A stretch of 56,369 bases of DNA from Acidobacteriaceae bacterium (GTDB lineage: Bacteria; Acidobacteriota; Terriglobia; Terriglobales; Acidobacteriaceae). Numbering within the stretch: position 1 is the stretch's first letter; every line of letters begins with the position of its first letter. Below are positions 1-56,369 of this stretch, one piece after another. The stretch lies in NCBI GenBank assembly GCA_003152695.1, contig PMAT01000036.1, positions 1-56,369 on the forward strand, given 5' to 3'. The translations under genes were made by a program, and so were the position numbers. Below the pieces are notes generated by a model, which worked only from the letters and a program-made list of their open reading frames with translations, had not been told where the DNA came from and searched no databases.

Positions 1-21
1 TCTCTCTTATCCAATCAACTC

Positions 22-46
22 AAGCTTCTTTTGCTTGGGTGGGGCA
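22..46. repeat. short palindromic repeat, copy 1
   Basis: CAAGC and GCTTG arms around a TTCTTTT loop, followed by GGTGGGGC. A near-identical inverted copy lies after the HIT gene at 15143-15172. This is probably a dispersed hairpin or terminator-like repeat. Confidence 0.5.
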
Positions 47-63
47 TTTCGCATCTACCAACG

Positions 64-105
64 AAAATCCCCGCCCTAGCCAAAAGAAGGCTAGAACGGG
101 GCACC
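64..105. repeat. imperfect hairpin repeat (CCCCGCCCTAGCC type), copy 1
   Basis: A 13-base arm starting CCCCGCCCTAGCC faces GGCTAGAACGGGG across a short A-rich loop. A second copy with compensating changes (CCTGGCC/GGCCAG) is at 1578-1615. The changes on both arms suggest that the fold is maintained. The elements flank the two small genes between them. Confidence 0.55.
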
Positions 106-112
106 CGGCCGA

Positions 113-140
113 CTCGAAACTTGAAACTTGAAACTCGAAA
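113..140. repeat. heptamer tandem array A (CTYGAAA x4)
   Basis: Four perfect 7-base units CTCGAAA/CTTGAAA/CTTGAAA/CTCGAAA. In the common register this is ACTTGAA/ACTCGAA, one member of the ACTNNNN heptamer family found at nine places in the window. It lies just upstream of the broken EEP gene. Confidence 0.8.
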
Positions 141-215
141 CTGCCTATTGTCCTTTCGTAACTCGAACCCGCAACCCGCTTCTGTTACGCTCGCGCTATG
201 ACGAGGTTCCTGTTC

Positions 216-218
216 TAG
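216..218 (+). other. in-frame amber codon in the EEP N-terminus
   Basis: An ATG at 198 opens the frame M-T-R-F-L-F, then TAG at 216-218, then N-L-N-R-R-D-L, and the frame runs without another stop to 1019. Endonuclease/exonuclease/phosphatase proteins commonly begin with a hydrophobic strand ending in W-N-x-N. The TAG sits where that Trp (TGG) is expected, so a single G-to-A change explains the break. It could be a real nonsense mutation or a sequencing or assembly error. Confidence 0.7.
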
Positions 219-281
219 AATCTGAATCGGCGCGACCTGCACGGCTTCGTCGCTCGCCTGGCGCGTCAGGAGAATGCCGAC

Positions 282-1019
282 GTGGTCATCCTGGCCGAGT
301 GTCCCACGGAACCGGCCCAGCTGCTGGAGGACCTCAACGCCGAGGCGCCCTACTACCAGTACGCTCCCGGCAACTGCGGCCACCTGCTGTTCTTCACCCG
401 CTTCGAGTCGAGTTTGCTGACGCCGCTGTTTGAGAGCCATCGCGTCTCGATTCGCCGCCTGACGCTGCCCAAGTGCCAGAGCATCCTGCTCGCCGCCGCC
501 CATCTTCCCGCCAAGATGAACTTCTCCCAGGAGAGCCTGCTGGTGGAGTCGGTGCACCTGGCGCAAAGCATCGACGAGGTCGAGACCCGCGAAGGTCATC
601 AGCGCACCATTCTTCTCGGCGACATGAACATGAATCCTTTCGAGGCGGGCATGGTCATCGCCGGCGGCCTGCACGCCGTCATGAGCCGCCGCGTCGCGGC
701 CCGCAAGACCCGCCTGGTGCAAAAGCAGCACTACAAGTTTTTTTACAATCCCATGTGGAACCATTTCGGCGACCACGGCGAGGCGGGCGGCACCTTTTAC
801 TTCGAGGGCGCCGAGCACCTTTGCTATTACTGGAACCTGTTCGACCAGGTGTTGCTGCGCCCCGATCTGCTGGATGGCTTTGCGCCGGAGAACGTGCGCA
901 TCCCCACTTCGATTCGGGGTTTTTCGCTGTTGCAGGAGGACGGCCAGCCCGACAAGGATACGATGTCGGACCATCTGCCGCTGACGCTGGAACTGAAGTT
1001 ACGCGGGGTCCCGGTTTGA
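282..1019 (+). CDS. endonuclease/exonuclease/phosphatase family protein (5' end interrupted)
   Basis: Probable metal-dependent phosphodiesterase of the EEP (DNase I-like) fold. Visible family motifs are LLGDMNMNP (GDxN metal/catalytic motif, about residue 110) and the C-terminal SDHLPL (the terminal catalytic SDH). The longest uninterrupted frame starts at a GTG at 282, but homologous sequence (NLNRRDLHGF..) continues upstream in the same frame to an amber codon at 216-218 and an ATG at 198. The GTG start would remove the first beta strand and the first metal-binding region, so the product is probably inactive unless the stop is an error or is read through. The substrate (DNA, RNA, lipid or phosphoinositide) cannot be told. 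Confidence 0.75.
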   Translation: MVILAECPTEPAQLLEDLNAEAPYYQYAPGNCGHLLFFTRFESSLLTPLFESHRVSIRRLTLPKCQSILLAAAHLPAKMNFSQESLLVESVHLAQSIDEVETREGHQRTILLGDMNMNPFEAGMVIAGGLHAVMSRRVAARKTRLVQKQHYKFFYNPMWNHFGDHGEAGGTFYFEGAEHLCYYWNLFDQVLLRPDLLDGFAPENVRIPTSIRGFSLLQEDGQPDKDTMSDHLPLTLELKLRGVPV

Positions 1020-1022
1020 TGT

Positions 1023-1062
1023 GTCGTCCTGAGCGAGCATAGCGAGTCGAAGGACCCCTATA
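1023..1062. repeat. dispersed CCTGAGCGA...AGTCGAAGGA repeat, copy 1
   Basis: Contains TCCTGAGCGAG, then GCGAGTCGAAGGACCCCTA. A longer copy with CCTGAGCGA and AGTCGAAGGATCCCTA is at 47674-47762. Elements of this wording are common dispersed repeats in environmental bacterial genomes. Confidence 0.5.
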
Positions 1063-1117
1063 GTGCTCCAGTTGCCGGTTGTTTGCGGTTCTCAGTTGGA
1101 GCGAGAGATTTGCTGTT

Positions 1118-1149
1118 ACTGACAACTGGCCACTGGCCACTGACAACTG
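1118..1149. repeat. heptamer tandem array B (ACTGRCM x4)
   Basis: Units ACTGACA, ACTGGCC, ACTGGCC, ACTGACA followed by a partial ACTG. The array lies directly upstream of the Shine-Dalgarno of the gene at 1165. Confidence 0.75.
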
Positions 1150-1164
1150 TTTCTAGGAGGCCCC

Positions 1165-1539
1165 ATGCCTGATACCAACGACTTTTGGCCGGCGAACATT
1201 GCCGACTCCAACCTGGTCACGCCGGTCACCATTCTGAAGGAACAGGCCGCCCTGCTGGGCGAGAAAACGCGCCAGTTGGTGAAGGGCGAAGTCGTCACGC
1301 AGACCACGGGCGACCTGTTGTTCCATTACTTCTATATTGCGGCCCCCACACTCAACTACCGGTTCGAGTTGTTCAACGTCTCGCACGGCGTCAACTTCTA
1401 TCCGTTGGTTATGAGGTATCTGAACAACAGTCACGCGCTGGGCTCGGAGGCAGAGTTCAAAGCGAAGCTGAAGGAAATCTTCGCCGCGCAGCACACCCTC
1501 AACGTGGTGCACTCCATCCTGGCGCAGGTGCGTTCCTGA
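1165..1539 (+). CDS. conserved hypothetical protein, 124 aa
   Basis: A 124-residue soluble protein of unknown function, with no signal peptide or membrane segment. The start is secure: ATG at 1165 is preceded by AGGAGG with a short spacer. The sequence is mostly helical in appearance, with a central aromatic patch (FHYFYIAAP) and a C-terminal amphipathic helix. It follows the broken EEP gene on the same strand and is bracketed by two heptamer arrays (1118-1149 and 1545-1577). I do not recognise the family. Confidence 0.7.
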   Translation: MPDTNDFWPANIADSNLVTPVTILKEQAALLGEKTRQLVKGEVVTQTTGDLLFHYFYIAAPTLNYRFELFNVSHGVNFYPLVMRYLNNSHALGSEAEFKAKLKEIFAAQHTLNVVHSILAQVRS

Positions 1540-1544
1540 GAAAG

Positions 1545-1577
1545 CAGTCGTCAGTAGCCAGTTGCCGGTGGTCAGTG
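1545..1577. repeat. heptamer tandem array C
   Basis: Diverged 7-base units CAGTCGT, CAGTAGC, CAGTTGC, CGGTGGT, CAGTGAA. On the reverse strand they read ACTGACC, ACCGGCA, ACTGGCT, ACTGACG, so this array is inverted relative to array B across the gene at 1165-1539. Confidence 0.6.
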
Positions 1578-1615
1578 AAAATCCTCGCCCTGGCCAAAGA
1601 AGGCCAGAACGGGGG
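1578..1615. repeat. imperfect hairpin repeat, copy 2
   Basis: CCTCGCCCTGGCC faces GGCCAGAACGGGG. This is a second copy of the hairpin at 64-105, with paired substitutions in the stem. It abuts heptamer array C. Confidence 0.5.
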
Positions 1616-1714
1616 GTACCGTTCTCTGTTGCTGCAAACAACCTGGAGCTTTGTTTTTCTTGTTGACTGAGAAGCACGCTAGTGACAAGATGTGCGCTAC
1701 CAGAAGGGTACCTT

Positions 1715-2308
1715 ATGCCACCGCCTATACTCATTTGGATAACGCTGCTTCCGATTGTTCCAGCCATCATCCTGTTCAAGGCCTTGCCGGAAGCCAGTTC
1801 CGGGTCGGTTGGCGGGAAAGTTTACGGCGTAACCGTTAAGTTCGGCGGCCCCATTGCGCTCTACTTCGCCATCTTCTGGCTGGTGATGAACAAACCGAAT
1901 ATTTGGAATCCGCCCCCGGCTTACCAGTTGTGGGAAGTCTCGGGTCGAGTGGTCGGGCAGAATGGAGGCGGGATGGACGCGTTGACTCCCGGGGACGTCC
2001 TGCTGGATCCACCCATCTCCCATATTGAGCCCAATGACGGGTCGTTCAAGATCAAGTTTGCCACCCAACCGGGACCGAATGGCGGCTTAATTTATCCGGA
2101 CCTATACGTGTCTCACCCGGGCTTCATTGGCGCCCCTCCCCTTCATCTTGACCCAAATAAACTTAAGCAAGCTGGGATGGACGTAAATGAGCAGACGCAG
2201 GAGATTGTCCTGAAGGCTATTGCGCTCAGCCAGCCACCGAGTTACAACACGGCGACGAATCAAGCGCCGCCCAAGTCCGTGGCTCCGGTTCAAGGCGGCC
2301 CGCAATGA
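1715..2308 (+). CDS. hypothetical membrane-anchored protein
   Basis: A 197-residue protein with two hydrophobic N-terminal segments (about residues 4-22 and 38-53), then a soluble, proline/glycine-rich exported-looking domain. The ATG at 1715 is preferred because AGAAGGG precedes it; an in-frame start at 1682 adds 11 unlikely residues. Its stop overlaps the next start (ATGA at 2305), so the two genes are translationally coupled. Function unknown; the neighbour's peptidase-regulatory-like fold suggests a cell-envelope role, which is inference. Confidence 0.65.
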   Translation: MPPPILIWITLLPIVPAIILFKALPEASSGSVGGKVYGVTVKFGGPIALYFAIFWLVMNKPNIWNPPPAYQLWEVSGRVVGQNGGGMDALTPGDVLLDPPISHIEPNDGSFKIKFATQPGPNGGLIYPDLYVSHPGFIGAPPLHLDPNKLKQAGMDVNEQTQEIVLKAIALSQPPSYNTATNQAPPKSVAPVQGGPQ

Positions 2309-2646
2309 AGGCGCGGCGCATTTTTTCCGGCCTTCGCCAGGCCCTGATCATCGGCGTGTTCCTGCTCGTCATTACGCCGGCCGCAAGTGCTGCCTCGTTA
2401 CGAGGGCAGTTGGTGCGAGTCTTCCCAAATGGCGCCCGGGCTCCTGCCCCGGGGATTACGGTAACCGTCTACAACCAGGCGCTTGGAAGATCGATAGCGG
2501 TAAGAACCGATCAGAACGGAATGTATTACTTGCAGCTACCGGCAGGCCCCTATTACTTGGAAGTTTGGCTCTCCAACACGCCTACAACCTATCCCATCCA
2601 AGTTAACGAACCTTACACCGACATTCCTCCCATCGCTGTGCGGTAG
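2305..2646 (+). CDS. secreted carboxypeptidase-regulatory-like domain protein
   Basis: A 113-residue protein with an N-terminal signal peptide (charged MKARR, hydrophobic core about 14-25, cleavage near ASA-A) and then one small beta-sandwich: LRGQLVRVFPNG...GITVTVYN...TDQNGMYYLQLPAGPYYLEV. This wording is characteristic of CarboxypepD_reg/CNA-B-like domains, which usually decorate TonB receptors and surface proteins. It is coupled to the upstream membrane gene by an ATGA overlap. No enzyme domain is present. Confidence 0.65.
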   Translation: MKARRIFSGLRQALIIGVFLLVITPAASAASLRGQLVRVFPNGARAPAPGITVTVYNQALGRSIAVRTDQNGMYYLQLPAGPYYLEVWLSNTPTTYPIQVNEPYTDIPPIAVR

Positions 2647-2769
2647 CGCCGCGGATGTGCTTCCCTGCGAAGGTGATGTTGCCTGGGCCACCAGCCTCGG
2701 TCCACACACACTCCGGTAAGCTTAGAATTGAAGGACGCCACTCGCCACCGAACGGAGACGCACCTTTCT

Positions 2770-3312
2770 ATGCCCGGCATTGATGATCTCTACCTCGACG
2801 AAGCTTTTCGCAGCCTGCGCGGCCACAAGCGCCTGGCCGATGACGCCATCGCCCAGCTCACGGATGAGCAATTTTTTGCCGCGCCCGATGCTGAGTCCAA
2901 CAGCATTGCCGTCATCGTGAAGCACTTGGCGGGCAACATGCGCTCGCGCTTTACCGGCTTCCTCACCAGCGACGGCGAAAAGCCCGACCGCAATCGTGAC
3001 CGCGAATTTATCATGCACGCCGACGCCAAACGCGAAGAAGTGCTCAGCTCGTGGGAGCAGAATTGGCATCTGGTTTTCGAGACGATCAACTCGCTCCATC
3101 CTGACGACCTGGGCCGCACGGTCATGATTCGCAGCGAACCGCATTCCGTGCTGCAGGCCATCAACCGCCAGGTCGTGCACTACGCCTATCACGTGGGACA
3201 GATCGTGTACCTCGCCAAACATTGGAAGGGCGCGGCGTGGAAATCGCTGAGCGTCCCCAAAGGCCAGAGTGAGCAGTACAACGCGGAGTTGTTGCGCAAA
3301 CGCGGGAAGTGA
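2770..3312 (+). CDS. DinB/DUF1572-like putative metal-dependent protein
   Basis: A 180-residue four-helix-bundle protein of the DinB superfamily, DUF1572 branch. Visible hallmarks are the first helix LYLDEAFRSLRGHKRLADDAIAQLT, the histidine in VIVKHLAGNM, and the C-terminal HYAYHVGQIVYL; the three histidines are the expected metal ligands. The ATG at 2770 fits homologous starts better than the in-frame upstream start at 2728. Family members include thiol-dependent transferases and stress proteins; the substrate is not predictable. It is a single gene with no operon partner. Confidence 0.75.
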   Translation: MPGIDDLYLDEAFRSLRGHKRLADDAIAQLTDEQFFAAPDAESNSIAVIVKHLAGNMRSRFTGFLTSDGEKPDRNRDREFIMHADAKREEVLSSWEQNWHLVFETINSLHPDDLGRTVMIRSEPHSVLQAINRQVVHYAYHVGQIVYLAKHWKGAAWKSLSVPKGQSEQYNAELLRKRGK

Positions 3313-3365
3313 GTGCGGCGCCGGGTAGTGATGGCCTTAGAGCGGTTCCAGGATCGGCATATCCC

Positions 3366-3480
3366 CTTGTACGGGTAGTGCGGGCCTTCGCAGGCTGCAG
3401 AAAAACTCGACCTCGACTGCATTTGAAGGGGCGTACCTTTAGAGCCTGCCTTGAGCTTGTCGAAGGGTACGCCGTCATAA
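3366..3480. repeat. partial REP-like element (GTACGGGTAGTGCGGGCCTTC family)
   Basis: Begins GTACGGGTAGTGCGGGCC, as in the complete copies at 21334-21472 and 26754-26897, but the central palindrome is replaced by a different one (GGCGTACC...GGTACGCC). It fills most of the gap after the DinB gene. Apparent reading frames here are produced by the repeat. Confidence 0.5.
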
Positions 3481-3552
3481 GGGCAAATAAATACTTGGTT
3501 CACAATCTGTGTCATTGTTCTGATTGCCGTGACAGGGTGGGCGCTCCCGCGC

Positions 3553-4584
3553 CTACGTGGGTCTGTTCAGAAATGGAAAGGTGGGACGCATCAACTTTGT
3601 TTGCGGCGCTCCTCGGTACACCATTGCGAAGGGAGTAATCTTGAGGTCTTTGACCTCCTGAGCGTCCTTCCCGAAGACATCCCAATACGAAACGTATCCG
3701 CAGGCCCAGAGGTACAGTTCCGGCGGATTGGCTGCAATTTTTTCGACCTCCTCTTGCGTCGGTTCAATCGCGAATGGGGGCCACATGTCGGTGCTGCTGA
3801 TCTTAAGCGGCTCGCCATGTGGCGGAACAATTGGATCATCCCCGCGCCCTCCGCTCCCGTCCATGAAACTGCGGTCGTCTGGAATCTCGTCGCTCGCACT
3901 GATTTGACAATATGCTCGGTATCCCTGCACCTGCGCTGGTGTCCTTCCGTAATTCACGACTCGGAAGGAAAAATGTGGGTGCCGGATGAAGTCAATCGCA
4001 TTAGCGGTAATGTCTTCGACCAACAGCCAAGCGCGTTCGCCGCGCATGACGGCTTCAGCATTGAGCAACGCAGCATCAGCCGCTTCTCTGGTGGCAGCGG
4101 TTTGACGCTCCATTTCCGTCAGTTGCTCCTCCATCTTGCCCACCTGTTCTTGCATCGACTTCCACTGGAAACGCATGTATCTCCGCTGCCTTGTCATCTC
4201 GTGGGACTGGCGACGGACAAATATCAGGGTTCTACAAAGCAGCCATGCCTGCAGTCCGCTAACTATCAAGAGCAGCGCACTGAAGACCACGTAGAAAATG
4301 TCGCCCTTCCCTGTCCTTACAGTGACGGGCGGGACTTCCGTGATTTTTACGGATTGCTCTGGTTTGTTGGATTCGTCTTTGCGGGAGCCATGGCCCTGAT
4401 CGGCTGGGGCTGCTGCCGGATCGAGAGGAGGAGGTGGTTTAGCGGCTGGAGCATCCTTGCTGCTGGCCTTGTGTTGGACGCTTTGGGTTGCACCAGCATG
4501 TGGATCGGAGCTTTGCCGTGGGGCTGGTAGGGCTGTCTGATGGCTCACCAATAACGCGATAAACAATGCAGAGAAAGGGCGCAT
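3553..4584 (-). CDS. hypothetical membrane protein with coiled coil, 343 aa
   Basis: Residues 1-21 resemble a signal peptide. Residues about 22-90 are low-complexity A/P/K/S. A transmembrane helix lies near 96-120 (FYVVFSALLLIVSGLQAWLL), a heptad-rich coiled coil at about 128-180, and then a globular domain with GERAWLLV, VVNYGRTPAQVQGY and a C-terminal YVSYWDVFG. Similar proteins are widespread as unnamed inner-membrane proteins; I do not know their role. The competing plus-strand frame 3529-4530 lacks any such organisation. It lies just outside the left end of the transposon. Confidence 0.65.
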   Translation of the reverse strand: MRPFSALFIALLVSHQTALPAPRQSSDPHAGATQSVQHKASSKDAPAAKPPPPLDPAAAPADQGHGSRKDESNKPEQSVKITEVPPVTVRTGKGDIFYVVFSALLLIVSGLQAWLLCRTLIFVRRQSHEMTRQRRYMRFQWKSMQEQVGKMEEQLTEMERQTAATREAADAALLNAEAVMRGERAWLLVEDITANAIDFIRHPHFSFRVVNYGRTPAQVQGYRAYCQISASDEIPDDRSFMDGSGGRGDDPIVPPHGEPLKISSTDMWPPFAIEPTQEEVEKIAANPPELYLWACGYVSYWDVFGKDAQEVKDLKITPFAMVYRGAPQTKLMRPTFPFLNRPT

Positions 4585-4644
4585 AATTTGCAGATGGTGA
4601 AAAGGAAAGCAGAATACATCGAAGGCAGGAAAGCAAGGGAAAAC

Positions 4645-4670
4645 TTTGGTAGTGTCTCAGTTTGAAATTT
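4645..4670 (+). repeat. left terminal inverted repeat of the transposon
   Basis: TTTGGTAGTG, two variable bases, TCAGTTT, then a near-match AAATTT. It pairs with 7112-7137. A lone relative of this end (GGATAGTGTCTCAGTTTGC) lies at 21312-21330. Confidence 0.7.
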
Positions 4671-4986
4671 ACTCCCGATCTTTGTGACGCCGAAACATAG
4701 CGAACACGGCTGACGGATGAACCACCCACAATCGGAACAGACCAAAGAGCGTAGGTAGAGCAACTGACAGTAAGAAGGCCGCCGTCGCCCCCGCCACGGC
4801 CCAGAGAAAACTTTTAGCGATCCAGAGCAACGTGAATCCTGCTAACCACAGCACAATAGAAATCGCCAATACAGTGATAACGAATATCTGCTGACCTCTT
4901 GGAGTGTCGCTATCGAGCGGTTGGCCGCCACACCAGGAGTAAAGCAGTGCGCTAAGGAGAAGCAGCACTATCGCTACCGAGATCAC
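4669..4986 (-). CDS. small membrane protein, transposon passenger
   Basis: A 105-residue hydrophobic protein with three predicted transmembrane stretches (about 1-18, 33-53, 58-84) and a basic C-terminus ending MFRRHKDRE. Its GTG start at 4986 overlaps the transposase stop by four bases (GTGA), so it is translated downstream of the transposase. The reading frame runs to the left terminal repeat. No family recognised. Confidence 0.55.
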   Translation of the reverse strand: MISVAIVLLLLSALLYSWCGGQPLDSDTPRGQQIFVITVLAISIVLWLAGFTLLWIAKSFLWAVAGATAAFLLSVALPTLFGLFRLWVVHPSAVFAMFRRHKDRE

Positions 4987-5855
4987 CTCAGCCTCTCTTT
5001 CTTGTACGGCCCGCGCTTAGTCGGAACAAAGGCCGCATCCGCCAGCATTGCAATTTCCTCCAGCGACCAAACGTGATCGCTGATTCCAGCCTGCATTGCT
5101 GGCGTGATTCTTAGGGTCTTGTGGACTCTGGCGAAATTGTAGTGCATGAAATGAAGCGCAACCATGTGCCCGTGATTCTCTAGCTTCTTGCTGAACCCAT
5201 TTGTCAGCCGTGTAAAGCGGTGCATCCCCATACGCATCGTGAGATTCTGGCGTTCAACAAAGCTGGTACTGACGTGCTTCGGGTCGGGATTCCCCATCAC
5301 GGTTTTCATATCGCAGGCGATGCAGGTCGCCGGACTGTAGCGTGATGCGTCAGGAGTCGGAGCGCCAAAAATCTTGTGCAATTGCGCGTAGTCCACTTCC
5401 GTTCCGAACGCATCTTCGATGGCCTGTAGATAAGGTCTGTGAGCATCTGTGGTGATCTGCGGACGGCCATTGATGCGGTCTGCGGCATTCCGCATAAAGT
5501 TGTATGCCGAGTGCTTGCTGCGATCGCCAACGTAGTACGTGACGCAGAGCTTCGTATCAGCATCAATCGCTGTCCAGGTCCACGCGTCGCCCCATCCGGC
5601 CTTTTCCTGTTCTGGCGTGACGTTCTTTTTCTTCGCGCCAACGAACGACCAAATCTCGTCACACTGCAACCGCCGAACTCGCAGATCGCCCACGTAGCTG
5701 TCGTGGTACTCAGCGCAAGCCCCGGCCAGATCAATTAAGAGCTTTGCAACCGTGTTCTTGGAAACGCCAGTCATGCGAACGGTTGAGCGGATGGAGCAAC
5801 CTTCGATTAAGCAGCTAACCACTTGCGCGCATTTATTAGTATATAACCTATTCAT
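4983..5855 (-). CDS. IS1-family-like DDE transposase
   Basis: A 290-residue transposase. The N-terminus has a helix-turn-helix (GCSIRSTVRMTGVSKNTVAKLL, about 19-40). The probable DDE triad is D66 in CDEIWSFVG, D137 in TTDAHRPY and E201 in SFVERQNLTMR; the C-terminus KTLRITPAMQAG is typical of this group. The frame is intact. Unlike classical IS1 there is no insA/insB frameshift: the whole protein is one frame. It lies inside terminal inverted repeats with toxin-antitoxin cargo. Confidence 0.85.
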   Translation of the reverse strand: MNRLYTNKCAQVVSCLIEGCSIRSTVRMTGVSKNTVAKLLIDLAGACAEYHDSYVGDLRVRRLQCDEIWSFVGAKKKNVTPEQEKAGWGDAWTWTAIDADTKLCVTYYVGDRSKHSAYNFMRNAADRINGRPQITTDAHRPYLQAIEDAFGTEVDYAQLHKIFGAPTPDASRYSPATCIACDMKTVMGNPDPKHVSTSFVERQNLTMRMGMHRFTRLTNGFSKKLENHGHMVALHFMHYNFARVHKTLRITPAMQAGISDHVWSLEEIAMLADAAFVPTKRGPYKKERLR

Positions 5856-5929
5856 AATGATGCAATTATACCAAGACGTATTAGCATATTAAGAATAAAA
5901 TAGAAGACGGGAAAATTAAAGTTTGCCGC

Positions 5930-5958
5930 TTGACATCCAAGTAGCACCGTGCTACCTT
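5930..5958 (+). promoter_or_regulatory. mqsRA promoter with overlapping palindromic operator
   Basis: A -35 TTGACA (5930-5935), a 17-base spacer and a -10 TACCTT (5953-5958). A perfect palindrome, GTAGCAC-C-GTGCTAC (5941-5955), covers the spacer and enters the -10. Transcription would begin at or within a base or two of the GTG start of mqsR (5965), giving a leaderless message. MqsA-type antitoxins repress their own promoter through palindromes, so this is the likely operator; its sequence differs from the E. coli one. Confidence 0.65.
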
Positions 5959-5964
5959 CTAAGC

Positions 5965-6258
5965 GTGCAGAAACCGAGCTATTCGTTAGCCCAAGTGAAG
6001 GGGCTTATGAAGGACGGTGGTTGGATATTGCGGGAGTCTGCCTTAGATACCGCCGTAGAACTCGGATTTGACCAGGACGATGTGTATGACTGCGTTGTCA
6101 AGCACATCGAGGAAACGCACTTTTACAAGACGATGGAGTCAGAGAAGAAAAAGGGTCTAATGCAGGATGTTTACCACATCACGTATCAAGAGCAACGCCT
6201 TTACGTGAAACTTCAGGTCAACGTCCAAGCGGTCGTAGTTTCATTCAAAGAGGCGTAA
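5965..6258 (+). CDS. mqsR: MqsR-type mRNA interferase toxin
   Basis: A 97-residue RelE-fold endoribonuclease that in E. coli cleaves mRNA at GCU-type sites. Alignment by eye with E. coli MqsR (98 aa) is strong along the whole length: SLAQVKGLMKDGG near the start, then ETHFYKTM, MQDVYHI and LYVKLQVNVQAVVVSFKEA at the end (E. coli ends VLIVSFKEK). The GTG at 5965 is chosen over the in-frame TTG at 5923 because of the length match and because the promoter lies between them. It is followed by mqsA after 13 bases. Toxin-first order is the family norm. Confidence 0.85.
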   Translation: MQKPSYSLAQVKGLMKDGGWILRESALDTAVELGFDQDDVYDCVVKHIEETHFYKTMESEKKKGLMQDVYHITYQEQRLYVKLQVNVQAVVVSFKEA

Positions 6259-6271
6259 GGGGAGGGATCAA

Positions 6272-6733
6272 ATGGACTGCGTTATTTGTGGGGGTAACGC
6301 CAAGATCGTGACAGAACAAAAGCAGGCGCGTTATCGCGGCGAGGTGGTAGAGGTTACTCAAGAACTTTACCGATGCGAGTCATGCCAAGAGGGCTTTGTG
6401 ACGCCAGAGCAGGCCGGGAACCACGTGCGCGCCGTCAAGAACGAGATTCGCAAAAAGTATGGGTTGCTCTCGCCAGAGAGAATAGTCGAGATCAGAAACA
6501 AACTCGGCTTAACCCAGGCGCAGCTTGAAGAACTCCTGAACACGGGTTCCAAGGTGGTCGTCCGGTGGGAAAGCGGCAAGGTGATACAGGGTGACAGCCA
6601 CGACACTGTGCTGCGACTACTTGAGAAGTGGCCTTCGGAATTGGAGCACGTTCGGCAAATTCAGAAACTGCGCTCACAAGAGCAAAGAGAATACGAGACG
6701 CGTGCGAGGGGGCGAGCGGCCTGCGTGGCCTAG
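6272..6733 (+). CDS. mqsA: MqsA-type antitoxin (zinc ribbon plus HTH)
   Basis: A 153-residue antitoxin with two domains. The N-terminal zinc ribbon has C3-x2-C6 and C35-x2-C38 and should bind MqsR; the C-terminal XRE-type helix-turn-helix (about 72-125, KLGLTQAQLEELLNTGSKVVVRWESGK) should bind the operator upstream of mqsR. The order and spacing match E. coli MqsA (131 aa), with an extra 20-residue basic tail. AGGGG precedes the ATG. Its TAG stop shares a CTAG palindrome with the convergent gene at 6730. Confidence 0.85.
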   Translation: MDCVICGGNAKIVTEQKQARYRGEVVEVTQELYRCESCQEGFVTPEQAGNHVRAVKNEIRKKYGLLSPERIVEIRNKLGLTQAQLEELLNTGSKVVVRWESGKVIQGDSHDTVLRLLEKWPSELEHVRQIQKLRSQEQREYETRARGRAACVA

Positions 6734-7050
6734 CCAGCCTTGGCACCCTTCTTTGCCCACCTAGCCTTAGCAGCATTCCGCGCCACGTCCTTGCGCTGCT
6801 CTGCCGTCATGGTAACCATCCGGCGCTTCCCGCCCAGCTTGCCGCCCTTGCGTCCCATAGCAGACATTACGCGGGATACGTCGGACGCAGAGGGAGCCTT
6901 TCCGATCTGCGATCTGCGCTTCTTGGCGGGCTTCCCGTTGTTCTTCCCATCAAGCGGGGTGCCGTCCATCTTCTCGCCAATAGCCTGCTCGACTACCCGA
7001 CGAGCATTCTGAAAGAAGTCTGTACCTTTGTTGCTTAAGCGTTTTTGCAT
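6730..7050 (-). CDS. small basic protein with GRKGGKLGGK motif
   Basis: A 106-residue, strongly basic protein. The C-terminal half contains MGRKGGKLGGKRRMVTMT, then AEQRKDVARNAAKARWAKK; lysine/alanine-rich tails of this type occur in many short uncharacterised proteins and look nucleic-acid binding. It converges on mqsA with a four-base tail overlap (CTAG) and lies just inside the right terminal repeat of the transposon. It could be a transposon accessory factor; no direct evidence. Confidence 0.55.
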   Translation of the reverse strand: MQKRLSNKGTDFFQNARRVVEQAIGEKMDGTPLDGKNNGKPAKKRRSQIGKAPSASDVSRVMSAMGRKGGKLGGKRRMVTMTAEQRKDVARNAAKARWAKKGAKAG

Positions 7051-7111
7051 GACACACCTATCCTTGCACTTTTTCGTTCAAATCTCAACGGCTAAACTAA
7101 ATTAACCGACA

Positions 7112-7137
7112 AGATTTGAAACTGACCCACTACCAAA
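7112..7137 (-). repeat. right terminal inverted repeat of the transposon
   Basis: On the minus strand it reads TTTGGTAGTGGGTCAGTTTC then AAATCT, an imperfect match to the left end at 4645-4670. Confidence 0.7.
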
Positions 7138-7146
7138 AGCCGGGCC

Positions 7147-7259
7147 TCACGCGGGTTCCTGGTAGAGCCCAATCACATTGCCTGCGGGATCGCCGAAGCG
7201 GGCGGTGATCTCGGGCGCGTCGGCGCCGATCGGCTGTGCGACTCCCTCGGCGCCTCGTC
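7147..7259 (-). pseudogene. C-terminal remnant of a VOC/glyoxalase-family gene
   Basis: The minus strand reads GAEGVAQPIGADAPEIT, then ARFGDPAGNVIGLYQEPA and a stop. The FxDPxGNxxGLYQxP ending is characteristic of vicinal-oxygen-chelate proteins. No start codon or N-terminal half exists before the upstream region of the next gene, so this is a broken fragment about 37 residues long. It sits 12 bases outside the transposon's right end. Confidence 0.65.
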
Positions 7260-7313
7260 CTTATAGGTCAATTCCGGTGATTACTCTAAAATGAATCGCT
7301 AGGAACCATATTC

Positions 7314-8741
7314 ATGGACGTTCTCAAGCAACTTTTTGAGCAGCATTTCCACACCGCGGTGGAAAAGGCGGAGCCTCTGCACGGCCGTCTGGGCGGTTCC
7401 GGGCGTAGCATGGTCCGGCTGGCCAGCGATAAATTCAGCGCCATTGGCGTGCGCTACGAGGTGCGCGAAGAGAACCTGGCTTTCCTGGAATTTTCCCGGC
7501 ATTTTCGCCGCCACGGGCTGCCGGTGCCGGAAATCTATGCACAGGATTTGCCCCACGGCGCTTATCTGGAAGAAGACCTGGGCGACACGACGCTGTTTGA
7601 GTTCCTGGCGAAAAATCGGGCAGGCGAGGCCATTGCTCCCCAGGCGATTGAAGCCTATCGCAAAGTTGTGGCCGTGTTGCCGCGCTTTCAGGTCGAAGCC
7701 GGCCGCGATTTGAATTACAAGCTGTGCTATCCGCGCGCCAGTTTCGATCGCCAGTCCATCGCCTGGGACCTGAATTATTTCAAGTACTATTTTCTCCGGC
7801 TGGCCAACATTCCGTTCAACGAACAGGCGCTGGAAGTGGATTTCGGCCGCCTGACAAAATTCCTGCTGAGCGCCGCCCGCGATTACTTTCTGTATCGCGA
7901 TTTCCAATCGCGCAATGTCATGTGGCGCGACGGCAATCCATTCCTCGTGGATTACCAGGGCGGCCGCAGAGGCGCGCTGCAATACGATATCGCTTCGCTT
8001 TTGTTCGACGCCAAGGCCGACTTGCCGCCGCAGTTGCGCCAGCAATTGCTCGATCATTATCTCGACACGCTGGCCGGTTTCATCGAGCTGGATCGCGAAG
8101 TGTTTATGCGGCATTACTACGGCTACGTGTACGTTCGCGTCATGCAGGCGATGGGCGCTTATGGCTTTCGCGGATTTTATGAGCGCAAAGCGCACTTCCT
8201 GCAAAGCGTGCCGTATGCGGTCAAGAACCTGCGCTGGCTGCTGCATAACGTCGAGCTGCCCATCGCGCTGCCGGCGCTGATGGACGCGTTCCAGAGCATT
8301 CTCGGCTCCGACAAATTGCAGGGTCTGGCGCCCGGAACCGGCAATGTCACAGTGCGGGTTTGCAGTTTTTCATTTCACCGCGGCCCGCTGAAAGACGAAA
8401 CCGGACACGGCGGCGGCTTCGTTTTCGATGCGCGCAGTCTTCCTAATCCCGGACGCGAAGAGCGCTTCAAAGCTCTTACCGGCAAAGACCGGCTAGTGGC
8501 CGATTATCTGAATCAGCAAGAGAGTGTGCATCAATTCCTGGCTGGCGTCACCGCCCTAGTGGATGCCAGCGTGAGCGATTATCAGCGGCGTGGCTTTAAG
8601 AGCTTGACGGCGTCGTTTGGCTGCACTGGCGGCCAGCATCGCTCGGTCTATCTGGCGGAGCAATTGGCCAAACATTTGCGCGGCAGGGAAGGGGTGGAGG
8701 TGGTGGTGCAGCATCGTGAATTGGAGAATGTGGGCAAATGA
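7314..8741 (+). CDS. sugar kinase (AmgK-like phosphotransferase) fused to a RapZ C-terminal domain
   Basis: A 475-residue two-domain protein. Residues about 20-300 form an aminoglycoside-phosphotransferase-fold kinase: catalytic loop YRDFQSRN (194-201, with Tyr replacing the usual His of HxD) and metal-binding LVDYQGG (211-217). Residues about 345-470 match the C-terminal domain of RapZ, with the GCTGGQHRSV signature near 436-445. AmgK kinases phosphorylate MurNAc/GlcNAc at C1 in a peptidoglycan-recycling shunt, and E. coli RapZ senses GlcN6P through its C-terminal domain. The ATGA overlap with the MurU-like gene supports a shared pathway. Amino-sugar sensing by the fused domain is inference. 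Confidence 0.85.
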   Translation: MDVLKQLFEQHFHTAVEKAEPLHGRLGGSGRSMVRLASDKFSAIGVRYEVREENLAFLEFSRHFRRHGLPVPEIYAQDLPHGAYLEEDLGDTTLFEFLAKNRAGEAIAPQAIEAYRKVVAVLPRFQVEAGRDLNYKLCYPRASFDRQSIAWDLNYFKYYFLRLANIPFNEQALEVDFGRLTKFLLSAARDYFLYRDFQSRNVMWRDGNPFLVDYQGGRRGALQYDIASLLFDAKADLPPQLRQQLLDHYLDTLAGFIELDREVFMRHYYGYVYVRVMQAMGAYGFRGFYERKAHFLQSVPYAVKNLRWLLHNVELPIALPALMDAFQSILGSDKLQGLAPGTGNVTVRVCSFSFHRGPLKDETGHGGGFVFDARSLPNPGREERFKALTGKDRLVADYLNQQESVHQFLAGVTALVDASVSDYQRRGFKSLTASFGCTGGQHRSVYLAEQLAKHLRGREGVEVVVQHRELENVGK

Positions 8742-9478
8742 AAGCTATGGTCTTGGCCGCCGGCCTGGGCACGCGATTGCGGCCGCTCACCGACGATCGC
8801 CCCAAGGCGCTGGTGGAAGTTGCTGGGCGCACCATGCTGGAGATCACGCTGGCCCGCTTGCGCGCCTTTGGAATTCGCGACGTGATCGTCAATGCGCATC
8901 ACTTTGCCGGCATGATCGTCGAGTATCTGAAAGCCAACGACAACTTCGGAATGTCTGTTGAAGTCTCGCGCGAGGAGATACTGCTTGACACCGGTGGCGG
9001 CCTGAAAAATGCTGCACATTTCTTTCTGGAGAATTCCCGTGACTCGGACGAACCGTTCCTCCTGCACAATGTTGATGTCATCAGCACCATCGATTTCCCG
9101 CGCATGCTGCAGTTTCACCTTGAAAATCGGGCCCTCGCTACACTCGCGGTGCGATCGCGCAAGAGTTCTCGCTACTTGCTGTTCGACCAGCAGTTCCAAC
9201 TTTGCGGCCGGCGGTCCGGGCGCGATGGCGCGATTGAATTGGTCCGCCCTTCAGAGCAGTTGCAGGCGCTGGCGTTTTGCGGCATCCACATAATTTCTCC
9301 GCGCCTGTTTGCGAAAATGACGGAAGAGGGCGTGTTCTCCATCATCGACTGCTACCTGCGTCTGGCTGGCCGCGAAGAAAAAATTCTCGCCTTTCGGGCT
9401 GACGAATATTATTGGCGCGATCTCGGTACGCCCGACAAGGTGCTGCAAGCCGCTCAGGATCTCAAGCAAAAGCAATAA
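8738..9478 (+). CDS. MurU-like sugar-1-phosphate nucleotidyltransferase
   Basis: A 246-residue NTP-transferase. The N-terminus MKAMVLAAGLGTRLRPLT is the nucleotide-binding signature, followed by DRPKALVEVAGRTML, then the mid-protein metal site HNVDV (about 110) and the C-terminal YYWRDLGTPD. The size and the preceding kinase point to MurU (MurNAc-1-P uridylyltransferase), which converts the kinase product to UDP-MurNAc and bypasses de novo MurA/MurB. A generic glucose- or mannose-1-P nucleotidyltransferase is the alternative. The start codon overlaps the kinase stop by four bases. Confidence 0.85.
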   Translation: MKAMVLAAGLGTRLRPLTDDRPKALVEVAGRTMLEITLARLRAFGIRDVIVNAHHFAGMIVEYLKANDNFGMSVEVSREEILLDTGGGLKNAAHFFLENSRDSDEPFLLHNVDVISTIDFPRMLQFHLENRALATLAVRSRKSSRYLLFDQQFQLCGRRSGRDGAIELVRPSEQLQALAFCGIHIISPRLFAKMTEEGVFSIIDCYLRLAGREEKILAFRADEYYWRDLGTPDKVLQAAQDLKQKQ

Positions 9479-9691
9479 GTTCACCGCACCAATGGTCCAG
9501 AAGGAACCATCGGCCACACGGACGGTACTCATTCCTCGGATGAAGCCACAATGACATCTTCGTAATGTGCAATTTTGACCATACAGGAAACATTCCAACT
9601 GCGGTAGAATTCCCTCATCCATCACGCCGTTGCGCTAGACGTCTTTGGCCGTCGCGGGTGAGAGGTCAGACCTCAGCAAAGGCGGCATTCA

Positions 9692-10957
9692 GTGTCCAGT
9701 GCGTTTCTCCGCAAGATACCTGCTTATGTCCTGCTCACCATGTTCCTCATGCCTTGGGTTTCGGCCCAGGAGAGAAGTGCGATTCCTGCCACATTGACCA
9801 TTCCCGATGGGACCCCCATCAAGCTTCGGCTTGCGGAAAGCGTTTCCTCTGCCCACGCCCGGGTTGGAGACCGCCTGGATTTTATCGTCGTGCGGGATGT
9901 GAGCGTGGAAGGTTTCAACGTTATTCCGGCGGGAACCATCGCCCACGGCTCCATCACTGGAGTTAAGGGCAAGCGGTTGCTGGGGATGGGAGGCAAGGTA
10001 ATCCTGAAACTGGATTCCGTAGAACTGATAAACGGCGAGCGGGCCGGCTTGCGAGCCCACCTGGAGGTGAGAGGACGGTCTCGTACCAAGCTGATGGCCG
10101 CTGCCATGATCGCCACGGGCTTCATCTTCCTGCCCGCTGCGCCAGTTTTCTTGCTCACCCGTGGCCACGACAGCACCGTCGTGGAGAGTACAGAGATCAC
10201 TGCGCAAATCGACGGCGCTGCCTCGCTTCTATCGGCGGGGGTACCGCGTCCGCCAGAAAATTCCTCCGAACTCGGCGAGATGATGGATTATCTGCCGCCC
10301 CGGGTCTTCAGTGGTGAGGGACGCAAGGGCGACATGCTGAACCTGGTCTTTGTCGGCCAACAGGAAGACCTGCAGCAAGCGTTCGAGCGCGCTGGTTGGG
10401 TCAAAACTGACAAATGGAAGCCGCTATTCGTCTGGCACTTGTTGCGCCATCGGACCAGCGACGCGCAGTTGCCCATGGCCAGGTTTTACTTGTTCGGAAG
10501 AGTGCAGGACTATTCGTATGCCTTGCCCGATCCTGGTGCCATCATGTCACGACGGCATCATCTTCGCATCTGGAAAACCGATTACACGGTTGACGGGATG
10601 CCCATCTGGGCGGCTGCCGCCACGCACGACGTTGCCATTGAAATCGCCAAGCGAGGACGTTTGATCAATCACAGGATCGATCCCGCGGTCGATGCCGAGC
10701 GTGATTTCGTTGGAACCGATCTGACGAATACCTTGTCGGTGAGCCGGGAGGAATATTTGCATTCCGCTGCTCCAGTTTTTCAGGCGGAAACGGCGTCCGG
10801 CGAGCCCTATCACTCCGACAGCAGAATTCTGCTCCTGGATCTCCACGAGAGTAACCCCGCTAAGGCCGGCGTGTCCGGTCAATCGTCGGCCCTGGTTCGG
10901 GCTACGCCGCAGCCTATCGCGGCCCCAGCGGAGTCGTTCCAGATAGTGCCTTTTTAA
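9692..10957 (+). CDS. secreted LssY C-terminal domain protein
   Basis: A 421-residue exported protein. Residues 1-25 are a signal peptide (hydrophobic AYVLLTMFLMPWVSA). A central region (about 30-130) resembles a small all-beta domain with G-R repeats, followed by a hydrophobic stretch near 140-155. The C-terminal part (about 215-365) matches LssY_C: LNLVFVGQQEDLQQAFERAGW, FGRVQDYSY, RRHHLRIWKT, HRIDPAVDAERDFVGTDL. The domain is found with type I secretion (LssXYZ) and phosphatase proteins; its biochemical role is unknown. Single gene. Confidence 0.8.
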   Translation: MSSAFLRKIPAYVLLTMFLMPWVSAQERSAIPATLTIPDGTPIKLRLAESVSSAHARVGDRLDFIVVRDVSVEGFNVIPAGTIAHGSITGVKGKRLLGMGGKVILKLDSVELINGERAGLRAHLEVRGRSRTKLMAAAMIATGFIFLPAAPVFLLTRGHDSTVVESTEITAQIDGAASLLSAGVPRPPENSSELGEMMDYLPPRVFSGEGRKGDMLNLVFVGQQEDLQQAFERAGWVKTDKWKPLFVWHLLRHRTSDAQLPMARFYLFGRVQDYSYALPDPGAIMSRRHHLRIWKTDYTVDGMPIWAAAATHDVAIEIAKRGRLINHRIDPAVDAERDFVGTDLTNTLSVSREEYLHSAAPVFQAETASGEPYHSDSRILLLDLHESNPAKAGVSGQSSALVRATPQPIAAPAESFQIVPF

Positions 10958-10983
10958 CTGGGTCGCCGATCCGACTCGTGGTC

Positions 10984-11397
10984 TCAGTCGAGGTGAATCG
11001 CGATCACCGCCTGCGTCCTGCCCCGCAGCCTGCTGAAGAAGTCGCCGGCAATCTTCATCCAGCCATATTTGCGGCGCAGTAGCTCCTGCCCGTGTGCCGC
11101 CTCCGCGCCATCGCAGATGCGGGCCCGGGCTTCCACCCACGCTCCACGAAGGTCGCCGCGAAGGCTGCAAGGCGCAACCCGCACCTTGGGATTGTTGCGG
11201 ATGCGCTTGATCTTGCCGGCGTCGGGCGTGGAATAAACGTAGAAAACGCAGCCTGCGTTAGGCGAAAAATCGGCGCCCGACGGCGAGCTCGAATCCTGAG
11301 CGAACCATACCGGAGTGCGCACCCCCACGCCGGTTTTGCGGAAGGTTTCCAGGTTCAGGTACTTGGCTTTGGCAAATTGCCCGATCGCATCCGGCAT
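10984..11397 (-). CDS. PPOX-class flavin/F420-dependent protein (Rv2061-like)
   Basis: A 137-residue split-barrel protein. Motifs YLNLETFRKTGVGVRTPVWFA, VYSTPDAGKIKRIRNNPKVRVAPC, then a C-terminal LLRRKYGW match the PPOX-class F420-dependent reductase subfamily. The ATG at 11397 gives the usual short N-terminus; upstream frame extension to 11952 overlaps the divergent gene and is not credible. It would reduce a small substrate with F420H2 or FMNH2; the cofactor is not decided by sequence alone. Divergent from the holin-like gene. Confidence 0.8.
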   Translation of the reverse strand: MPDAIGQFAKAKYLNLETFRKTGVGVRTPVWFAQDSSSPSGADFSPNAGCVFYVYSTPDAGKIKRIRNNPKVRVAPCSLRGDLRGAWVEARARICDGAEAAHGQELLRRKYGWMKIAGDFFSRLRGRTQAVIAIHLD

Positions 11398-11509
11398 GGT
11401 CGTCAACCTCTGTAGAGAGCTTATCGCATCGCGCGCGCCCATCAGCGACGCAGCCGATTTACTCTCGCGGTATAATTTCCGCGAATTTTCGGGCCGCGAA
11501 AGGAACATA

Positions 11510-11863
11510 ATGCGTTTGCTGCTGAATTGGTTGTTGAGCGCGATCAGCCTGCTGATCGTGTCCAAGGTGGTGCATGGATTTGAGGTGCACGGATTTGCGG
11601 CGGCGCTGATCGCCGCGCTGGTGATCGGGCTGATCAATGCCACGCTGGGGTTCGTTCTGAAACTCATCACGCTGCCTTTGACTGTTGTAACGTTGGGACT
11701 CTTCTGGTTGGTCATCAATGCGCTGATGCTGATGTTTGCCTCCACCCTGCTGAAGCCCGATTTCGTGGTCCACGGCTTCTGGCCGGCCTTTTGGGGAGCC
11801 ATTGTGCTGGCCCTGATCAACATGGTGCTGAAGTCGCTGACGCGCGAAGCCGATCGAGGGTAG
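11510..11863 (+). CDS. phage-holin-family small membrane protein (PF04020-like)
   Basis: A 117-residue protein with four transmembrane helices (about 3-20, 27-48, 54-76, 88-110) and a short charged tail. The layout LLLNWLLSAISLLIVS...GLINATLGFVLKLITLPLTVVTLGLF is the PF04020 signature found as a chromosomal gene in many bacteria. It is not a proven holin. ATG at 11510 is preceded by AAAGGA and, 34 bases further upstream, by a TATAAT (11471-11476) that may be its -10. Confidence 0.8.
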   Translation: MRLLLNWLLSAISLLIVSKVVHGFEVHGFAAALIAALVIGLINATLGFVLKLITLPLTVVTLGLFWLVINALMLMFASTLLKPDFVVHGFWPAFWGAIVLALINMVLKSLTREADRG

Positions 11864-11997
11864 CCGTCGAATCTCTGCCGCAAATGATTTCGGGCGGATC
11901 GACCCGCTGCGCAAGCGTGCGGCCTCGGGGACCGCTGGTCAGCACACTGCAACTGCGCCGGCCGCCTGGACTACATACGCCTGCGCGCAAAATCAAA

Positions 11998-12017
11998 GGC
12001 CGCCATCGCTGGCGGCC
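11998..12017 (-). terminator. probable rpsA terminator
   Basis: Perfect hairpin GGCCGCCA-GCGA-TGGCGGCC on the minus strand, followed by TTTGATTTT, 24 bases after the rpsA stop. Confidence 0.6.
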
Positions 12018-12040
12018 TGGGCAATTTCAATGCCGGCGCA

Positions 12041-13978
12041 CTAGTTGTTTTCGCTGCTGGCGCGCTTCCACGTCATGAACTCGCCAATGGTCGAGCCCGT
12101 GCCGGAAGAGGTGGCCGCCGGAGCTTTGTAGGTCTCGACCTCGCGGCGCGTGGCCTCTACGCCACCCACAGCGCGAATGCTGAGTCCCACTTTCTTTTCG
12201 GCAGGGTTCATCTTAATGATCTTGAATTCGAACTCCTGGTCGGATTCCAGCTTGATGGGCTGGCCCTGAGGGTCCGCCGCTTCCGAGTTGTGGCATAGGC
12301 CTTCGATGCCATCGGCAATTTCGACGAACGCGCCGAAGCTGGCCAGGCGCAGCACCTTGCCGTGGATGACATCGCCCACGTGATGCTGCTCGAAGAAGGT
12401 GTCCCAGACATCGGGCTGAAGCTGCTTCACGCCCAGTGACAGGCGGCGCTGGTCGGGCTCGATGGCCAGTACGATGGCCTTCACCTTGTCGCCCTTCTTC
12501 AGCACTTCGGAAGGATGCTTCACGCGCTTGGTCCAGCTCAGGTTGCTGACGTGGACCAGCCCGTCGATTCCGTCTTCGATTTCGATGAACGCCCCGAAGT
12601 CGGTCAAGTTGCGGACTTTGCCTTCCACCACCGCGCCCACCGGGAACTTCTCGTGCAGACTTTCCCAGGGATTCGATTCCAGTTGCTTCAGACCCAGGCT
12701 GATGCGGCGTTCCTGCGGATTGACGTTCAGCACCACGGCCTCAACCTGGTCGTTAACGTTGACCAGCTTGGAGGGATGCTTCATGCGCTTGGACCAGGTC
12801 ATCTCGCTGACGTGTACCAGCCCTTCGATGCCCTGTTCCAACTCGACGAACGCGCCGTAGTCGGTCACGCTGATAACGCGGCCGTGCACATGCGCGCCGA
12901 TGGGATAGCGCTCGGCGGCGTCCAGCCAGGGATCGGGTGTGAGCTGTTTGAAGCCCAGCGACACGCGCTGTTTTTCGCGGTCGAACTTCAGCACCTTCAC
13001 CTGGATCTGGTCGCCCACCTGCACCAGATCGCGCGGATGGGTCAGCCGGCCCCAGGACATATCGGTGATGTGCAACAGTCCGTCAATGCCGCCCAGATCG
13101 ACGAAGGCGCCGTAGTCGGTCAGGTTCTTGACCGTGCCGGTGAGAATGCCGTCTTCGTGCAACTGGTCCAGCGTCTTGGTGCGCTTCTCCGACTGCTCTT
13201 CTTCCAGCAACTGTTTGCGGGAGGCGACAATGTTGCCGCGCTTCTTGTTCAGCTTGATGATGCGGACCTCGATCTCTTGGCCCTTCAGACCGTCGAGGTT
13301 ACGCACCGGGCGCAGATCGACCTGCGAACCCGGGAGGAAAGCGCGCGCGCCCAGAATATCGACGGTCAGGCCTCCCTTGATGCGATCGATGACTCGCGCC
13401 TTGACCGAAGCCTTGTCGGTATAGGCCTTCTCAATCTCGTCCCAGGCGTGCAAACGCTGCGCCTTCTCGTGCGAGAGATGGATGTAGCCTTCCTCGGTGT
13501 GGCCGGGCTCGCGCATGACCGCGATCTCGTCGCCGCGTTTCACCGTGACATTGCCTTCGGAGTCGGTAAATTCCGCGACCTGCACCACGCCCTCGGATTT
13601 GTAGCCAATGTCCACGACCACATACTGCGCCGTGACCTTCAGCACCGTGCCGGCAACGATCTGCTCTTCGTTCAGCGCGGCCTCGGTCTGGGCCTGTTCC
13701 TGCTCGAAGGTTTCCAGGGCGGAAGCGAAATCTTCCATCGACGGTTCTTTTTCGGAGCGAGGAGCGACGGCAGCGGTCCGCTCGACAGGTTGAGGGTTGG
13801 GCTCAGAGGCTGCCTCGAGGTGACGCTGCTCGAAAGCAGCGGGCTCGGAGGCTGGCTCGAGGTGAGGCTGCTCGGCAATCGGGCTGGGCTCCGTTGCCTG
13901 CTGGGTTTGCGGCTGCTCAGGAGCGCCGGAGTCTTCGGTTTGGGTGGTCGGGGCGTTGGGGACTTCGTCGAAAGACAT
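12041..13978 (-). CDS. rpsA: 30S ribosomal protein S1
   Basis: About 645 residues with six S1/OB domains in tandem: two diverged N-terminal ones (EEQIVAGTVLKVTAQ.., KASVKARVIDRIKGG..) that anchor the protein to the ribosome, and four canonical RNA-binding ones with DYGAFVDLGG, DYGAFVELEQG, DFGAFIEIEDG, SFGAFVEIADG cores. An unusual N-terminal acidic, Pro/Glu/Gln-rich extension of about 100 residues carries repeats of HLE(P/A)ASEP; it resembles extensions in other acidobacterial S1 proteins. The ATG at 13978 is preferred; a GTG at 13996 is also possible. A sigma-70 promoter at 14150-14178 leaves a leader of about 165 bases. Confidence 0.93.
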   Translation of the reverse strand: MSFDEVPNAPTTQTEDSGAPEQPQTQQATEPSPIAEQPHLEPASEPAAFEQRHLEAASEPNPQPVERTAAVAPRSEKEPSMEDFASALETFEQEQAQTEAALNEEQIVAGTVLKVTAQYVVVDIGYKSEGVVQVAEFTDSEGNVTVKRGDEIAVMREPGHTEEGYIHLSHEKAQRLHAWDEIEKAYTDKASVKARVIDRIKGGLTVDILGARAFLPGSQVDLRPVRNLDGLKGQEIEVRIIKLNKKRGNIVASRKQLLEEEQSEKRTKTLDQLHEDGILTGTVKNLTDYGAFVDLGGIDGLLHITDMSWGRLTHPRDLVQVGDQIQVKVLKFDREKQRVSLGFKQLTPDPWLDAAERYPIGAHVHGRVISVTDYGAFVELEQGIEGLVHVSEMTWSKRMKHPSKLVNVNDQVEAVVLNVNPQERRISLGLKQLESNPWESLHEKFPVGAVVEGKVRNLTDFGAFIEIEDGIDGLVHVSNLSWTKRVKHPSEVLKKGDKVKAIVLAIEPDQRRLSLGVKQLQPDVWDTFFEQHHVGDVIHGKVLRLASFGAFVEIADGIEGLCHNSEAADPQGQPIKLESDQEFEFKIIKMNPAEKKVGLSIRAVGGVEATRREVETYKAPAATSSGTGSTIGEFMTWKRASSENN

Positions 13979-14149
13979 GTGGTTGCGTATGTACACTCGC
14001 GCGTTTTGAAAACACGCAGAGAGCCTTAATAAGAAATAAAAGCGGACTGCTGGCTTGAATCTTCAGGTGTGATTGCCCGCCAATAGCGGGCTTGGACAAC
14101 CCAGCGGCCGAATCCCATGGAGCCGGTTTCGCTGCCATGGAACTCTTTG

Positions 14150-14178
14150 AATATAACAACCGTGCCGAGCAGTGTCAA
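14150..14178 (-). promoter_or_regulatory. rpsA promoter
   Basis: On the minus strand TTGACA (14178-14173), 17 bases, TATATT (14155-14150): close to the sigma-70 consensus. The leader contains a GCCCGC-TATTG-GCGGGC hairpin (about 14084-14100), which could be a regulatory structure. Confidence 0.65.
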
Positions 14179-14318
14179 ACTTGTAAGTTCAATATTCGCA
14201 CTGATTTTACAAGCTTTTCAGGATAATTAACCTCCCTGTCAAGTTCGTCCGGCACCCGCAGCTGTGACGGCGGTGCGCGGACGGCTGGGCGACTCTGATT
14301 AAGTCAAGTTTCTGGAAG

Positions 14319-14548
14319 AGGACAGCCTTCAGGGACTGTGTCGCAACCCTCGGCCCGACTCCGCAGATGGAACAAACAGCACGAAAACCAGCGCCGTAGG
14401 CGCGAAAGAACTTAGCCCAGCGCGTACCGGGGTCCCCAAGCCACGCCGCCTTTGCGTGGATTGGGGTGGTTGAGCGCTGGGTAGAGTGGGCAACAGAACC
14501 GAGTCCCGTAGGGACGGCAGAGGTTGCGACACAGTCTCTTCAGGCCGT
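14319..14548. repeat. MITE-like element with TGTGTCGCAA terminal repeats, copy 1
   Basis: The left arm GGACAGCCTTCAGGGACTG, then TGTGTCGCAACC, is mirrored on the right by GGTTGCGACACAGTCTCTTC, then AGGCCGTCC. The interior holds CCGAGTCCCGTAGGGACGGCAG. A relative at 24535-24690 shares the ends and the CTGCCGTCCCTACGGGACTC core. Further outside, CTCTGAT (14292) and ATCAGAG (14607) may be outer repeats. Together with the rpsA promoter and leader it accounts for the gene-free stretch 13979-14657. Confidence 0.6.
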
Positions 14549-14657
14549 CCGTAGCGCAGTAAAATCTCCGCGGCTTTAGCCGCTGCGGGGCTTCGCCGCG
14601 ACTTTGATCAGAGTTTTCTTAGGGGACGCAGTGACGGTTTGGTACTCTGCTCATGAT

Positions 14658-15131
14658 ATGGATTATCTGTGGACCCCGTGGCGTTACACCTACATCACTG
14701 CCGGCGAGGCGTCGGCTTGCGTCTTCTGCGAATTGCTGCGCGCCGGCGACGACCCCAAGTCGCTGATTGTGTACCGTGGCGAGCACAATTTCATCATCCT
14801 GAATGCCTTTCCCTACACCTCGGGCCACGCCATGATCGTGCCCTACGAGCACGTCAACCGCTTGCATAAGCTACCGCTCCCGGCTGCAACCGAAATGATG
14901 GCCTTGTCGCAGCGCCTGGAGGTGGCCCTCATCGAACTGTATCGCCCGGATGGAGTGAATGTGGGAATGAACATTGGCAAAGCGGCGGGCGCCGGCATCG
15001 CCGAGCACATTCACATGCACGTGCTGCCACGCTGGGTCGCTGACGCCAACTTCATGACCGTAATCGGCGAGACCCGCGTGTTGCCGGAGTCATTGGAAAC
15101 CACCTACCAGCGCCTGAAGTCGAAGTTCTAA
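14658..15131 (+). CDS. HIT-family nucleotide hydrolase/phosphorylase
   Basis: A 157-residue HIT protein. It begins MDYLWTPWRYTYI, the typical start of this subgroup, so the ATG at 14658 is preferred over an in-frame start at 14604. The catalytic histidine triad is HIHMHVLPRW (about residue 118-127), and CVFCELL near residue 20 supplies possible zinc cysteines. Related proteins hydrolyse or phosphorolyse AP4A and AMP derivatives. It stands alone between a MITE-like repeat and a convergent gene. Confidence 0.88.
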   Translation: MDYLWTPWRYTYITAGEASACVFCELLRAGDDPKSLIVYRGEHNFIILNAFPYTSGHAMIVPYEHVNRLHKLPLPAATEMMALSQRLEVALIELYRPDGVNVGMNIGKAAGAGIAEHIHMHVLPRWVADANFMTVIGETRVLPESLETTYQRLKSKF

Positions 15132-15142
15132 GCGGCTCGGGT

Positions 15143-15172
15143 GCCCCACCCAAGCTTCCTTTGCTTGGATGG
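15143..15172. repeat. short palindromic repeat, copy 2 (possible bidirectional terminator)
   Basis: CCACCCAAGC-TTCCTTT-GCTTGGATGG, an inverted copy of the element at 22-46, placed exactly between the convergent HIT and GloVer genes. Confidence 0.5.
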
Positions 15173-15188
15173 GATAGGGTATCGCACT

Positions 15189-17594
15189 CTACGGCGCGAA
15201 GTAGCTGGAGATGTCGAGGATCAGTTGTGTGAGCCCATTGCCGGCATAGGCGTCAATCTTGCCCTGAGTACCCGCCGGCACGATCGCCATGTTGTTGCTG
15301 AGCGACCCGTCCGCCGCATTCAGCGTGGAAACCAGCGGCTGGTCGGTGCCGTCCGGCCACAACGTCAAGTAGCCCAGCGAAACCACCGGCACCACCGTCG
15401 CATTCAAGACATAGGCCTGCGCCGTCGCGGGCACTCCACACGGGCTGTTCACCACGTCCACCGGAGGGCTCAGCGTTCCGCTGAAGGGCTGCCCCGTGCC
15501 GACATGGCGGGTATCAATGACCCGACACGGCGTTACGGCATAGAGCGACAGTCCACCCTGACCCGCTGCTGCGAAGTAGCCATTGATATCGATGATCAAG
15601 TCGGTGTCGTTGGTCGGATAGACCGAGACCTCGCCACTGCTGCCCGCCACTACAATCGCGGCATTGGCGATGACTTTACCAAGAACGTCGTTCAAGGTTG
15701 ATACCGTGGGTCTGTCTTGGCCCGTCGGCCACACCGTCAGGAAACCCAGCGATCCGTGGGGCACGACCGTGAAGTTCAGCGAATACGCCGCGACCCCGCT
15801 TGCGGGAATGTCGCAACTCGTGGCATTCAGGATGGGGAAATCGCGCGGTTGTCCGCCCGTCAGCGACGGCGGTCCCAATCCTTCCGGATAGGTGCTATAG
15901 CGCGTGTCGGCGACCCGACAGGGTGTCAGCGGATAGAAAGCCAGCGTGGAACCCGACACCGGCGCGAAGTAACCGTTGACATCGACGATCACATTGGCTG
16001 TGTCCGTGACGTAAATGCTGACGGCTCCTCCGTCGCCCGCCGGCACAATCGCGGCGTTGGCCTTGACGCGGCCATCCACCGAGTTCAGCGTCGAAACCGT
16101 CGGCTGCGCCTGTCCCGCAGGCCAGATCGTCAGGTAGCCCAGTGTTGGTCCCGGAACTACGGTGACGTTCATGGAATAAACCGCCGCGTTCGGCAGAGTC
16201 GCGCAGCCGCCCTCGCCAGAAATAGGAAATTCCTGATGTGTGTTGCCTTGGATCGGCCCGCCGCCACCGCTCCCCGGCCGCGTATCGACCGCACGACACG
16301 GCTGGCTCAGCGAAACAAACTGCTCCGGAACAGGTGTGATCTCGAACACCGTCCCCTGGCCGTAAGCGCCGCCTCCGAAGGTCGTACCGTAGAGATTGCC
16401 GCTGGCATCGAAAATCAGGCCAGCGTGGGGCTCGATCCCGTCCGTTCCGTCGTCCTTGAAGTTATGCAGCACCTGCTCCGTCCAAGTTCCGCCCGCAGCG
16501 GGTGTCAACTCGAACACCGTACCGGCGCTGTAGGTGCCGCCTGCTTCCGTCGTACCGTAGAGATTGCCGGCGGCATCGAAGATCAGGTCGGCGTAGGGCT
16601 GGTAGCCATCCGTTCCGTCAAAGTTATGCAGTACCTTCTCCGTCCAAGTTCCGCCCGCTGCGGGCGTCAACTCGAAGATCGTTCCGCAGCCGTCCGGGCA
16701 ACTGCTCCCAGTGCCGCCCTGAACGGTCGTGCCGTAGAGACTGCCGGCGGCATCCAAGATCAGCCCGGCCTGAGGATTAACCCCGTCCGTGCCCTCGTTG
16801 TTGAAGCTATGCAGCACCTTCTCGGTCCAAGTTCCGCCCGCTGCGGGCGTCAACTCAAACACCGTACCGTAGCCGTAAGCGCCGCCACTGGAGGTCGTAC
16901 CGTAGAGATCGCCGGCGGCATCGAAGATCAGGCCGGCCAAGGGATAGTAGCCGTCCGTTCCGTCAAGGTTGAAGTTATGCAGCACCTGCTCTGTCCAGCC
17001 TCCGCCCGCTGCGGGCGTCAACTCGAACACTGTCCCCCTGTTGGAAGTGCCGCCGCCCAAGGTGGTGCCGTAGAGATTGCCGGCGGCATCGAGGACCAGA
17101 CCAGCCGAGGGGAAAAAACCGTCCGTGCCGTCGCTGTTGAAGTTATGCAGCACCTTCTCGGTCCAGGTTCCGCCTGCTGCGGGCGTCAACTCGAAAACCG
17201 TACCGGCGCTGTAGGTGCCGCCTGCTTCCGTCGTACCGTAGAGATTGCCAGCGGCATCGAAGATCAGGCTAGCCACGGGCTGGTAGCCGTCCGTTCCGTC
17301 GTCGTTGAAGTTATGCAGCACCTTCTCCGTCCAGGTTCCGCCCGCGGCGGGCGTCAGCTCAAACACCGTACCGTAGCCGTAAGTGCCGCCATAGTAGGTC
17401 GTGCTGTAGAGATTGCCGACAGCATCGAAGATCAGCACGACCTCGGGATCAACCCCGTCCGTGCCGCCGGGGTTGAAACTATGCAGCACCTTCTCCTGGA
17501 TTTGGGCGGCGGCCTGGATATTCACCACAAACAAGGTCGCAGCAAAGATTGCCAGGGTCGCCATCCATCCGATGGAAAGTCTCTTGCCTCGCAT
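15189..17594 (-). CDS. secreted GloVer tandem-repeat protein
   Basis: About 801 residues. A signal peptide (RLSIGWMATLAIFAATLFVV) starts at the ATG at 17594, which is preceded by AAAGGAGT; the longer frame to 17648 lacks this site. Seven GloVer (Gloeo-Verruco, TIGR03803-type) repeats of about 55 residues follow, each with H(N/S)F..GTDG, LIFDAAGNLYGTT and GTVFELTPAAGGTWTE; they probably form a beta-propeller. The C-terminal 380 residues hold three copies of a domain starting PCR(A/V)(V/I)DTR and ending V(I)xD(V/I)NGYFAP. No catalytic motif is visible. It is likely a surface or extracellular protein. Confidence 0.85.
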   Translation of the reverse strand: MRGKRLSIGWMATLAIFAATLFVVNIQAAAQIQEKVLHSFNPGGTDGVDPEVVLIFDAVGNLYSTTYYGGTYGYGTVFELTPAAGGTWTEKVLHNFNDDGTDGYQPVASLIFDAAGNLYGTTEAGGTYSAGTVFELTPAAGGTWTEKVLHNFNSDGTDGFFPSAGLVLDAAGNLYGTTLGGGTSNRGTVFELTPAAGGGWTEQVLHNFNLDGTDGYYPLAGLIFDAAGDLYGTTSSGGAYGYGTVFELTPAAGGTWTEKVLHSFNNEGTDGVNPQAGLILDAAGSLYGTTVQGGTGSSCPDGCGTIFELTPAAGGTWTEKVLHNFDGTDGYQPYADLIFDAAGNLYGTTEAGGTYSAGTVFELTPAAGGTWTEQVLHNFKDDGTDGIEPHAGLIFDASGNLYGTTFGGGAYGQGTVFEITPVPEQFVSLSQPCRAVDTRPGSGGGGPIQGNTHQEFPISGEGGCATLPNAAVYSMNVTVVPGPTLGYLTIWPAGQAQPTVSTLNSVDGRVKANAAIVPAGDGGAVSIYVTDTANVIVDVNGYFAPVSGSTLAFYPLTPCRVADTRYSTYPEGLGPPSLTGGQPRDFPILNATSCDIPASGVAAYSLNFTVVPHGSLGFLTVWPTGQDRPTVSTLNDVLGKVIANAAIVVAGSSGEVSVYPTNDTDLIIDINGYFAAAGQGGLSLYAVTPCRVIDTRHVGTGQPFSGTLSPPVDVVNSPCGVPATAQAYVLNATVVPVVSLGYLTLWPDGTDQPLVSTLNAADGSLSNNMAIVPAGTQGKIDAYAGNGLTQLILDISSYFAP
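16440..17500. repeat. in-gene tandem repeats of about 165 bp
   Basis: DNA underlying the GloVer repeats. Words such as CCGCCCGCTGCGGGCGTCAAC and GTAGAGATTGCCGGCGGCAT recur about every 165 bases with high identity, so repeat number may vary by recombination or slippage. Confidence 0.75.
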
Positions 17595-17886
17595 GAGTCG
17601 TACTCCTTTAGCACAGAACTTCCGCGAAGAACGTGGTTGCTGCTGCATTGGAGCCGATCGTCACCCGATTCGGGACAACAGGCCAAACCCCCACATTGTC
17701 AGACAGGGTGTTGTTGGTCGCGCCGTCGGAAGGCGCTACCGGACGATATTCTGCCCCGCGACGGCGGGCGGTCAGTGACGGGGGTCACGGTGCGGCGTAC
17801 AGAAACAGGGAAAAAGGAAGCCGGGCCGCTGGCAGGTGCCGTCGGGCTTATCTTTTATCTTGCGGGGCCGGGCTGGGGCCGGCCCG

Positions 17887-18792
17887 TCACTTGGCCTTCA
17901 TTACCTCGAGAATGCGGTCGAAATCCTCCAGGGACGAGTACTCGATCAGGATCTTGCCTTTGCCATTGCGGTCGGTAATGGCGACCCGGACGCCCAGCGC
18001 CCGTTGTAGCTCTTGCTCGGCTTCTTTGACGTTTGGGTCCACAATTCGGACTTTTTCGGCCGTTTCCGGGGGGTGAACCAGATTAGTAACGGCCTGCTCG
18101 GTCTGGCGAACTGAAAGCGAAAACGCGACCACGCGGTGGGCCAGCTTCTCGATGGCGTCGGGCGATTCCAGCGTCATCAGCACCTTGGCATGGCCGAAGC
18201 TGATCTCGCCCTGGTCGAGCATGGCCTGCACGCTGGCCGGCAGCTTCAAAAGGCGCAGGAAGTTGGCCACGGACGACCGTTCCTTGCCGGTGCGTTGCGC
18301 CATCTGCTCCTGGGTGAGGCCGAACTCGCGCGACAGCCGGTCGTAGCCGCGGGCCTCCTCCATGGGGGTCAGGTCCAGGCGCTGCAAGTTTTCGACGATG
18401 GTCATCTCCATGGCTTGCTCGTTGGAAACCGGGCGCACCACCGCGGGAATGGTTTGATGGTGGAGCATGCGCGCAGCTTCGCAGCGGCGCTCGCCGGCAA
18501 TGACCTGATAGCGGCCGCCTGCGACTGGCCGCACCACGATAGGTTGCAGCACGCCTACGGCTTGAATGGAAGCGGCCAGCTCATTGAGCGCGGCCGGATC
18601 GAGAGACACGGTGCGCGTCTGATAGGGATTGTGGTCGAGGTGGTCGAGCGGAATCTGCCGCAGCGCCTCGCCGGGGCGATCGCCCGGCGCTGTGTGCTCA
18701 GCGGGCGAAACCGGGGTCGAAGCATGAGGCAGGTGTCGCGGCGGGAGCAGGGTCTCCAGGCCTCGGCCAAGAACTTTGCGCTTTTCGGTCAT
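17887..18792 (-). CDS. parB: ParB/Spo0J-family chromosome partition protein
   Basis: A 301-residue ParB. The N-terminus EKRKVLGRGLETLLP is typical of chromosomal ParB. The CTPase/ParB domain spans about 45-135 with GERRCEAARML and ENLQRLDLTPMEEA; the central helix-turn-helix (about 150-185, GLTQEQMAQRTGKERSSVANFLRLL) binds parS; the C-terminal 50 residues dimerise. No parA or gid genes are adjacent, unlike the usual origin-proximal cluster, and I saw no consensus parS. A GC-rich inverted repeat lies just after the stop. Heptamer array D lies 19 bases upstream. Confidence 0.9.
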   Translation of the reverse strand: MTEKRKVLGRGLETLLPPRHLPHASTPVSPAEHTAPGDRPGEALRQIPLDHLDHNPYQTRTVSLDPAALNELAASIQAVGVLQPIVVRPVAGGRYQVIAGERRCEAARMLHHQTIPAVVRPVSNEQAMEMTIVENLQRLDLTPMEEARGYDRLSREFGLTQEQMAQRTGKERSSVANFLRLLKLPASVQAMLDQGEISFGHAKVLMTLESPDAIEKLAHRVVAFSLSVRQTEQAVTNLVHPPETAEKVRIVDPNVKEAEQELQRALGVRVAITDRNGKGKILIEYSSLEDFDRILEVMKAK

Positions 18793-18811
18793 GGGAAGTT
18801 CCTAGCATATC

Positions 18812-18860
18812 GCAAGTAGCAACTAGCAACTAGCAATTAGCCCTTAGCAACTAGCAAAAC
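18812..18860. repeat. heptamer tandem array D (GCAACTA x7)
   Basis: Seven consecutive 7-base units: GCAAGTA, GCAACTA, GCAACTA, GCAATTA, GCCCTTA, GCAACTA, GCAAAAC. In the common register the core is ACTAGCA. It occupies the upstream region of parB. Confidence 0.85.
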
Positions 18861-18869
18861 CCGGGGGTT

Positions 18870-18955
18870 GGTGGGAGCCCCCGCATTTATGCGGGGGAAG
18901 GAGCGCTTCAGCGCTCCGGGAAAAGCTTAACTTAAATCATGCGCTTTAGCGCTGG
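18870..18955. repeat. cluster of three hairpins
   Basis: CCCCCGCATTTATGCGGGGG, GGAGCGC-TTCA-GCGCTCC, and GCGCTTTAGCGC lie in a row between parB and the next minus-strand gene. The middle one has the TTCA loop seen in several other hairpins of the window. Confidence 0.6.
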
Positions 18956-18988
18956 GATGGAGAGATCCCAAGCTGGCTCACGAGGACC

Positions 18989-19534
18989 TTAGCGAAGGTT
19001 GCGGCTAACCGGGACCGAGGCCGGCTCCGTCGCGTGCTGGCTCACCAGGTATGCAACACCAAAGAAGGCCGCACAGAACAGCAGGTCAGAGACAACTTCG
19101 GCGCGGAAGAAGGGCAAGCCGGCGACGTAGCACGTCATCAGGCCGTTGAAGCTCTTGGGATACATGTCGCGCCAGACCATCCACACCGCGAAGTTGCTGA
19201 TCAGGAAAAATGAAACCGATGCCGTCAGGGAAGCGGCGCCGATGCGCAGTGCCGAGAAGCCCCTTCCACCGATCAGCACTCCGCCCAGCAGCAGCATGGC
19301 CGCATACCAGGCCCAGGTGACAAAATGATCGGCCGTCAGCGGATAGGCGTAGGTCACCCGCGTCAAGTAAACGTCGGAGGCGATCAGCAGGGCCACCGGA
19401 ATCCACATCTGCTTACGGGGCATGCGCGCCCCGAAAAACAGCAGGGCAGCGGCCACCGGCGTGAAGCTGAACGGCATCGCGAAAAAGCGCAGGTGCACGG
19501 CCACGGCAACAAGTACAAAGATATACGCCAGCAT
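18989..19534 (-). CDS. DUF6580-like integral membrane protein
   Basis: About 181 residues with five or six transmembrane helices. The N-terminal pattern (FAMPFSFTPVAAALLFFGA) and SDVYLTRV resemble DUF6580 proteins, which are small membrane proteins similar in layout to ECF transporter substrate-binding subunits; a transport role is only inference. The ATG at 19534 is preceded by GAGGTG; the longer frame (to 19621) has no such site. No ECF ATPase is nearby. Confidence 0.7.
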   Translation of the reverse strand: MLAYIFVLVAVAVHLRFFAMPFSFTPVAAALLFFGARMPRKQMWIPVALLIASDVYLTRVTYAYPLTADHFVTWAWYAAMLLLGGVLIGGRGFSALRIGAASLTASVSFFLISNFAVWMVWRDMYPKSFNGLMTCYVAGLPFFRAEVVSDLLFCAAFFGVAYLVSQHATEPASVPVSRNLR

Positions 19535-19627
19535 GTTCACCTCAACCCTTTGATTCTGTACGTCGCGTCGCCGTCCGTCAAGGGCAGTTAGCGGGTGGCG
19601 ACAAATTATGACAGCGAACAAGCCGGA

Positions 19628-20716
19628 TCACTGCCGCTCCGGGCCGCGCTCCAAGCTGTCCACCGTCGGCGAGCGGCTGGAGTTCATCCCCTGCTGCAGC
19701 ACGCGCAGATCGGAACTGAGCACGACGTAGCCGCCCAACGGGGCCCGGCCGCGTCTGTCCGGGAAGGTATACCGCAGGTCCTTGAACTCGGCGAGATAGC
19801 CGCTGTTCTCGCCCTGAAATTCCTGCACTTCCACCAAGGGAAATACCGCCCAATCCAGATACACCTGCCCAAGGTACGAAGACTTCGCCGCGCGGCTGGC
19901 ATCGGTTTCAGCCGGCTTGTAGAAAACCAGGCCGTGCGAGTCATCGACCTCCGGCGCCAGCGAATTCACCGGGACGGTTTCGAGAAAGTCGGCCGTCTCG
20001 ACCACGCCATGCCAGCGGAATGGATTGATCATGTAGGGATACGCGGCCAGCCGCAACGGCGTAGCCCCGTGGTAGAGGAACGAGTTCATGGCGGTGACGG
20101 CGCGGCGATGCTGATAGTCGCGGAAGCCCCAAATGAGCACCAGGCATACCAGGGCGAAGATCGCCCCCACGCGGCCTCGCGGCCCTTTGCTGCGCGCGCC
20201 AATTTCCTGGTTGATCAAGCCGAATAGCGCAGGCAGAACCAGCCCGGCGATGAGCGCGAGCAGCATGATGGGTTCGATGATGGCAACGATTTCCCAGGAG
20301 TACCAGCGGAAGTCGAACGGTTCGAACAGGCGAATGCCGTAGGCAGTCGTGTAGTCCAACAGTAAATGGCTGAGGGCGGCCACCACCGCGCAGAAATAGA
20401 GATATCCCCAGCGGATGGGCAACCGCGGCGGAGCTTCGGGGGAGCGCGCACGCGGGGGCCGCAGTCGCAGCTTGAGCCGATGGCTGAGATACACGAAGAC
20501 CAGCACCGCGGCGGCAATCAACGGCACGCCGACGAAGCTGTGCGTGATGCCCCGATGATGCTGCAGCGCTGCGATGGAGCCTTTGAATTCCCAAAGCACG
20601 TCGACGTCAGCAGCCTCAGCCGCCAGCACCATCGTCAGTGTCGTGAGGGCGCTCTTGCGATTGAAGCCCGCACGCCCCATGCACGCGCCCGTCAGCAAAT
20701 GAGTGAGAGGGTCCAA
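19628..20716 (-). CDS. YdjM/LexA-binding-type membrane metal-dependent hydrolase
   Basis: A 362-residue inner-membrane protein of the PF04307 family. Signature elements: MDPLTHLLTGACMGRAG (first His), HHRGITHSFVG (about 53-63), LSHLLLDYTTAYG (about 115-127), all with putative metal-binding His/Asp. Four to five transmembrane helices follow, then a soluble C-terminal region of about 150 residues. Activity is unproven in the family. It is separated by 93 bases from the DUF6580-like gene on the same strand. Confidence 0.8.
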   Translation of the reverse strand: MDPLTHLLTGACMGRAGFNRKSALTTLTMVLAAEAADVDVLWEFKGSIAALQHHRGITHSFVGVPLIAAAVLVFVYLSHRLKLRLRPPRARSPEAPPRLPIRWGYLYFCAVVAALSHLLLDYTTAYGIRLFEPFDFRWYSWEIVAIIEPIMLLALIAGLVLPALFGLINQEIGARSKGPRGRVGAIFALVCLVLIWGFRDYQHRRAVTAMNSFLYHGATPLRLAAYPYMINPFRWHGVVETADFLETVPVNSLAPEVDDSHGLVFYKPAETDASRAAKSSYLGQVYLDWAVFPLVEVQEFQGENSGYLAEFKDLRYTFPDRRGRAPLGGYVVLSSDLRVLQQGMNSSRSPTVDSLERGPERQ

Positions 20717-20790
20717 ATCTTTCCCCGGGTAGTTCTCGGCACAGCAAGAGAGCTATTGTACGCAGGCGCGTGATGGATTGAACGGAAGAG

Positions 20791-21291
20791 CTAGGTATCG
20801 CCTGGCGGCTGGGCATCGTCATGCTCGGTTTGGCCCGCCACCAGATCGAGCGCGTGGGGCAGAATCTCGATCACGGCCAGTAGCGACTCCGAGGCTCCGG
20901 TTGGGCTGCCCGGCAAGTTGAGAATGAGTGTGCGCCCGCGCACGCCGCAAACCCCGCGGCTGAGAATGGCGTAGGAAGTATTGACCATGCCCTCAGCGCG
21001 CATTCTCTCTGGAATGCCCTCAATCAGCTTGGAGCACACGGCACGTGTGGCCTCGGGCGTGACATCGCGATCGGCAATGCCGGTCCCGCCCGTGGTCACA
21101 ATCAATGGCACCTCGTCACTCAAGCGGACCAGCGCCGACTCGATGGTCGGCTGATCGTCGGGAACGATCTCCATGCGGATGACATCGAAGCCTTCCTGGC
21201 GAAGCAATTCGACAGTGGCCGGCCCGGAGTGGTCGGCGCGTTTGCCTCGCGCGGAAGAGTCACTGACGGTTAAGACGGCAGCAGTTCTCAT
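20791..21291 (-). CDS. mog: molybdopterin adenylyltransferase (MogA/MoaB-like)
   Basis: A 166-residue MoCF-fold protein that would adenylylate molybdopterin before metal insertion. Motifs: LTVSDSSARG (N-terminus), IVTTGGTGIADRDVTPEAT (about 65-83, substrate-binding TGGTG and RDVTPE), and LNLPGSPTGASE (about 125-136). Downstream of moaC and moeA on the same strand, so it belongs to a molybdenum-cofactor cluster, although a REP-like element separates it from moaC. MoaB-type function cannot be excluded. Confidence 0.88.
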   Translation of the reverse strand: MRTAAVLTVSDSSARGKRADHSGPATVELLRQEGFDVIRMEIVPDDQPTIESALVRLSDEVPLIVTTGGTGIADRDVTPEATRAVCSKLIEGIPERMRAEGMVNTSYAILSRGVCGVRGRTLILNLPGSPTGASESLLAVIEILPHALDLVAGQTEHDDAQPPGDT

Positions 21292-21311
21292 AATTATTTC
21301 ATCCCGATCTT

Positions 21312-21330
21312 GGATAGTGTCTCAGTTTGC
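21312..21330 (+). repeat. solo transposon-end-like sequence
   Basis: GGATAGTGTCTCAGTTTGC matches the left end of the 4648-7134 transposon except for one inserted A. No transposase is nearby. It abuts the REP-like element. Confidence 0.5.
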
Positions 21331-21333
21331 ATT

Positions 21334-21472
21334 GTACGGGTAGTGCGGGCCTTCAGGCCCGCGTCCAGGGCGGAAAGAAAACCGCTTGAGCCGCTGAGGT
21401 CATTGACCTCGGCGGCTCAAGCTAAGAATTATGCCGGCGGCCTTAACGCGGGCCTGAAGGCCCGCACTACCC
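21334..21472. repeat. three-palindrome REP-like element, copy 1
   Basis: Outer hairpins GCGGGCC-TTCA-GGCCCGC and GCGGGCC-TGAA-GGCCCGC are inverted to each other. A central palindrome pairs GCCGCTGAGGTC with GACCTCGGCGGC. The ends are GTACGGGTAGTG and CACTACCC. Same architecture as 26754-26897. Fills the mog-moaC gap. Confidence 0.75.
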
Positions 21473-21543
21473 AACCTACACCGATTCTGGAGCTACCTCG
21501 ACGAAAAATGGAGCGGCAACTGCCACTCGCAAAAAAACTGTTG

Positions 21544-22038
21544 CTACTTTGATTTCTTGCGCTGGTAGTCGCCGCTCTTGCCGCCCGACTTGCGCACCAG
21601 CATAATCTCGCGAATCTCGATGCCTTTGTCCAGCGCCTTGCACATGTCGTAAACGGTAAGCGCGGCGACCGAGGCCGCGACCAACGCTTCCATTTCTACT
21701 CCGGTGACGGAAGTGGTGCGGGCGAGGCTGCGAATGGCGACTCCGTCCTTCTGCACCTCGATCTGAACATCGACCTTGCTCAGCGCAACCGGATGACACA
21801 TGGGGATCAGCTCCGCCGTGCGTTTGGCGGCCATGATGCCGGCCACGCGCGCGACTTCCAGCGGATCGCCTTTGGGATTTTGCGGCAGCGCCCGCATGAC
21901 CGCGCGGCCCATCGCCACGAAGGCGCGGGCCTCGGCTTCGCGCAGAGTGGACGGCTTGGCGGAAACGTCCACCATCGACGCCCGTCCTGCGGCATCGTAG
22001 TGCGACAGCTTCTTCGACTTGTGGTTCCGCTTTGCCAT
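21544..22038 (-). CDS. moaC: cyclic pyranopterin monophosphate synthase
   Basis: A 164-residue MoaC. It converts the MoaA product to cPMP, the first pterin of molybdenum-cofactor synthesis. Hallmarks: [37 protein letters not shown] (about 70-86, catalytic region), [29 protein letters not shown] basic N-terminal extension ([15 protein letters not shown]) is normal. It lies ten bases downstream of moeA, clearly one transcription unit. Confidence 0.93.
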
Positions 22039-22048
22039 GGCGCAAAAT

Positions 22049-23287
22049 TCAGAACAGCAGGACCGTCACCGCCTCTCCGGCAGCGAATCGCTCGCGATCC
22101 GGTGGCACCACAATGTAGCAGTTCGCGCGCGAGACGGCCATCAAGTCCCCAGAGCCCTGCCAGCGTACCAGTTCTACCTCCGGTTGCTGGTGCGTGCCGC
22201 CCAGTGTCGCCGGCAGAAAGCGCGTCAACCCGGTCTTGGTGGTGAACTCCTCCTTCAGCATCGCTTGCGCAAACGGCAGCGGCTGGGGCTTCGAGCCGGC
22301 CAGCGCATCGAGCAGCGGGCGCGCGAAGAGTTGAAATGTGACCATCGTCGAAACCGGATTTCCCGGCAGCCCAAAGAATGGTACCGTGCGACCGTGCAGC
22401 GCAACTTCTCCGAACACCACCGGCTTGCCCGGCTGAATGCGAACGCCAGTGAACAGGAACCGGGCGTCGAACGAAGCCAATACCTGTTCGACCAGATCGT
22501 ACTTGCCCATGGAAACCCCGCCGCTGATCAGCAGCAGATCGCTTTGGAAGCCCTTGCGTAACAGCAGGGCCAGTTCATGGGCGCTGTCGGGCGCGACCGG
22601 CAGAATCACCGCTTCGCCACCAGCGGCATAAACCTGGGCGGCCAGCGAGTAACTGTTGGAATTGCGAATTTCGTTGGGGCCGGGCGGCAGGTTGATGTCC
22701 ACCAGTTCGTCACCGGTGGCGAGAATGGCAACCCGTGGGCGGCGATAAGCGGCGATCTCCGCGCGTCCCACCGCGGCGGCGACGGCCACAATGGCATGGT
22801 TCAGGCGAGTTCCGCGTAAGACCATGGTCGCGCCCTGGCGCGCCTCGGCCCCGGCGGGAACAATGTTCTCGCCGGCTCGCACTGGGCGTTGAACGGTCAC
22901 CGCGACGCCATCTCGCTCGGCGTATTCCACCATCACCACGGCATCGGCGCCAGCCGGAACGGGCGCGCCCGTCATGATTTCGGCGGTCTCTCCGGCCGCA
23001 ATTTTGATTGCGCTTGCTTCGACGGTGGCTCCGGCCTTGATCTCCCCGACATAACGCAAGCTCGCCGGCGTTGCAGCGACGTCGGCAGCCTTGACCGCAA
23101 ATCCGTCGCGTGTGGAGCGCGGAAAAGGCGGGAAATCGCGGTCGGCGCGCAAGTCTTCGGCGAGCACGAGACCGAGAGCGTCGGGCAGCGACAGCATCTC
23201 GGGCTGCGTCGGACCGAGCGTGCAAGCGTACTGCTCAACCGTTTGTCGCGCTTCGGAAAATGACAGAAGCTTGGGTTCAGGAGTCAT
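22049..23287 (-). CDS. moeA: molybdopterin molybdenumtransferase
   Basis: About 412 residues. MoeA inserts molybdate into adenylylated molybdopterin. Signatures: [14 protein letters not shown] (domain I), [18 protein letters not shown], the MoCF domain with [10 protein letters not shown] and [23 protein letters not shown], and [15 protein letters not shown]. The ATG at 23287 gives the family's usual start; the frame extends to 23347. First gene of moeA-moaC-(REP)-mog. Confidence 0.93.
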
Positions 23288-23403
23288 GGCCTGACCGGAT
23301 TTTACCGGAGCGCGGAGTTCATTCAAATGAGTTGAGAGAAATCGCACCGCTTGATGTGCATATACGACTACGGCATGATGTACTTACAAGCGAGGCTAAG
23401 CTC

Positions 23404-23592
23404 ATGGCTGTAAGAATGACATCAATCCGGCTGGACACGAACCTGGCGGACGAGGCAGCGAAGGTCCTGGGAGTGAAATCCCGCACCGAGGCGGTCCATG
23501 TGGCGCTGGGAGAAATCGTGACTCTGAAGCGATTCAAGGACTTGATGAGGAAGCACCGGGGCAAGCTGTCGTTCGCCGGGTACGATGAGTGA
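23404..23592 (+). CDS. orphan VapB-type antitoxin
   Basis: A 62-residue ribbon-helix-helix protein: MTSIRLDTNLADEAAKVLGVKSRTEAVHVALGEIV, the standard VapB (PF09957-like) N-terminus, and a C-terminal LMRKHRGKLSFAGYDE toxin-binding tail. A GAGG lies a few bases upstream of the ATG. In vapBC operons the toxin start overlaps this end; here an overlapping ATG (23585) encodes MSDLIL, a typical VapC beginning, but the match ends immediately. The antitoxin is therefore left without its toxin. Confidence 0.75.
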   Translation: MAVRMTSIRLDTNLADEAAKVLGVKSRTEAVHVALGEIVTLKRFKDLMRKHRGKLSFAGYDE

Positions 23593-23627
23593 CCTCATCC
23601 TCTCCGGTACTGCCACCTTTATAGTTG
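23585..23627 (+). pseudogene. possible vestigial vapC start
   Basis: ATG at 23585 overlaps the vapB stop and reads MSDLIL, then SGTATFIVEASQ, running into the end of the rhomboid gene. VapC proteins often begin MSDLILVDTSVW; after six residues the identity is gone. A short stub like this could be chance. Confidence 0.3.
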
Positions 23628-23634
23628 AGGCTTC

Positions 23635-24510
23635 TCAGTTCACCCACGGCGGCGTGGAGTCGCCGTTTTTCTTGCGCACATCGCGCGTGCTGGGATCGCG
23701 GAAGTTACCGTGTTCATCGAAGTAGTCGTCGTGCCGGTAGTCGCCGCGATCGTGCTTGCGCATATAGACCTCGAACTTGCGCGCGGCGCGCTTGCGCTTC
23801 CAGCGGTAATAGGAGTTGCGCAGTCCGAAGGCGCGCTCCGAGGCGGCGTAGCCAAAGCCGCGGCGGGGAATGAACTTCAGCCAGATGTATCCGAACAGCG
23901 CTCCGCCCAGGTGCGCCGTATATGCGACGGACTCGCCCGGCTGACGCGCCGAGGAGAGCGTCAGATAGACCTGAATCAAAATGAGGCCCATGATGAAGTA
24001 CTTGGCTTTGATGAGAAACGGGAGCGGAAACAGCATTATCTCCGAATTGGCGTGAAGAATTCCGAAGGCCAGCAGCAGTCCGTAGATGGCTCCGGACGCG
24101 CCGACAGTGGGTACCAGGGGGCTGGCGCCGAGTATCCCCGTGAAGGCAACGGCAATCGTGGTGAGCGCAGCCCCAACCGCGCAGAAAAAGTAGAACTGCA
24201 GGAACAGGTTGTAGCCCCAATCCTGTTCCAGTTGTGCGCCAAACATCCATAGCCACAGCATATTGAACAGGATGTGCCACAGGCCCGCGTGGAGAAACGC
24301 ATATGTTCCCAACTGCCAGATCCACCCGCGGACTACCAGTGCAGGAACAAGACCGAAATGTATTTGAATCCAGCGTTCCGCACCAGCCCCACTGAAAACG
24401 CCAAACAGAGCGGTCAGTAGGAACACAGCTCCATTGGCAATGAGTAATTGTTTCACCGCGCGGGTGAAGGGCGGAAAACTCATGGACATGGTCGACGAGC
24501 CGCGTGGCAT
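23635..24510 (-). CDS. rhomboid-family intramembrane serine protease
   Basis: A 291-residue six-helix rhomboid. Catalytic Ser139 lies in GASGAIYGLLLAFG, the partner His200 in AHLGGALFGYIW and the oxyanion Asn83 in HILFNMLWLWMFG. The N-terminal helix begins near residue 18. A charged cytosolic tail of about 75 residues (basic KRKRAARK then acidic/His-rich) follows. Substrates unknown. Two start codons (24510 and 24489) are possible. Confidence 0.88.
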   Translation of the reverse strand: MPRGSSTMSMSFPPFTRAVKQLLIANGAVFLLTALFGVFSGAGAERWIQIHFGLVPALVVRGWIWQLGTYAFLHAGLWHILFNMLWLWMFGAQLEQDWGYNLFLQFYFFCAVGAALTTIAVAFTGILGASPLVPTVGASGAIYGLLLAFGILHANSEIMLFPLPFLIKAKYFIMGLILIQVYLTLSSARQPGESVAYTAHLGGALFGYIWLKFIPRRGFGYAASERAFGLRNSYYRWKRKRAARKFEVYMRKHDRGDYRHDDYFDEHGNFRDPSTRDVRKKNGDSTPPWVN

Positions 24511-24534
24511 GGCTTACTCCGTTCTGTGCAGGGC

Positions 24535-24690
24535 AAAGGTTGTGTCGCAAGCTCTGCCGTCCCTACGGGACTCGGTCCTATTTCCAACTCTACCCAGCGC
24601 TGAAGCGTTGGGCTAAGCTCTTTCGCCCCTTCGGGGCTGCTTTTGTGGGCTTCCACACTCTGGCATACCGATACAAGGTTTGCGACACCA
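24535..24690. repeat. MITE-like element with TGTGTCGCAA ends, copy 2
   Basis: Starts TTGTGTCGCAAGCTCTGCC and ends with TTTGCGACACC. The core GCCGTCCCTACGGGACTC, then CTACCCAGCGCT, is shared with 14319-14548. It contains a hairpin with a TGAA loop (CAGCGC-TGAA-GCGTTG). It lies between the rhomboid and M28 peptidase genes. Confidence 0.6.
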
Positions 24691-24696
24691 ATCTCC

Positions 24697-26097
24697 TCAG
24701 CGTTCCGGCAGCGGTACGATCGCCAAACTGCGATGGCCCTTGGCGTCGAGGGCGCGTACAGCAAAGACTACATTGTCCTTGGAAAGCGGCAAAGCGGCCT
24801 TGGTGACATTACCCACCAGCTTGACATGTTGCCAGTCGGCCGCGCTGGTGTCGCGCCACAGGACTTCGTAGCCGGTGGCCATTCCGCCGGGCGACGGCTC
24901 CCAGGCCAGCGCGGAATCGTTTTGCAATTCTTTGGTCAGCAGGCGCACATTGGCCGGCGGCGCCGGAGCCGACGCCAGCGACGCCAGGGTCGCCGCATTC
25001 AGACGCGCCACGTTCGCGGTGTAAGCGTAATTCACGAATTTCGGCAGATCACCGTATTCGATGCCGTTCTCGGTGCGCACGTTCTGGTGCTGATGGTTGT
25101 AGTTCTCGCGAAATTCGGTCAGCCGCACCGCCGCAAACCCCTCGGCGTTGAACGAGAAGTGGTCCCCGCCGCGCAAATAACGATCGTGCCGGAAGACCAG
25201 CAGGGGACTGAAAGTGGTGGCCGGCAGATACTCCTTGGCGACGGACGCGACATAGCGCGCCAGTTGCCGCGAAGGACCGTCGCTCTCGCCGCCCAGAGCG
25301 CGAATCATCTTAAGCTGCTTCTCATCGGCGCTGCTGGGAATTCCTTCGGAAAACACACGCACTACATGCGCATCCTGCGAGGTGTCTCCGGGAGTGCGGT
25401 CGCCGCCCACGATATCGTTGTTCAACACCGCCTCAAGGTCCCAGCCGGCCGCCTTGGCCATTTTGGCAAAGTGGGCGCTGCCGTATAGCCCTTGCTCTTC
25501 TCCGGCCACGGTGAGAAAGATGATGGTGGCGGGAAAACGATGTTTGCTCAGCACGCGGGCGCATTCTAGGCTGACCGCCGTGCCGCTGCCGTCATCATTC
25601 GCGCCGGGGGCGGCTCCCTTCGCATCGTTGTTGTCGCTGTCGCGGGAATCGTAATGGCCGCTGACTAGATAAATGCGGCCGGCGTTTGCAGCGTCAGTTC
25701 CGCGCAGCACCGCATAGACGTTGGTGATCTTGGTGGGCATCGGAATGCGCGGACCCGGCTCTTGCGTAAATTCGTCGGTCTTCACTTCCAGGCATCCGCC
25801 GCACGCTTTGGCGTAGCGTTCGAATTCGCTGCGGATCCACTCTGCTGCAGCGGTCGCGCCTTTTCCGCTGGCGACTGGCATGTCGGACGAGAGCGTCGAG
25901 CGGGTCTCAAAGCTGACCAGTTTCTCGATGGTTTGCTGAATGCGCGCGGGAGAGACCTCGTGCAGGGCCGCCGCGATCTGCGGGTCCGGCGTTGCAGGGG
26001 AGATATTGCCCGGCGGCTGCGAAAAAAGAGCAACCGAGAGGACAATGGTCAGCATCAAAACCGCGATTCCGTTTAGGATTGAATGCAGAGTAGGCAT
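24697..26097 (-). CDS. secreted M28-family metallopeptidase
   Basis: About 466 residues. Signal peptide or anchor at the N-terminus (ILNGIAVLMLTIVLSVALF). The peptidase domain (about 60-360) shows the zinc ligands of clan MH: SGHYDSRDSD, GANDDGSGTA, VAGEEQGLYGS with catalytic EE, the NNDIVGGD Asp and GGDHFSF His. A C-terminal fibronectin type III-like domain (about 370-466, PANVRLLTKE...GYEVLWRDT) follows. Probable periplasmic or secreted aminopeptidase. ATG at 26097 chosen; the frame runs to 26151. Confidence 0.85.
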   Translation of the reverse strand: MPTLHSILNGIAVLMLTIVLSVALFSQPPGNISPATPDPQIAAALHEVSPARIQQTIEKLVSFETRSTLSSDMPVASGKGATAAAEWIRSEFERYAKACGGCLEVKTDEFTQEPGPRIPMPTKITNVYAVLRGTDAANAGRIYLVSGHYDSRDSDNNDAKGAAPGANDDGSGTAVSLECARVLSKHRFPATIIFLTVAGEEQGLYGSAHFAKMAKAAGWDLEAVLNNDIVGGDRTPGDTSQDAHVVRVFSEGIPSSADEKQLKMIRALGGESDGPSRQLARYVASVAKEYLPATTFSPLLVFRHDRYLRGGDHFSFNAEGFAAVRLTEFRENYNHQHQNVRTENGIEYGDLPKFVNYAYTANVARLNAATLASLASAPAPPANVRLLTKELQNDSALAWEPSPGGMATGYEVLWRDTSAADWQHVKLVGNVTKAALPLSKDNVVFAVRALDAKGHRSLAIVPLPER

Positions 26098-26226
26098 CGG
26101 AACTCCAGGAACCTCAGGAAAGCTTGTGCGTCTATTACTTGACGCTGCCAAGAGATTCTAAATATAAATGCAGGGACGTGCGGACCTAATTCTGACGGCG
26201 CGGCAACAGCGAGAACTGGGAGGCTA

Positions 26227-26430
26227 ATGATCATGGTTATTTGTCCTGAATGCGAGAGCGATCTGGACATCGAAGAAGATGAGGTTGACGAGGGCGAAAT
26301 CGTTTCCTGTCCGGAATGCGGGACCGATTTCGAAGTCGTGGCCGTGGAGCCTCTGGAACTGACTCGCGTCGAGGAAGAGGACGAGGAGGAAGAAGAGGAC
26401 GAGGAAGAAGAGGACGATGGCGACTACTGA
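26227..26430 (+). CDS. LysW-like acidic zinc-ribbon protein
   Basis: A 67-residue protein with two CPEC knuckles (C6-x2-C9 and C28-x2-C31) separated by an acidic loop, then VVAVEPLELTRVEEE and a run of Glu/Asp. The first 45 residues and the EPLEL segment resemble LysW/ArgW amino-group carrier proteins, which carry glutamate or aminoadipate on a C-terminal EDWGE glutamate. Here the tail ends in EDDGDY, so the carrier motif is absent or altered. No LysX/ArgX partner lies in the window. GGGAGG precedes the ATG. Alternative: an unrelated acidic zinc ribbon. Confidence 0.65.
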   Translation: MIMVICPECESDLDIEEDEVDEGEIVSCPECGTDFEVVAVEPLELTRVEEEDEEEEEDEEEEDDGDY

Positions 26431-26569
26431 TCAGCCTCGGCGCCTCCGACGCGGAGTGTTTGCCGGTTGTGCTTCCCTCCTGTTCCTGGTTTCGCCTGCT
26501 GCCGCCGGGGCGCGCGCGGTCGTGTCTGCTTTCCGCTTTGTTCCATCCGCTTCGCAAGCTAAAGAATAA
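26417..26569 (+). CDS. possible small exported peptide overlapping the LysW-like gene
   Basis: A 50-codon frame begins at an ATG 14 bases before the LysW-like stop. It has a signal-peptide look: RRLRRGVFAG, a hydrophobic LLFLVSPAAA, and an AxA-type site. In the next frame the following DNA reads LIDGMVWDANQRPAAGVPV, like the beginning of a carboxypeptidase-regulatory domain, so this may be the remnant of a longer secreted protein broken by a frameshift. No independent support. Confidence 0.3.
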   Translation: MATTDQPRRLRRGVFAGCASLLFLVSPAAAGARAVVSAFRFVPSASQAKE

Positions 26570-26753
26570 CTGCCGCTTGATCGACGGCATGGTGTGGGAT
26601 GCGAACCAGCGTCCTGCGGCTGGCGTTCCCGTCACGAGTCGGCGGGCCTGCTCGTCCATCGGTTACCCCATAGTTAGCACCCCATTTAGGGGATTCCCCA
26701 CCCTTCGCAGGGATGCTATTTCTAAATCGGTTCTGGGATCAGTGTGTCCTCCG

Positions 26754-26897
26754 ATACGGGTAGTGCGGGCCTTCAGGCCCGCGTATAGGGGCAGGAAGAA
26801 AGATCGCTCAAGCCGCTGAGGTCGACGACCTCAGCGGCTTGAGCGGGGTATCTGGTCGCGGCAAAACGCGGCGCTGAAGCGCCCTACTACCCGTACA
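26754..26897. repeat. three-palindrome REP-like element, copy 2
   Basis: Ends TACGGGTAGTGCGGGCC and CTACTACCCGTA. The centre is a perfect palindrome with 18-base arms (GCTCAAGCCGCTGAGGTC, GAC, then its complement), and the right hairpin is GGCGC-TGAA-GCGCC. Same organisation as 21334-21472. With decayed sequence it fills the gene-free stretch 26570-26921. Confidence 0.75.
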
Positions 26898-26921
26898 AAC
26901 CGGACACTCAACTGGGGGTGT

Positions 26922-27230
26922 GTGATCAAGAAAAAATCGAAGGCGAGTCACGATTACGAACGCGAGGCTGCGATCTGCAAGGCCTTCGCCAATCCCACGC
27001 GGTTGCAACTGGTGGCGATGCTGGAGCGCAGTGATCGCTGGTCCGCGGAGCTACAAGCGGGACTCGGTATTTCCAAAGCAAACCTCTCCCAACATCTGGG
27101 AATCCTGAAATCCGCCGGCATCGTAGCCGCGCGGCGGGAAGGCAAACAGCTTTACTGTGGCCTTTCCATGCCGGAAGTGAAACAAGCCATGACGCTTCTG
27201 CGCACCATGACCAGGATTCACGCGCGCTAA
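26922..27230 (+). CDS. ArsR-family transcriptional regulator
   Basis: A 102-residue winged helix-turn-helix: AICKAFANPTRLQLVAMLE (helix 1-2), then SAELQAGLGISKANLSQHLGIL (recognition helix) and AGIVAARREGKQLYCGL (wing). The metal-binding ELCVCD motif of ArsR/SmtB is absent, so it is probably not a classical metal sensor. GTG start at 26922 after a G-rich stretch. Its target is unknown; the REP-like element lies immediately upstream. Confidence 0.8.
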   Translation: MIKKKSKASHDYEREAAICKAFANPTRLQLVAMLERSDRWSAELQAGLGISKANLSQHLGILKSAGIVAARREGKQLYCGLSMPEVKQAMTLLRTMTRIHAR

Positions 27231-27325
27231 TCGCCGCATGATCTGGCACAACTCCAGAGTTCCTTTATCCCGCGCCGGGTGCAGAACACTTGCGCGGCTT
27301 GCCATGGAAGCCCCAAACTGCTGAC

Positions 27326-27880
27326 GTGCAGTTTAACCTCCGCAACTATCGCGCCGCCGACTTCGAGCGCTTGTGGCAAATCGATCAACTCTGCTTTCCC
27401 CAAGGTATTTCCTATACCCAGATGGATTTGAGCGGGTTCATCACCCGGCGTAACGCGATAACGCTGGTGGCTGATTTTGACGAACTGCATGATGAGCGGG
27501 AGCAACTCGCTGTCTCCGCGCTCCATCCCGGCGATGGAATGAATTCTCGCGTCCCTGGCGCGGTGCTGTCGGAAACTGCGGCGACCACCCAGGCAATCGC
27601 CGGCTTCATCATTGCTCACCCGGCTCGTGGAAAAGCGGGGCGCATTCTGACCCTCGACATTGTTCCTGCAGCGCGTCGCCTGGGCCTGGGGTCGCTGCTG
27701 ATGCAGGAATGCGAGCACCGCCTGCGCTGCTTCGGTTGCAACGAGGTGTACCTGGAAACCGCCGTCAACAACGAGCCTGCTTTGCAGCTCTATCGCAAGC
27801 TGGGCTATCAGATATTGCGCACCCTGCCCGACTATTACGCCGCCTCGCTGGATGCATTCCTGATGGGCAAACCGCTGTAG
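27326..27880 (+). CDS. GNAT acetyltransferase, RimI-like
   Basis: About 184 residues. GNAT fold: LRNYRAADFERLWQIDQLCFP at the start, acetyl-CoA pyrophosphate loop AARRLGLGSLLMQ, and the late VYLETAVNNEPALQLYRKLGYQ of RimI-type N-alpha-acetyltransferases. The GTG at 27326 matches usual family length; an in-frame start at 27290 adds 12 residues. An insertion at about 55-95 is longer than in E. coli RimI. Role inferred: N-terminal acetylation of a protein. Confidence 0.75.
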   Translation: MQFNLRNYRAADFERLWQIDQLCFPQGISYTQMDLSGFITRRNAITLVADFDELHDEREQLAVSALHPGDGMNSRVPGAVLSETAATTQAIAGFIIAHPARGKAGRILTLDIVPAARRLGLGSLLMQECEHRLRCFGCNEVYLETAVNNEPALQLYRKLGYQILRTLPDYYAASLDAFLMGKPL

Positions 27881-27935
27881 TGGCCGGGAAGCCCGTGCTA
27901 AAATCGCGATTCTCCACGCCGACGTTCGCTCGACC

Positions 27936-29981
27936 ATGTCCGCTTCTCGCCAGCACACTTCGAAGCCACCCTCCCGCATAGCCGTGGATACCGGCGGAAC
28001 CTTCACCGACTGCGTTTGGATCGAGCGCGGACGGTTGCGCATGGTGAAGGTATTCTCCACCCCGGAAGACCCGTCGCAATCCATTGCCGAAGCGGTTGCG
28101 CGCAGCGGCTGCGCGGGCGAGATCGTGTTGCTGCACGGGACGACCGTGGGCACCAACAGCCTGCTGGAACGTAAGGGCGCGCGCGTGGCATTCGTTACGA
28201 CCGCTGGATTCGAGGACATCATCGAGATTGGACGGCAGGCCCGCCCCCAGCTTTATGACCTGGCGTTTCAGCGCGTGCCTCCGCTGGTGGAGCGGGCCAT
28301 GAGGTTCGGCGTCCCGGAACGCGTAAGTTGCGAGGGCGAAGTTCTGCAACGGCCCTCGCCGCAGAACCTCCGGCTGCTGGCGCGCGATGTTCACGCGAGT
28401 GGGGCGGACTCGATCGCCGTCTCCACCTTGTTCGCCTTCGCTAATCCCGACAACGAGCGTGCCATCGGCCGCGTGCTGGAAGAGCTTGGCCTGCCCCTGT
28501 CCCTCTCGCATTTGATCCTGCCCGAATTCCGCGAGTACGAACGCGCCAGCACGGTGGTGGCCAACGCATACTTGCAGCCCATTATGCAGAGCTATCTGCA
28601 GCGCCTGGACACGCGGCTGCGGCAGCGCGGCCAGGCAGGCGCCAAGGCATCGCGGGTGTTCGTGATGCAATCCAGCGGGGGCATCACTGCGCTGGAATCG
28701 GCGGCGCGCCAGCCGGTGCGAACGGTATTGTCCGGCCCGGCGGGGGGAGTGGTTGGCGCCGCCGCGATGGCCCGCCGTAGCGGCTTCGAGCGGGTGATCA
28801 CCTTCGACATGGGAGGCACCTCAACCGACGTCGCGTTGGTAAGTGGCGAGCCCAAACCCAGCAACGACGCCGAGGTGGCAGGCTTGCCGGTGCGCGTGCC
28901 CATGCTCGACATTCATACCGTGGGCGCCGGTGGCGGTTCGCTGGCGCGATTTGACGCCGGCGGAGCGTTGCGGGTCGGACCGGAATCCGCGGGCGCCGAT
29001 CCCGGCCCCATCTGCTACGGGCGCGGAATTCGACCCACCGTGACCGATGCCAATCTGCTGCTGGGGCGTTTGCAGGCGGACTTCTTCCTCGGCGGAGAGT
29101 TCACTCTGGACTTGGAGCGCACCCAGGCCCTCACGCGCGAATGGCTGAAAGCCCAGGGCTCGCGACTGTCGCTGGAACAATTTGCCGAGGGCGTGGTCCG
29201 GGTGGTGAATGCCAACATGGAGCGGGCGCTGCGCGTGGTTTCCATCGAACGCGGTCACGATCCGCGAAATTTCGCGCTGGTCGCCTTCGGCGGGGCAGGC
29301 GGTCTGCACGCGTGCGAGCTGGCGCAGGCCCTGGGCATTCCCCAGGTCATCGTTCCAGTGATGCCGGGCGCGCTTTCCGCCTACGGCATTCTGGTCAGCG
29401 ATGTGGTCAAGGATTATTCGCGGACCGTGGTGCAAAGCCTGGGCCCGAAACCTTCCACCGCGCCCATACGCAAGCAATTTGCGGTACTGGAGCAGAGGGC
29501 GAAACGCGAATTTCGCGACGAAGGCTGGGGCGGGAAACTTCACTTCGAGCGCAGCGCCGATCTTCGTTATCGCGGACAAGGCTTCGAGTTGAACGTTGCT
29601 TTCTCGCCCGACTTCGTGAACGAATTTCATCGCCAGCATCATTTCCGCTACGGTTACAGCCATCCTGACCGGGAAGTCGAACTCGTGACTCTGCGGTTGC
29701 GCGCCCGCATCAAGACGCGACATGAATCTGCTAGGCTGGTCTCGAAGGCAAATAACTCCGCCAGGAAAATGGAAAAGCGACCAGTCTGGCTTTCGGGGTG
29801 TTCGGTGCCAACTGCGCTTTATGAGCGAACCAGTTTGCGTTCCGGCCAGAGGTTGCGCGGCCCCGCCATCATCGCCGAGTACAGCGCAACAACCTTCATT
29901 CCCTCCGGATCAACTTTTCTCATCGACCCAGCCGGGAATCTGCTGATCGAAGGCACCAAACAAACAAAAGGCGCCTTCTAA
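27936..29981 (+). CDS. hydantoinase/oxoprolinase family protein (HyuA-like)
   Basis: A 681-residue ASKHA-fold enzyme. Phosphate-1 motif AVDTGGTFTDCVW at 16-28; LHGTTVGTNSLLERKGA (about 65-81); VMQSSGGI; FDMGGTSTDVALV (about 288-300, second nucleotide motif); GAGGGSLARFD; VAFGGAGGLHA. The family couples ATP hydrolysis to ring opening of hydantoins, oxoproline or acetone carboxylation. The HyuB partner is not adjacent and the protein is too short for a full oxoprolinase fusion. Substrate unassigned. Confidence 0.88.
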   Translation: MSASRQHTSKPPSRIAVDTGGTFTDCVWIERGRLRMVKVFSTPEDPSQSIAEAVARSGCAGEIVLLHGTTVGTNSLLERKGARVAFVTTAGFEDIIEIGRQARPQLYDLAFQRVPPLVERAMRFGVPERVSCEGEVLQRPSPQNLRLLARDVHASGADSIAVSTLFAFANPDNERAIGRVLEELGLPLSLSHLILPEFREYERASTVVANAYLQPIMQSYLQRLDTRLRQRGQAGAKASRVFVMQSSGGITALESAARQPVRTVLSGPAGGVVGAAAMARRSGFERVITFDMGGTSTDVALVSGEPKPSNDAEVAGLPVRVPMLDIHTVGAGGGSLARFDAGGALRVGPESAGADPGPICYGRGIRPTVTDANLLLGRLQADFFLGGEFTLDLERTQALTREWLKAQGSRLSLEQFAEGVVRVVNANMERALRVVSIERGHDPRNFALVAFGGAGGLHACELAQALGIPQVIVPVMPGALSAYGILVSDVVKDYSRTVVQSLGPKPSTAPIRKQFAVLEQRAKREFRDEGWGGKLHFERSADLRYRGQGFELNVAFSPDFVNEFHRQHHFRYGYSHPDREVELVTLRLRARIKTRHESARLVSKANNSARKMEKRPVWLSGCSVPTALYERTSLRSGQRLRGPAIIAEYSATTFIPSGSTFLIDPAGNLLIEGTKQTKGAF

Positions 29982-30130
29982 ACTACCGGTCTTCGCCCCG
30001 AAATAAGCTGGAAGATCAGTGCCACTAAAGCGAGCACCAGCAGAATGTGAATGAATCCCCCCAGCGTGTAGCTGGTCACTATTCCCAGCAACCACAGCAC
30101 CAACAGGATCACGAAAATCGTCCAAAGCAT
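29978..30130 (-). CDS. Lmo0937-family small membrane protein
   Basis: A 50-residue protein of two transmembrane helices: MLWTIFVILLVLWLLG, then FIHILLVLALVALIFQLI and a basic tail SGRRPVV. The wording matches the Lmo0937/YqaE-sized membrane family. GGGGGTG lies just upstream of the ATG at 30130. The stop codon overlaps the hyuA stop tail to tail by four bases. Such proteins are often stress-induced; function unknown. Confidence 0.75.
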   Translation of the reverse strand: MLWTIFVILLVLWLLGIVTSYTLGGFIHILLVLALVALIFQLISGRRPVV

Positions 30131-30317
30131 GTTTCACCCCCTGAGTCTGTTGCTAATGCTCGTTATGCCGAGCTACTACGTTGGACGGCAATCGTGCGCG
30201 CGCGGTTGTGAGGGAACCGCAGAATTCCGGAGAAAATACGCACTGTGAATTTTGCACGGCGAGGCAACCTTAATCACAGCCACAGCCTGTCCTCTCTGTT
30301 ATCCTCTGCGCATTACG

Positions 30318-31139
30318 ATGAAAGTTGCGATTCAGGGAGAGCTTGGCTCGTTTAGCCACGAAGCTTCCACGAACATGCTGCCGGGAGCGACCGTGGTTCC
30401 CTGCGCCCGATCGGCGGAGGTGTTTGACCGGGTGGAGAGCGGCTCGGTGCATGCGGCAGTCATCCCGATCGAGAATTCGCTGGCCGGGTCGGTGGCCGAG
30501 CACTTTGATCTGCTGCTCACGCGGGAGGTGTTCGTGCATCGCGAATTTTATCTGCGGATCCGCCACAACCTGATTGCCATGCCGGGCGTGAAGATGAGCG
30601 CGATACGGCAAGTGTTCTCGCATCCCGTGGCGCTGGACCAATGCCGGAAGTTCTTTCGCTCGCATCCGCGCATCCAGGCGGTGCCGTTCTACGATACCGC
30701 CGGAAGCGTTCGCCACATTATTGCCGAAGAGTTGCGCGACGCGGCGGCGATTGCTCCCAAACAAGCGGCCGGACAGTATGGAGGGCGGGTGCTACTGGCC
30801 GGGATTGAAGACGATCAGCAGAACTACACACGCTTTCTGTTGCTCAGCAAGTCGAAGAAGATCGGCAAAGGCGCCAACAAGACCTCGATTGGTTTTGCCC
30901 TCAAGAATGTGCCTGGTGTACTCTTCAAGGCGCTGAGCGTCTTTGCCCTGCGCGATATCAATCTCAGTAAGATCGAATCGCGCCCGCTGCGTGGCCATCC
31001 TTGGGAGTACGTCTTCTTTGTGGACATCCTTCGCGGGGACGACGAAGCATCGCGCCATGCGTTGCGTCACTTGGGAGAGATCGCAGAGTTTGTGAAGGTA
31101 CTGGGAGTTTATCCGGCAGCTAACTCCAGAGCTGGTTAG
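30318..31139 (+). CDS. pheA: prephenate dehydratase
   Basis: A 273-residue monofunctional enzyme converting prephenate to phenylpyruvate for phenylalanine synthesis. Catalytic domain (about 1-180): VAIQGELGSFSHEAS at the start, VIPIENSLAGSV, and NYTRFLLLS with the essential Thr-Arg. A C-terminal ACT domain (about 190-270) includes the ESRP motif of Phe feedback inhibition (KIESRPLRG). ATG at 30318 fits the family start; the frame is open to 30252. No chorismate mutase domain is present. Confidence 0.92.
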   Translation: MKVAIQGELGSFSHEASTNMLPGATVVPCARSAEVFDRVESGSVHAAVIPIENSLAGSVAEHFDLLLTREVFVHREFYLRIRHNLIAMPGVKMSAIRQVFSHPVALDQCRKFFRSHPRIQAVPFYDTAGSVRHIIAEELRDAAAIAPKQAAGQYGGRVLLAGIEDDQQNYTRFLLLSKSKKIGKGANKTSIGFALKNVPGVLFKALSVFALRDINLSKIESRPLRGHPWEYVFFVDILRGDDEASRHALRHLGEIAEFVKVLGVYPAANSRAG

Positions 31140-31354
31140 GGCGTAACATCGATTGATTGGCGGCCAACATGCTACGGCCCTCAACCCACTCGGTGTCGCG
31201 GTCGATATTACGGTTTGGTCAACGTGGCAGCGCAGTATCCATCACCGCTTCCGTGGGCGACATCAAGCTTCGCCCAGTCACTATCGTCTTGGTCTGCATC
31301 TTTTGCAGAGGCTGCTTCATCTAAAGCTTGAGCGTGATTGACTCAAGGAGTCAT

Positions 31355-33802
31355 ATGTCTAACGAAACAAAAGATTTAAAGGTGACCGACCAGGAATTGC
31401 GCGACGATGCCTCAGCCGCCCGCACCCTGCCGGTCTTGCCTGTGCGCGACACCGTGCTGTTTCCCCACGCCGTGTTGCCGCTGACGGTGGGCCGGGAGAG
31501 TTCGGTCCAGTTGATCAATTCCCTGGGTGAGGACAAGACCATTGTGGTGGTGGCGCAGCGCGAAGCTCGCGTCGATTCGCCGCAGCCTACCGATCTTTAC
31601 GCCGTGGGGAGCCTGGCGGTGGTGCATAAAGTAGTGCGCATGCCCAACCAGAGCCTGTTTGTTTTTGCCGAAGGGTTGGAACGCGTCAAGGTAACGGAGT
31701 ACACGCAGTTGACTCCGTTCATGTACTCGACGGTCGAGACAATTCCTGAAATACCGGCGCCCAAAAGTTCGGCCATCGAGGCTTTGCAGCGCAACGTATT
31801 GACGCTGTTTCAGCAGATCGTGGCGGGATCACCGACGCTTTCCGATGAACTTTCCACGGTGGCGGCCAACATCGATGACGCCGGCCGCATGGTTGACTTC
31901 ATCGCGTCCTCGTTGCCGTCGTTGTCCACCCGCGATAAGCAGGACGTGCTGGAGACCCCCGACGTGAATGTGCGCCTGGAAAAGATCAACCAGCATTTGG
32001 CCAAGGAACTGGAAGTTCAGCAACTGCGCAATAAGATCCAGAGCGAAGTGCAGGACCGGGTGCAGCAGACGCAACGCGAGTACTACCTGCGCGAGCAAAT
32101 GAAGGCCATCCAGAAAGAACTGGGCGAGCAGGACGAAACCACGCGCGACGCCGAGGAGCTGCGGCAGAAAATTGAATCGGCGGGCATGCCCGACGACGTG
32201 AAGAAGGAGGCCCTGAAGGAACTGGGCCGGCTGGCGCGCATGTCGCCGATGGCCGCCGACTACGGGCTCACGCGCAACTACATCGAATGGCTGGCGGTGC
32301 TGCCGTGGCAGAAATCCTCGGGCGTGGAAGTGGACATCCTGAAAGCCAAGGAAATCCTCGATTCCGACCATTACGATCTGGAGAAAGTGAAGAACCGGAT
32401 TCTGGATTACCTGTCGGTCCGCCGCTTGAAGCCCAATATGAAGGGCCCGATCCTGTGCTTCGTGGGACCGCCGGGAGTGGGCAAGACTTCGCTGGGCAAG
32501 TCGATCGCGCGCGCCCTGGGGCGCAAGTTCGTGCGCTTGTCGCTGGGCGGCGTGCATGACGAGGCCGAGGTCCGCGGACATCGCCGTACCTACATTGGCG
32601 CCTTGCCGGGCCAGATCATGCAGGGCATCCGCCGCGCGGAAACCAACGATCCGGTTTTCATGCTCGACGAAATCGACAAGGTGGGACGCGACTTTCGCGG
32701 CGATCCCGCCTCGGCGCTGCTGGAGGCGCTCGATCCGGAGCAGAACTTCAGCTTCCGCGATAACTACCTCGACGTGCCCTTCGATCTGTCGAAGGTGCTG
32801 TTCATCACCACGGCGAACATGCTCGATCCCGTGGCCGATCCGCTGCGCGATCGCATGGAGATCATTGAGCTGCAGGGCTACACGGAAGAGGAAAAGGTAC
32901 ACATCGCATTCCAGTACCTGGTTCCGCGGCAGATCGAGGAGAACGGAGTTAGCGGCGATCAGATCGAGTTTCCCGAGGAAACGGTCCGCTTTATCATTCG
33001 CCACTACACCCGCGAGGCCGGGGTGCGCAGCCTGGAGCGCACCATCGGGACCATCTGCCGCAAACAGGCGCGCCGCATTGCCGAGGGCAAGCACGACAAA
33101 CTGATGGTGACGCCGGAGTTGGTGCAGCAGCACGACATGCTGGGTGGGATGAAGATCCGCACCGAGGGCGAAATTGCCGAGCGCACCAAGCGGTCGGGCG
33201 TGGCCGTTGGGCTGGCGTGGACGCCGACGGGCGGCGACATCCTCTTCATCGAGGCCAATAAGATGAGGGGCAAAGGGGGCTTTACCATGACCGGCCAGCT
33301 CGGCCAGGTGATGCAGGAGTCCATGCAGGCGGCGCTGACCTGGGTGCGCTCAAATGCGAAGGAGCTAGGCATTGACGAAGCGTTCTTCGCCGATCACGAC
33401 ATCCACATCCATGTGCCGGCGGGCGCTATTCCGAAGGACGGACCTTCGGCTGGTGTCACCATGGCTACGGCTTTGGTCTCGCTGCTCACCGATCGGCGGG
33501 TTCGTCCGCTGACCGCGATGACCGGTGAGATCACGTTGAGTGGCAATGTGCTTCCCATCGGCGGCATCAAGGAAAAAACGTTGGCGGCAAAGCGCGCGGG
33601 CGTGACCGACATTATTCTGCCTGCCGATAACCGCCAGAACGTTGACGAGGACTTGACGCCGGAGCAGCTGCAGGGCCTGAGCATGCATTACGTCAAGACC
33701 ATTCAGGAGCTGCTCGACATTGCTCTGCCCACCAGTCGCGCGGAAGCCAAGCAGGACGAGGAAGTCCGCGAGCAGGTGCTGAGCACGGTCCCGGTTGGAT
33801 GA
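31355..33802 (+). CDS. lon: ATP-dependent Lon protease
   Basis: An 815-residue Lon. N-terminal substrate-recognition domain (about 30-230, [19 protein letters not shown]), a coiled-coil linker, an AAA+ module with Walker A GPPGVGKT (about 370) and Walker [10 protein letters not shown], then the protease domain with Ser about 698 in [14 protein letters not shown] and Lys about 739 in [10 protein letters not shown], the catalytic dyad. ATG at 31355 is preceded by AAGGAGT. A hairpin with a T-run at 33868-33898 follows the gene. Confidence 0.96.
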
Positions 33803-33867
33803 GACTGACGTTCTCCGTGCAGCAGGATCGAACCTGCTCGCTGTTTTCGGAGCCAGCGAGCAACCAA

Positions 33868-33898
33868 GGGCCATCCATTCGGACGGTCCTTTTATTTT
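33868..33898 (+). terminator. lon terminator
   Basis: GGGCCATCC-ATTC-GGACGGTCC hairpin (one G-U type mismatch) followed by TTTTATTTT. Confidence 0.65.
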
Positions 33899-33993
33899 GG
33901 GCGCAGACTCCAGCCATGCCCGTCGTCGTCTCGTACAATAATTTCCACCGTCATCTGCTCTCAAAAATGGAGCAGGCCAGTCCGTGCCGTGCC

Positions 33994-36303
33994 ATGACAA
34001 GGGTCTTCATCGTTCTCCTGTGCGCCCTGCCGCTCTTTGCCCAGAGCAAGACCGGTGAACTGCGCCTGCGAGTGACCGATCCGGCCGGACTCGGCTTGAA
34101 GAGTTCGGTGGAGCTGGTGAGCGAGTCGAACCAGTTTCGGCAGCCGTTCCGCACCGACGAAGCGGGCACACTCGACGCCCAGCGCCTGCCCTTCGGGATG
34201 TACCGGCTGGAGGTGAAATGCGAAGGATTCGCTCCCGTTTCACAATCGCTGGAAATCCGCTCCGCCATTCCGCGGGAACTCAATATCAAGCTGAGCGTTG
34301 CCGGCATAAATACGTCGGTCAACGTCAGTGACCAGGACACGCTTATTGACCCCGAGCGAGTTGGCGCCGTCAGCCAGATCGGCTCCGAGGCGATTGCCAA
34401 TCGAGCCACATCCCTGCCCGGACGTTCCCTGCAAGATCTGGTGAACTCGCAGCCGGGATGGCTGTATGAAGGCAATGCGGTGCTGCATCCGCGCGGATCG
34501 GAATACCAGACGCAGTTCGTCGTCAATGGAATCCCGCTCACCGACAACCGTTCGCCCGGTTCAGGCCCGGAAATCGAAGCGGACAATGTCGAGTCGATGA
34601 GCGTTTACACTGCCGGCATCCCCGCTGAATATGGAAGGAAGATGGGAGGCATTGTCGAGGTCAACACCGCGCGAGACAGCCGCGAAGGTTTTCATGGGCA
34701 AGTTGTGTTGTCCGGGGGCAGCTTCGACACTGCTGGCGCGTACACCATGCTGCAGTATTTGTCGGGCAAGAACCTGTTCGGCATCAGTGCCAGCGGCGCG
34801 ATGACAAGCTACTATCTCAGCCCACCGGTTCCGCAAAACTTCACCAATACTGGAACTACGGGGGATTTCGCCGGCAGGTACGAGCGGGACTTCACTCCGA
34901 GCGACCGCCTGACCTTGATGTTCCGCCACGAGCTGGCTCGCTATGACATTCCCAACGAGCAGGTCCAGCAAGCGGCAGGCCAACGCCAGGACGGCGACAA
35001 CTTCGAGAACATGGGGACCATCACCTACCAACACATTTTTTCTTCCAACATGGTGGGCGACGTTCGAGCAATGGTGCGCGACAACTCTAGTGGTCTGTCG
35101 TCCAATCCCCTGTCCACGCCAATCATCGCGTTCCAAGCCAACCACTTCACCGAGGGCTATTTCAACGCAACGGTCTCGATTCATCGCGGCAATCAGGAGT
35201 GGAAGGCCGGGGTGGAATCCGACAGCATCTTCCTGCACGAGCGTTTCGCCGATGTCATCACCGACCCCTCGCAATTCGATCCGGGTACGCCGACCCGGTT
35301 CAGCTTTGTGGGCAATCGTCCGGACCTGGAGCAATCCGCTTTTGTGCAGGACTTGATTCGTCTGGGCAAGTGGACTGTCAGTGCCGGCGTGCGCTGGGAC
35401 CACTACCAGCTCGTCGTCAATCAAAATGCAGTGAGTCCGCGTTTGGGAGTTTCGCGCTACTTCGCCAAAAGCGAACTACTGCTTCATGCCGCTTATGACC
35501 GGGTTTTCCAAACCCCCGCTTTCGAAAACATCCTGCTGTCGAGTTCTCCCGAGGTTGCAGTCCTGAACCCCAACGTGCTGCGCCTGCCGGTCAAGCCATC
35601 GCACGGCAACTACTACGAGTTTGGCCTGACGAAGGGGTTCATGGGGAAGGTCAGCGTAGATGTGAATTCGTATTTCCGCGGCATGAACAACTTCGCCGAC
35701 GACGACCTGCTGCTGAATACTTCGGTGAGCTTCCCGATCGCCTTTCGCAAAGCCCGGATCTATGGAGCGGAAGGAAAAGTTAATCTTCCACGTTGGGGAC
35801 ATTTGTCAGGGTTTGTGAGCTATTCCTACATGGTGGGCTCCGCCTATTTCCCGGTGACGGGAGGACTTTTTCTCGGGCAGTCGGCGACGAATGCGCTCAC
35901 TCAACTGGGCGGGCGTTTCTGGGTCTCGCAAGACCAGCGCAACACGGTGCGGACGCGCTTCCGTTACCAGTTCCTGCCTCGGTTCTGGGCTGCGCTGGGC
36001 GGAGAATATGGCAGCGGCCTGCCGGTCGATTTCGATGGCACCTACGAACAAGCGCTGGCGCAATACGGCCAGCAAGTGGTCGATCGGGTTAACTTCGAGC
36101 GCAACCGGGTCAAGCCTTGGTTCTCGCTGGACGCTTCCCTCGGCGCCGATCTCTGGAAAAGAGACAACCTTGCGATGCGAATGCTGTTCGACGTTCAGAA
36201 CATGAACAATGGGCTCAACCTTATCAACTTTGCGGGACTGTTCTCGGGCAATTCCATTGCGCCGCCGCGCAGCTATTCAGTCCGCGTGCAGACGACTTTT
36301 TAG
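33994..36303 (+). CDS. TonB-dependent receptor with carboxypeptidase-regulatory N-domain
   Basis: A 769-residue outer-membrane protein. Signal peptide MTRVFIVLLCALPLFAQS; CarboxypepD_reg-like domain about 20-105 (LRVTDPAGLGL...YRLEVKCEGFAP); plug about 110-235 (QDLVNSQPGWL, VNGIPLTDNRSPG, YTAGIPAEYGRKMGGIVEVNT); and a beta-barrel ending in the aromatic SYSVRVQTTF. No canonical TonB box is obvious. It resembles the small Oar-like receptors abundant in Acidobacteriota; substrate unknown. The frame is open back to 33799, but that region contains the lon terminator. Confidence 0.85.
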   Translation: MTRVFIVLLCALPLFAQSKTGELRLRVTDPAGLGLKSSVELVSESNQFRQPFRTDEAGTLDAQRLPFGMYRLEVKCEGFAPVSQSLEIRSAIPRELNIKLSVAGINTSVNVSDQDTLIDPERVGAVSQIGSEAIANRATSLPGRSLQDLVNSQPGWLYEGNAVLHPRGSEYQTQFVVNGIPLTDNRSPGSGPEIEADNVESMSVYTAGIPAEYGRKMGGIVEVNTARDSREGFHGQVVLSGGSFDTAGAYTMLQYLSGKNLFGISASGAMTSYYLSPPVPQNFTNTGTTGDFAGRYERDFTPSDRLTLMFRHELARYDIPNEQVQQAAGQRQDGDNFENMGTITYQHIFSSNMVGDVRAMVRDNSSGLSSNPLSTPIIAFQANHFTEGYFNATVSIHRGNQEWKAGVESDSIFLHERFADVITDPSQFDPGTPTRFSFVGNRPDLEQSAFVQDLIRLGKWTVSAGVRWDHYQLVVNQNAVSPRLGVSRYFAKSELLLHAAYDRVFQTPAFENILLSSSPEVAVLNPNVLRLPVKPSHGNYYEFGLTKGFMGKVSVDVNSYFRGMNNFADDDLLLNTSVSFPIAFRKARIYGAEGKVNLPRWGHLSGFVSYSYMVGSAYFPVTGGLFLGQSATNALTQLGGRFWVSQDQRNTVRTRFRYQFLPRFWAALGGEYGSGLPVDFDGTYEQALAQYGQQVVDRVNFERNRVKPWFSLDASLGADLWKRDNLAMRMLFDVQNMNNGLNLINFAGLFSGNSIAPPRSYSVRVQTTF

Positions 36304-36313
36304 GAATGACCTT

Positions 36314-37375
36314 TCACGGTTTTCCGAAGAGCCGAAAATAGAACTTCAACAGACCGGAGCGTTCCGCTGGAGGCAGGGACCGCTGCCAGTCATAAATCTG
36401 ACGCTCCGACTGCCGCAACTGCGCCAGAAATTCATCGTCAGTGATGCGACGATTCGCCATAAGCTGTCGATGCTTGCGTCTCATTCTGGCGAGACCCTGC
36501 AGCCCGGCCCACCATCCGCGCAAATACGCGCCCAGTCTCCCGCTGCGCGCGGCATACAGCAGCCAAAGACCCTGATAGACGACGATTCGCGGCAGCAGCC
36601 GCCACAATACCGAGCTGGGATAATCCTTGGCCAGCAGATAGATCTGGTTGCGCGTAAGGTACTCGACGATGCGCGGATGCAGTACATCGCCCAGGGTCGC
36701 GCTGCCGATGTGGTACGCAACTGCTTGCGGCAAGTAGACTCCCGTGTAGCCGAGCAGATGTGCGCGCAAGGCCAGATCGACATCCTCAAGATAGGCAAAG
36801 AACTCTTCATCAAGTTCGCCGCAAAGGTTGAGGACCTCTCGGCGATACAGCACCGCGGCCCCGCAGCCGCTCAAAACCAACAGCGGGTGATCATACTGGC
36901 CATTGTCCGGGGCGAAATGTCCGAGCCGATAGGCGGCCCCAGACATCAGCATGGCGTCTCCGGCGCCATCGAGATGGGTTCGCTGGGTTGCGCGTAATAG
37001 CTTGCCGGTGGCGAATCCGACCTTCGGGTCAGAATCGAGCGCCAGCGCCAGCTTCGCAAGGTAGTCGGGGTGCATCTCGACATCGTTGTTGAGCAGCAGA
37101 ACATAACGCGACTCGGTCTGCGCTACGGCTCGATTGATGGAGCCGGTCGTTCCCTCATTGGTCGAGAGTTCGATGCGCTGCGTATTCGGTGGTAGGGGAT
37201 CGGGAAGGATACTGTCAGGACGCGCGTCGTTTTCAATCACCACGGCTTCCCAGGCGTCAACCGGCAGGGTCTGCTGCTGAATGAAATCGAGGCAGCGCGC
37301 GGTGAGGTCAGGACGATGCAGCGAGGGAATTGCTATGGTGACGGTCTTCACGCGGCTATGCTCGCGATTGTACAC
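36314..37375 (-). CDS. GT2-family glycosyltransferase (rhamnosyltransferase-like)
   Basis: A 353-residue GT-A enzyme. VTIAIPSLHRPDL opens the Rossmann fold; LLNNDVEMHPDYL (about 95-107) gives the NxD/DxD-type metal site; DEEFFAYLEDVDLALRAHLLGY (about 190-211) carries the ED catalytic-base region typical of GT2 rhamnosyltransferases. A C-terminal tail of amphipathic helices may sit on the membrane. Belongs with the following glycosyltransferase and the ABC exporter on the same strand. Converges within 10 bases on the TonB receptor. Confidence 0.85.
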   Translation of the reverse strand: MYNREHSRVKTVTIAIPSLHRPDLTARCLDFIQQQTLPVDAWEAVVIENDARPDSILPDPLPPNTQRIELSTNEGTTGSINRAVAQTESRYVLLLNNDVEMHPDYLAKLALALDSDPKVGFATGKLLRATQRTHLDGAGDAMLMSGAAYRLGHFAPDNGQYDHPLLVLSGCGAAVLYRREVLNLCGELDEEFFAYLEDVDLALRAHLLGYTGVYLPQAVAYHIGSATLGDVLHPRIVEYLTRNQIYLLAKDYPSSVLWRLLPRIVVYQGLWLLYAARSGRLGAYLRGWWAGLQGLARMRRKHRQLMANRRITDDEFLAQLRQSERQIYDWQRSLPPAERSGLLKFYFRLFGKP

Positions 37376-37387
37376 ACCATGGGCCGC

Positions 37388-39577
37388 CTAAGACATCGCT
37401 GCCGGCCGTTCGTTCAAGACCGACCGTATGCTCTCGGCGAACGCGTCAGGACTAAGTTCGTCGATCACGCGTTGCAAGGCGTTGGCACGAAGGGTCTGCC
37501 AAATGGCTTCATCGCTGTATAAGCGGCTGCACTGTTGTGCGAATGTATCCGCATCGCCGGCGACAAGATAATCGATACCGTCCCGCCACTTCATTTGCCG
37601 CGCAATGATGTCAGAGACCACCAGTGGCACCCCGAACGCAGCTGCCTCGTAGGCTTTGAACGGCAAACCTGCGGCATAGCGGGTGGGAACCACGAACACA
37701 CGCGCCTCTTCGTAAGAAGGCCTGAGGTCTTCCTGCGCTCCAAGCACCTTGATCGTGGAACTGTTCAGATCGCCCAGCACCTGGTCGGTTCCGTAGCCCG
37801 CGACGATGAGGCTTGCTGCGGTCGCCTGCTGCACCGCCGGCCAAATTGCGCGACAGAAGTAGCGAATGGAGTCGGCATTGGGATTGTCCGAACCGTGTAC
37901 TCCTCCGACAAAGAGAAAGGTGCGGCGCTGTGCGAACCCAGTGGACGCAGGAGACGGAGAGAACTCAAATCCAACCACATGCACCGAGTGGACACCGGAT
38001 TGAAGCATGGCTGTTTTGTCATTCTCGGAAACCACAACTACGGTGTCCGCCGACCCGGCTAAGGCGAATTCATGATAGGGTTCAACGGCGTCGGCACTCG
38101 CTCCGCCCAATGCCTGCTTCTGTTGCGCTCTCTCCGAGAAAATCGCCTCAGCATCATAGATCAGGCGAAAATTTCGAGGGCCCGCAACGGCGAGGCATTG
38201 CGTCAGCAGCACGTGCAGGTTGTGGGGACGGCTGACCCATACGACGTCGCTGCACCGGCAGTAGTCCTTCGTCAATGCCGCACGGTTGCGCAGGCCGTCA
38301 AACAGCTCAATTTCGCGGGGTATATCGGAATACTCATCCCGCAGCAACGGAAACATCAATGTTGAACAGGTGACGTGATGACCGAGTGTCACGAGCTGGC
38401 GCAAAATGTCGTTGCTTCGTGGATAGCCGGAACCGAGGTTCCTGTGGGGTATACGGTCGTCAACATAGAGTATTCGCAAACCTTTGGCGCCGGCTGCTAT
38501 GCGTGCGGCGCTGATTTGCGACAAGCCGGGAGCATGATGCTGCTTTAATACCGGCTCCCATTTATGCAGGAATTTCTTCTGATGTTCCGCCATGCGGGCC
38601 TGGGCAAACTCATTTCCTCCCGAGCTTGCCGATTCATAATGTCGAATGACCGCCAGCGGCTCATAGATGACTTGAAAACCTCTCTGCCACAAGGTCATGC
38701 AATAGTCGGTATCTTCGTAGTATGCGGGCGCGAACTCGGAACTGAATCCGCCCACTTCGGCGAACAATCGTCGCGGCGTCAGCAAGAAGACGGCAGAACA
38801 GTAGTCCACCGGCCGGCGAAATTCATATTGCGGAGCCTGCGGGTCATCGCCTCGTCCGTAGCCCAATGCGCTTCCGTCAGACCACACGATGTTGCCGGCT
38901 TCCTGCAGCGCGCCATTGGCGAGCAGAATCTTTCCACCGACCGCACCCACGCTGGCATGCGCGAAATTGGCCAGCGCCGCGCTGATCGCGGTGGGGCTTA
39001 GTAGCGCGTCATTGTTGAAGAAACAGAGGTACTCTCCGGCAGCGCAAGCCGCAGCCTGCATGCAGGCCGGACCGAATCCGACGTTGGTTGGGTTGCGGAT
39101 TACTTTCGCGCCCTGCAACCGGTCCAGCATTAGCCCAGTCTCGTCCGTGGATGCGTTGTCCACGACGATCAGTTCATAACTGATGTCTGCGTTTGCGATG
39201 ATGGATTCTAAGCTGAGCAGGGACAGGTGGGCGCGCTCATGCAGAACTACGATGAACGATACGGTGGGATTCTCAACCGCCGGGCAGGCAAGTTGTTCGC
39301 CGGCCTGCAGAAGCTGACGCAAACGCGCCTGTGCCTGCTTGTCCCATGCCTTCTGGGCCGGACGAACGGCGGCGGGCCGCGCGCTCCAAGTGCGCCCCGT
39401 GATGCGGTCCAAACACCAGGATGACACTCGCTGCCTGGCTAGAAGCGGCAAGGGCAGCCGGGTACACACACCCTGCACAACCCGGTAGCGGTCGTCCACA
39501 TTCGCCCGCCGGAATGCGCGGATTAGAGTGCGGACCCGCTTCTTCTGTCGCCGAATGATTTCCGTCAGGCTTGGCAT
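37388..39577 (-). CDS. bifunctional glycosyltransferase (GT2 plus GT4-like)
   Basis: A 729-residue protein. A helical N-terminus (about 1-100) is followed by a GT-A domain (TVSFIVVLHERAHLSLLSLESI, VVDNASTDETG, FFNNDALLSP, YYEDTDYCMTLWQRGF). From about 400 a GT-B domain runs (ILYVDDRIPHRNLGSGYPRSNDIL, FLFVGGVHGSDNPNADSI, IKVLGAQEDLRPSYEEARVFVVPTRYAAGLPFKAYEAAAFGVPLV), the GT4 nucleotide-sugar-binding part. The ATG at 39577 overlaps the stop of the preceding membrane gene (TGATG). A chain-building enzyme for an exported polysaccharide is likely. Confidence 0.85.
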   Translation of the reverse strand: MPSLTEIIRRQKKRVRTLIRAFRRANVDDRYRVVQGVCTRLPLPLLARQRVSSWCLDRITGRTWSARPAAVRPAQKAWDKQAQARLRQLLQAGEQLACPAVENPTVSFIVVLHERAHLSLLSLESIIANADISYELIVVDNASTDETGLMLDRLQGAKVIRNPTNVGFGPACMQAAACAAGEYLCFFNNDALLSPTAISAALANFAHASVGAVGGKILLANGALQEAGNIVWSDGSALGYGRGDDPQAPQYEFRRPVDYCSAVFLLTPRRLFAEVGGFSSEFAPAYYEDTDYCMTLWQRGFQVIYEPLAVIRHYESASSGGNEFAQARMAEHQKKFLHKWEPVLKQHHAPGLSQISAARIAAGAKGLRILYVDDRIPHRNLGSGYPRSNDILRQLVTLGHHVTCSTLMFPLLRDEYSDIPREIELFDGLRNRAALTKDYCRCSDVVWVSRPHNLHVLLTQCLAVAGPRNFRLIYDAEAIFSERAQQKQALGGASADAVEPYHEFALAGSADTVVVVSENDKTAMLQSGVHSVHVVGFEFSPSPASTGFAQRRTFLFVGGVHGSDNPNADSIRYFCRAIWPAVQQATAASLIVAGYGTDQVLGDLNSSTIKVLGAQEDLRPSYEEARVFVVPTRYAAGLPFKAYEAAAFGVPLVVSDIIARQMKWRDGIDYLVAGDADTFAQQCSRLYSDEAIWQTLRANALQRVIDELSPDAFAESIRSVLNERPAAMS

Positions 39578-40122
39578 CAATCGCTGATTGAATTCGCCGG
39601 GGTAGTGTCGGAAATCCCAAGTTTTCCCTCGAGCTCGGCCACGCGCTCCATGAGGCGACTGTCGTATCCCTTGAAGTTGCGCAGGCGAAAGAGAAATTCC
39701 CCGAGCAGCAGCAGTCGGGAACAGACAACCACCACAAACAGCAAGGCCAGCGTGATGTCCAGATTGGCGTGGAAGCGGCTGTACGCACCGGGATCTCCCC
39801 GATTTTCCACGCGGATCGAAACCACCTCCAGGAAAATCCCGCCGATGAAAAGGCTGGTGAGCAGCAACACAAAGACCAGGAAACGGGAAATATAGACCAG
39901 AGTCGAGAATGCGTTGTTTTGACACTCACACAGATTGAACAGCTTGGAATTTACCGAAAGCAGTCTCGCCTTCAAGATCCAGGTCGATAATTTCTGGGGG
40001 GGCAGGGACAGAAAATGCCGGAGGGTATCGGCGTAGAACGCCACCAGGGCGCTGAGAATGACCAGGACAATCTCAAAGATCCTTGCGTGTTCGTGAAGCC
40101 AGGGAGCCAATGCGTGCAGCAT
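39577..40122 (-). CDS. membrane protein in polysaccharide export cluster
   Basis: About 181 residues with three strong transmembrane helices (EIVLVILSALVAFYA, FLVFVLLLTSLFIGGIFLEV, ITLALLFVVVVCSRLLLLGEF) and a soluble C-terminal tail with a short coiled coil (RLMERVAELEGKL). No family recognised. Stop overlaps the start of the bifunctional glycosyltransferase, so the two are co-translated. An in-frame start at 40143 adds seven residues. Confidence 0.65.
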   Translation of the reverse strand: MLHALAPWLHEHARIFEIVLVILSALVAFYADTLRHFLSLPPQKLSTWILKARLLSVNSKLFNLCECQNNAFSTLVYISRFLVFVLLLTSLFIGGIFLEVVSIRVENRGDPGAYSRFHANLDITLALLFVVVVCSRLLLLGEFLFRLRNFKGYDSRLMERVAELEGKLGISDTTPANSISD

Positions 40123-40186
40123 AGATTGGCGCAAATATAACACGAATGCAGCGTGGCTGTGAGGAGGGCGGCTTTCCTCGCCGGCA

Positions 40187-40966
40187 TCAATGGGCCCCCA
40201 CCGCCTCCACCGCCAGCAAACTCTTGTACACCTCGATGACGTCTTCCGGCAGGCCGTCGGCCATGATGCGTCCTTTGTCCAGAAGAATGGCGCGGTCGCA
40301 GTGCTCCGCGACTTGTGTCATGTTATGGGTCACCATAAGGATGGTTTTACCGGCGCGCCGAAAATTCCGGATGCGTTCGAAGCACTTGTCCTGAAATCCC
40401 GCGTCCCCGACGGCGAGGATTTCGTCGATCACCAGGATCTCTGGATCCACCTCGGTGGCCACTGCAAACGCCAGCCGCATGTACATTCCCGACGAGTACT
40501 GCTTCACCGGCGAGTCGATGAAGTCTCCGATGTCGGCAAAGTCGATAATACCCTGTTGGCGCGCGAGTACCTCGCGTTTGGAGTAACCCATCAGCAGACC
40601 GTTGAGCAGAATATTCTCCCGGCCGGTCAATTCATGGTGGAAGCCGGCGCCCAATTCAATCAGCGGCGCCAACGAGCCTTGCACCTGCACCGTTCCGGCG
40701 GATGGCCGGTAAACGCCTGAAACGATCTTCAAAACGGTGCTCTTGCCCGATCCGTTGCGCCCGATCAATCCCAGCATCTGGCCCTTCGGGACTTCAAAGG
40801 AGGCGTTTTTTACGGCCTCAAAGTCGTGAAAGCTGGATTTGCGCTGGAAAAACTTGGAGAACAGTTCGCGCACCGTATCGGGGCGCTCGTGGATCACTCG
40901 AAAGCGCTGCGTGACGTTCTGCAATCGAATTGCAACCGGGCTGGAAGACATTCCTGACTCAGACAT
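40187..40966 (-). CDS. ABC exporter ATP-binding protein (Wzt/TagH type)
   Basis: About 259 residues. Walker A GLIGRNGSGKST (about 60-71), the polysaccharide-exporter signature GAGFHHELTGRENILLNGLLMG, ABC signature KQYSSGMYMRLAF, Walker B EILVIDEILAVGD, H-loop VTHNM. It lacks the C-terminal carbohydrate-binding domain of O-antigen Wzt, so it is the short KpsT/TagH-like form. The ATG at 40966 overlaps the permease stop by eight bases. Confidence 0.9.
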   Translation of the reverse strand: MSESGMSSSPVAIRLQNVTQRFRVIHERPDTVRELFSKFFQRKSSFHDFEAVKNASFEVPKGQMLGLIGRNGSGKSTVLKIVSGVYRPSAGTVQVQGSLAPLIELGAGFHHELTGRENILLNGLLMGYSKREVLARQQGIIDFADIGDFIDSPVKQYSSGMYMRLAFAVATEVDPEILVIDEILAVGDAGFQDKCFERIRNFRRAGKTILMVTHNMTQVAEHCDRAILLDKGRIMADGLPEDVIEVYKSLLAVEAVGAH

Positions 40967-41735
40967 AGAAAACGAAATTGTCCTGGTACTTACGGAAGAT
41001 GGCAAACCCCAGGAACAAGCTTAAGAAAGCGCAAACAAAGGAGGCCACAATGGAAGGCGCCTTAGGCAACATGCCGTAGTACACCGCGAGGCGAAACCCG
41101 TTGATGACATAGATGATTGGATTCAGCTTGAAAATCCATTGATACCGCGCCGGTATCAGTTCAAGGGGATAGATAATTGGAGTCAGGTAGAACCACGCCG
41201 TGAGCAGGATTTGCAGGATGTGTGCCACATCGCGGTAGTACACATTGGCCGCGGCGAAGAAGAAGGTCATCCCCAAGGTGAAGATTGCCAGGGCCAGCAG
41301 CGGGACCGGCAAGTACACCCAGGTCCAATAAAAGGGGTGCCGCAAAAGTGGGACCAGCAACGCCAGGGGGATAAGAGAAAGCAGCAGGTTGATGATGTTC
41401 GAGACCACCGCTGCCACGGGAAACACCATCTTGGGTACGGCGATCTTCTTGATCAAATCGCCGTTGGCTACGATGGCTTCCACGGCATAGGAGAGCGATT
41501 GCGAGAAGAACGTCCAGGGAAGCAGCACGCTGAGCAGAAAAATCGCGTAATGCGGTACGGCCAAGCGCATGACCGTGGAAAATACCAGGGTCAGCACGAC
41601 CATAAGCAGGGCAGGGTTCAGCAGCGCCCACATAAAGCCCAGGACGGACCGCTTATAGCGGATCTTGAGCTCCTTGAGGGCCAGTGCCCAAATCAACTCC
41701 CGATAACGGTAGGTGTCGCGAACCAGTTCGATCAT
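40959..41735 (-). CDS. ABC exporter permease (Wzm/TagG type)
   Basis: A 258-residue, six-helix permease of the ABC-2 type. LIWALALKELKIRYKRSVLGFMWALLNP is the classical N-terminus of polysaccharide exporters, and YYRDVAHILQILLTAWFYLTPIIYP is the conserved loop-helix region. Start at ATG 41735; the frame is open to 41777. Pairs with the overlapping ATPase to move a lipid-linked polysaccharide across the inner membrane. Confidence 0.9.
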   Translation of the reverse strand: MIELVRDTYRYRELIWALALKELKIRYKRSVLGFMWALLNPALLMVVLTLVFSTVMRLAVPHYAIFLLSVLLPWTFFSQSLSYAVEAIVANGDLIKKIAVPKMVFPVAAVVSNIINLLLSLIPLALLVPLLRHPFYWTWVYLPVPLLALAIFTLGMTFFFAAANVYYRDVAHILQILLTAWFYLTPIIYPLELIPARYQWIFKLNPIIYVINGFRLAVYYGMLPKAPSIVASFVCAFLSLFLGFAIFRKYQDNFVFYV

Positions 41736-41867
41736 AGATAAACAATCTTCGTCTGTCGTTCTAACGGCAACCGGCAATGGGGCGAAGCTCGATGTTAAAT
41801 TATTTTGCCGAGCGGTGCTTCCGATCGTGGCAAGGCGGGTGGGAGATACCTTGTCTTCGCCTTTGGC

Positions 41868-42539
41868 CTAGTGCGACGGCTCCACATTCAGGTCCGTCAT
41901 TCCGCGCAGCAGGTCCCGTTCATCATCGGTGTAGTTGTTGCGGAACTCGTCCGAACTCAACAACTGATTCCGCGCCTGGGGCGGCATACCGCGCAACCTT
42001 CGATAGGCTTGTGAAACCTTGCCCTTCTGGTCGTCAGGCAGATTGCGATACCGCTGAAACAGACTGCGCGCAGCCGTCTGCTGCTCCGGAGTCATGTGCT
42101 CGAAGGTTTCCATCCGATTGAGAATCCTGGTCTTCTGCTCCGGAGGCTGACTGTTGAAGTTCCGCAAACGATCGAGCAGATGGTTTTGTTTCTCGGGCGG
42201 AAGACTGCGGAAACTGGGATCTTGTTGCAGTTGCCTCTCCTGCTGCTGTGGCGGCAATGCCATATATTTTCGCAGCCAATCGCCGCGATGCGGACCGGGA
42301 CCGTTCAGATGAAGCTGATTGCCTCCATTAGAGCTTTGCGGCGAAGCCGGCGGTGCACCATTAGAGCTTTGCGGCGAAGCCGGTGGTGCACCATTCATGG
42401 GCCGGGAGCTAGGTCGTGCTTGCTGCGCCGATCCTGAGGGCAGAGCGTGATGCTGCCAATGGGGAAAAAGCGCCAGCGCTGGAATTGCGCTGAACAGCAG
42501 CACCAGGCTGGCCAGGATGGATTTAGCGGCGCGCACCAC
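41868..42539 (-). CDS. DUF3106-like exported protein
   Basis: A 223-residue protein. Signal peptide (ILASLVLLFSAIPALA); Pro/Ser/Asn-rich linker with an 11-residue sequence GAPPASPQSSN twice (a 33-bp direct repeat at 42326-42391); then repeated short helical motifs of the DUF3106 kind: LPPEKQNHLLDRLRNFNSQPPEQKTRILNRMETFEHMTPEQQ. Starts seven bases after the anti-sigma stop, so probably the regulated or sensory partner of that pair. Molecular role unknown. Confidence 0.8.
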   Translation of the reverse strand: MVRAAKSILASLVLLFSAIPALALFPHWQHHALPSGSAQQARPSSRPMNGAPPASPQSSNGAPPASPQSSNGGNQLHLNGPGPHRGDWLRKYMALPPQQQERQLQQDPSFRSLPPEKQNHLLDRLRNFNSQPPEQKTRILNRMETFEHMTPEQQTAARSLFQRYRNLPDDQKGKVSQAYRRLRGMPPQARNQLLSSDEFRNNYTDDERDLLRGMTDLNVEPSH

Positions 42540-42545
42540 TTCTAG

Positions 42546-43034
42546 TTACTCCGTTGAGGATTGCTGGTCATCAAGAGCGTCAAAATCCGAGAACAGATCG
42601 GCATTCTTGTCCAGGTACTGCAAATCGCCAACCGCGGTTCCGGGGCTGTAGTTCACCCGTACCACACCGGGCTGGTCATTGGTCGCCAGGGTGTTGCGGT
42701 TGCGATTCACGCGGCCCATCTCCAGCAGTCCGGCGCCAGCCGCCACCAAAACCACAGCCGCCGCCGCGGCCACCGGCCGGCGCAACCATGCCAGCCAGCC
42801 GCCAAGTTGCATTGAGGTTGCCTCGCGCATCCGCGCCCGCAAGCGGGAACTGAAATACGGGGATGGCTCCGGCGCCTGCCACTCGTCCAGGACCGACATG
42901 GTTTGCTGGAACGAAGCCAGTTCACGTGCGCAAGCCGCGCAACTCCGCAAATGTTCCTGCAACTGAGGCGAAGCCGTTTCCGGCCCGCTTAGCACCGCTT
43001 CCATAAAATCGCCGCGAAGCTTCTCGCACATCAT
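42546..43034 (-). CDS. zinc-finger (ZAS) anti-sigma factor
   Basis: A 162-residue protein: N-terminal zinc-binding anti-sigma domain with H28-x3-C32-x2-C35 (HLRSCAAC), a short linker, one transmembrane helix at about 87-106 (PVAAAAAVVLVAAGAGLLEM), and a periplasmic tail of about 55 residues. It should sequester the ECF sigma factor encoded 20 bases upstream. Signal perception might involve the DUF3106 protein. Confidence 0.85.
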   Translation of the reverse strand: MMCEKLRGDFMEAVLSGPETASPQLQEHLRSCAACARELASFQQTMSVLDEWQAPEPSPYFSSRLRARMREATSMQLGGWLAWLRRPVAAAAAVVLVAAGAGLLEMGRVNRNRNTLATNDQPGVVRVNYSPGTAVGDLQYLDKNADLFSDFDALDDQQSSTE

Positions 43035-43054
43035 AACCGCACCCTACTTCCTAC

Positions 43055-43873
43055 TTATAAAAACTGTTTCAATGTCTCCCGCAGCGTTTCGTACGCCCGG
43101 AACAGCAACGACTTGGTTGCCGACTCGCTTAACTTTAATACCGCCGCGATCTGCTTGTAATCCATGTTCTGGTACTTGTGCATGATCACGGCCATGCGTT
43201 GGCGCTCGGGCAACGCCTCGACCTGGCGGCGAATGGCCGCCAGCCTTTCCGTGCGCAGGATGATTTGCTCAGCATTCAAGCCGCTGTCGGCCAAGTCCAC
43301 CGTCATGCCGGTATCGGCATCGGGTTCATCCAGATTCACCATGTTCTCGGGGCGTTGGTGCTTGGTGTCACGCGCGTAATTCACCGCCAGGTTGGTCGCA
43401 ATACGATAGAGCCAGGTGGTGAACTTGGCGCTCGCCGCATAGCCCTGCCGCGAGCGATAGACACGTAAAAACACTTCTTGCGCCAACTCCTCGGCTACCG
43501 GCTGATTATGGGTCATGCGGTACATGAAGCTGATCATCTGGCGGCGGTACTTCTCCACCAGGTAGTTGAAAGCAACATCGTCGCCCGCGGCCACGCGTAG
43601 CATGACCTCGGCATCGCTCAGCATCTCCAGCACGACAGGTTCGATCAATTCGCCCCGTAATCCGGCGGGTAGCTCCGCCGTCCCCTTAGCGGGGCCCCCG
43701 GCCAGCAAGAGCCGATCCAGTGCGATGCTGCTCACATCGGCTGTAACCCTTCTGGCTCCAGAAAGTTGCGTAGGAGCAGCACGGCTTTCCGCCGGCCCGC
43801 GAGGGGGCCGGACGGAACTGCGATCGGAGGAGTCAGCCCGCTCCGATTCGCGTTTGGGTTTGTCCATCGCCAT
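43055..43873 (-). CDS. ECF-type RNA polymerase sigma factor
   Basis: Sigma-70 region 2 (about 98-165: FNYLVEKYRRQMISFMYRM, AEELAQEVFLRVYRSRQGY, FTTWLYRIATNLAVNYARD) and region 4 (about 217-268: LPERQRMAVIMHKYQNMDYKQIAAVLKLSESATKSLLFRAYETLRETL). No region 3. The first 80 residues are low-complexity and not typical; the internal ATG encoding MLSDAEVML may be the true start. First gene of a sigma/anti-sigma/DUF3106 unit. Confidence 0.88.
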   Translation of the reverse strand: MAMDKPKRESERADSSDRSSVRPPRGPAESRAAPTQLSGARRVTADVSSIALDRLLLAGGPAKGTAELPAGLRGELIEPVVLEMLSDAEVMLRVAAGDDVAFNYLVEKYRRQMISFMYRMTHNQPVAEELAQEVFLRVYRSRQGYAASAKFTTWLYRIATNLAVNYARDTKHQRPENMVNLDEPDADTGMTVDLADSGLNAEQIILRTERLAAIRRQVEALPERQRMAVIMHKYQNMDYKQIAAVLKLSESATKSLLFRAYETLRETLKQFL

Positions 43874-43952
43874 GTAGCAGCCTGCTGCATCCCAGCAGGG
43901 TTAACAGTATTATGCATGAGTGTACGAATTCAGGCACCCCGGTAATCCTCTG

Positions 43953-44462
43953 ATGCAAAAGTGCATGTCGTCTATTGGCTGGCTTACACTGCTTCTCGGC
44001 GTTCTGCTGACTACAGGGTTGCAAGGCGGCCTACTGGGACAGAATCAGCAGCCCCCGTCCCCCGGGCCCGCGCCACCGCCGGCCGAAGAGAAGCTGGATC
44101 TCAGCGACCAGGTCATACGGGACGTCTTCGGGCCCCTGCAACGTGGAATGGAGGGCCACAATTCCTATCAAGTACTGGCTCTCTTCGACGAGCAACAGAC
44201 GCCCGACTACGCCCAGGTCCGCGACCAGTTGAGCGCCTTCTTCGCTCAGTACGATGCCATCCGCTTCCGTTACCAACTGCTGCAGGTCACATCCGATAAG
44301 AACGGCGGCTCCGCGGTCGCCGAGATCGAGATGGAGGCCACGCCCGCGGACCCGTCGCAGATCACCCTGCGGCGCGAGACCCAAATGCGCTTTCGCCTGA
44401 CCCTGGGGCCTAAGGGCTGGAGGCTGGCGGGATTTGCTCCCGCCGATTTCTTCGCCCAATGA
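43953..44462 (+). CDS. hypothetical exported protein (NTF2-like appearance)
   Basis: About 169 residues. Hydrophobic N-terminal segment (IGWLTLLLGVLLTTGLQGGLLG) consistent with a signal peptide; Pro-rich linker; then a mixed alpha/beta domain DLSDQVIRDVFGPLQRGMEGHN..., ending in LTLGPKGWRLAGFAPADFF, which looks like a SnoaL/NTF2-type fold. Function unknown. Divergent from the sigma-factor unit; the Nudix gene follows after 40 bases. Confidence 0.6.
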   Translation: MQKCMSSIGWLTLLLGVLLTTGLQGGLLGQNQQPPSPGPAPPPAEEKLDLSDQVIRDVFGPLQRGMEGHNSYQVLALFDEQQTPDYAQVRDQLSAFFAQYDAIRFRYQLLQVTSDKNGGSAVAEIEMEATPADPSQITLRRETQMRFRLTLGPKGWRLAGFAPADFFAQ

Positions 44463-44502
44463 CGCCAGCGCAATGCCTTCCGCTTGATCGCCGGGACCTG
44501 CT

Positions 44503-44943
44503 ATGAAACGCGACTATCCCGAACGGCCCATCATCGGAGTTGGCGCAGTGATCATCCGTGGGGACCGCGTGCTGCTGGTGCGCCGCGCAACCGAGCCGCT
44601 CAAAGGAGAGTGGTCCGTTCCCGGCGGCGTGTTGGAGCTCGGCGAGAAGCTTCGCCAAGGTGTACGCCGCGAGGTATTGGAAGAGACCGGGCTCGAGGTC
44701 GAACCGGGCGACGTGCTGGATGTCTTTGACAGCATCTTCCGGGATGAGCAGGGACGTACCCAGTACCACTATGTCCTGATCGACTATCTTTGCCACTGCA
44801 TCGCAGAAGACGCGAGAGCTGGAAGCGACGTCAGCGAGGTCAGATGGGTGCCGCAGGACGAGCTGGCGGCGATGGGGTTGCGAGATTCCATTGCGCAGGT
44901 GGTGCGCAACGGGTTCAGGAGGGTCGAACAAAATATCAGTTGA
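44503..44943 (+). CDS. Nudix hydrolase
   Basis: A 146-residue pyrophosphohydrolase with the complete Nudix box GGVLELGEKLRQGVRREVLEE, then TGL (about 42-65). The sequence around it (VGAVIIRGDRVLLVRRATEPLKGEWSVPGG) is like ADP-ribose or 8-oxo-dGTP hydrolases. Substrate not predictable. Starts at ATG 44503. Confidence 0.88.
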   Translation: MKRDYPERPIIGVGAVIIRGDRVLLVRRATEPLKGEWSVPGGVLELGEKLRQGVRREVLEETGLEVEPGDVLDVFDSIFRDEQGRTQYHYVLIDYLCHCIAEDARAGSDVSEVRWVPQDELAAMGLRDSIAQVVRNGFRRVEQNIS

Positions 44944-44987
44944 CGCCATGCCAGTCGCGCAGGAACATGCTTCTACCGGAGGAGTTA

Positions 44988-45518
44988 ATGTCGCGGACCT
45001 TCGTTGGCTGTATCGTAATTTCGCTTATTTTTTTTACGGTGATTTCGGTTGAGGCGCAAGATACGACGGCGCCAGATACCACGAACCCCTCGGAACAAGT
45101 TCCGAAGGTAAAACGCCCGAAGCAAGTGCCCAACCCACCCGACAAGCCACCCGACATGGTTTGCTTCGGCGACGGGCCCAAGTTCAGCATTCAGTTCGTG
45201 TCGTGGGGCGCCAGATATCTCGGCATCAATCAGCCGGACAAAGACTTCCGAGGCGGCCTTTTCTGGGTGCCGGACCAAAAGGTCTGGCTGTGGCAGCAGG
45301 AAAATAACCTCGCGTCGGTGGGCGGCGGAGATGTGCTGTTAGCCAGGGTCCAAAACGCGTCATGCACCGATCCTGGGCGCAAGGGAACGTTCCCCTTCGC
45401 AGTGGTGGTGACTTTGCCGCAGGGCGACATGCTAAGCGGCTGCTGCCGTATATTGAAGGCCGGGGAAGCGCCAGCCGCACCGAAGAGTGTGCCCTCCAAC
45501 GCCACGCCAGCGCAGTGA
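44988..45518 (+). CDS. hypothetical secreted protein (COG3650-like C-terminus)
   Basis: A 176-residue protein with signal peptide (FVGCIVISLIFFTVISVEA) and strong Shine-Dalgarno GGAGGAG before the ATG at 44988. After a Pro/Lys-rich linker it has FSIQFVSWGARYLGINQPD and ends in a cysteine-containing NASCTDPGRKGTFPFAVVV...LSGCCR, reminiscent of the C-terminal part of COG3650/HslJ-region lipoproteins. The resemblance is weak. Followed by a perfect terminator hairpin. Confidence 0.6.
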   Translation: MSRTFVGCIVISLIFFTVISVEAQDTTAPDTTNPSEQVPKVKRPKQVPNPPDKPPDMVCFGDGPKFSIQFVSWGARYLGINQPDKDFRGGLFWVPDQKVWLWQQENNLASVGGGDVLLARVQNASCTDPGRKGTFPFAVVVTLPQGDMLSGCCRILKAGEAPAAPKSVPSNATPAQ

Positions 45519-45556
45519 AGCTTCGCGGCTGCCTCGCATCTGGGCTTGCAAATAGA

Positions 45557-45590
45557 AAAGACCCGCGGCGCGTGGCGCCAGCGGGTCTTT
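45557..45590. terminator. bidirectional terminator hairpin
   Basis: Perfect arms AAAGACCCGC and GCGGGTCTTT around a GC-rich loop; A/T runs on each side let it work on both strands. Confidence 0.75.
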
Positions 45591-45691
45591 CCGGTTAGCT
45601 GTTGGGATTGGCCTGAGGCTGTCCACTCTACGTGGCCCCAGCGGCAGACTTCACAGCTATGCGAGTCTTGCGAGGATTTAGAGCGGAAGCC

Positions 45692-45742
45692 CTAAGCCTC
45701 AGCCACCTCACTTGGGATACTACTCGGACAATCAATCTTCAT
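45692..45742 (-). CDS. 16-codon ORF with very strong ribosome binding site (possible remnant)
   Basis: On the minus strand AAAGGAGGGTGATCC, almost the full anti-SD complement, precedes an ATG (45742) that encodes MKIDCPSSIPSEVAEA and a TAG. The downstream sequence in frame (SHSCEVCRW) has the CxxC of short zinc-finger proteins whose N-termini look like CPSxxPxxVxEAY. It may be a leader peptide or the decayed start of a small zinc-finger gene. Confidence 0.35.
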   Translation of the reverse strand: MKIDCPSSIPSEVAEA

Positions 45743-45802
45743 ATATTTGGATCACCCTCCTTTCCAGTGTAGAAGCAAAATAGCACTGCTTGAAGGTGTC
45801 CG

Positions 45803-46183
45803 TCAAACACAGAGTTGCGGGGAGTCTTCAAGTTGCAAATCCCCCAGCCACCTCACAAACTCGTTGTGCGGTCCCAGCACGATTTGCTTGGGCGCCACCG
45901 GCCGGTCGGCCAGTTCGAAGCCCATGATGATGATCTCTTCGCCCTTCTTGACCAGGTGAGCGGCCGCTCCGTTCATGCAGATGACGCCAGAGCCGCGCGG
46001 CCCCGGAATAGTGTAGGTTTCCAGTCGCGCGCCGCTGGTGTTGCTGACCACCATCACTTTTTCGCCGGGCAGTAGTCCCACCATTTCCATCAATTCCTCA
46101 TCGATCGTGATACTTCCCACGTATCGCAGATCGGCATCGGTAACTGTGGCCTGGTGAATTTTCGAACGTAACATCCACCTCAT
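45803..46183 (-). CDS. panD: aspartate 1-decarboxylase
   Basis: About 126 residues. Makes beta-alanine for pantothenate/CoA. The N-terminus [21 protein letters not shown] contains the Gly-Ser self-cleavage site that generates the pyruvoyl cofactor (YVGSITID); [14 protein letters not shown] and [11 protein letters not shown] are conserved. The ATG at 46183 is preferred because GGAGGA precedes it; an internal ATG nine bases later is also used in homologues. Confidence 0.92.
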
Positions 46184-46258
46184 GTTGTCCTCCGTGTCCC
46201 ACGCCGCGAACGCGGCTGCAGGCACTTACCAATATCTTAGCAGTTTCGGGTCGGCTGA

Positions 46259-46290
46259 TTCACCACAGAGGCACGGAGACGCAGAGAAAG
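46259..46290. repeat. TTCACCACAGAG-type dispersed repeat, copy 1
   Basis: TTCACCACAGAGGCACGGAG, then ACGCAGAGAA. Related copies at 54730-54759 (inverted) and 55614-55643. Confidence 0.55.
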
Positions 46291-46350
46291 AATCGGTAGG
46301 TCGGGGTCTAACGTCCCGCAGAATCAGTCGTTCCTTGGAAATTGGGATTG

Positions 46351-46379
46351 GAAACTTGAAACTCGAAACTGGAAACTTC
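46351..46379. repeat. heptamer tandem array E
   Basis: GAAACTTGAAACTCGAAACT then GGAAACTTCT: units ACTTGAA, ACTCGAA, ACTGGAA, ACTTCT. Same family as arrays A, F and G. It sits between panD and the VWA gene. Confidence 0.75.
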
Positions 46380-46381
46380 TT

Positions 46382-47578
46382 CTACTGCCGTGGCGCGTAG
46401 TAGCCCTTGCGGGCGCGCACTTTGTACTTCTTGTTGTCAGCCATGATCTCGATCTTGCGGTACTGGCCATTGGAAACGAAATCTGCGGGCTTGTAGGCCA
46501 CGGCGTACTGGCTGCGCAACTCATCCTGAATCTGCGAGAAGGCGTCGGCCACATCCTGAATCTTGAACGGGAAGAAAGCCTTGCCGCCGGTTTCGTCGGC
46601 GAAATGTTCCAGGATTTTGTCGCCGCGCAATTTCATCCCGCTGACATTGGTGGAAATGGTGTAGATGATGACCTCGGCGCGCTGCGCCATTTCCACGGCT
46701 TCTTCGCGGGAGACGCGGCTCTGGTTGTCCTCGCCATCGCTGAGCAGGATGATGGCGCGCCGGGTAGCCACCAGACTCTTGTCCTCCTTCATCAGCTTGT
46801 CGCGGCAGGCAAAGTAGATGGCGTCGTACATCGCGGTGCCGCCGCCCGGCCGCAGCATACGCACGCCATGGGAGAGCGCCTCAGTATCGTCGGTGAAGTC
46901 CTGCGTCACCTCGGGCGTAGTGTCGAAGCCGATGACAAACGCCTGGTCGAACCTCGGCCGGATGATCTGGTTCAGAAACTCGATCGCCGCTTCCTGCTCA
47001 AACTTGAAGCGATCGCGCACCGAGTTGCTGGCGTCGATGAGCAATCCTACGCGCAGCGGCAGGTTCGTTTGCCGGCTAAACGAGCGGATGCTCTCTGCGG
47101 GCTTGCTGTCGTCAAGGACCCTGAAATCGTTCTGCGTGAGGTCTTTTACGAAGTGGCCGCGCTTGTCGGTGACGGTAAAGACCACGTTGACTTCGTCCAC
47201 CCGTTTGCGGATGACGGTGATCTCCTCGTCGGGATTGTCGGCCTTGCCGGTTGAGCTGCCGGCAGAACCCCCCGGCGCCGTGGTGGATTTATTCAATGCG
47301 CTGGAAGTGGCCGGCTGCGATGAGCTGTTCTGCTGGGCCGTTGCGGGTGGTGAAGAATTTGCATTGGCAGCGGTCCCTGCATTCGGGTCGGACGCGGGCG
47401 CAGCCGGTGATTGCGCCGGTGTCGTGGATTGGCCGCTCCCGGACGCTGGCGGAGCGGACTGCGGCGGAGGGAACTTCGTCGCCGATGGCGCGGTAGGAAG
47501 CTGCTGCTCTGTAGAGTTCTGGGCGGCCAGCCCCCACGGCAGTGCCACCAACAAAACCATCATCACCCAAGTTTTCAT
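46382..47578 (-). CDS. secreted VWFA-related acidobacterial domain protein
   Basis: About 398 residues. Signal peptide MKTWVMMVLLVALPWGLAAQ; a Pro/Ala/Ser/Gln-rich stalk about 20-115; then the acidobacterial VWFA-type region: VNVVFTVTDKRGHFVKDLTQNDF, followed by a von Willebrand A domain with MIDAS DASNSVRDR and LLSDGEDNQSRV. The ending YRKIEIMADNKKYKVRARKGYYAP is the family signature. Likely periplasmic or surface adhesion/scaffold protein; ligand unknown. Confidence 0.9.
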   Translation of the reverse strand: MKTWVMMVLLVALPWGLAAQNSTEQQLPTAPSATKFPPPQSAPPASGSGQSTTPAQSPAAPASDPNAGTAANANSSPPATAQQNSSSQPATSSALNKSTTAPGGSAGSSTGKADNPDEEITVIRKRVDEVNVVFTVTDKRGHFVKDLTQNDFRVLDDSKPAESIRSFSRQTNLPLRVGLLIDASNSVRDRFKFEQEAAIEFLNQIIRPRFDQAFVIGFDTTPEVTQDFTDDTEALSHGVRMLRPGGGTAMYDAIYFACRDKLMKEDKSLVATRRAIILLSDGEDNQSRVSREEAVEMAQRAEVIIYTISTNVSGMKLRGDKILEHFADETGGKAFFPFKIQDVADAFSQIQDELRSQYAVAYKPADFVSNGQYRKIEIMADNKKYKVRARKGYYAPRQ

Positions 47579-47673
47579 TCGAAATTCCATTATAGCCGCT
47601 TGCGGGGCTGGACGAGTGGTCCGTGATTAGTGGCCAGACAGATTCTGAGTACGACGAAAGACCTTTATGGCTG

Positions 47674-47762
47674 TCATCCTGAGCGACGAACCCGGTCGCC
47701 GCGGCGACCGGACGAGGAGTCGAAGGATCCCTATCCTGTCACCTGCCCTCGCCCGGAATGAC
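47674..47762. repeat. dispersed TGTCATCCTGAGCGA element, copy 2
   Basis: Starts TGTCATCCTGAGCGA and ends GGAATGACA (inverted ends TGTCATCC / GGAATGACA), containing GGTCGCCGCGGCGACC and AGTCGAAGGATCCCTA. A shorter form is at 1023-1062. Confidence 0.55.
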
Positions 47763-47789
47763 ACCTCCAATTTCATGAATGATCAAGCC

Positions 47790-48833
47790 TCATCCTCGAA
47801 TCTGCTCCAGAAACTGCGTCAATTCCCGAGGCAACGGGGCGCTGAAGGAAAGCGGCTGCCCGGTTCGGGGATGGGTGAACGCGACGGCTGCCGCGTGCAG
47901 GAAGTTGCGATTGAGGACGAGTACGCTGGGCGTCTGCCCAGCTTCCGACCGGCTTGCCCGAGAGGTCGCCTTGGTCGAGGCCTTTCGCAGAGCCGTAGGC
48001 CGGCGCAGTTCTTTCGGCGCGCGGTACAGCGAGTCGCCCACCACCGGATGGCCAATGGACGACATATGCACGCGGATTTGGTGAGTGCGCCCGGTCTCGA
48101 TTCGGACATCCACCAGCGCGAACTTGCCAAATGGCGAGTCTATCCGCTCGCGAACCTCATAATGAGTAATCGCCGAGCGGCCCCGGCTGCCGCGGGTGGT
48201 CATGCGAACCCGCCGCACTACATCGCGGCTGATCTCGGCATTGACGGTGCCACGGTCCTTCGCGGGCCAGCCATGCACCAGCGCCACGTAACGCTTCTTG
48301 ACCTCGCGCCCCGAAAATTGCTGGCCCAGCTTGCGATGCGTCACGTCGTTCTTGGCGACGATGATCAGCCCGCTGGTTTCCTTATCGAGCCGGTGCACGA
48401 TCCCCGGGCGCAACTCGCCGCCTACATCCGACAGCTTGGCGAAGCGATGCAGCAGGGCGTTGACTAGCGTCCCGCGATTGCGTTCGCTGTCGGTGGCCCC
48501 TGCACCGGCGTGCACCATCATCCCCGCCGGCTTGTTGATGACAGCCAGGTCGTCGTCTTCGTAGATGATGTCGAGAGGAATGTCCTCTGCGATCGCGCGC
48601 AACGGCGGGGGTTCGGGGTCGCCAAGGATGGTGATCTGTTCGCCACCGCGAAGCCGCAGCGACGGCTTGGAGGCGCTGCCGTTGACCAGGGCTTTCTGTT
48701 CCGCCAGCAACTGCTGCACGCGTGCGCGGCTGATGTCGGGGATATGCGCAGTGAGGAATTGATCGAGGCGCTGGCCCGCGGCATCGGGCGGAACGGAGAT
48801 CGTTACGGGGAAGTTTCGAGTTTCGAGTTTCAA
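47790..48833 (-). CDS. rluD: RluD-type 23S rRNA pseudouridine synthase
   Basis: About 347 residues. An S4 RNA-binding domain (about 15-75, AGQRLDQFLTAHIPDISRA) and the RsuA/RluD catalytic domain with HRLDKETSGLIIVAK carrying the catalytic Asp. RluD modifies positions in helix 69 of 23S rRNA; the exact target here is inferred. The predicted start (TTG at 48833) and the first codons (MKLETRN) lie inside heptamer array F, so the true start is uncertain. Downstream of lgt on the same strand. Confidence 0.88.
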   Translation of the reverse strand: MKLETRNFPVTISVPPDAAGQRLDQFLTAHIPDISRARVQQLLAEQKALVNGSASKPSLRLRGGEQITILGDPEPPPLRAIAEDIPLDIIYEDDDLAVINKPAGMMVHAGAGATDSERNRGTLVNALLHRFAKLSDVGGELRPGIVHRLDKETSGLIIVAKNDVTHRKLGQQFSGREVKKRYVALVHGWPAKDRGTVNAEISRDVVRRVRMTTRGSRGRSAITHYEVRERIDSPFGKFALVDVRIETGRTHQIRVHMSSIGHPVVGDSLYRAPKELRRPTALRKASTKATSRASRSEAGQTPSVLVLNRNFLHAAAVAFTHPRTGQPLSFSAPLPRELTQFLEQIRG

Positions 48834-48873
48834 GTTTGAAAACCAGTTTCAAGTTTCGAGTTTCAAGTTTCCA
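48812..48873. repeat. heptamer tandem array F
   Basis: Eight or nine 7-base units of AGTTTCR (AGTTTCG, AGTTTCG, AGTTTCA, AGTTTGA, a short break, AGTTTCA, AGTTTCG, AGTTTCA, AGTTTCC). On the minus strand this is ACTYGAA, as in arrays A, E and G. It overlaps the beginning of rluD. Confidence 0.85.
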
Positions 48874-48964
48874 GTGGGACGGGCAAATGATGATAGGCGC
48901 TTCCGAACGCCCTCAAGACGGGCGGTGGACGTCTCTTCTTGACGAACCTCCGCCTGTTCCGCAA

Positions 48965-48996
48965 ACTCGAAACTTGAAACTTGAAACTCGAAACTA
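48965..48996. repeat. heptamer tandem array G
   Basis: ACTCGAA, ACTTGAA, ACTTGAA, ACTCGAA, ACT on the plus strand: the inverse of array F, 90 bases away. Together the two can form a long stem. It touches the lgt stop codon. Confidence 0.8.
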
Positions 48997-49797
48997 TCTT
49001 GTGGCTTTGATCGGCACGACCGGCGCGAGCGCCGCCCGGCGCATCCACAGCAAGCCGCCACCGATCACCAGGCACAGCGCGATCGCCTGCGTGCCTGACA
49101 TGAATCCCATGAACTCGCCGCGCCCAGGATCGCCGCGGAAGAACTCGATGAAATAGCGGGCCACTCCGTAAATAATCATGTAGCTTCCGATGATTTCGCC
49201 TTCGAACTTCTTGCGCCGGAGGAGCCACACCAGGAACACGCAGTTGGCCAGCTCGACGACCATCTCGTAAAGCTGGGTGGGATGCAGCGGCACGTTGAGC
49301 GGGGTCCCGACAATTTCATTGGCCAGAGGATTGTGGAAGGTCACGGCCCAGGGCACGTGAGTTTCGCGGCCCCAGCAGCAGCCGGCGGCGAAACAGCCGA
49401 CACGGCCGAACGCGTGTCCCAACGCCAGCCCTGGGGCAAACACGTCGCAAGTTCGCAGTACCGGCATATTGTTGCGGCGCATGTACCAGATGCACATCGC
49501 GAGCGCGAGCACAAAGCCGCCCGACCACACGCCCCCGGCCTGAAAGGTTGACAGGCTGAAGACCTCTGCGGGATGGTCGCGGTAGTAGCCGAGATCCACT
49601 AGGATCATCAGGATCTTCGCGCCGGCAATGCCGGACAGGATGGCAATGATGCCAAGGTTCCAGAGTCTGTCGGGATCGAGTCCTTGCTCGCGGCCCAGCT
49701 TGACGATGAGCATGAGGCCGAAGATCAGGCCCAGGGCTGCCATCAACCCATAGGTGGGCAGGTTAAAGTTGCCAATGTGAAATAAACGGGGAAGCAC
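48994..49797 (-). CDS. lgt: prolipoprotein diacylglyceryl transferase
   Basis: A 267-residue inner-membrane protein with about seven helices. The signature region is GHAFGRVGCFAAGCCWG (about 128-144, a variant of HGRxGNFxNxE with a Cys-rich end), and VPLHPTQLYEM with the conserved histidine. It attaches diacylglycerol to the lipobox cysteine of lipoproteins. The first gene after the 6S RNA on the same strand. Confidence 0.92.
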   Translation of the reverse strand: MLPRLFHIGNFNLPTYGLMAALGLIFGLMLIVKLGREQGLDPDRLWNLGIIAILSGIAGAKILMILVDLGYYRDHPAEVFSLSTFQAGGVWSGGFVLALAMCIWYMRRNNMPVLRTCDVFAPGLALGHAFGRVGCFAAGCCWGRETHVPWAVTFHNPLANEIVGTPLNVPLHPTQLYEMVVELANCVFLVWLLRRKKFEGEIIGSYMIIYGVARYFIEFFRGDPGRGEFMGFMSGTQAIALCLVIGGGLLWMRRAALAPVVPIKATR

Positions 49798-49844
49798 GAT
49801 TCTATTTTAGATGCAAAGGGCGGTGGCGGGACGCAACGACTGGT

Positions 49845-49956
49845 ATTTAGCAGTTAGCATTTAGCACTTGGCATTTAGTCCGGTCTTTGGGACTACGTCA
49901 ACCCGCAAGCCTTAGCCAAGTGCTAAGCGCCAACTGCTAACAGCTAACAGCTAACA
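49845..49956. repeat. heptamer tandem array H (inverted pair, long hairpin)
   Basis: Left arm 49845-49879: ATTTAGC, AGTTAGC, ATTTAGC, ACTTGGC, ATTTAGT. Right arm 49909-49956: GCCAAGT, GCTAAGC, GCCAACT, then GCTAACA three times. The arms are complementary over about 28 bases with few mismatches (GCCAAGTGCTAA against TTAGCACTTGGC). The right arm ends at the T-run of the 6S RNA gene. Confidence 0.85.
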
Positions 49957-49957
49957 A

Positions 49958-50153
49958 AAAGCCGACCCGCGGGGCCGTGTTCGGTGGGCCGTCAATGAAC
50001 CCGTCCTATACGGTGGGAACCCTCCGCAGCTCTTTAGGCATTTCCGCATGGCGGAACGTCGCACACCGAGCCAGATACGAGTAGAGTCCCCTGTTCATTG
50101 AGCATTGGTTCAAAAAACGGTTGCCACCAACACCAACTTTGCAGGCCGGCTTT
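49958..50153 (-). ncRNA. ssrS: 6S RNA candidate
   Basis: About 196 nt directly downstream of zapA, the classical ssrS location. The 5' end AAAGCCGGCCUGC pairs with the 3' GCGGGUCGGCUU; further in, GUGUUGGUGGC pairs with GCCCACCGAACAC and UGAACC with GGGUUCA. A large unpaired central region follows, then an apical UUCCGC-CAUG-CGGAA hairpin. The 3' half has CUGCGG...GGUUCCCACC...GGGUUCA, the wording of many 6S RNAs. A promoter lies at the right distance and a U-run ends the gene. It would bind RNA polymerase-sigma70. No covariance search was possible. Confidence 0.75.
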
Positions 50154-50161
50154 CTGCTGAG

Positions 50162-50190
50162 ATGCTATGGAAAAGTTGAAGGGATGACAA
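50162..50190 (-). promoter_or_regulatory. promoter of the 6S RNA
   Basis: Minus strand: TTGTCA (50190-50185), 17 bases, TAGCAT (50167-50162). Transcription would begin about eight bases on, exactly at the 5' end deduced from the closing stem. Confidence 0.65.
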
Positions 50191-50330
50191 GGGCTGGGAA
50201 GTAAATAGTTGGCGAATAACGTGCAATATTCTTGAATCAGGATGAGTGGGGAGGGCATCGAGGTTCCGCAATTAGGCAGCGCCAGGACATGAGTGTCTTG
50301 CGTGCGCGCGCCGCGAGTCGGTGGTAAGCT

Positions 50331-50654
50331 TCAGCCGGCTCGACGGGGCTCCGTCAGAACTTCGTCCAGCGCGCCCGCCAGTTGCTCGGCCCGCTCGTTG
50401 TAGTCGGTGGCGATGGAGTCGTACTTCCGTTTCAGCATGTGGAACTCGTCGGCGATGTTCAGCGCGGCCAACACGGCTACGCGCAGGGAATCGACCGTGG
50501 CGGCCTGCTTGGAGATCAGTCGCATCTTGCTGTCCACGTAGTCGGCCAGCTCGCCAATGTATTCCGGGTCGGAACCCCGGAGATGGTAAGTCTGATCATA
50601 AATCTCGACGCGAACGCTGCCCGCGCCGTTCCCGTTGCCATTCGACTGACTCAA
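50331..50654 (-). CDS. zapA: cell division protein ZapA
   Basis: A 107-residue ZapA. An N-terminal Gly/Asn-rich stretch, then VRVEIYDQTYHLRGSDPEYIGELADYVDSKM, the conserved beta-hairpin/helix, and a long helix for tetramerisation. ZapA bundles FtsZ filaments. TTG start at 50654 with AGGAGG seven bases upstream. Preceded by a heptamer hairpin and the zapB-like gene, and followed by the 6S RNA. Confidence 0.9.
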   Translation of the reverse strand: MSQSNGNGNGAGSVRVEIYDQTYHLRGSDPEYIGELADYVDSKMRLISKQAATVDSLRVAVLAALNIADEFHMLKRKYDSIATDYNERAEQLAGALDEVLTEPRRAG

Positions 50655-50668
50655 GCGCCGCCTCCTGT

Positions 50669-50731
50669 TTAGTGGCTAGTGGTTAGTGGATAGTGGTTAG
50701 ATCTATTCGCTAGCCACTATCCACTCGCCAC
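50669..50731. repeat. heptamer tandem array I (inverted pair, hairpin)
   Basis: Left units AGTGGCT, AGTGGTT, AGTGGAT, AGTGGTT; right units CTAGCCA, CTATCCA, CTCGCCA, CTG. The two halves are complementary over about 30 bases with a tiny loop near ATCT. On the reverse strand the left units read ACTAGCC/ACTAACC-like. Lies between zapB and zapA, just before the zapA ribosome binding site. Confidence 0.85.
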
Positions 50732-50740
50732 TGCCTTTCA

Positions 50741-51034
50741 TTATCCTGCCGATTCTTCCGCGTTCAAAGCCTCAATTTGGTCCAGCATCTTTTCTACTCG
50801 GGTACGTACCTCTTCGCGCTCCCGGCGCAGGCCGACCATCTCCTGGCGCATGGTGCCGATCTCCTCTTCGCGCTCATGCAACTGCTGGCGCAGGCGGGAG
50901 GCATCGCGCTCGGCGGCGGCTTTGGCCTCGCGGGCCGCTTTCAACAGCTCGATGGTGCGCAGGATCTTTTCTTCCAGGGACTTGAAATCGGCATTAGAGG
51001 AGGCGGAGACGGTTTCGACTGCATTCGCGGGCAT
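50741..51034 (-). CDS. zapB: ZapB-like coiled-coil cell division protein
   Basis: A 97-residue protein, nearly all coiled coil from about residue 20 (LEEKILRTIELLKAAREAKAAAERDASRLRQQL...REREEVRTRVEKMLDQIEAL). Location upstream of zapA, length and heptad pattern fit ZapB, which crosslinks ZapA-FtsZ to the nucleoid. Low sequence complexity keeps the assignment moderate. Confidence 0.7.
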   Translation of the reverse strand: MPANAVETVSASSNADFKSLEEKILRTIELLKAAREAKAAAERDASRLRQQLHEREEEIGTMRQEMVGLRREREEVRTRVEKMLDQIEALNAEESAG

Positions 51035-51209
51035 AGAAAGACCAGACCTCGAAAAAATTTGTTATCGCGAGCGCAGTATACCGCAAAGGATTGTGTGCAG
51101 AACTGTGCAAAGCACGATTGCGTTGCGATTTGTGGCCGGCGAACCCGAATGTGCAACGTTGGCGATGCAGACGGCCCCAAATTCGCTGATCTGTGTTTAT
51201 GGTTGTGCC

Positions 51210-53336
51210 CTATTGCGCGCGCAGCACGCCGCCCAGCGATTCGAGTTTCGCGACGATCTGCGCCGACCATTGCGCCACTTCGTCGTCGCGCAGGGTGCGC
51301 TCATTCGACTGGAACTCCGTGTGGAGCAGCACCGAGTATTTGCCCGGGCCGACCTTCTCGCCGCGAAAGATTTCAGCCGGGACGAACTGCTGCAGCTCGG
51401 CCAGGCGCAACTCTTCGACTGCCGAGCGGATGCGCTCGAAGGTGAGCGCTTCATCGAAGATGAACGAGAAGTCACGCTCGACCGTGGGGAATTTCGAGAT
51501 TCGCTGATACCGTGGCTCGCACAATGAGTGGCGATACAGGCGGTCGAGCATCAACTCGGCGATGTAGATCTCCTGGCGGAACTTGCGCGCCGCCGCCACG
51601 TCAGGATGCAACTGGCCAAAGCAGGCGACGGTCCCGCCGTCCATCAGCGCGCGCGCCGAGCGGCCGGGATGGAAGTACGGCGGAGTCTGATCGTCGAAAT
51701 GCAGCTTCTGATACTCGAAGGCCGCAAGCAGCTCTTCGACATCGCCCTTCATGTGGAAGAACGTGTGCGGCTGCGCCAGTGAATGGACGCTCTTGGCGAT
51801 GGCGTCGCCGGTGGCGACAAAGCCCAGGTGGCGGCGCTCGTCTTCGATGGAGCCGTCGCCCAGCTTCTCGAAGACCTCGCCAGCCTCGAACAGCCGTACG
51901 TTCGCGTTGCCGCGATTCAGGTTGTAACCCACCATGTCCAGCAGGCCGGGAATCAGCGAGGTGCGCAGGTATCCCGCCTCTTCGCTCAGCGGATTGGCGA
52001 TGGCCAGCGGCTCGCCTCCGCCGAAGGCTTTCGCTTCCTGCTCGGAGATAAAGGTGATCGAAATCGCTTCGTCGTAACCGAGCGCGAGCATGGTCTCGCG
52101 GACCTTGGCGTTCTTGGGCTCGTCCGGCAGCGTGACCACTGCGCCAGTGAACGCAGGCAGCGTGTTGGGAAACTGGTTGTAGCCGTGGATGCGCGCCAGC
52201 TCTTCCAGCAGATCAACCTCGCGCTCCACGTCGAGACGCCAGGTGGGAACCTGCACTCTGAAGTCACCCTCAGCGTTACGTGTGACGCCGAAACCGAGCC
52301 GCCCCAGGATGCGCTGGATCTCATCTTCATCAAAATCGATGCCGAGAATACGATTTACCTCCGAGCGATGCAACGCGATGGATGCACGCTCTGCCCTGCG
52401 GGCGACAGTGTCGATCTGTCCGCCGTGTAATTCGTCGCCCGCGCTGGCGAGAATCAGCTCGGCTACGCGATCGCAAGCCAGCGGCGTAATGCCCCAGTCA
52501 GCGCCGCGCTCGAAGCGATGCGACGCGTCGGTGTGCATGAGGTGGCGCTTGGCCATGCTGCGCACCGTCGCCGGGTCGAACCATGCCGACTCGATGAGCA
52601 CGTTCTTCGTCCGCTCGGTGATCATGGAGTCGAAGCCGCCCATGACACCGGCCAGCGCCACCGGCTTCTTTTCGTCAGCGATGACGAGGTCCCCGGTCGA
52701 GAGCTTGCGGTCCACGCCGTCGAGCGTCTTGAGCACCTCGCCTTCGCGGGCGCGCCGGACGATGATGGTGCCGCCTTCCAGCAGGTCGAGATCGAAGGCG
52801 TGGGTGGGATGGCCGAGTTCGTTAAGCGCGTAGTTCGTGGCATCAGCGGCGTTGTTGATCGGCCGCGAACCGAGTAGTTCCAGCCGGCTGGCGACCGGCT
52901 GCGGCGATGGCCCGATCTTTACATTGCGAACGATGCGCGCCGTGTAACGCGCGCAACCTTGGGCGTCTTCGATCACGATGGGGAAAGCGTCAGTATCAAG
53001 CGTAGCTGCCGCAGCTTCCATCTGCTCTGTAAGGCTTGTCATGCCGATCGGTCCCGAAATATTCGGCGGCGCTATGCGACGTACTTTTGGCTTCGGCAGT
53101 TTGGGTTCGACCGGTTTCAAATCGACGTCATAGATGGCCGACGCTTCCCGCGCCACGCCGTAGTGGTTCATGGCGTCCACGCGATTGGTGGTCAGGTCCA
53201 TCTCGTAGATGGTCGCGCCGTTCTCTTCCTGGACAGACTCCACCGCGATGCCGGCCGAAGTGAGGTCTTCGGCGAGTTGGCGGTCGTCAGCCGCAACCTT
53301 GACGAACTCACGCAGCCATGTAGGAAGGATTCTCAC
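51210..53336 (-). CDS. pheT: phenylalanine--tRNA ligase beta subunit
   Basis: A 708-residue beta chain with start MRILPTWLREFV, B3/B4 region (ARYTARIVRNVKIG, RPINNAADATNYALNELGHPTHAFD), B5 (RSEVNRILGIDF), the core with ADWGITPL, and a C-terminal ferredoxin-like anticodon domain (RYQRISKFPTVERDFSFIFDEAL). The EMAP-type tRNA-binding insertion between the first strand and NRVDAMNHYG is missing, which explains the length (E. coli about 795). Start overlaps the pheS stop (ATGA). Confidence 0.95.
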   Translation of the reverse strand: MRILPTWLREFVKVAADDRQLAEDLTSAGIAVESVQEENGATIYEMDLTTNRVDAMNHYGVAREASAIYDVDLKPVEPKLPKPKVRRIAPPNISGPIGMTSLTEQMEAAAATLDTDAFPIVIEDAQGCARYTARIVRNVKIGPSPQPVASRLELLGSRPINNAADATNYALNELGHPTHAFDLDLLEGGTIIVRRAREGEVLKTLDGVDRKLSTGDLVIADEKKPVALAGVMGGFDSMITERTKNVLIESAWFDPATVRSMAKRHLMHTDASHRFERGADWGITPLACDRVAELILASAGDELHGGQIDTVARRAERASIALHRSEVNRILGIDFDEDEIQRILGRLGFGVTRNAEGDFRVQVPTWRLDVEREVDLLEELARIHGYNQFPNTLPAFTGAVVTLPDEPKNAKVRETMLALGYDEAISITFISEQEAKAFGGGEPLAIANPLSEEAGYLRTSLIPGLLDMVGYNLNRGNANVRLFEAGEVFEKLGDGSIEDERRHLGFVATGDAIAKSVHSLAQPHTFFHMKGDVEELLAAFEYQKLHFDDQTPPYFHPGRSARALMDGGTVACFGQLHPDVAAARKFRQEIYIAELMLDRLYRHSLCEPRYQRISKFPTVERDFSFIFDEALTFERIRSAVEELRLAELQQFVPAEIFRGEKVGPGKYSVLLHTEFQSNERTLRDDEVAQWSAQIVAKLESLGGVLRAQ

Positions 53337-54475
53337 GCGAACTGCTCCAAAAACCTCACGTCGCCCTCGTAGAACAACTGGATCTCTTCCACCTCGTATT
53401 TCAGGATGGCGATGCGCTCCACGCCCATGCCGAATGCGAAGCCCGAGATCTTCGACGAGTCATAACCGTTCTGCTTCACGAAGTCGAAGACGTTGGGATC
53501 GACCATGCCGCAGCCCAGCAGCTCGATCCAGCCGCTGAATTTGCACTTGCGGCAGCCTTTGCCGCCGCAGAAGATGCAGCTCACCTGCATGTCGGCGCTG
53601 GGCTCGGTGAAGGGGAAGAACGAGGGATAGAAGCGCGTCTTTACCGACGAGCCGAACAACGCTTTCATCGCGTGGTCGAGCGTGCCCTTCAGGTCGCAGA
53701 AGGTGATGTTGGTGTCCACCGCCAGCCCTTCGACCTGGTGAAAGACCGGCGAGTGGGTGGCGTCGAGCGGATCGTTGCGATGCACCTTGCCGGGGATAAC
53801 GATGCGCACCGGCGGCGGCTGCTGCTCCATGGTACGAATCTGCACCGGCGAGGTGTGGGTGCGCAGCAGCAGACGATCGCGCGCGGGCTTGCTCTCCTGG
53901 CCGGCGATGAACAGCGTGTCTTGCGTATCGCGCGCGGGATGGTTGGGCGGAAAGTTGAGCGACTCGAAGTTGTAGTAGTCGGTCTCAACCTCGGGGCCTT
54001 CGCCGACGGAGTAGCCCATGGCCTTGAATACGGCGACGATCTCGTCCATCACGCGCAGCACGGGATGCTTGACGCCGATGGGGCGCTGGATGCCGGGGAG
54101 GGAGATGTCGAGGCGGTCGGCAAGGGGTCTGGAGATGACACCAGTCCAGTCCTCTTTGGCCGCAAGCGTTAGGGCGGATTCGTAGACGGCCACCGCCCCC
54201 TGCGTCTCCTCAAGCTTCTCCTCGATTTCCATCGCGAGAAGATTCAACCAAAACCCCACCTTAGGTTTCTGATCTAGAGGAGCATTGCCCAGCCACACTT
54301 TATTGATCTGCGCTTTGATTCCAGACTTTCGCGACCACCAGCGGTCGCGAAACTCCTTAAACTGCGCAGCCGTGTTTACGTCGTGCGCTTCCGATTCCAA
54401 TGCCTTCCGGAGTTCGTTCGCTGCACGATCCAGCGACTCCGCAGAATAATCTTCGAGTTTGGGGACGGTGTACAT
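53333..54475 (-). CDS. pheS: phenylalanine--tRNA ligase alpha subunit
   Basis: A 380-residue class II catalytic subunit. An N-terminal coiled coil (about 15-110) binds tRNA; motif 2 FHQVEGLAVDTNITFCDL; FYPSFFPFTEPSADMQV; motif 3 with GFAFGMGVERIAIL. ATP and Phe bind here; works as (alpha-beta)2 with PheT. A CxxC pair (CIFCGGKGCRKCKF) near 290 is an insertion that may bind zinc. Confidence 0.95.
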   Translation of the reverse strand: MYTVPKLEDYSAESLDRAANELRKALESEAHDVNTAAQFKEFRDRWWSRKSGIKAQINKVWLGNAPLDQKPKVGFWLNLLAMEIEEKLEETQGAVAVYESALTLAAKEDWTGVISRPLADRLDISLPGIQRPIGVKHPVLRVMDEIVAVFKAMGYSVGEGPEVETDYYNFESLNFPPNHPARDTQDTLFIAGQESKPARDRLLLRTHTSPVQIRTMEQQPPPVRIVIPGKVHRNDPLDATHSPVFHQVEGLAVDTNITFCDLKGTLDHAMKALFGSSVKTRFYPSFFPFTEPSADMQVSCIFCGGKGCRKCKFSGWIELLGCGMVDPNVFDFVKQNGYDSSKISGFAFGMGVERIAILKYEVEEIQLFYEGDVRFLEQFA

Positions 54476-54489
54476 GCTATTTATCGCGC

Positions 54490-54665
54490 GTCTGAAGCCG
54501 CGCTCATTTTGTGCCGCCCCTAAAGGGGCTCAATCTCAAAATTGCAGCTTACCCACCGCTGAAGCGGTGGGCTATCTTCTTGCGTCCCGCAATACGGGAC
54601 TGGTCTCCTACCACTTCAATTTGCCAGCCACCACCAAAATCATCGCAGTTGGCAAAGGCTGTGAA
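54490..54665. repeat. hairpin cluster between rplT and pheS
   Basis: GCCCCTAAAGGGGC, CCCACCGC-TGAA-GCGGTGGG and GTCCCGCAATACGGGAC in a row. Similar modules occur in the element at 24535-24690. It occupies most of the stretch 54476-54840, which holds no gene. Confidence 0.55.
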
Positions 54666-54729
54666 GCTACTCAACTGCCCGAACATGAAGGGTAGAAAGC
54701 GCGGAATCAATTTTCCTATTTTTCGTTTA

Positions 54730-54759
54730 CTCTGTGTCCTCTGTGCCTCTGTGGTGAAC
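54730..54759. repeat. TTCACCACAGAG-type repeat, copy 2 (inverted)
   Basis: CTCTGTGTCCTCTGTGCCTC, then TGTGGTGAA: reverse orientation of the copies at 46259 and 55614. Confidence 0.55.
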
Positions 54760-54840
54760 ATCGCTTGCCTTACAAGCACAACGGGCGGCCGCGCGGGCCG
54801 CCCATCGGAATTCTACTGCAAGGTTTCTGGGATGGGCGGA

Positions 54841-55197
54841 CTACGCCGTGGCGGCTTGCGCCTGCTTGCACAGCGTCGCAAATCCCGCGGCGTCGTTGAC
54901 CGCCAGATCGGCCAGGATCTTGCGATCCAAATCAATGCTGGCCTTCTTCAAACCATGGATGAACTGGCTGTAGCTGATGCCGTTCAACTTGGCCGCGGCG
55001 CCGATGCGCACGATCCAGATGGAGCGGTATTGCCGCTTCTTCTGCTTGCGGCCGCTGTAGGCGAACTTCAGGCCTCGCTCGACCGACTCTTTGGCCGAAC
55101 GGTAGAGTTTAGATTTTGTTAAGTAATAACCACTGGCGCGCTCAAGTATTTTTTTGCGGCGCGCGCGGCGCTTGGTACCACGTTTAACGCGAGGCAT
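54841..55197 (-). CDS. rplT: 50S ribosomal protein L20
   Basis: A 118-residue L20: [24 protein letters not shown] at the start (basic rRNA-binding arm), then [42 protein letters not shown]. Usual length. In the infC-rpmI-rplT cluster L20 commonly represses its own messenger through the leader region. Confidence 0.97.
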
Positions 55198-55363
55198 GTT
55201 GCTCCTTTTTGCAAATCGCTAAGCGGCTGGAGGCAAGGACTTCGACCACGCTCGCCTTCCCGTTCGGGCTGGCAGAGGGGCCCAGAATAGCCTCTTCACA
55301 CGCTGTTGGCCGTCGTGGTCTGGTGACGCGCGCCGGATGCCGCACCATGCGGCGAGTTGTGGA

Positions 55364-55561
55364 TCAGGCGTAGGGAATCATGCGCGCGATGCGCTTTTGG
55401 TCCGCCTTGTCCACCATCGTATCTTTATCGAGCTGGCGCTTGCGCTTGGTCGCCTTGGAAGTCAGGATGTGGCGCTTCATGGAATGGCCACGCTTGATCT
55501 TGCCAGTTGCGGTCTTCTTGAAGCGCTTCGCTGCTCCACTATGGGTTTTCATCTTTGGCAT
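55364..55561 (-). CDS. rpmI: 50S ribosomal protein L35
   Basis: A 65-residue L35: [20 protein letters not shown], then [25 protein letters not shown]. Normal length and composition. 164 bases downstream of infC and 166 upstream of rplT. Confidence 0.97.
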
Positions 55562-55613
55562 AACGTCTTTCCATTACAACATAAATGGTGCGTACTCGGC
55601 CAGCGGAGATGTA

Positions 55614-55643
55614 TTCACCACAGAGACACAGAGAACACAAGAA
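55614..55643. repeat. TTCACCACAGAG-type repeat, copy 3
   Basis: TTCACCACAGAGACACAGAG, then AACACAAGAA, between infC and rpmI. Same family as 46259 and 54730. Confidence 0.55.
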
Positions 55644-55725
55644 AACCTTTGGTCTACCGAATCTCACGATGAATGCCGATCCGTCGAGATCAAGACGAAT
55701 TCGGGTTACTGCGCGGCTTATTTCG

Positions 55726-56343
55726 TTACTGCGGCGGTTGCTGCGGCGGGGCCGGTTGCGGGGCCGCCGCCTTCGCTGGCTTGGGAGCGTGCGGCTTGGC
55801 TTCAGCTTTGGGCGGTTTGGCTGGCGCTTGTGTCTTTGGCGGCGCCAGAATGAGGTGCAACGTGTTGCCCTCTTGCCGCGGACGAAACTCCACGATCGCC
55901 TTGTCGCCCAAATCCTTGATCAAGCGTTCCAGAATGCCACGTCCCAGACTCTGGCGGGTCATCTCGCGTCCGCGAAAGAAGATGGTGGCCTTGACCTTGT
56001 CGCCTTCGGCGAGGAAGCGCAGCACGTGGTTCTTCTTGGTGTCGTAGTCGTGATCGTCCACGTTGATGCGGAACTTCACTTCCTTGACTACGATCTGATG
56101 CTGATGTTTCTTGGCTTCGCGCTCGCGCTTTTCCTGCTGGTACAGGTATTTCCCGTAATCCATGATGCGGCAAACAGGAGGTTGGGCGGTGGGCGAGACT
56201 TCTACCAGGTCGAGGGTTTTCTCGCGTGCGATCTTGAGCGCGTCGAAGGGAGTCATGATGCCTAACTGATTGCCTTCGTCGTCGATCACGCGAACTTCAC
56301 GGACACGAATGCGTTCATTCGTGCGGATAAAACGTTTATCGAT
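55726..56343 (-). CDS. infC: translation initiation factor IF-3 (non-canonical AUC start)
   Basis: About 205 residues: N-domain FIRTNERIRVREVRVIDDEG, TLDLVEVSPTAQPPVCRIMDYGKYLYQ; C-domain VKEVKFRINVDDHDYDTKKNHVLRFL, GDKVKATIFFRGREMTR; then a Pro/Ala/Lys-rich tail of about 40 residues. ATC at 56343 fits the start: GGAGG lies five bases upstream and the reading IDKRFIRTNER is the normal IF-3 N-terminus. A canonical start at 56289 would remove this essential region. AUU or AUC starts in infC are known to give autoregulation. Confidence 0.92.
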   Translation of the reverse strand: MDKRFIRTNERIRVREVRVIDDEGNQLGIMTPFDALKIAREKTLDLVEVSPTAQPPVCRIMDYGKYLYQQEKREREAKKHQHQIVVKEVKFRINVDDHDYDTKKNHVLRFLAEGDKVKATIFFRGREMTRQSLGRGILERLIKDLGDKAIVEFRPRQEGNTLHLILAPPKTQAPAKPPKAEAKPHAPKPAKAAAPQPAPPQQPPQ

Positions 56344-56369
56344 ACAGTCCTCCGCAACAACTGCAGTAT

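Follow-up and report, generated by a model that had tools for sequence, protein, structure and literature searches.

A two-gene unit of a soil bacterium of the Acidobacteriaceae probably returns a sugar salvaged from the cell wall to wall synthesis. Its first gene encodes an APH-type kinase fused to the C-terminal domain of RapZ (RapZ_C), and its second gene encodes a MurU-like nucleotidyltransferase. As a tentative proposal that falls only a little short of an even chance, the pair would form a compact MurNAc salvage unit made up of a RapZ_C phosphatase, a MurNAc 1-kinase and a MurU-type uridylyltransferase, that is, a variant of the AmgK–MurU route with a possibly new catalytic role for RapZ_C.

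A kinase–RapZ_C fusion gene overlaps a MurU-like gene

The analysed window comprises positions 1 to 56,369 of contig PMAT01000036.1. An open reading frame at 7314-8741 (+) encodes 475 amino acids without internal stops, and the nucleotidyltransferase gene that follows (8738-9478, +) shares 4 nt (ATGA) with its 3' end. In the fusion protein, Pfam assigns residues 50-253 to APH (56.5 bits, cut-off 23.2) and residues 346-471 to RapZ_C (120.3 bits, cut-off 27); the N-terminal Walker-type domain of RapZ (RapZ_N) was absent from the protein by Pfam. AlphaFold modelled the whole protein with a mean pLDDT of 89.8 and the C-domain alone with 93.2. The open reading frame, the two Pfam domains and NCBIfam together confirm the initial annotation of a kinase fused to a RapZ C-domain beside a MurU-like neighbour. 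The features of the unit are:

7301..7304, + strand: candidate ribosome-binding site AGGA, read from the sequence, 9 nt 5' of the start codon
7314..8741, + strand: fusion gene, 475 aa (Pfam, NCBIfam; AlphaFold model)
7314..8333, + strand: AmgK-like kinase domain, residues 1-340 (Pfam APH; fold match 3csv)
7893..7916, + strand: catalytic loop YRDFQSRN, residues 194-201, with Asp196 and Asn201 (alignment of 95 relatives)
7950..7952, + strand: putative metal-binding Asp213 in DYQGG (invariant in 95 relatives; role predicted from APH kinases)
8349..8726, + strand: RapZ_C domain, residues 346-471 (Pfam; fold match to E. coli RapZ-CTD)
8451..8453, + strand: Gly380, aligned with His190 of E. coli RapZ
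8622..8645, + strand: putative phosphate-binding loop C437-T-G-G-Q-H-R443-S444, fitting CxxGxxR(S/T) (alignment)
8738..9478, + strand: MurU-like nucleotidyltransferase, 246 aa (NTP_transferase Pfam; best NCBIfam match MurU; conserved partner in relatives)

Just upstream of the fusion gene, Pfam identified an MqsR toxin (5923-6258, +) and an MqsA antitoxin (6272-6733, +), which adjoin an IS1-family transposase (4983-5855, -). Directly downstream of the pair lies a gene for an LssY_C-domain protein (9692-10957, +). Elsewhere the window holds a 6S RNA (49960-50150, -; 58.8 bits, above the Rfam threshold) and two Acido-Lenti-1 RNA motifs (24593-24638, + and 54552-54601, +), a motif for which we know of no function.

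The fusion and its partner are found across several phyla

A survey of the distribution, as the initial annotation had proposed, revealed that the fusion is not a one-off, with the same fusion and nucleotidyltransferase present across several phyla. The kinase was found in 18 of 61 relatives in the nearer sample and in 39 of 141 genomes in a class-wide sample. A scan of a genome collection yielded at least 576 relatives, the best 80 of which include members of the Acidobacteriota, Elusimicrobia, NC10, KSB1, Neomarinimicrobiota and Bacteroidota. The nucleotidyltransferase lay within the available stretch in 98 of 103 kinase-family loci, nearly always directly downstream, and two of the five loci without it end at a contig edge. 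An assembly artefact as the source of the fusion is ruled out by intact copies in many independent genomes. Three copies (L039 in genome G003, L079 and the copy in G277) are apparently frameshifted inside the fusion, for which decay or assembly error is possible. In a tree of RapZ_C domains, a branch supported at 100/100 separates all 34 fused domains sampled from 15 domains of full-length RapZ, a topology compatible with an origin of the fusion in one event.

Records from Bacteroides and Parabacteroides in a plasmid collection also carry the fusion and nucleotidyltransferase pair (L123:5986-7416 and L124:5986-7416), labelled there 'RNase adapter RapZ' and 'nucleotidyltransferase family protein'. 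Both fusions have the kinase domain and match the RapZ model in their C-terminal part only, and the 'RNase adapter RapZ' label is probably wrong. Full-length matches in the plasmid collection numbered only four, all from Bacteroidales and typed as non-mobilizable. Among viral contigs, none of the three pattern matches encodes a relative. Five near-full-length matches in a phage collection belong to human-faecal 'Bacteriophage sp.' records without annotation; we took these as probable host DNA rather than as phage genes. Our search of the literature, which covered papers outside subscription, found no description of a kinase–RapZ_C fusion and no text containing both RapZ and AmgK.

The kinase domain and its partner resemble AmgK and MurU

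The best-matching kinase family of the fusion in NCBIfam is AmgK, with scores of 64.7 of 500 and 39.7 of 550 bits, below the equivalog cut-offs. The best family of the second gene is MurU, likewise below its cut-offs (129.4 of 250 and 109.9 of 370 bits); several further nucleotidyltransferase families match it too, its NTP_transferase Pfam score is 90.3 bits, and the signature GxGTRxxPLT...PKAL was seen in the alignment. As these scores are well under the curated cut-offs, we refer to the proteins as AmgK-like and MurU-like. No second AmgK-like protein was found elsewhere in the source genome.

The closest solved fold to the kinase domain is 3csv (Z 28.3, rmsd 2.9 Å over 306 residues), a putative aminoglycoside phosphotransferase from Silicibacter that shares the RDFxxxN loop. 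It differs from the fusion kinase in having HRD and lacking RapZ_C, with 22% identity, and its entry states no function. N-acetylhexosamine 1-kinase, an anomeric kinase, is also among the closest solved folds (Z 20.1).

The initial annotation had drawn attention to a Tyr in place of the catalytic-loop His. The substitution is real, with Tyr194 in 94 of 95 relatives and Phe in one, yet it is the family norm rather than an oddity or a defect. Arg195 is invariant in the same 95 relatives, as are the APH catalytic residues Asp196 and Asn201 and the metal residue Asp213, and the active kinase PKA also has YRD (YRDLKPEN). We therefore see no sign of lost activity in Tyr194 and reject it as the mark of a dead kinase.

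Genomic context points to MurNAc

The context of the locus points to MurNAc as the sugar. In 11 genomes of one genus, murQ is divergent from and adjacent to the fusion gene, with gaps of 201-453 bp, and in two loci (L087 and L091) murA lies beyond murQ and scores above the TIGR01072 cut-off. MurQ itself, which consumes MurNAc-6-phosphate, is absent from 10 of 18 kinase-bearing genomes compared with 2 of 43 others in the nearer sample (p=2e-5), and from 11 of 39 compared with 5 of 102 in the class-wide sample (p=3e-4); both tests ignore kinship, and the association comes from about five kinase-bearing lineages that have lost or lack MurQ. Many fusion loci have unrelated neighbours. Other conserved neighbours (a decarboxylase, an alanyl-tRNA-synthetase-like protein, RecR and GTP cyclohydrolase) were rejected as partners, being clade-specific and apparently unrelated.

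The source genome has AnmK, and MurQ was not detected in it. Four of its HAD_2 proteins were scored for MupP, two weaker HAD_2 matches (L137 and L138) being left out, and all four fell below the MupP cut-off, the best with 90.8 of 359 bits. With AnmK present and neither MurQ nor MupP detected, MurNAc-6-phosphate needs another exit in this genome. In E. coli, AmgK and MurU are reported to need the phosphatase MupP in order to use internal MurNAc-6-phosphate, and MupP is co-conserved with both in proteobacteria (PMC5371409). The source genome is thus expected to encode a phosphatase, a role for which the fused domain is a candidate, although a Gph-like HAD protein of the same genome could be an alternative dephosphorylating enzyme.

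AnmK is present in 20 of 22 fusion-bearing genomes examined, mostly from other phyla. As a marker of the fusion it fails, since nearly all relatives have AnmK and it does not separate genomes with the fusion from those without. Nor is it a strict partner, because five genomes of family f4 (G052, G212, G218, G223 and G228), together with G277, lack AnmK and keep the fused domain, which counts against the phosphatase model; as all six have MurQ, MurNAc-6-phosphate may still arise in them by another route. In one further genome of this family (G060, locus L024) the kinase gene spans 7910-8926 and the nucleotidyltransferase gene begins at 8947, which leaves no space for RapZ_C between them. This is the only class-sample genome with the kinase but with neither AnmK nor MurQ. 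As a natural deletion of RapZ_C it fits the phosphatase model, on the strength of a single genome.

The fused domain keeps a phosphatase-like loop and lacks a pocket His of RapZ

The model of the C-domain superimposes on the E. coli RapZ C-domain (5o5s) with Z 20.4 and an rmsd of 1.5 Å over 123 residues, and the two share 38% identity, the GCTGGxHRS loop, Asp182 and Arg184 (PMC5737377, PMC9841335). The fusion differs from E. coli RapZ in lacking RapZ_N and in not keeping His190, Arg238, Lys270 or the basic tail. The source genome encodes a separate full-length RapZ on another contig, which carries the only RapZ_N of the genome.

In the loop, all 94 relatives aligned there share C437, T438, G440, H442, R443 and S444, and the pattern CxxGxxR(S/T) arises in 33 of 20000 shuffled copies of the fusion protein. 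In C-domain model numbering the loop lies between strand 87-94 and helix 100-112, so that the strand ends at the Cys and the helix starts at the Arg. Across 34 fused domains, the residues equivalent to E. coli RapZ D182, R184, C247, T248, G249, H252 and R253 are kept, with one Ala at G249; the one fused copy with Ala for the first Gly of the loop (GCTAGRHR) is L054:4143-5564, a natural variant. Four of the five residues of the RapZ pocket (H190, T248, G249, H252 and R253; PMC5737377) are thus kept, and H190 is replaced by Gly in 34 of 34 fused domains, against His in 13 of 15 full-length RapZ proteins.

Several studies bear on this pocket. For GlcN6P, the RapZ-CTD of E. coli has an affinity in the nanomolar range (PMC7073468). 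Both C247A and C247S abolish the function of E. coli RapZ, His190 is needed as well, and pocket density in a GlcN6P-soaked crystal was interpreted as a chemically altered product (PMC9841335). A note from 2020 likened the pocket to the loop of Cys-dependent tyrosine phosphatases and suggested hydrolysis of GlcN6P (PMC7199280), and PMC7525490 cites phosphatase activity for the B. subtilis RapZ homologue YvcJ. The idea of a phosphatase loop in RapZ is therefore already published, and what is new here is its application to the kinase fusion. Proven phosphatase activity for any RapZ_C domain was not found in the accessible literature.

A putative three-step route from MurNAc-6-phosphate to UDP-MurNAc

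In the proposed route, AnmK would make MurNAc-6-phosphate from anhydro-MurNAc, and RapZ_C, through Cys437 and Arg443 of its CX5R loop, would dephosphorylate it to MurNAc. The kinase domain would then phosphorylate MurNAc at C1, as AmgK does, and the product of the second gene would transfer UMP from UTP to MurNAc-1-phosphate to give UDP-MurNAc, as MurU does. On this view, the fusion would do the work of two enzymes of the Pseudomonas pathway, MupP and AmgK. From sequence and genomic context we consider the kinase and transferase steps quite likely, and place the RapZ_C phosphatase step somewhat below an even chance. The AmgK–MurU-like coupling suggested by the initial annotation is supported by sequence similarity, the murQ and murA neighbours and the loss of MurQ, and is qualified by scores of both proteins that stay below the equivalog cut-offs.

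The Pseudomonas and Caulobacter AmgK–MurU systems (PMC5371407, PMC5371409, PMC13046382) likewise have an APH-type kinase beside a small nucleotidyltransferase, AnmK in the genome and MurQ often missing; the fusion differs from them in its C-terminal RapZ_C, in having YRD rather than HRD, in its scores far below the cut-offs, and in a source genome with no MupP among the four HAD_2 proteins scored. MupP, a HAD-type MurNAc-6-phosphate phosphatase (PMC5371409), catalyses the reaction proposed here for RapZ_C with an unrelated fold and chemistry.

Alternative roles for the RapZ_C domain

The main rival of the phosphatase model is a regulatory role, in which RapZ_C would carry out no chemistry and would bind an amino-sugar phosphate or a UDP-sugar to tune the kinase of an AmgK–MurU-type pair. 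We regard this as possible, at roughly the weight of one chance among three. It would account for the retention of the phosphate-pocket residues T438, G439, H442 and R443 and of RapZ_C in family f4 without AnmK, and it agrees with the affinity of the E. coli domain for GlcN6P. Against it, a site that only binds a ligand does not require Cys437 and Arg443 to be invariant, though both are present in E. coli RapZ as well, and the His190 required in E. coli (PMC9841335) is Gly in all 34 fused domains compared; a built-in GlcN6P sensor, as a form of the amino-sugar-phosphate sensing raised in the initial annotation, is accordingly not specifically supported. The other option in that annotation, a separate catalytic role of the domain, fits better because almost every copy retains the CxxGxxRS loop. 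The phosphatase model meets counterpoints of its own in the Gly at the pocket His190 position and in the lack of a tyrosine-phosphatase fold that stands out: the best such match to the C-domain is PtpB (1ywf) at Z 5.0, which is noise level, and phosphofructokinase, the nearest fold in a report on E. coli RapZ, gives a Z of only 5.3.

In a further, unlikely reading, the nucleotide sugar formed by the pair would be something other than UDP-MurNAc, such as UDP-GlcNAc, UDP-GalNAc or the precursor of a surface glycan, and RapZ_C would serve only to hold an oligomer together. The failure of both proteins to reach the AmgK and MurU cut-offs, the matches of the second gene to other nucleotidyltransferase families and the unrelated neighbours at many loci would suit such a role, whereas AmgK and MurU remain the best family matches, murQ and murA are neighbours and MurQ is lost in fusion lineages. 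We consider it very improbable that the fused domain binds RNA and so couples sugar salvage to RNA control, as RapZ does. The fold is that of the RNA-binding RapZ-CTD, and most fusions have H, K or R at the K170 position; however, R238 is Phe in all fused domains compared, K270 is mostly V or I, and the basic tail K281-R282-K283 is absent (in the window protein, the positions of K270, K281, R282 and K283 are V461, N472, V473 and G474). The separate full-length RapZ of the source genome also argues against an RNA-binding role, and B. subtilis YvcJ likewise has no RNA-binding consensus (PMC7525490).

Implications for cell-wall salvage and for RapZ

MurNAc probes have been incorporated in E. coli with the help of AmgK and MurU from Tannerella forsythia, enzymes of the same pathway (PMC13041923). 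The fusion and nucleotidyltransferase are present in Parabacteroides, which belongs to the same family as T. forsythia. If T. forsythia AmgK is itself a kinase–RapZ_C fusion, the kinase and transferase roles have already been shown in cells. We put forward, tentatively and short of probable, that the fused RapZ_C is a Cys-dependent MurNAc-6-phosphate phosphatase, so that in many phyla with no MupP recognised the MupP and AmgK steps would be carried out by one polypeptide. The domain with which RapZ binds RNA would then be related to a sugar-phosphate phosphatase. If true, this would fill a gap, as we found no recognised MurNAc-6-phosphate phosphatase for the MurU salvage route outside the proteobacteria. 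The invariant Cys of RapZ, found essential in E. coli but without an explanation there (PMC9841335), would gain a chemical role as well.
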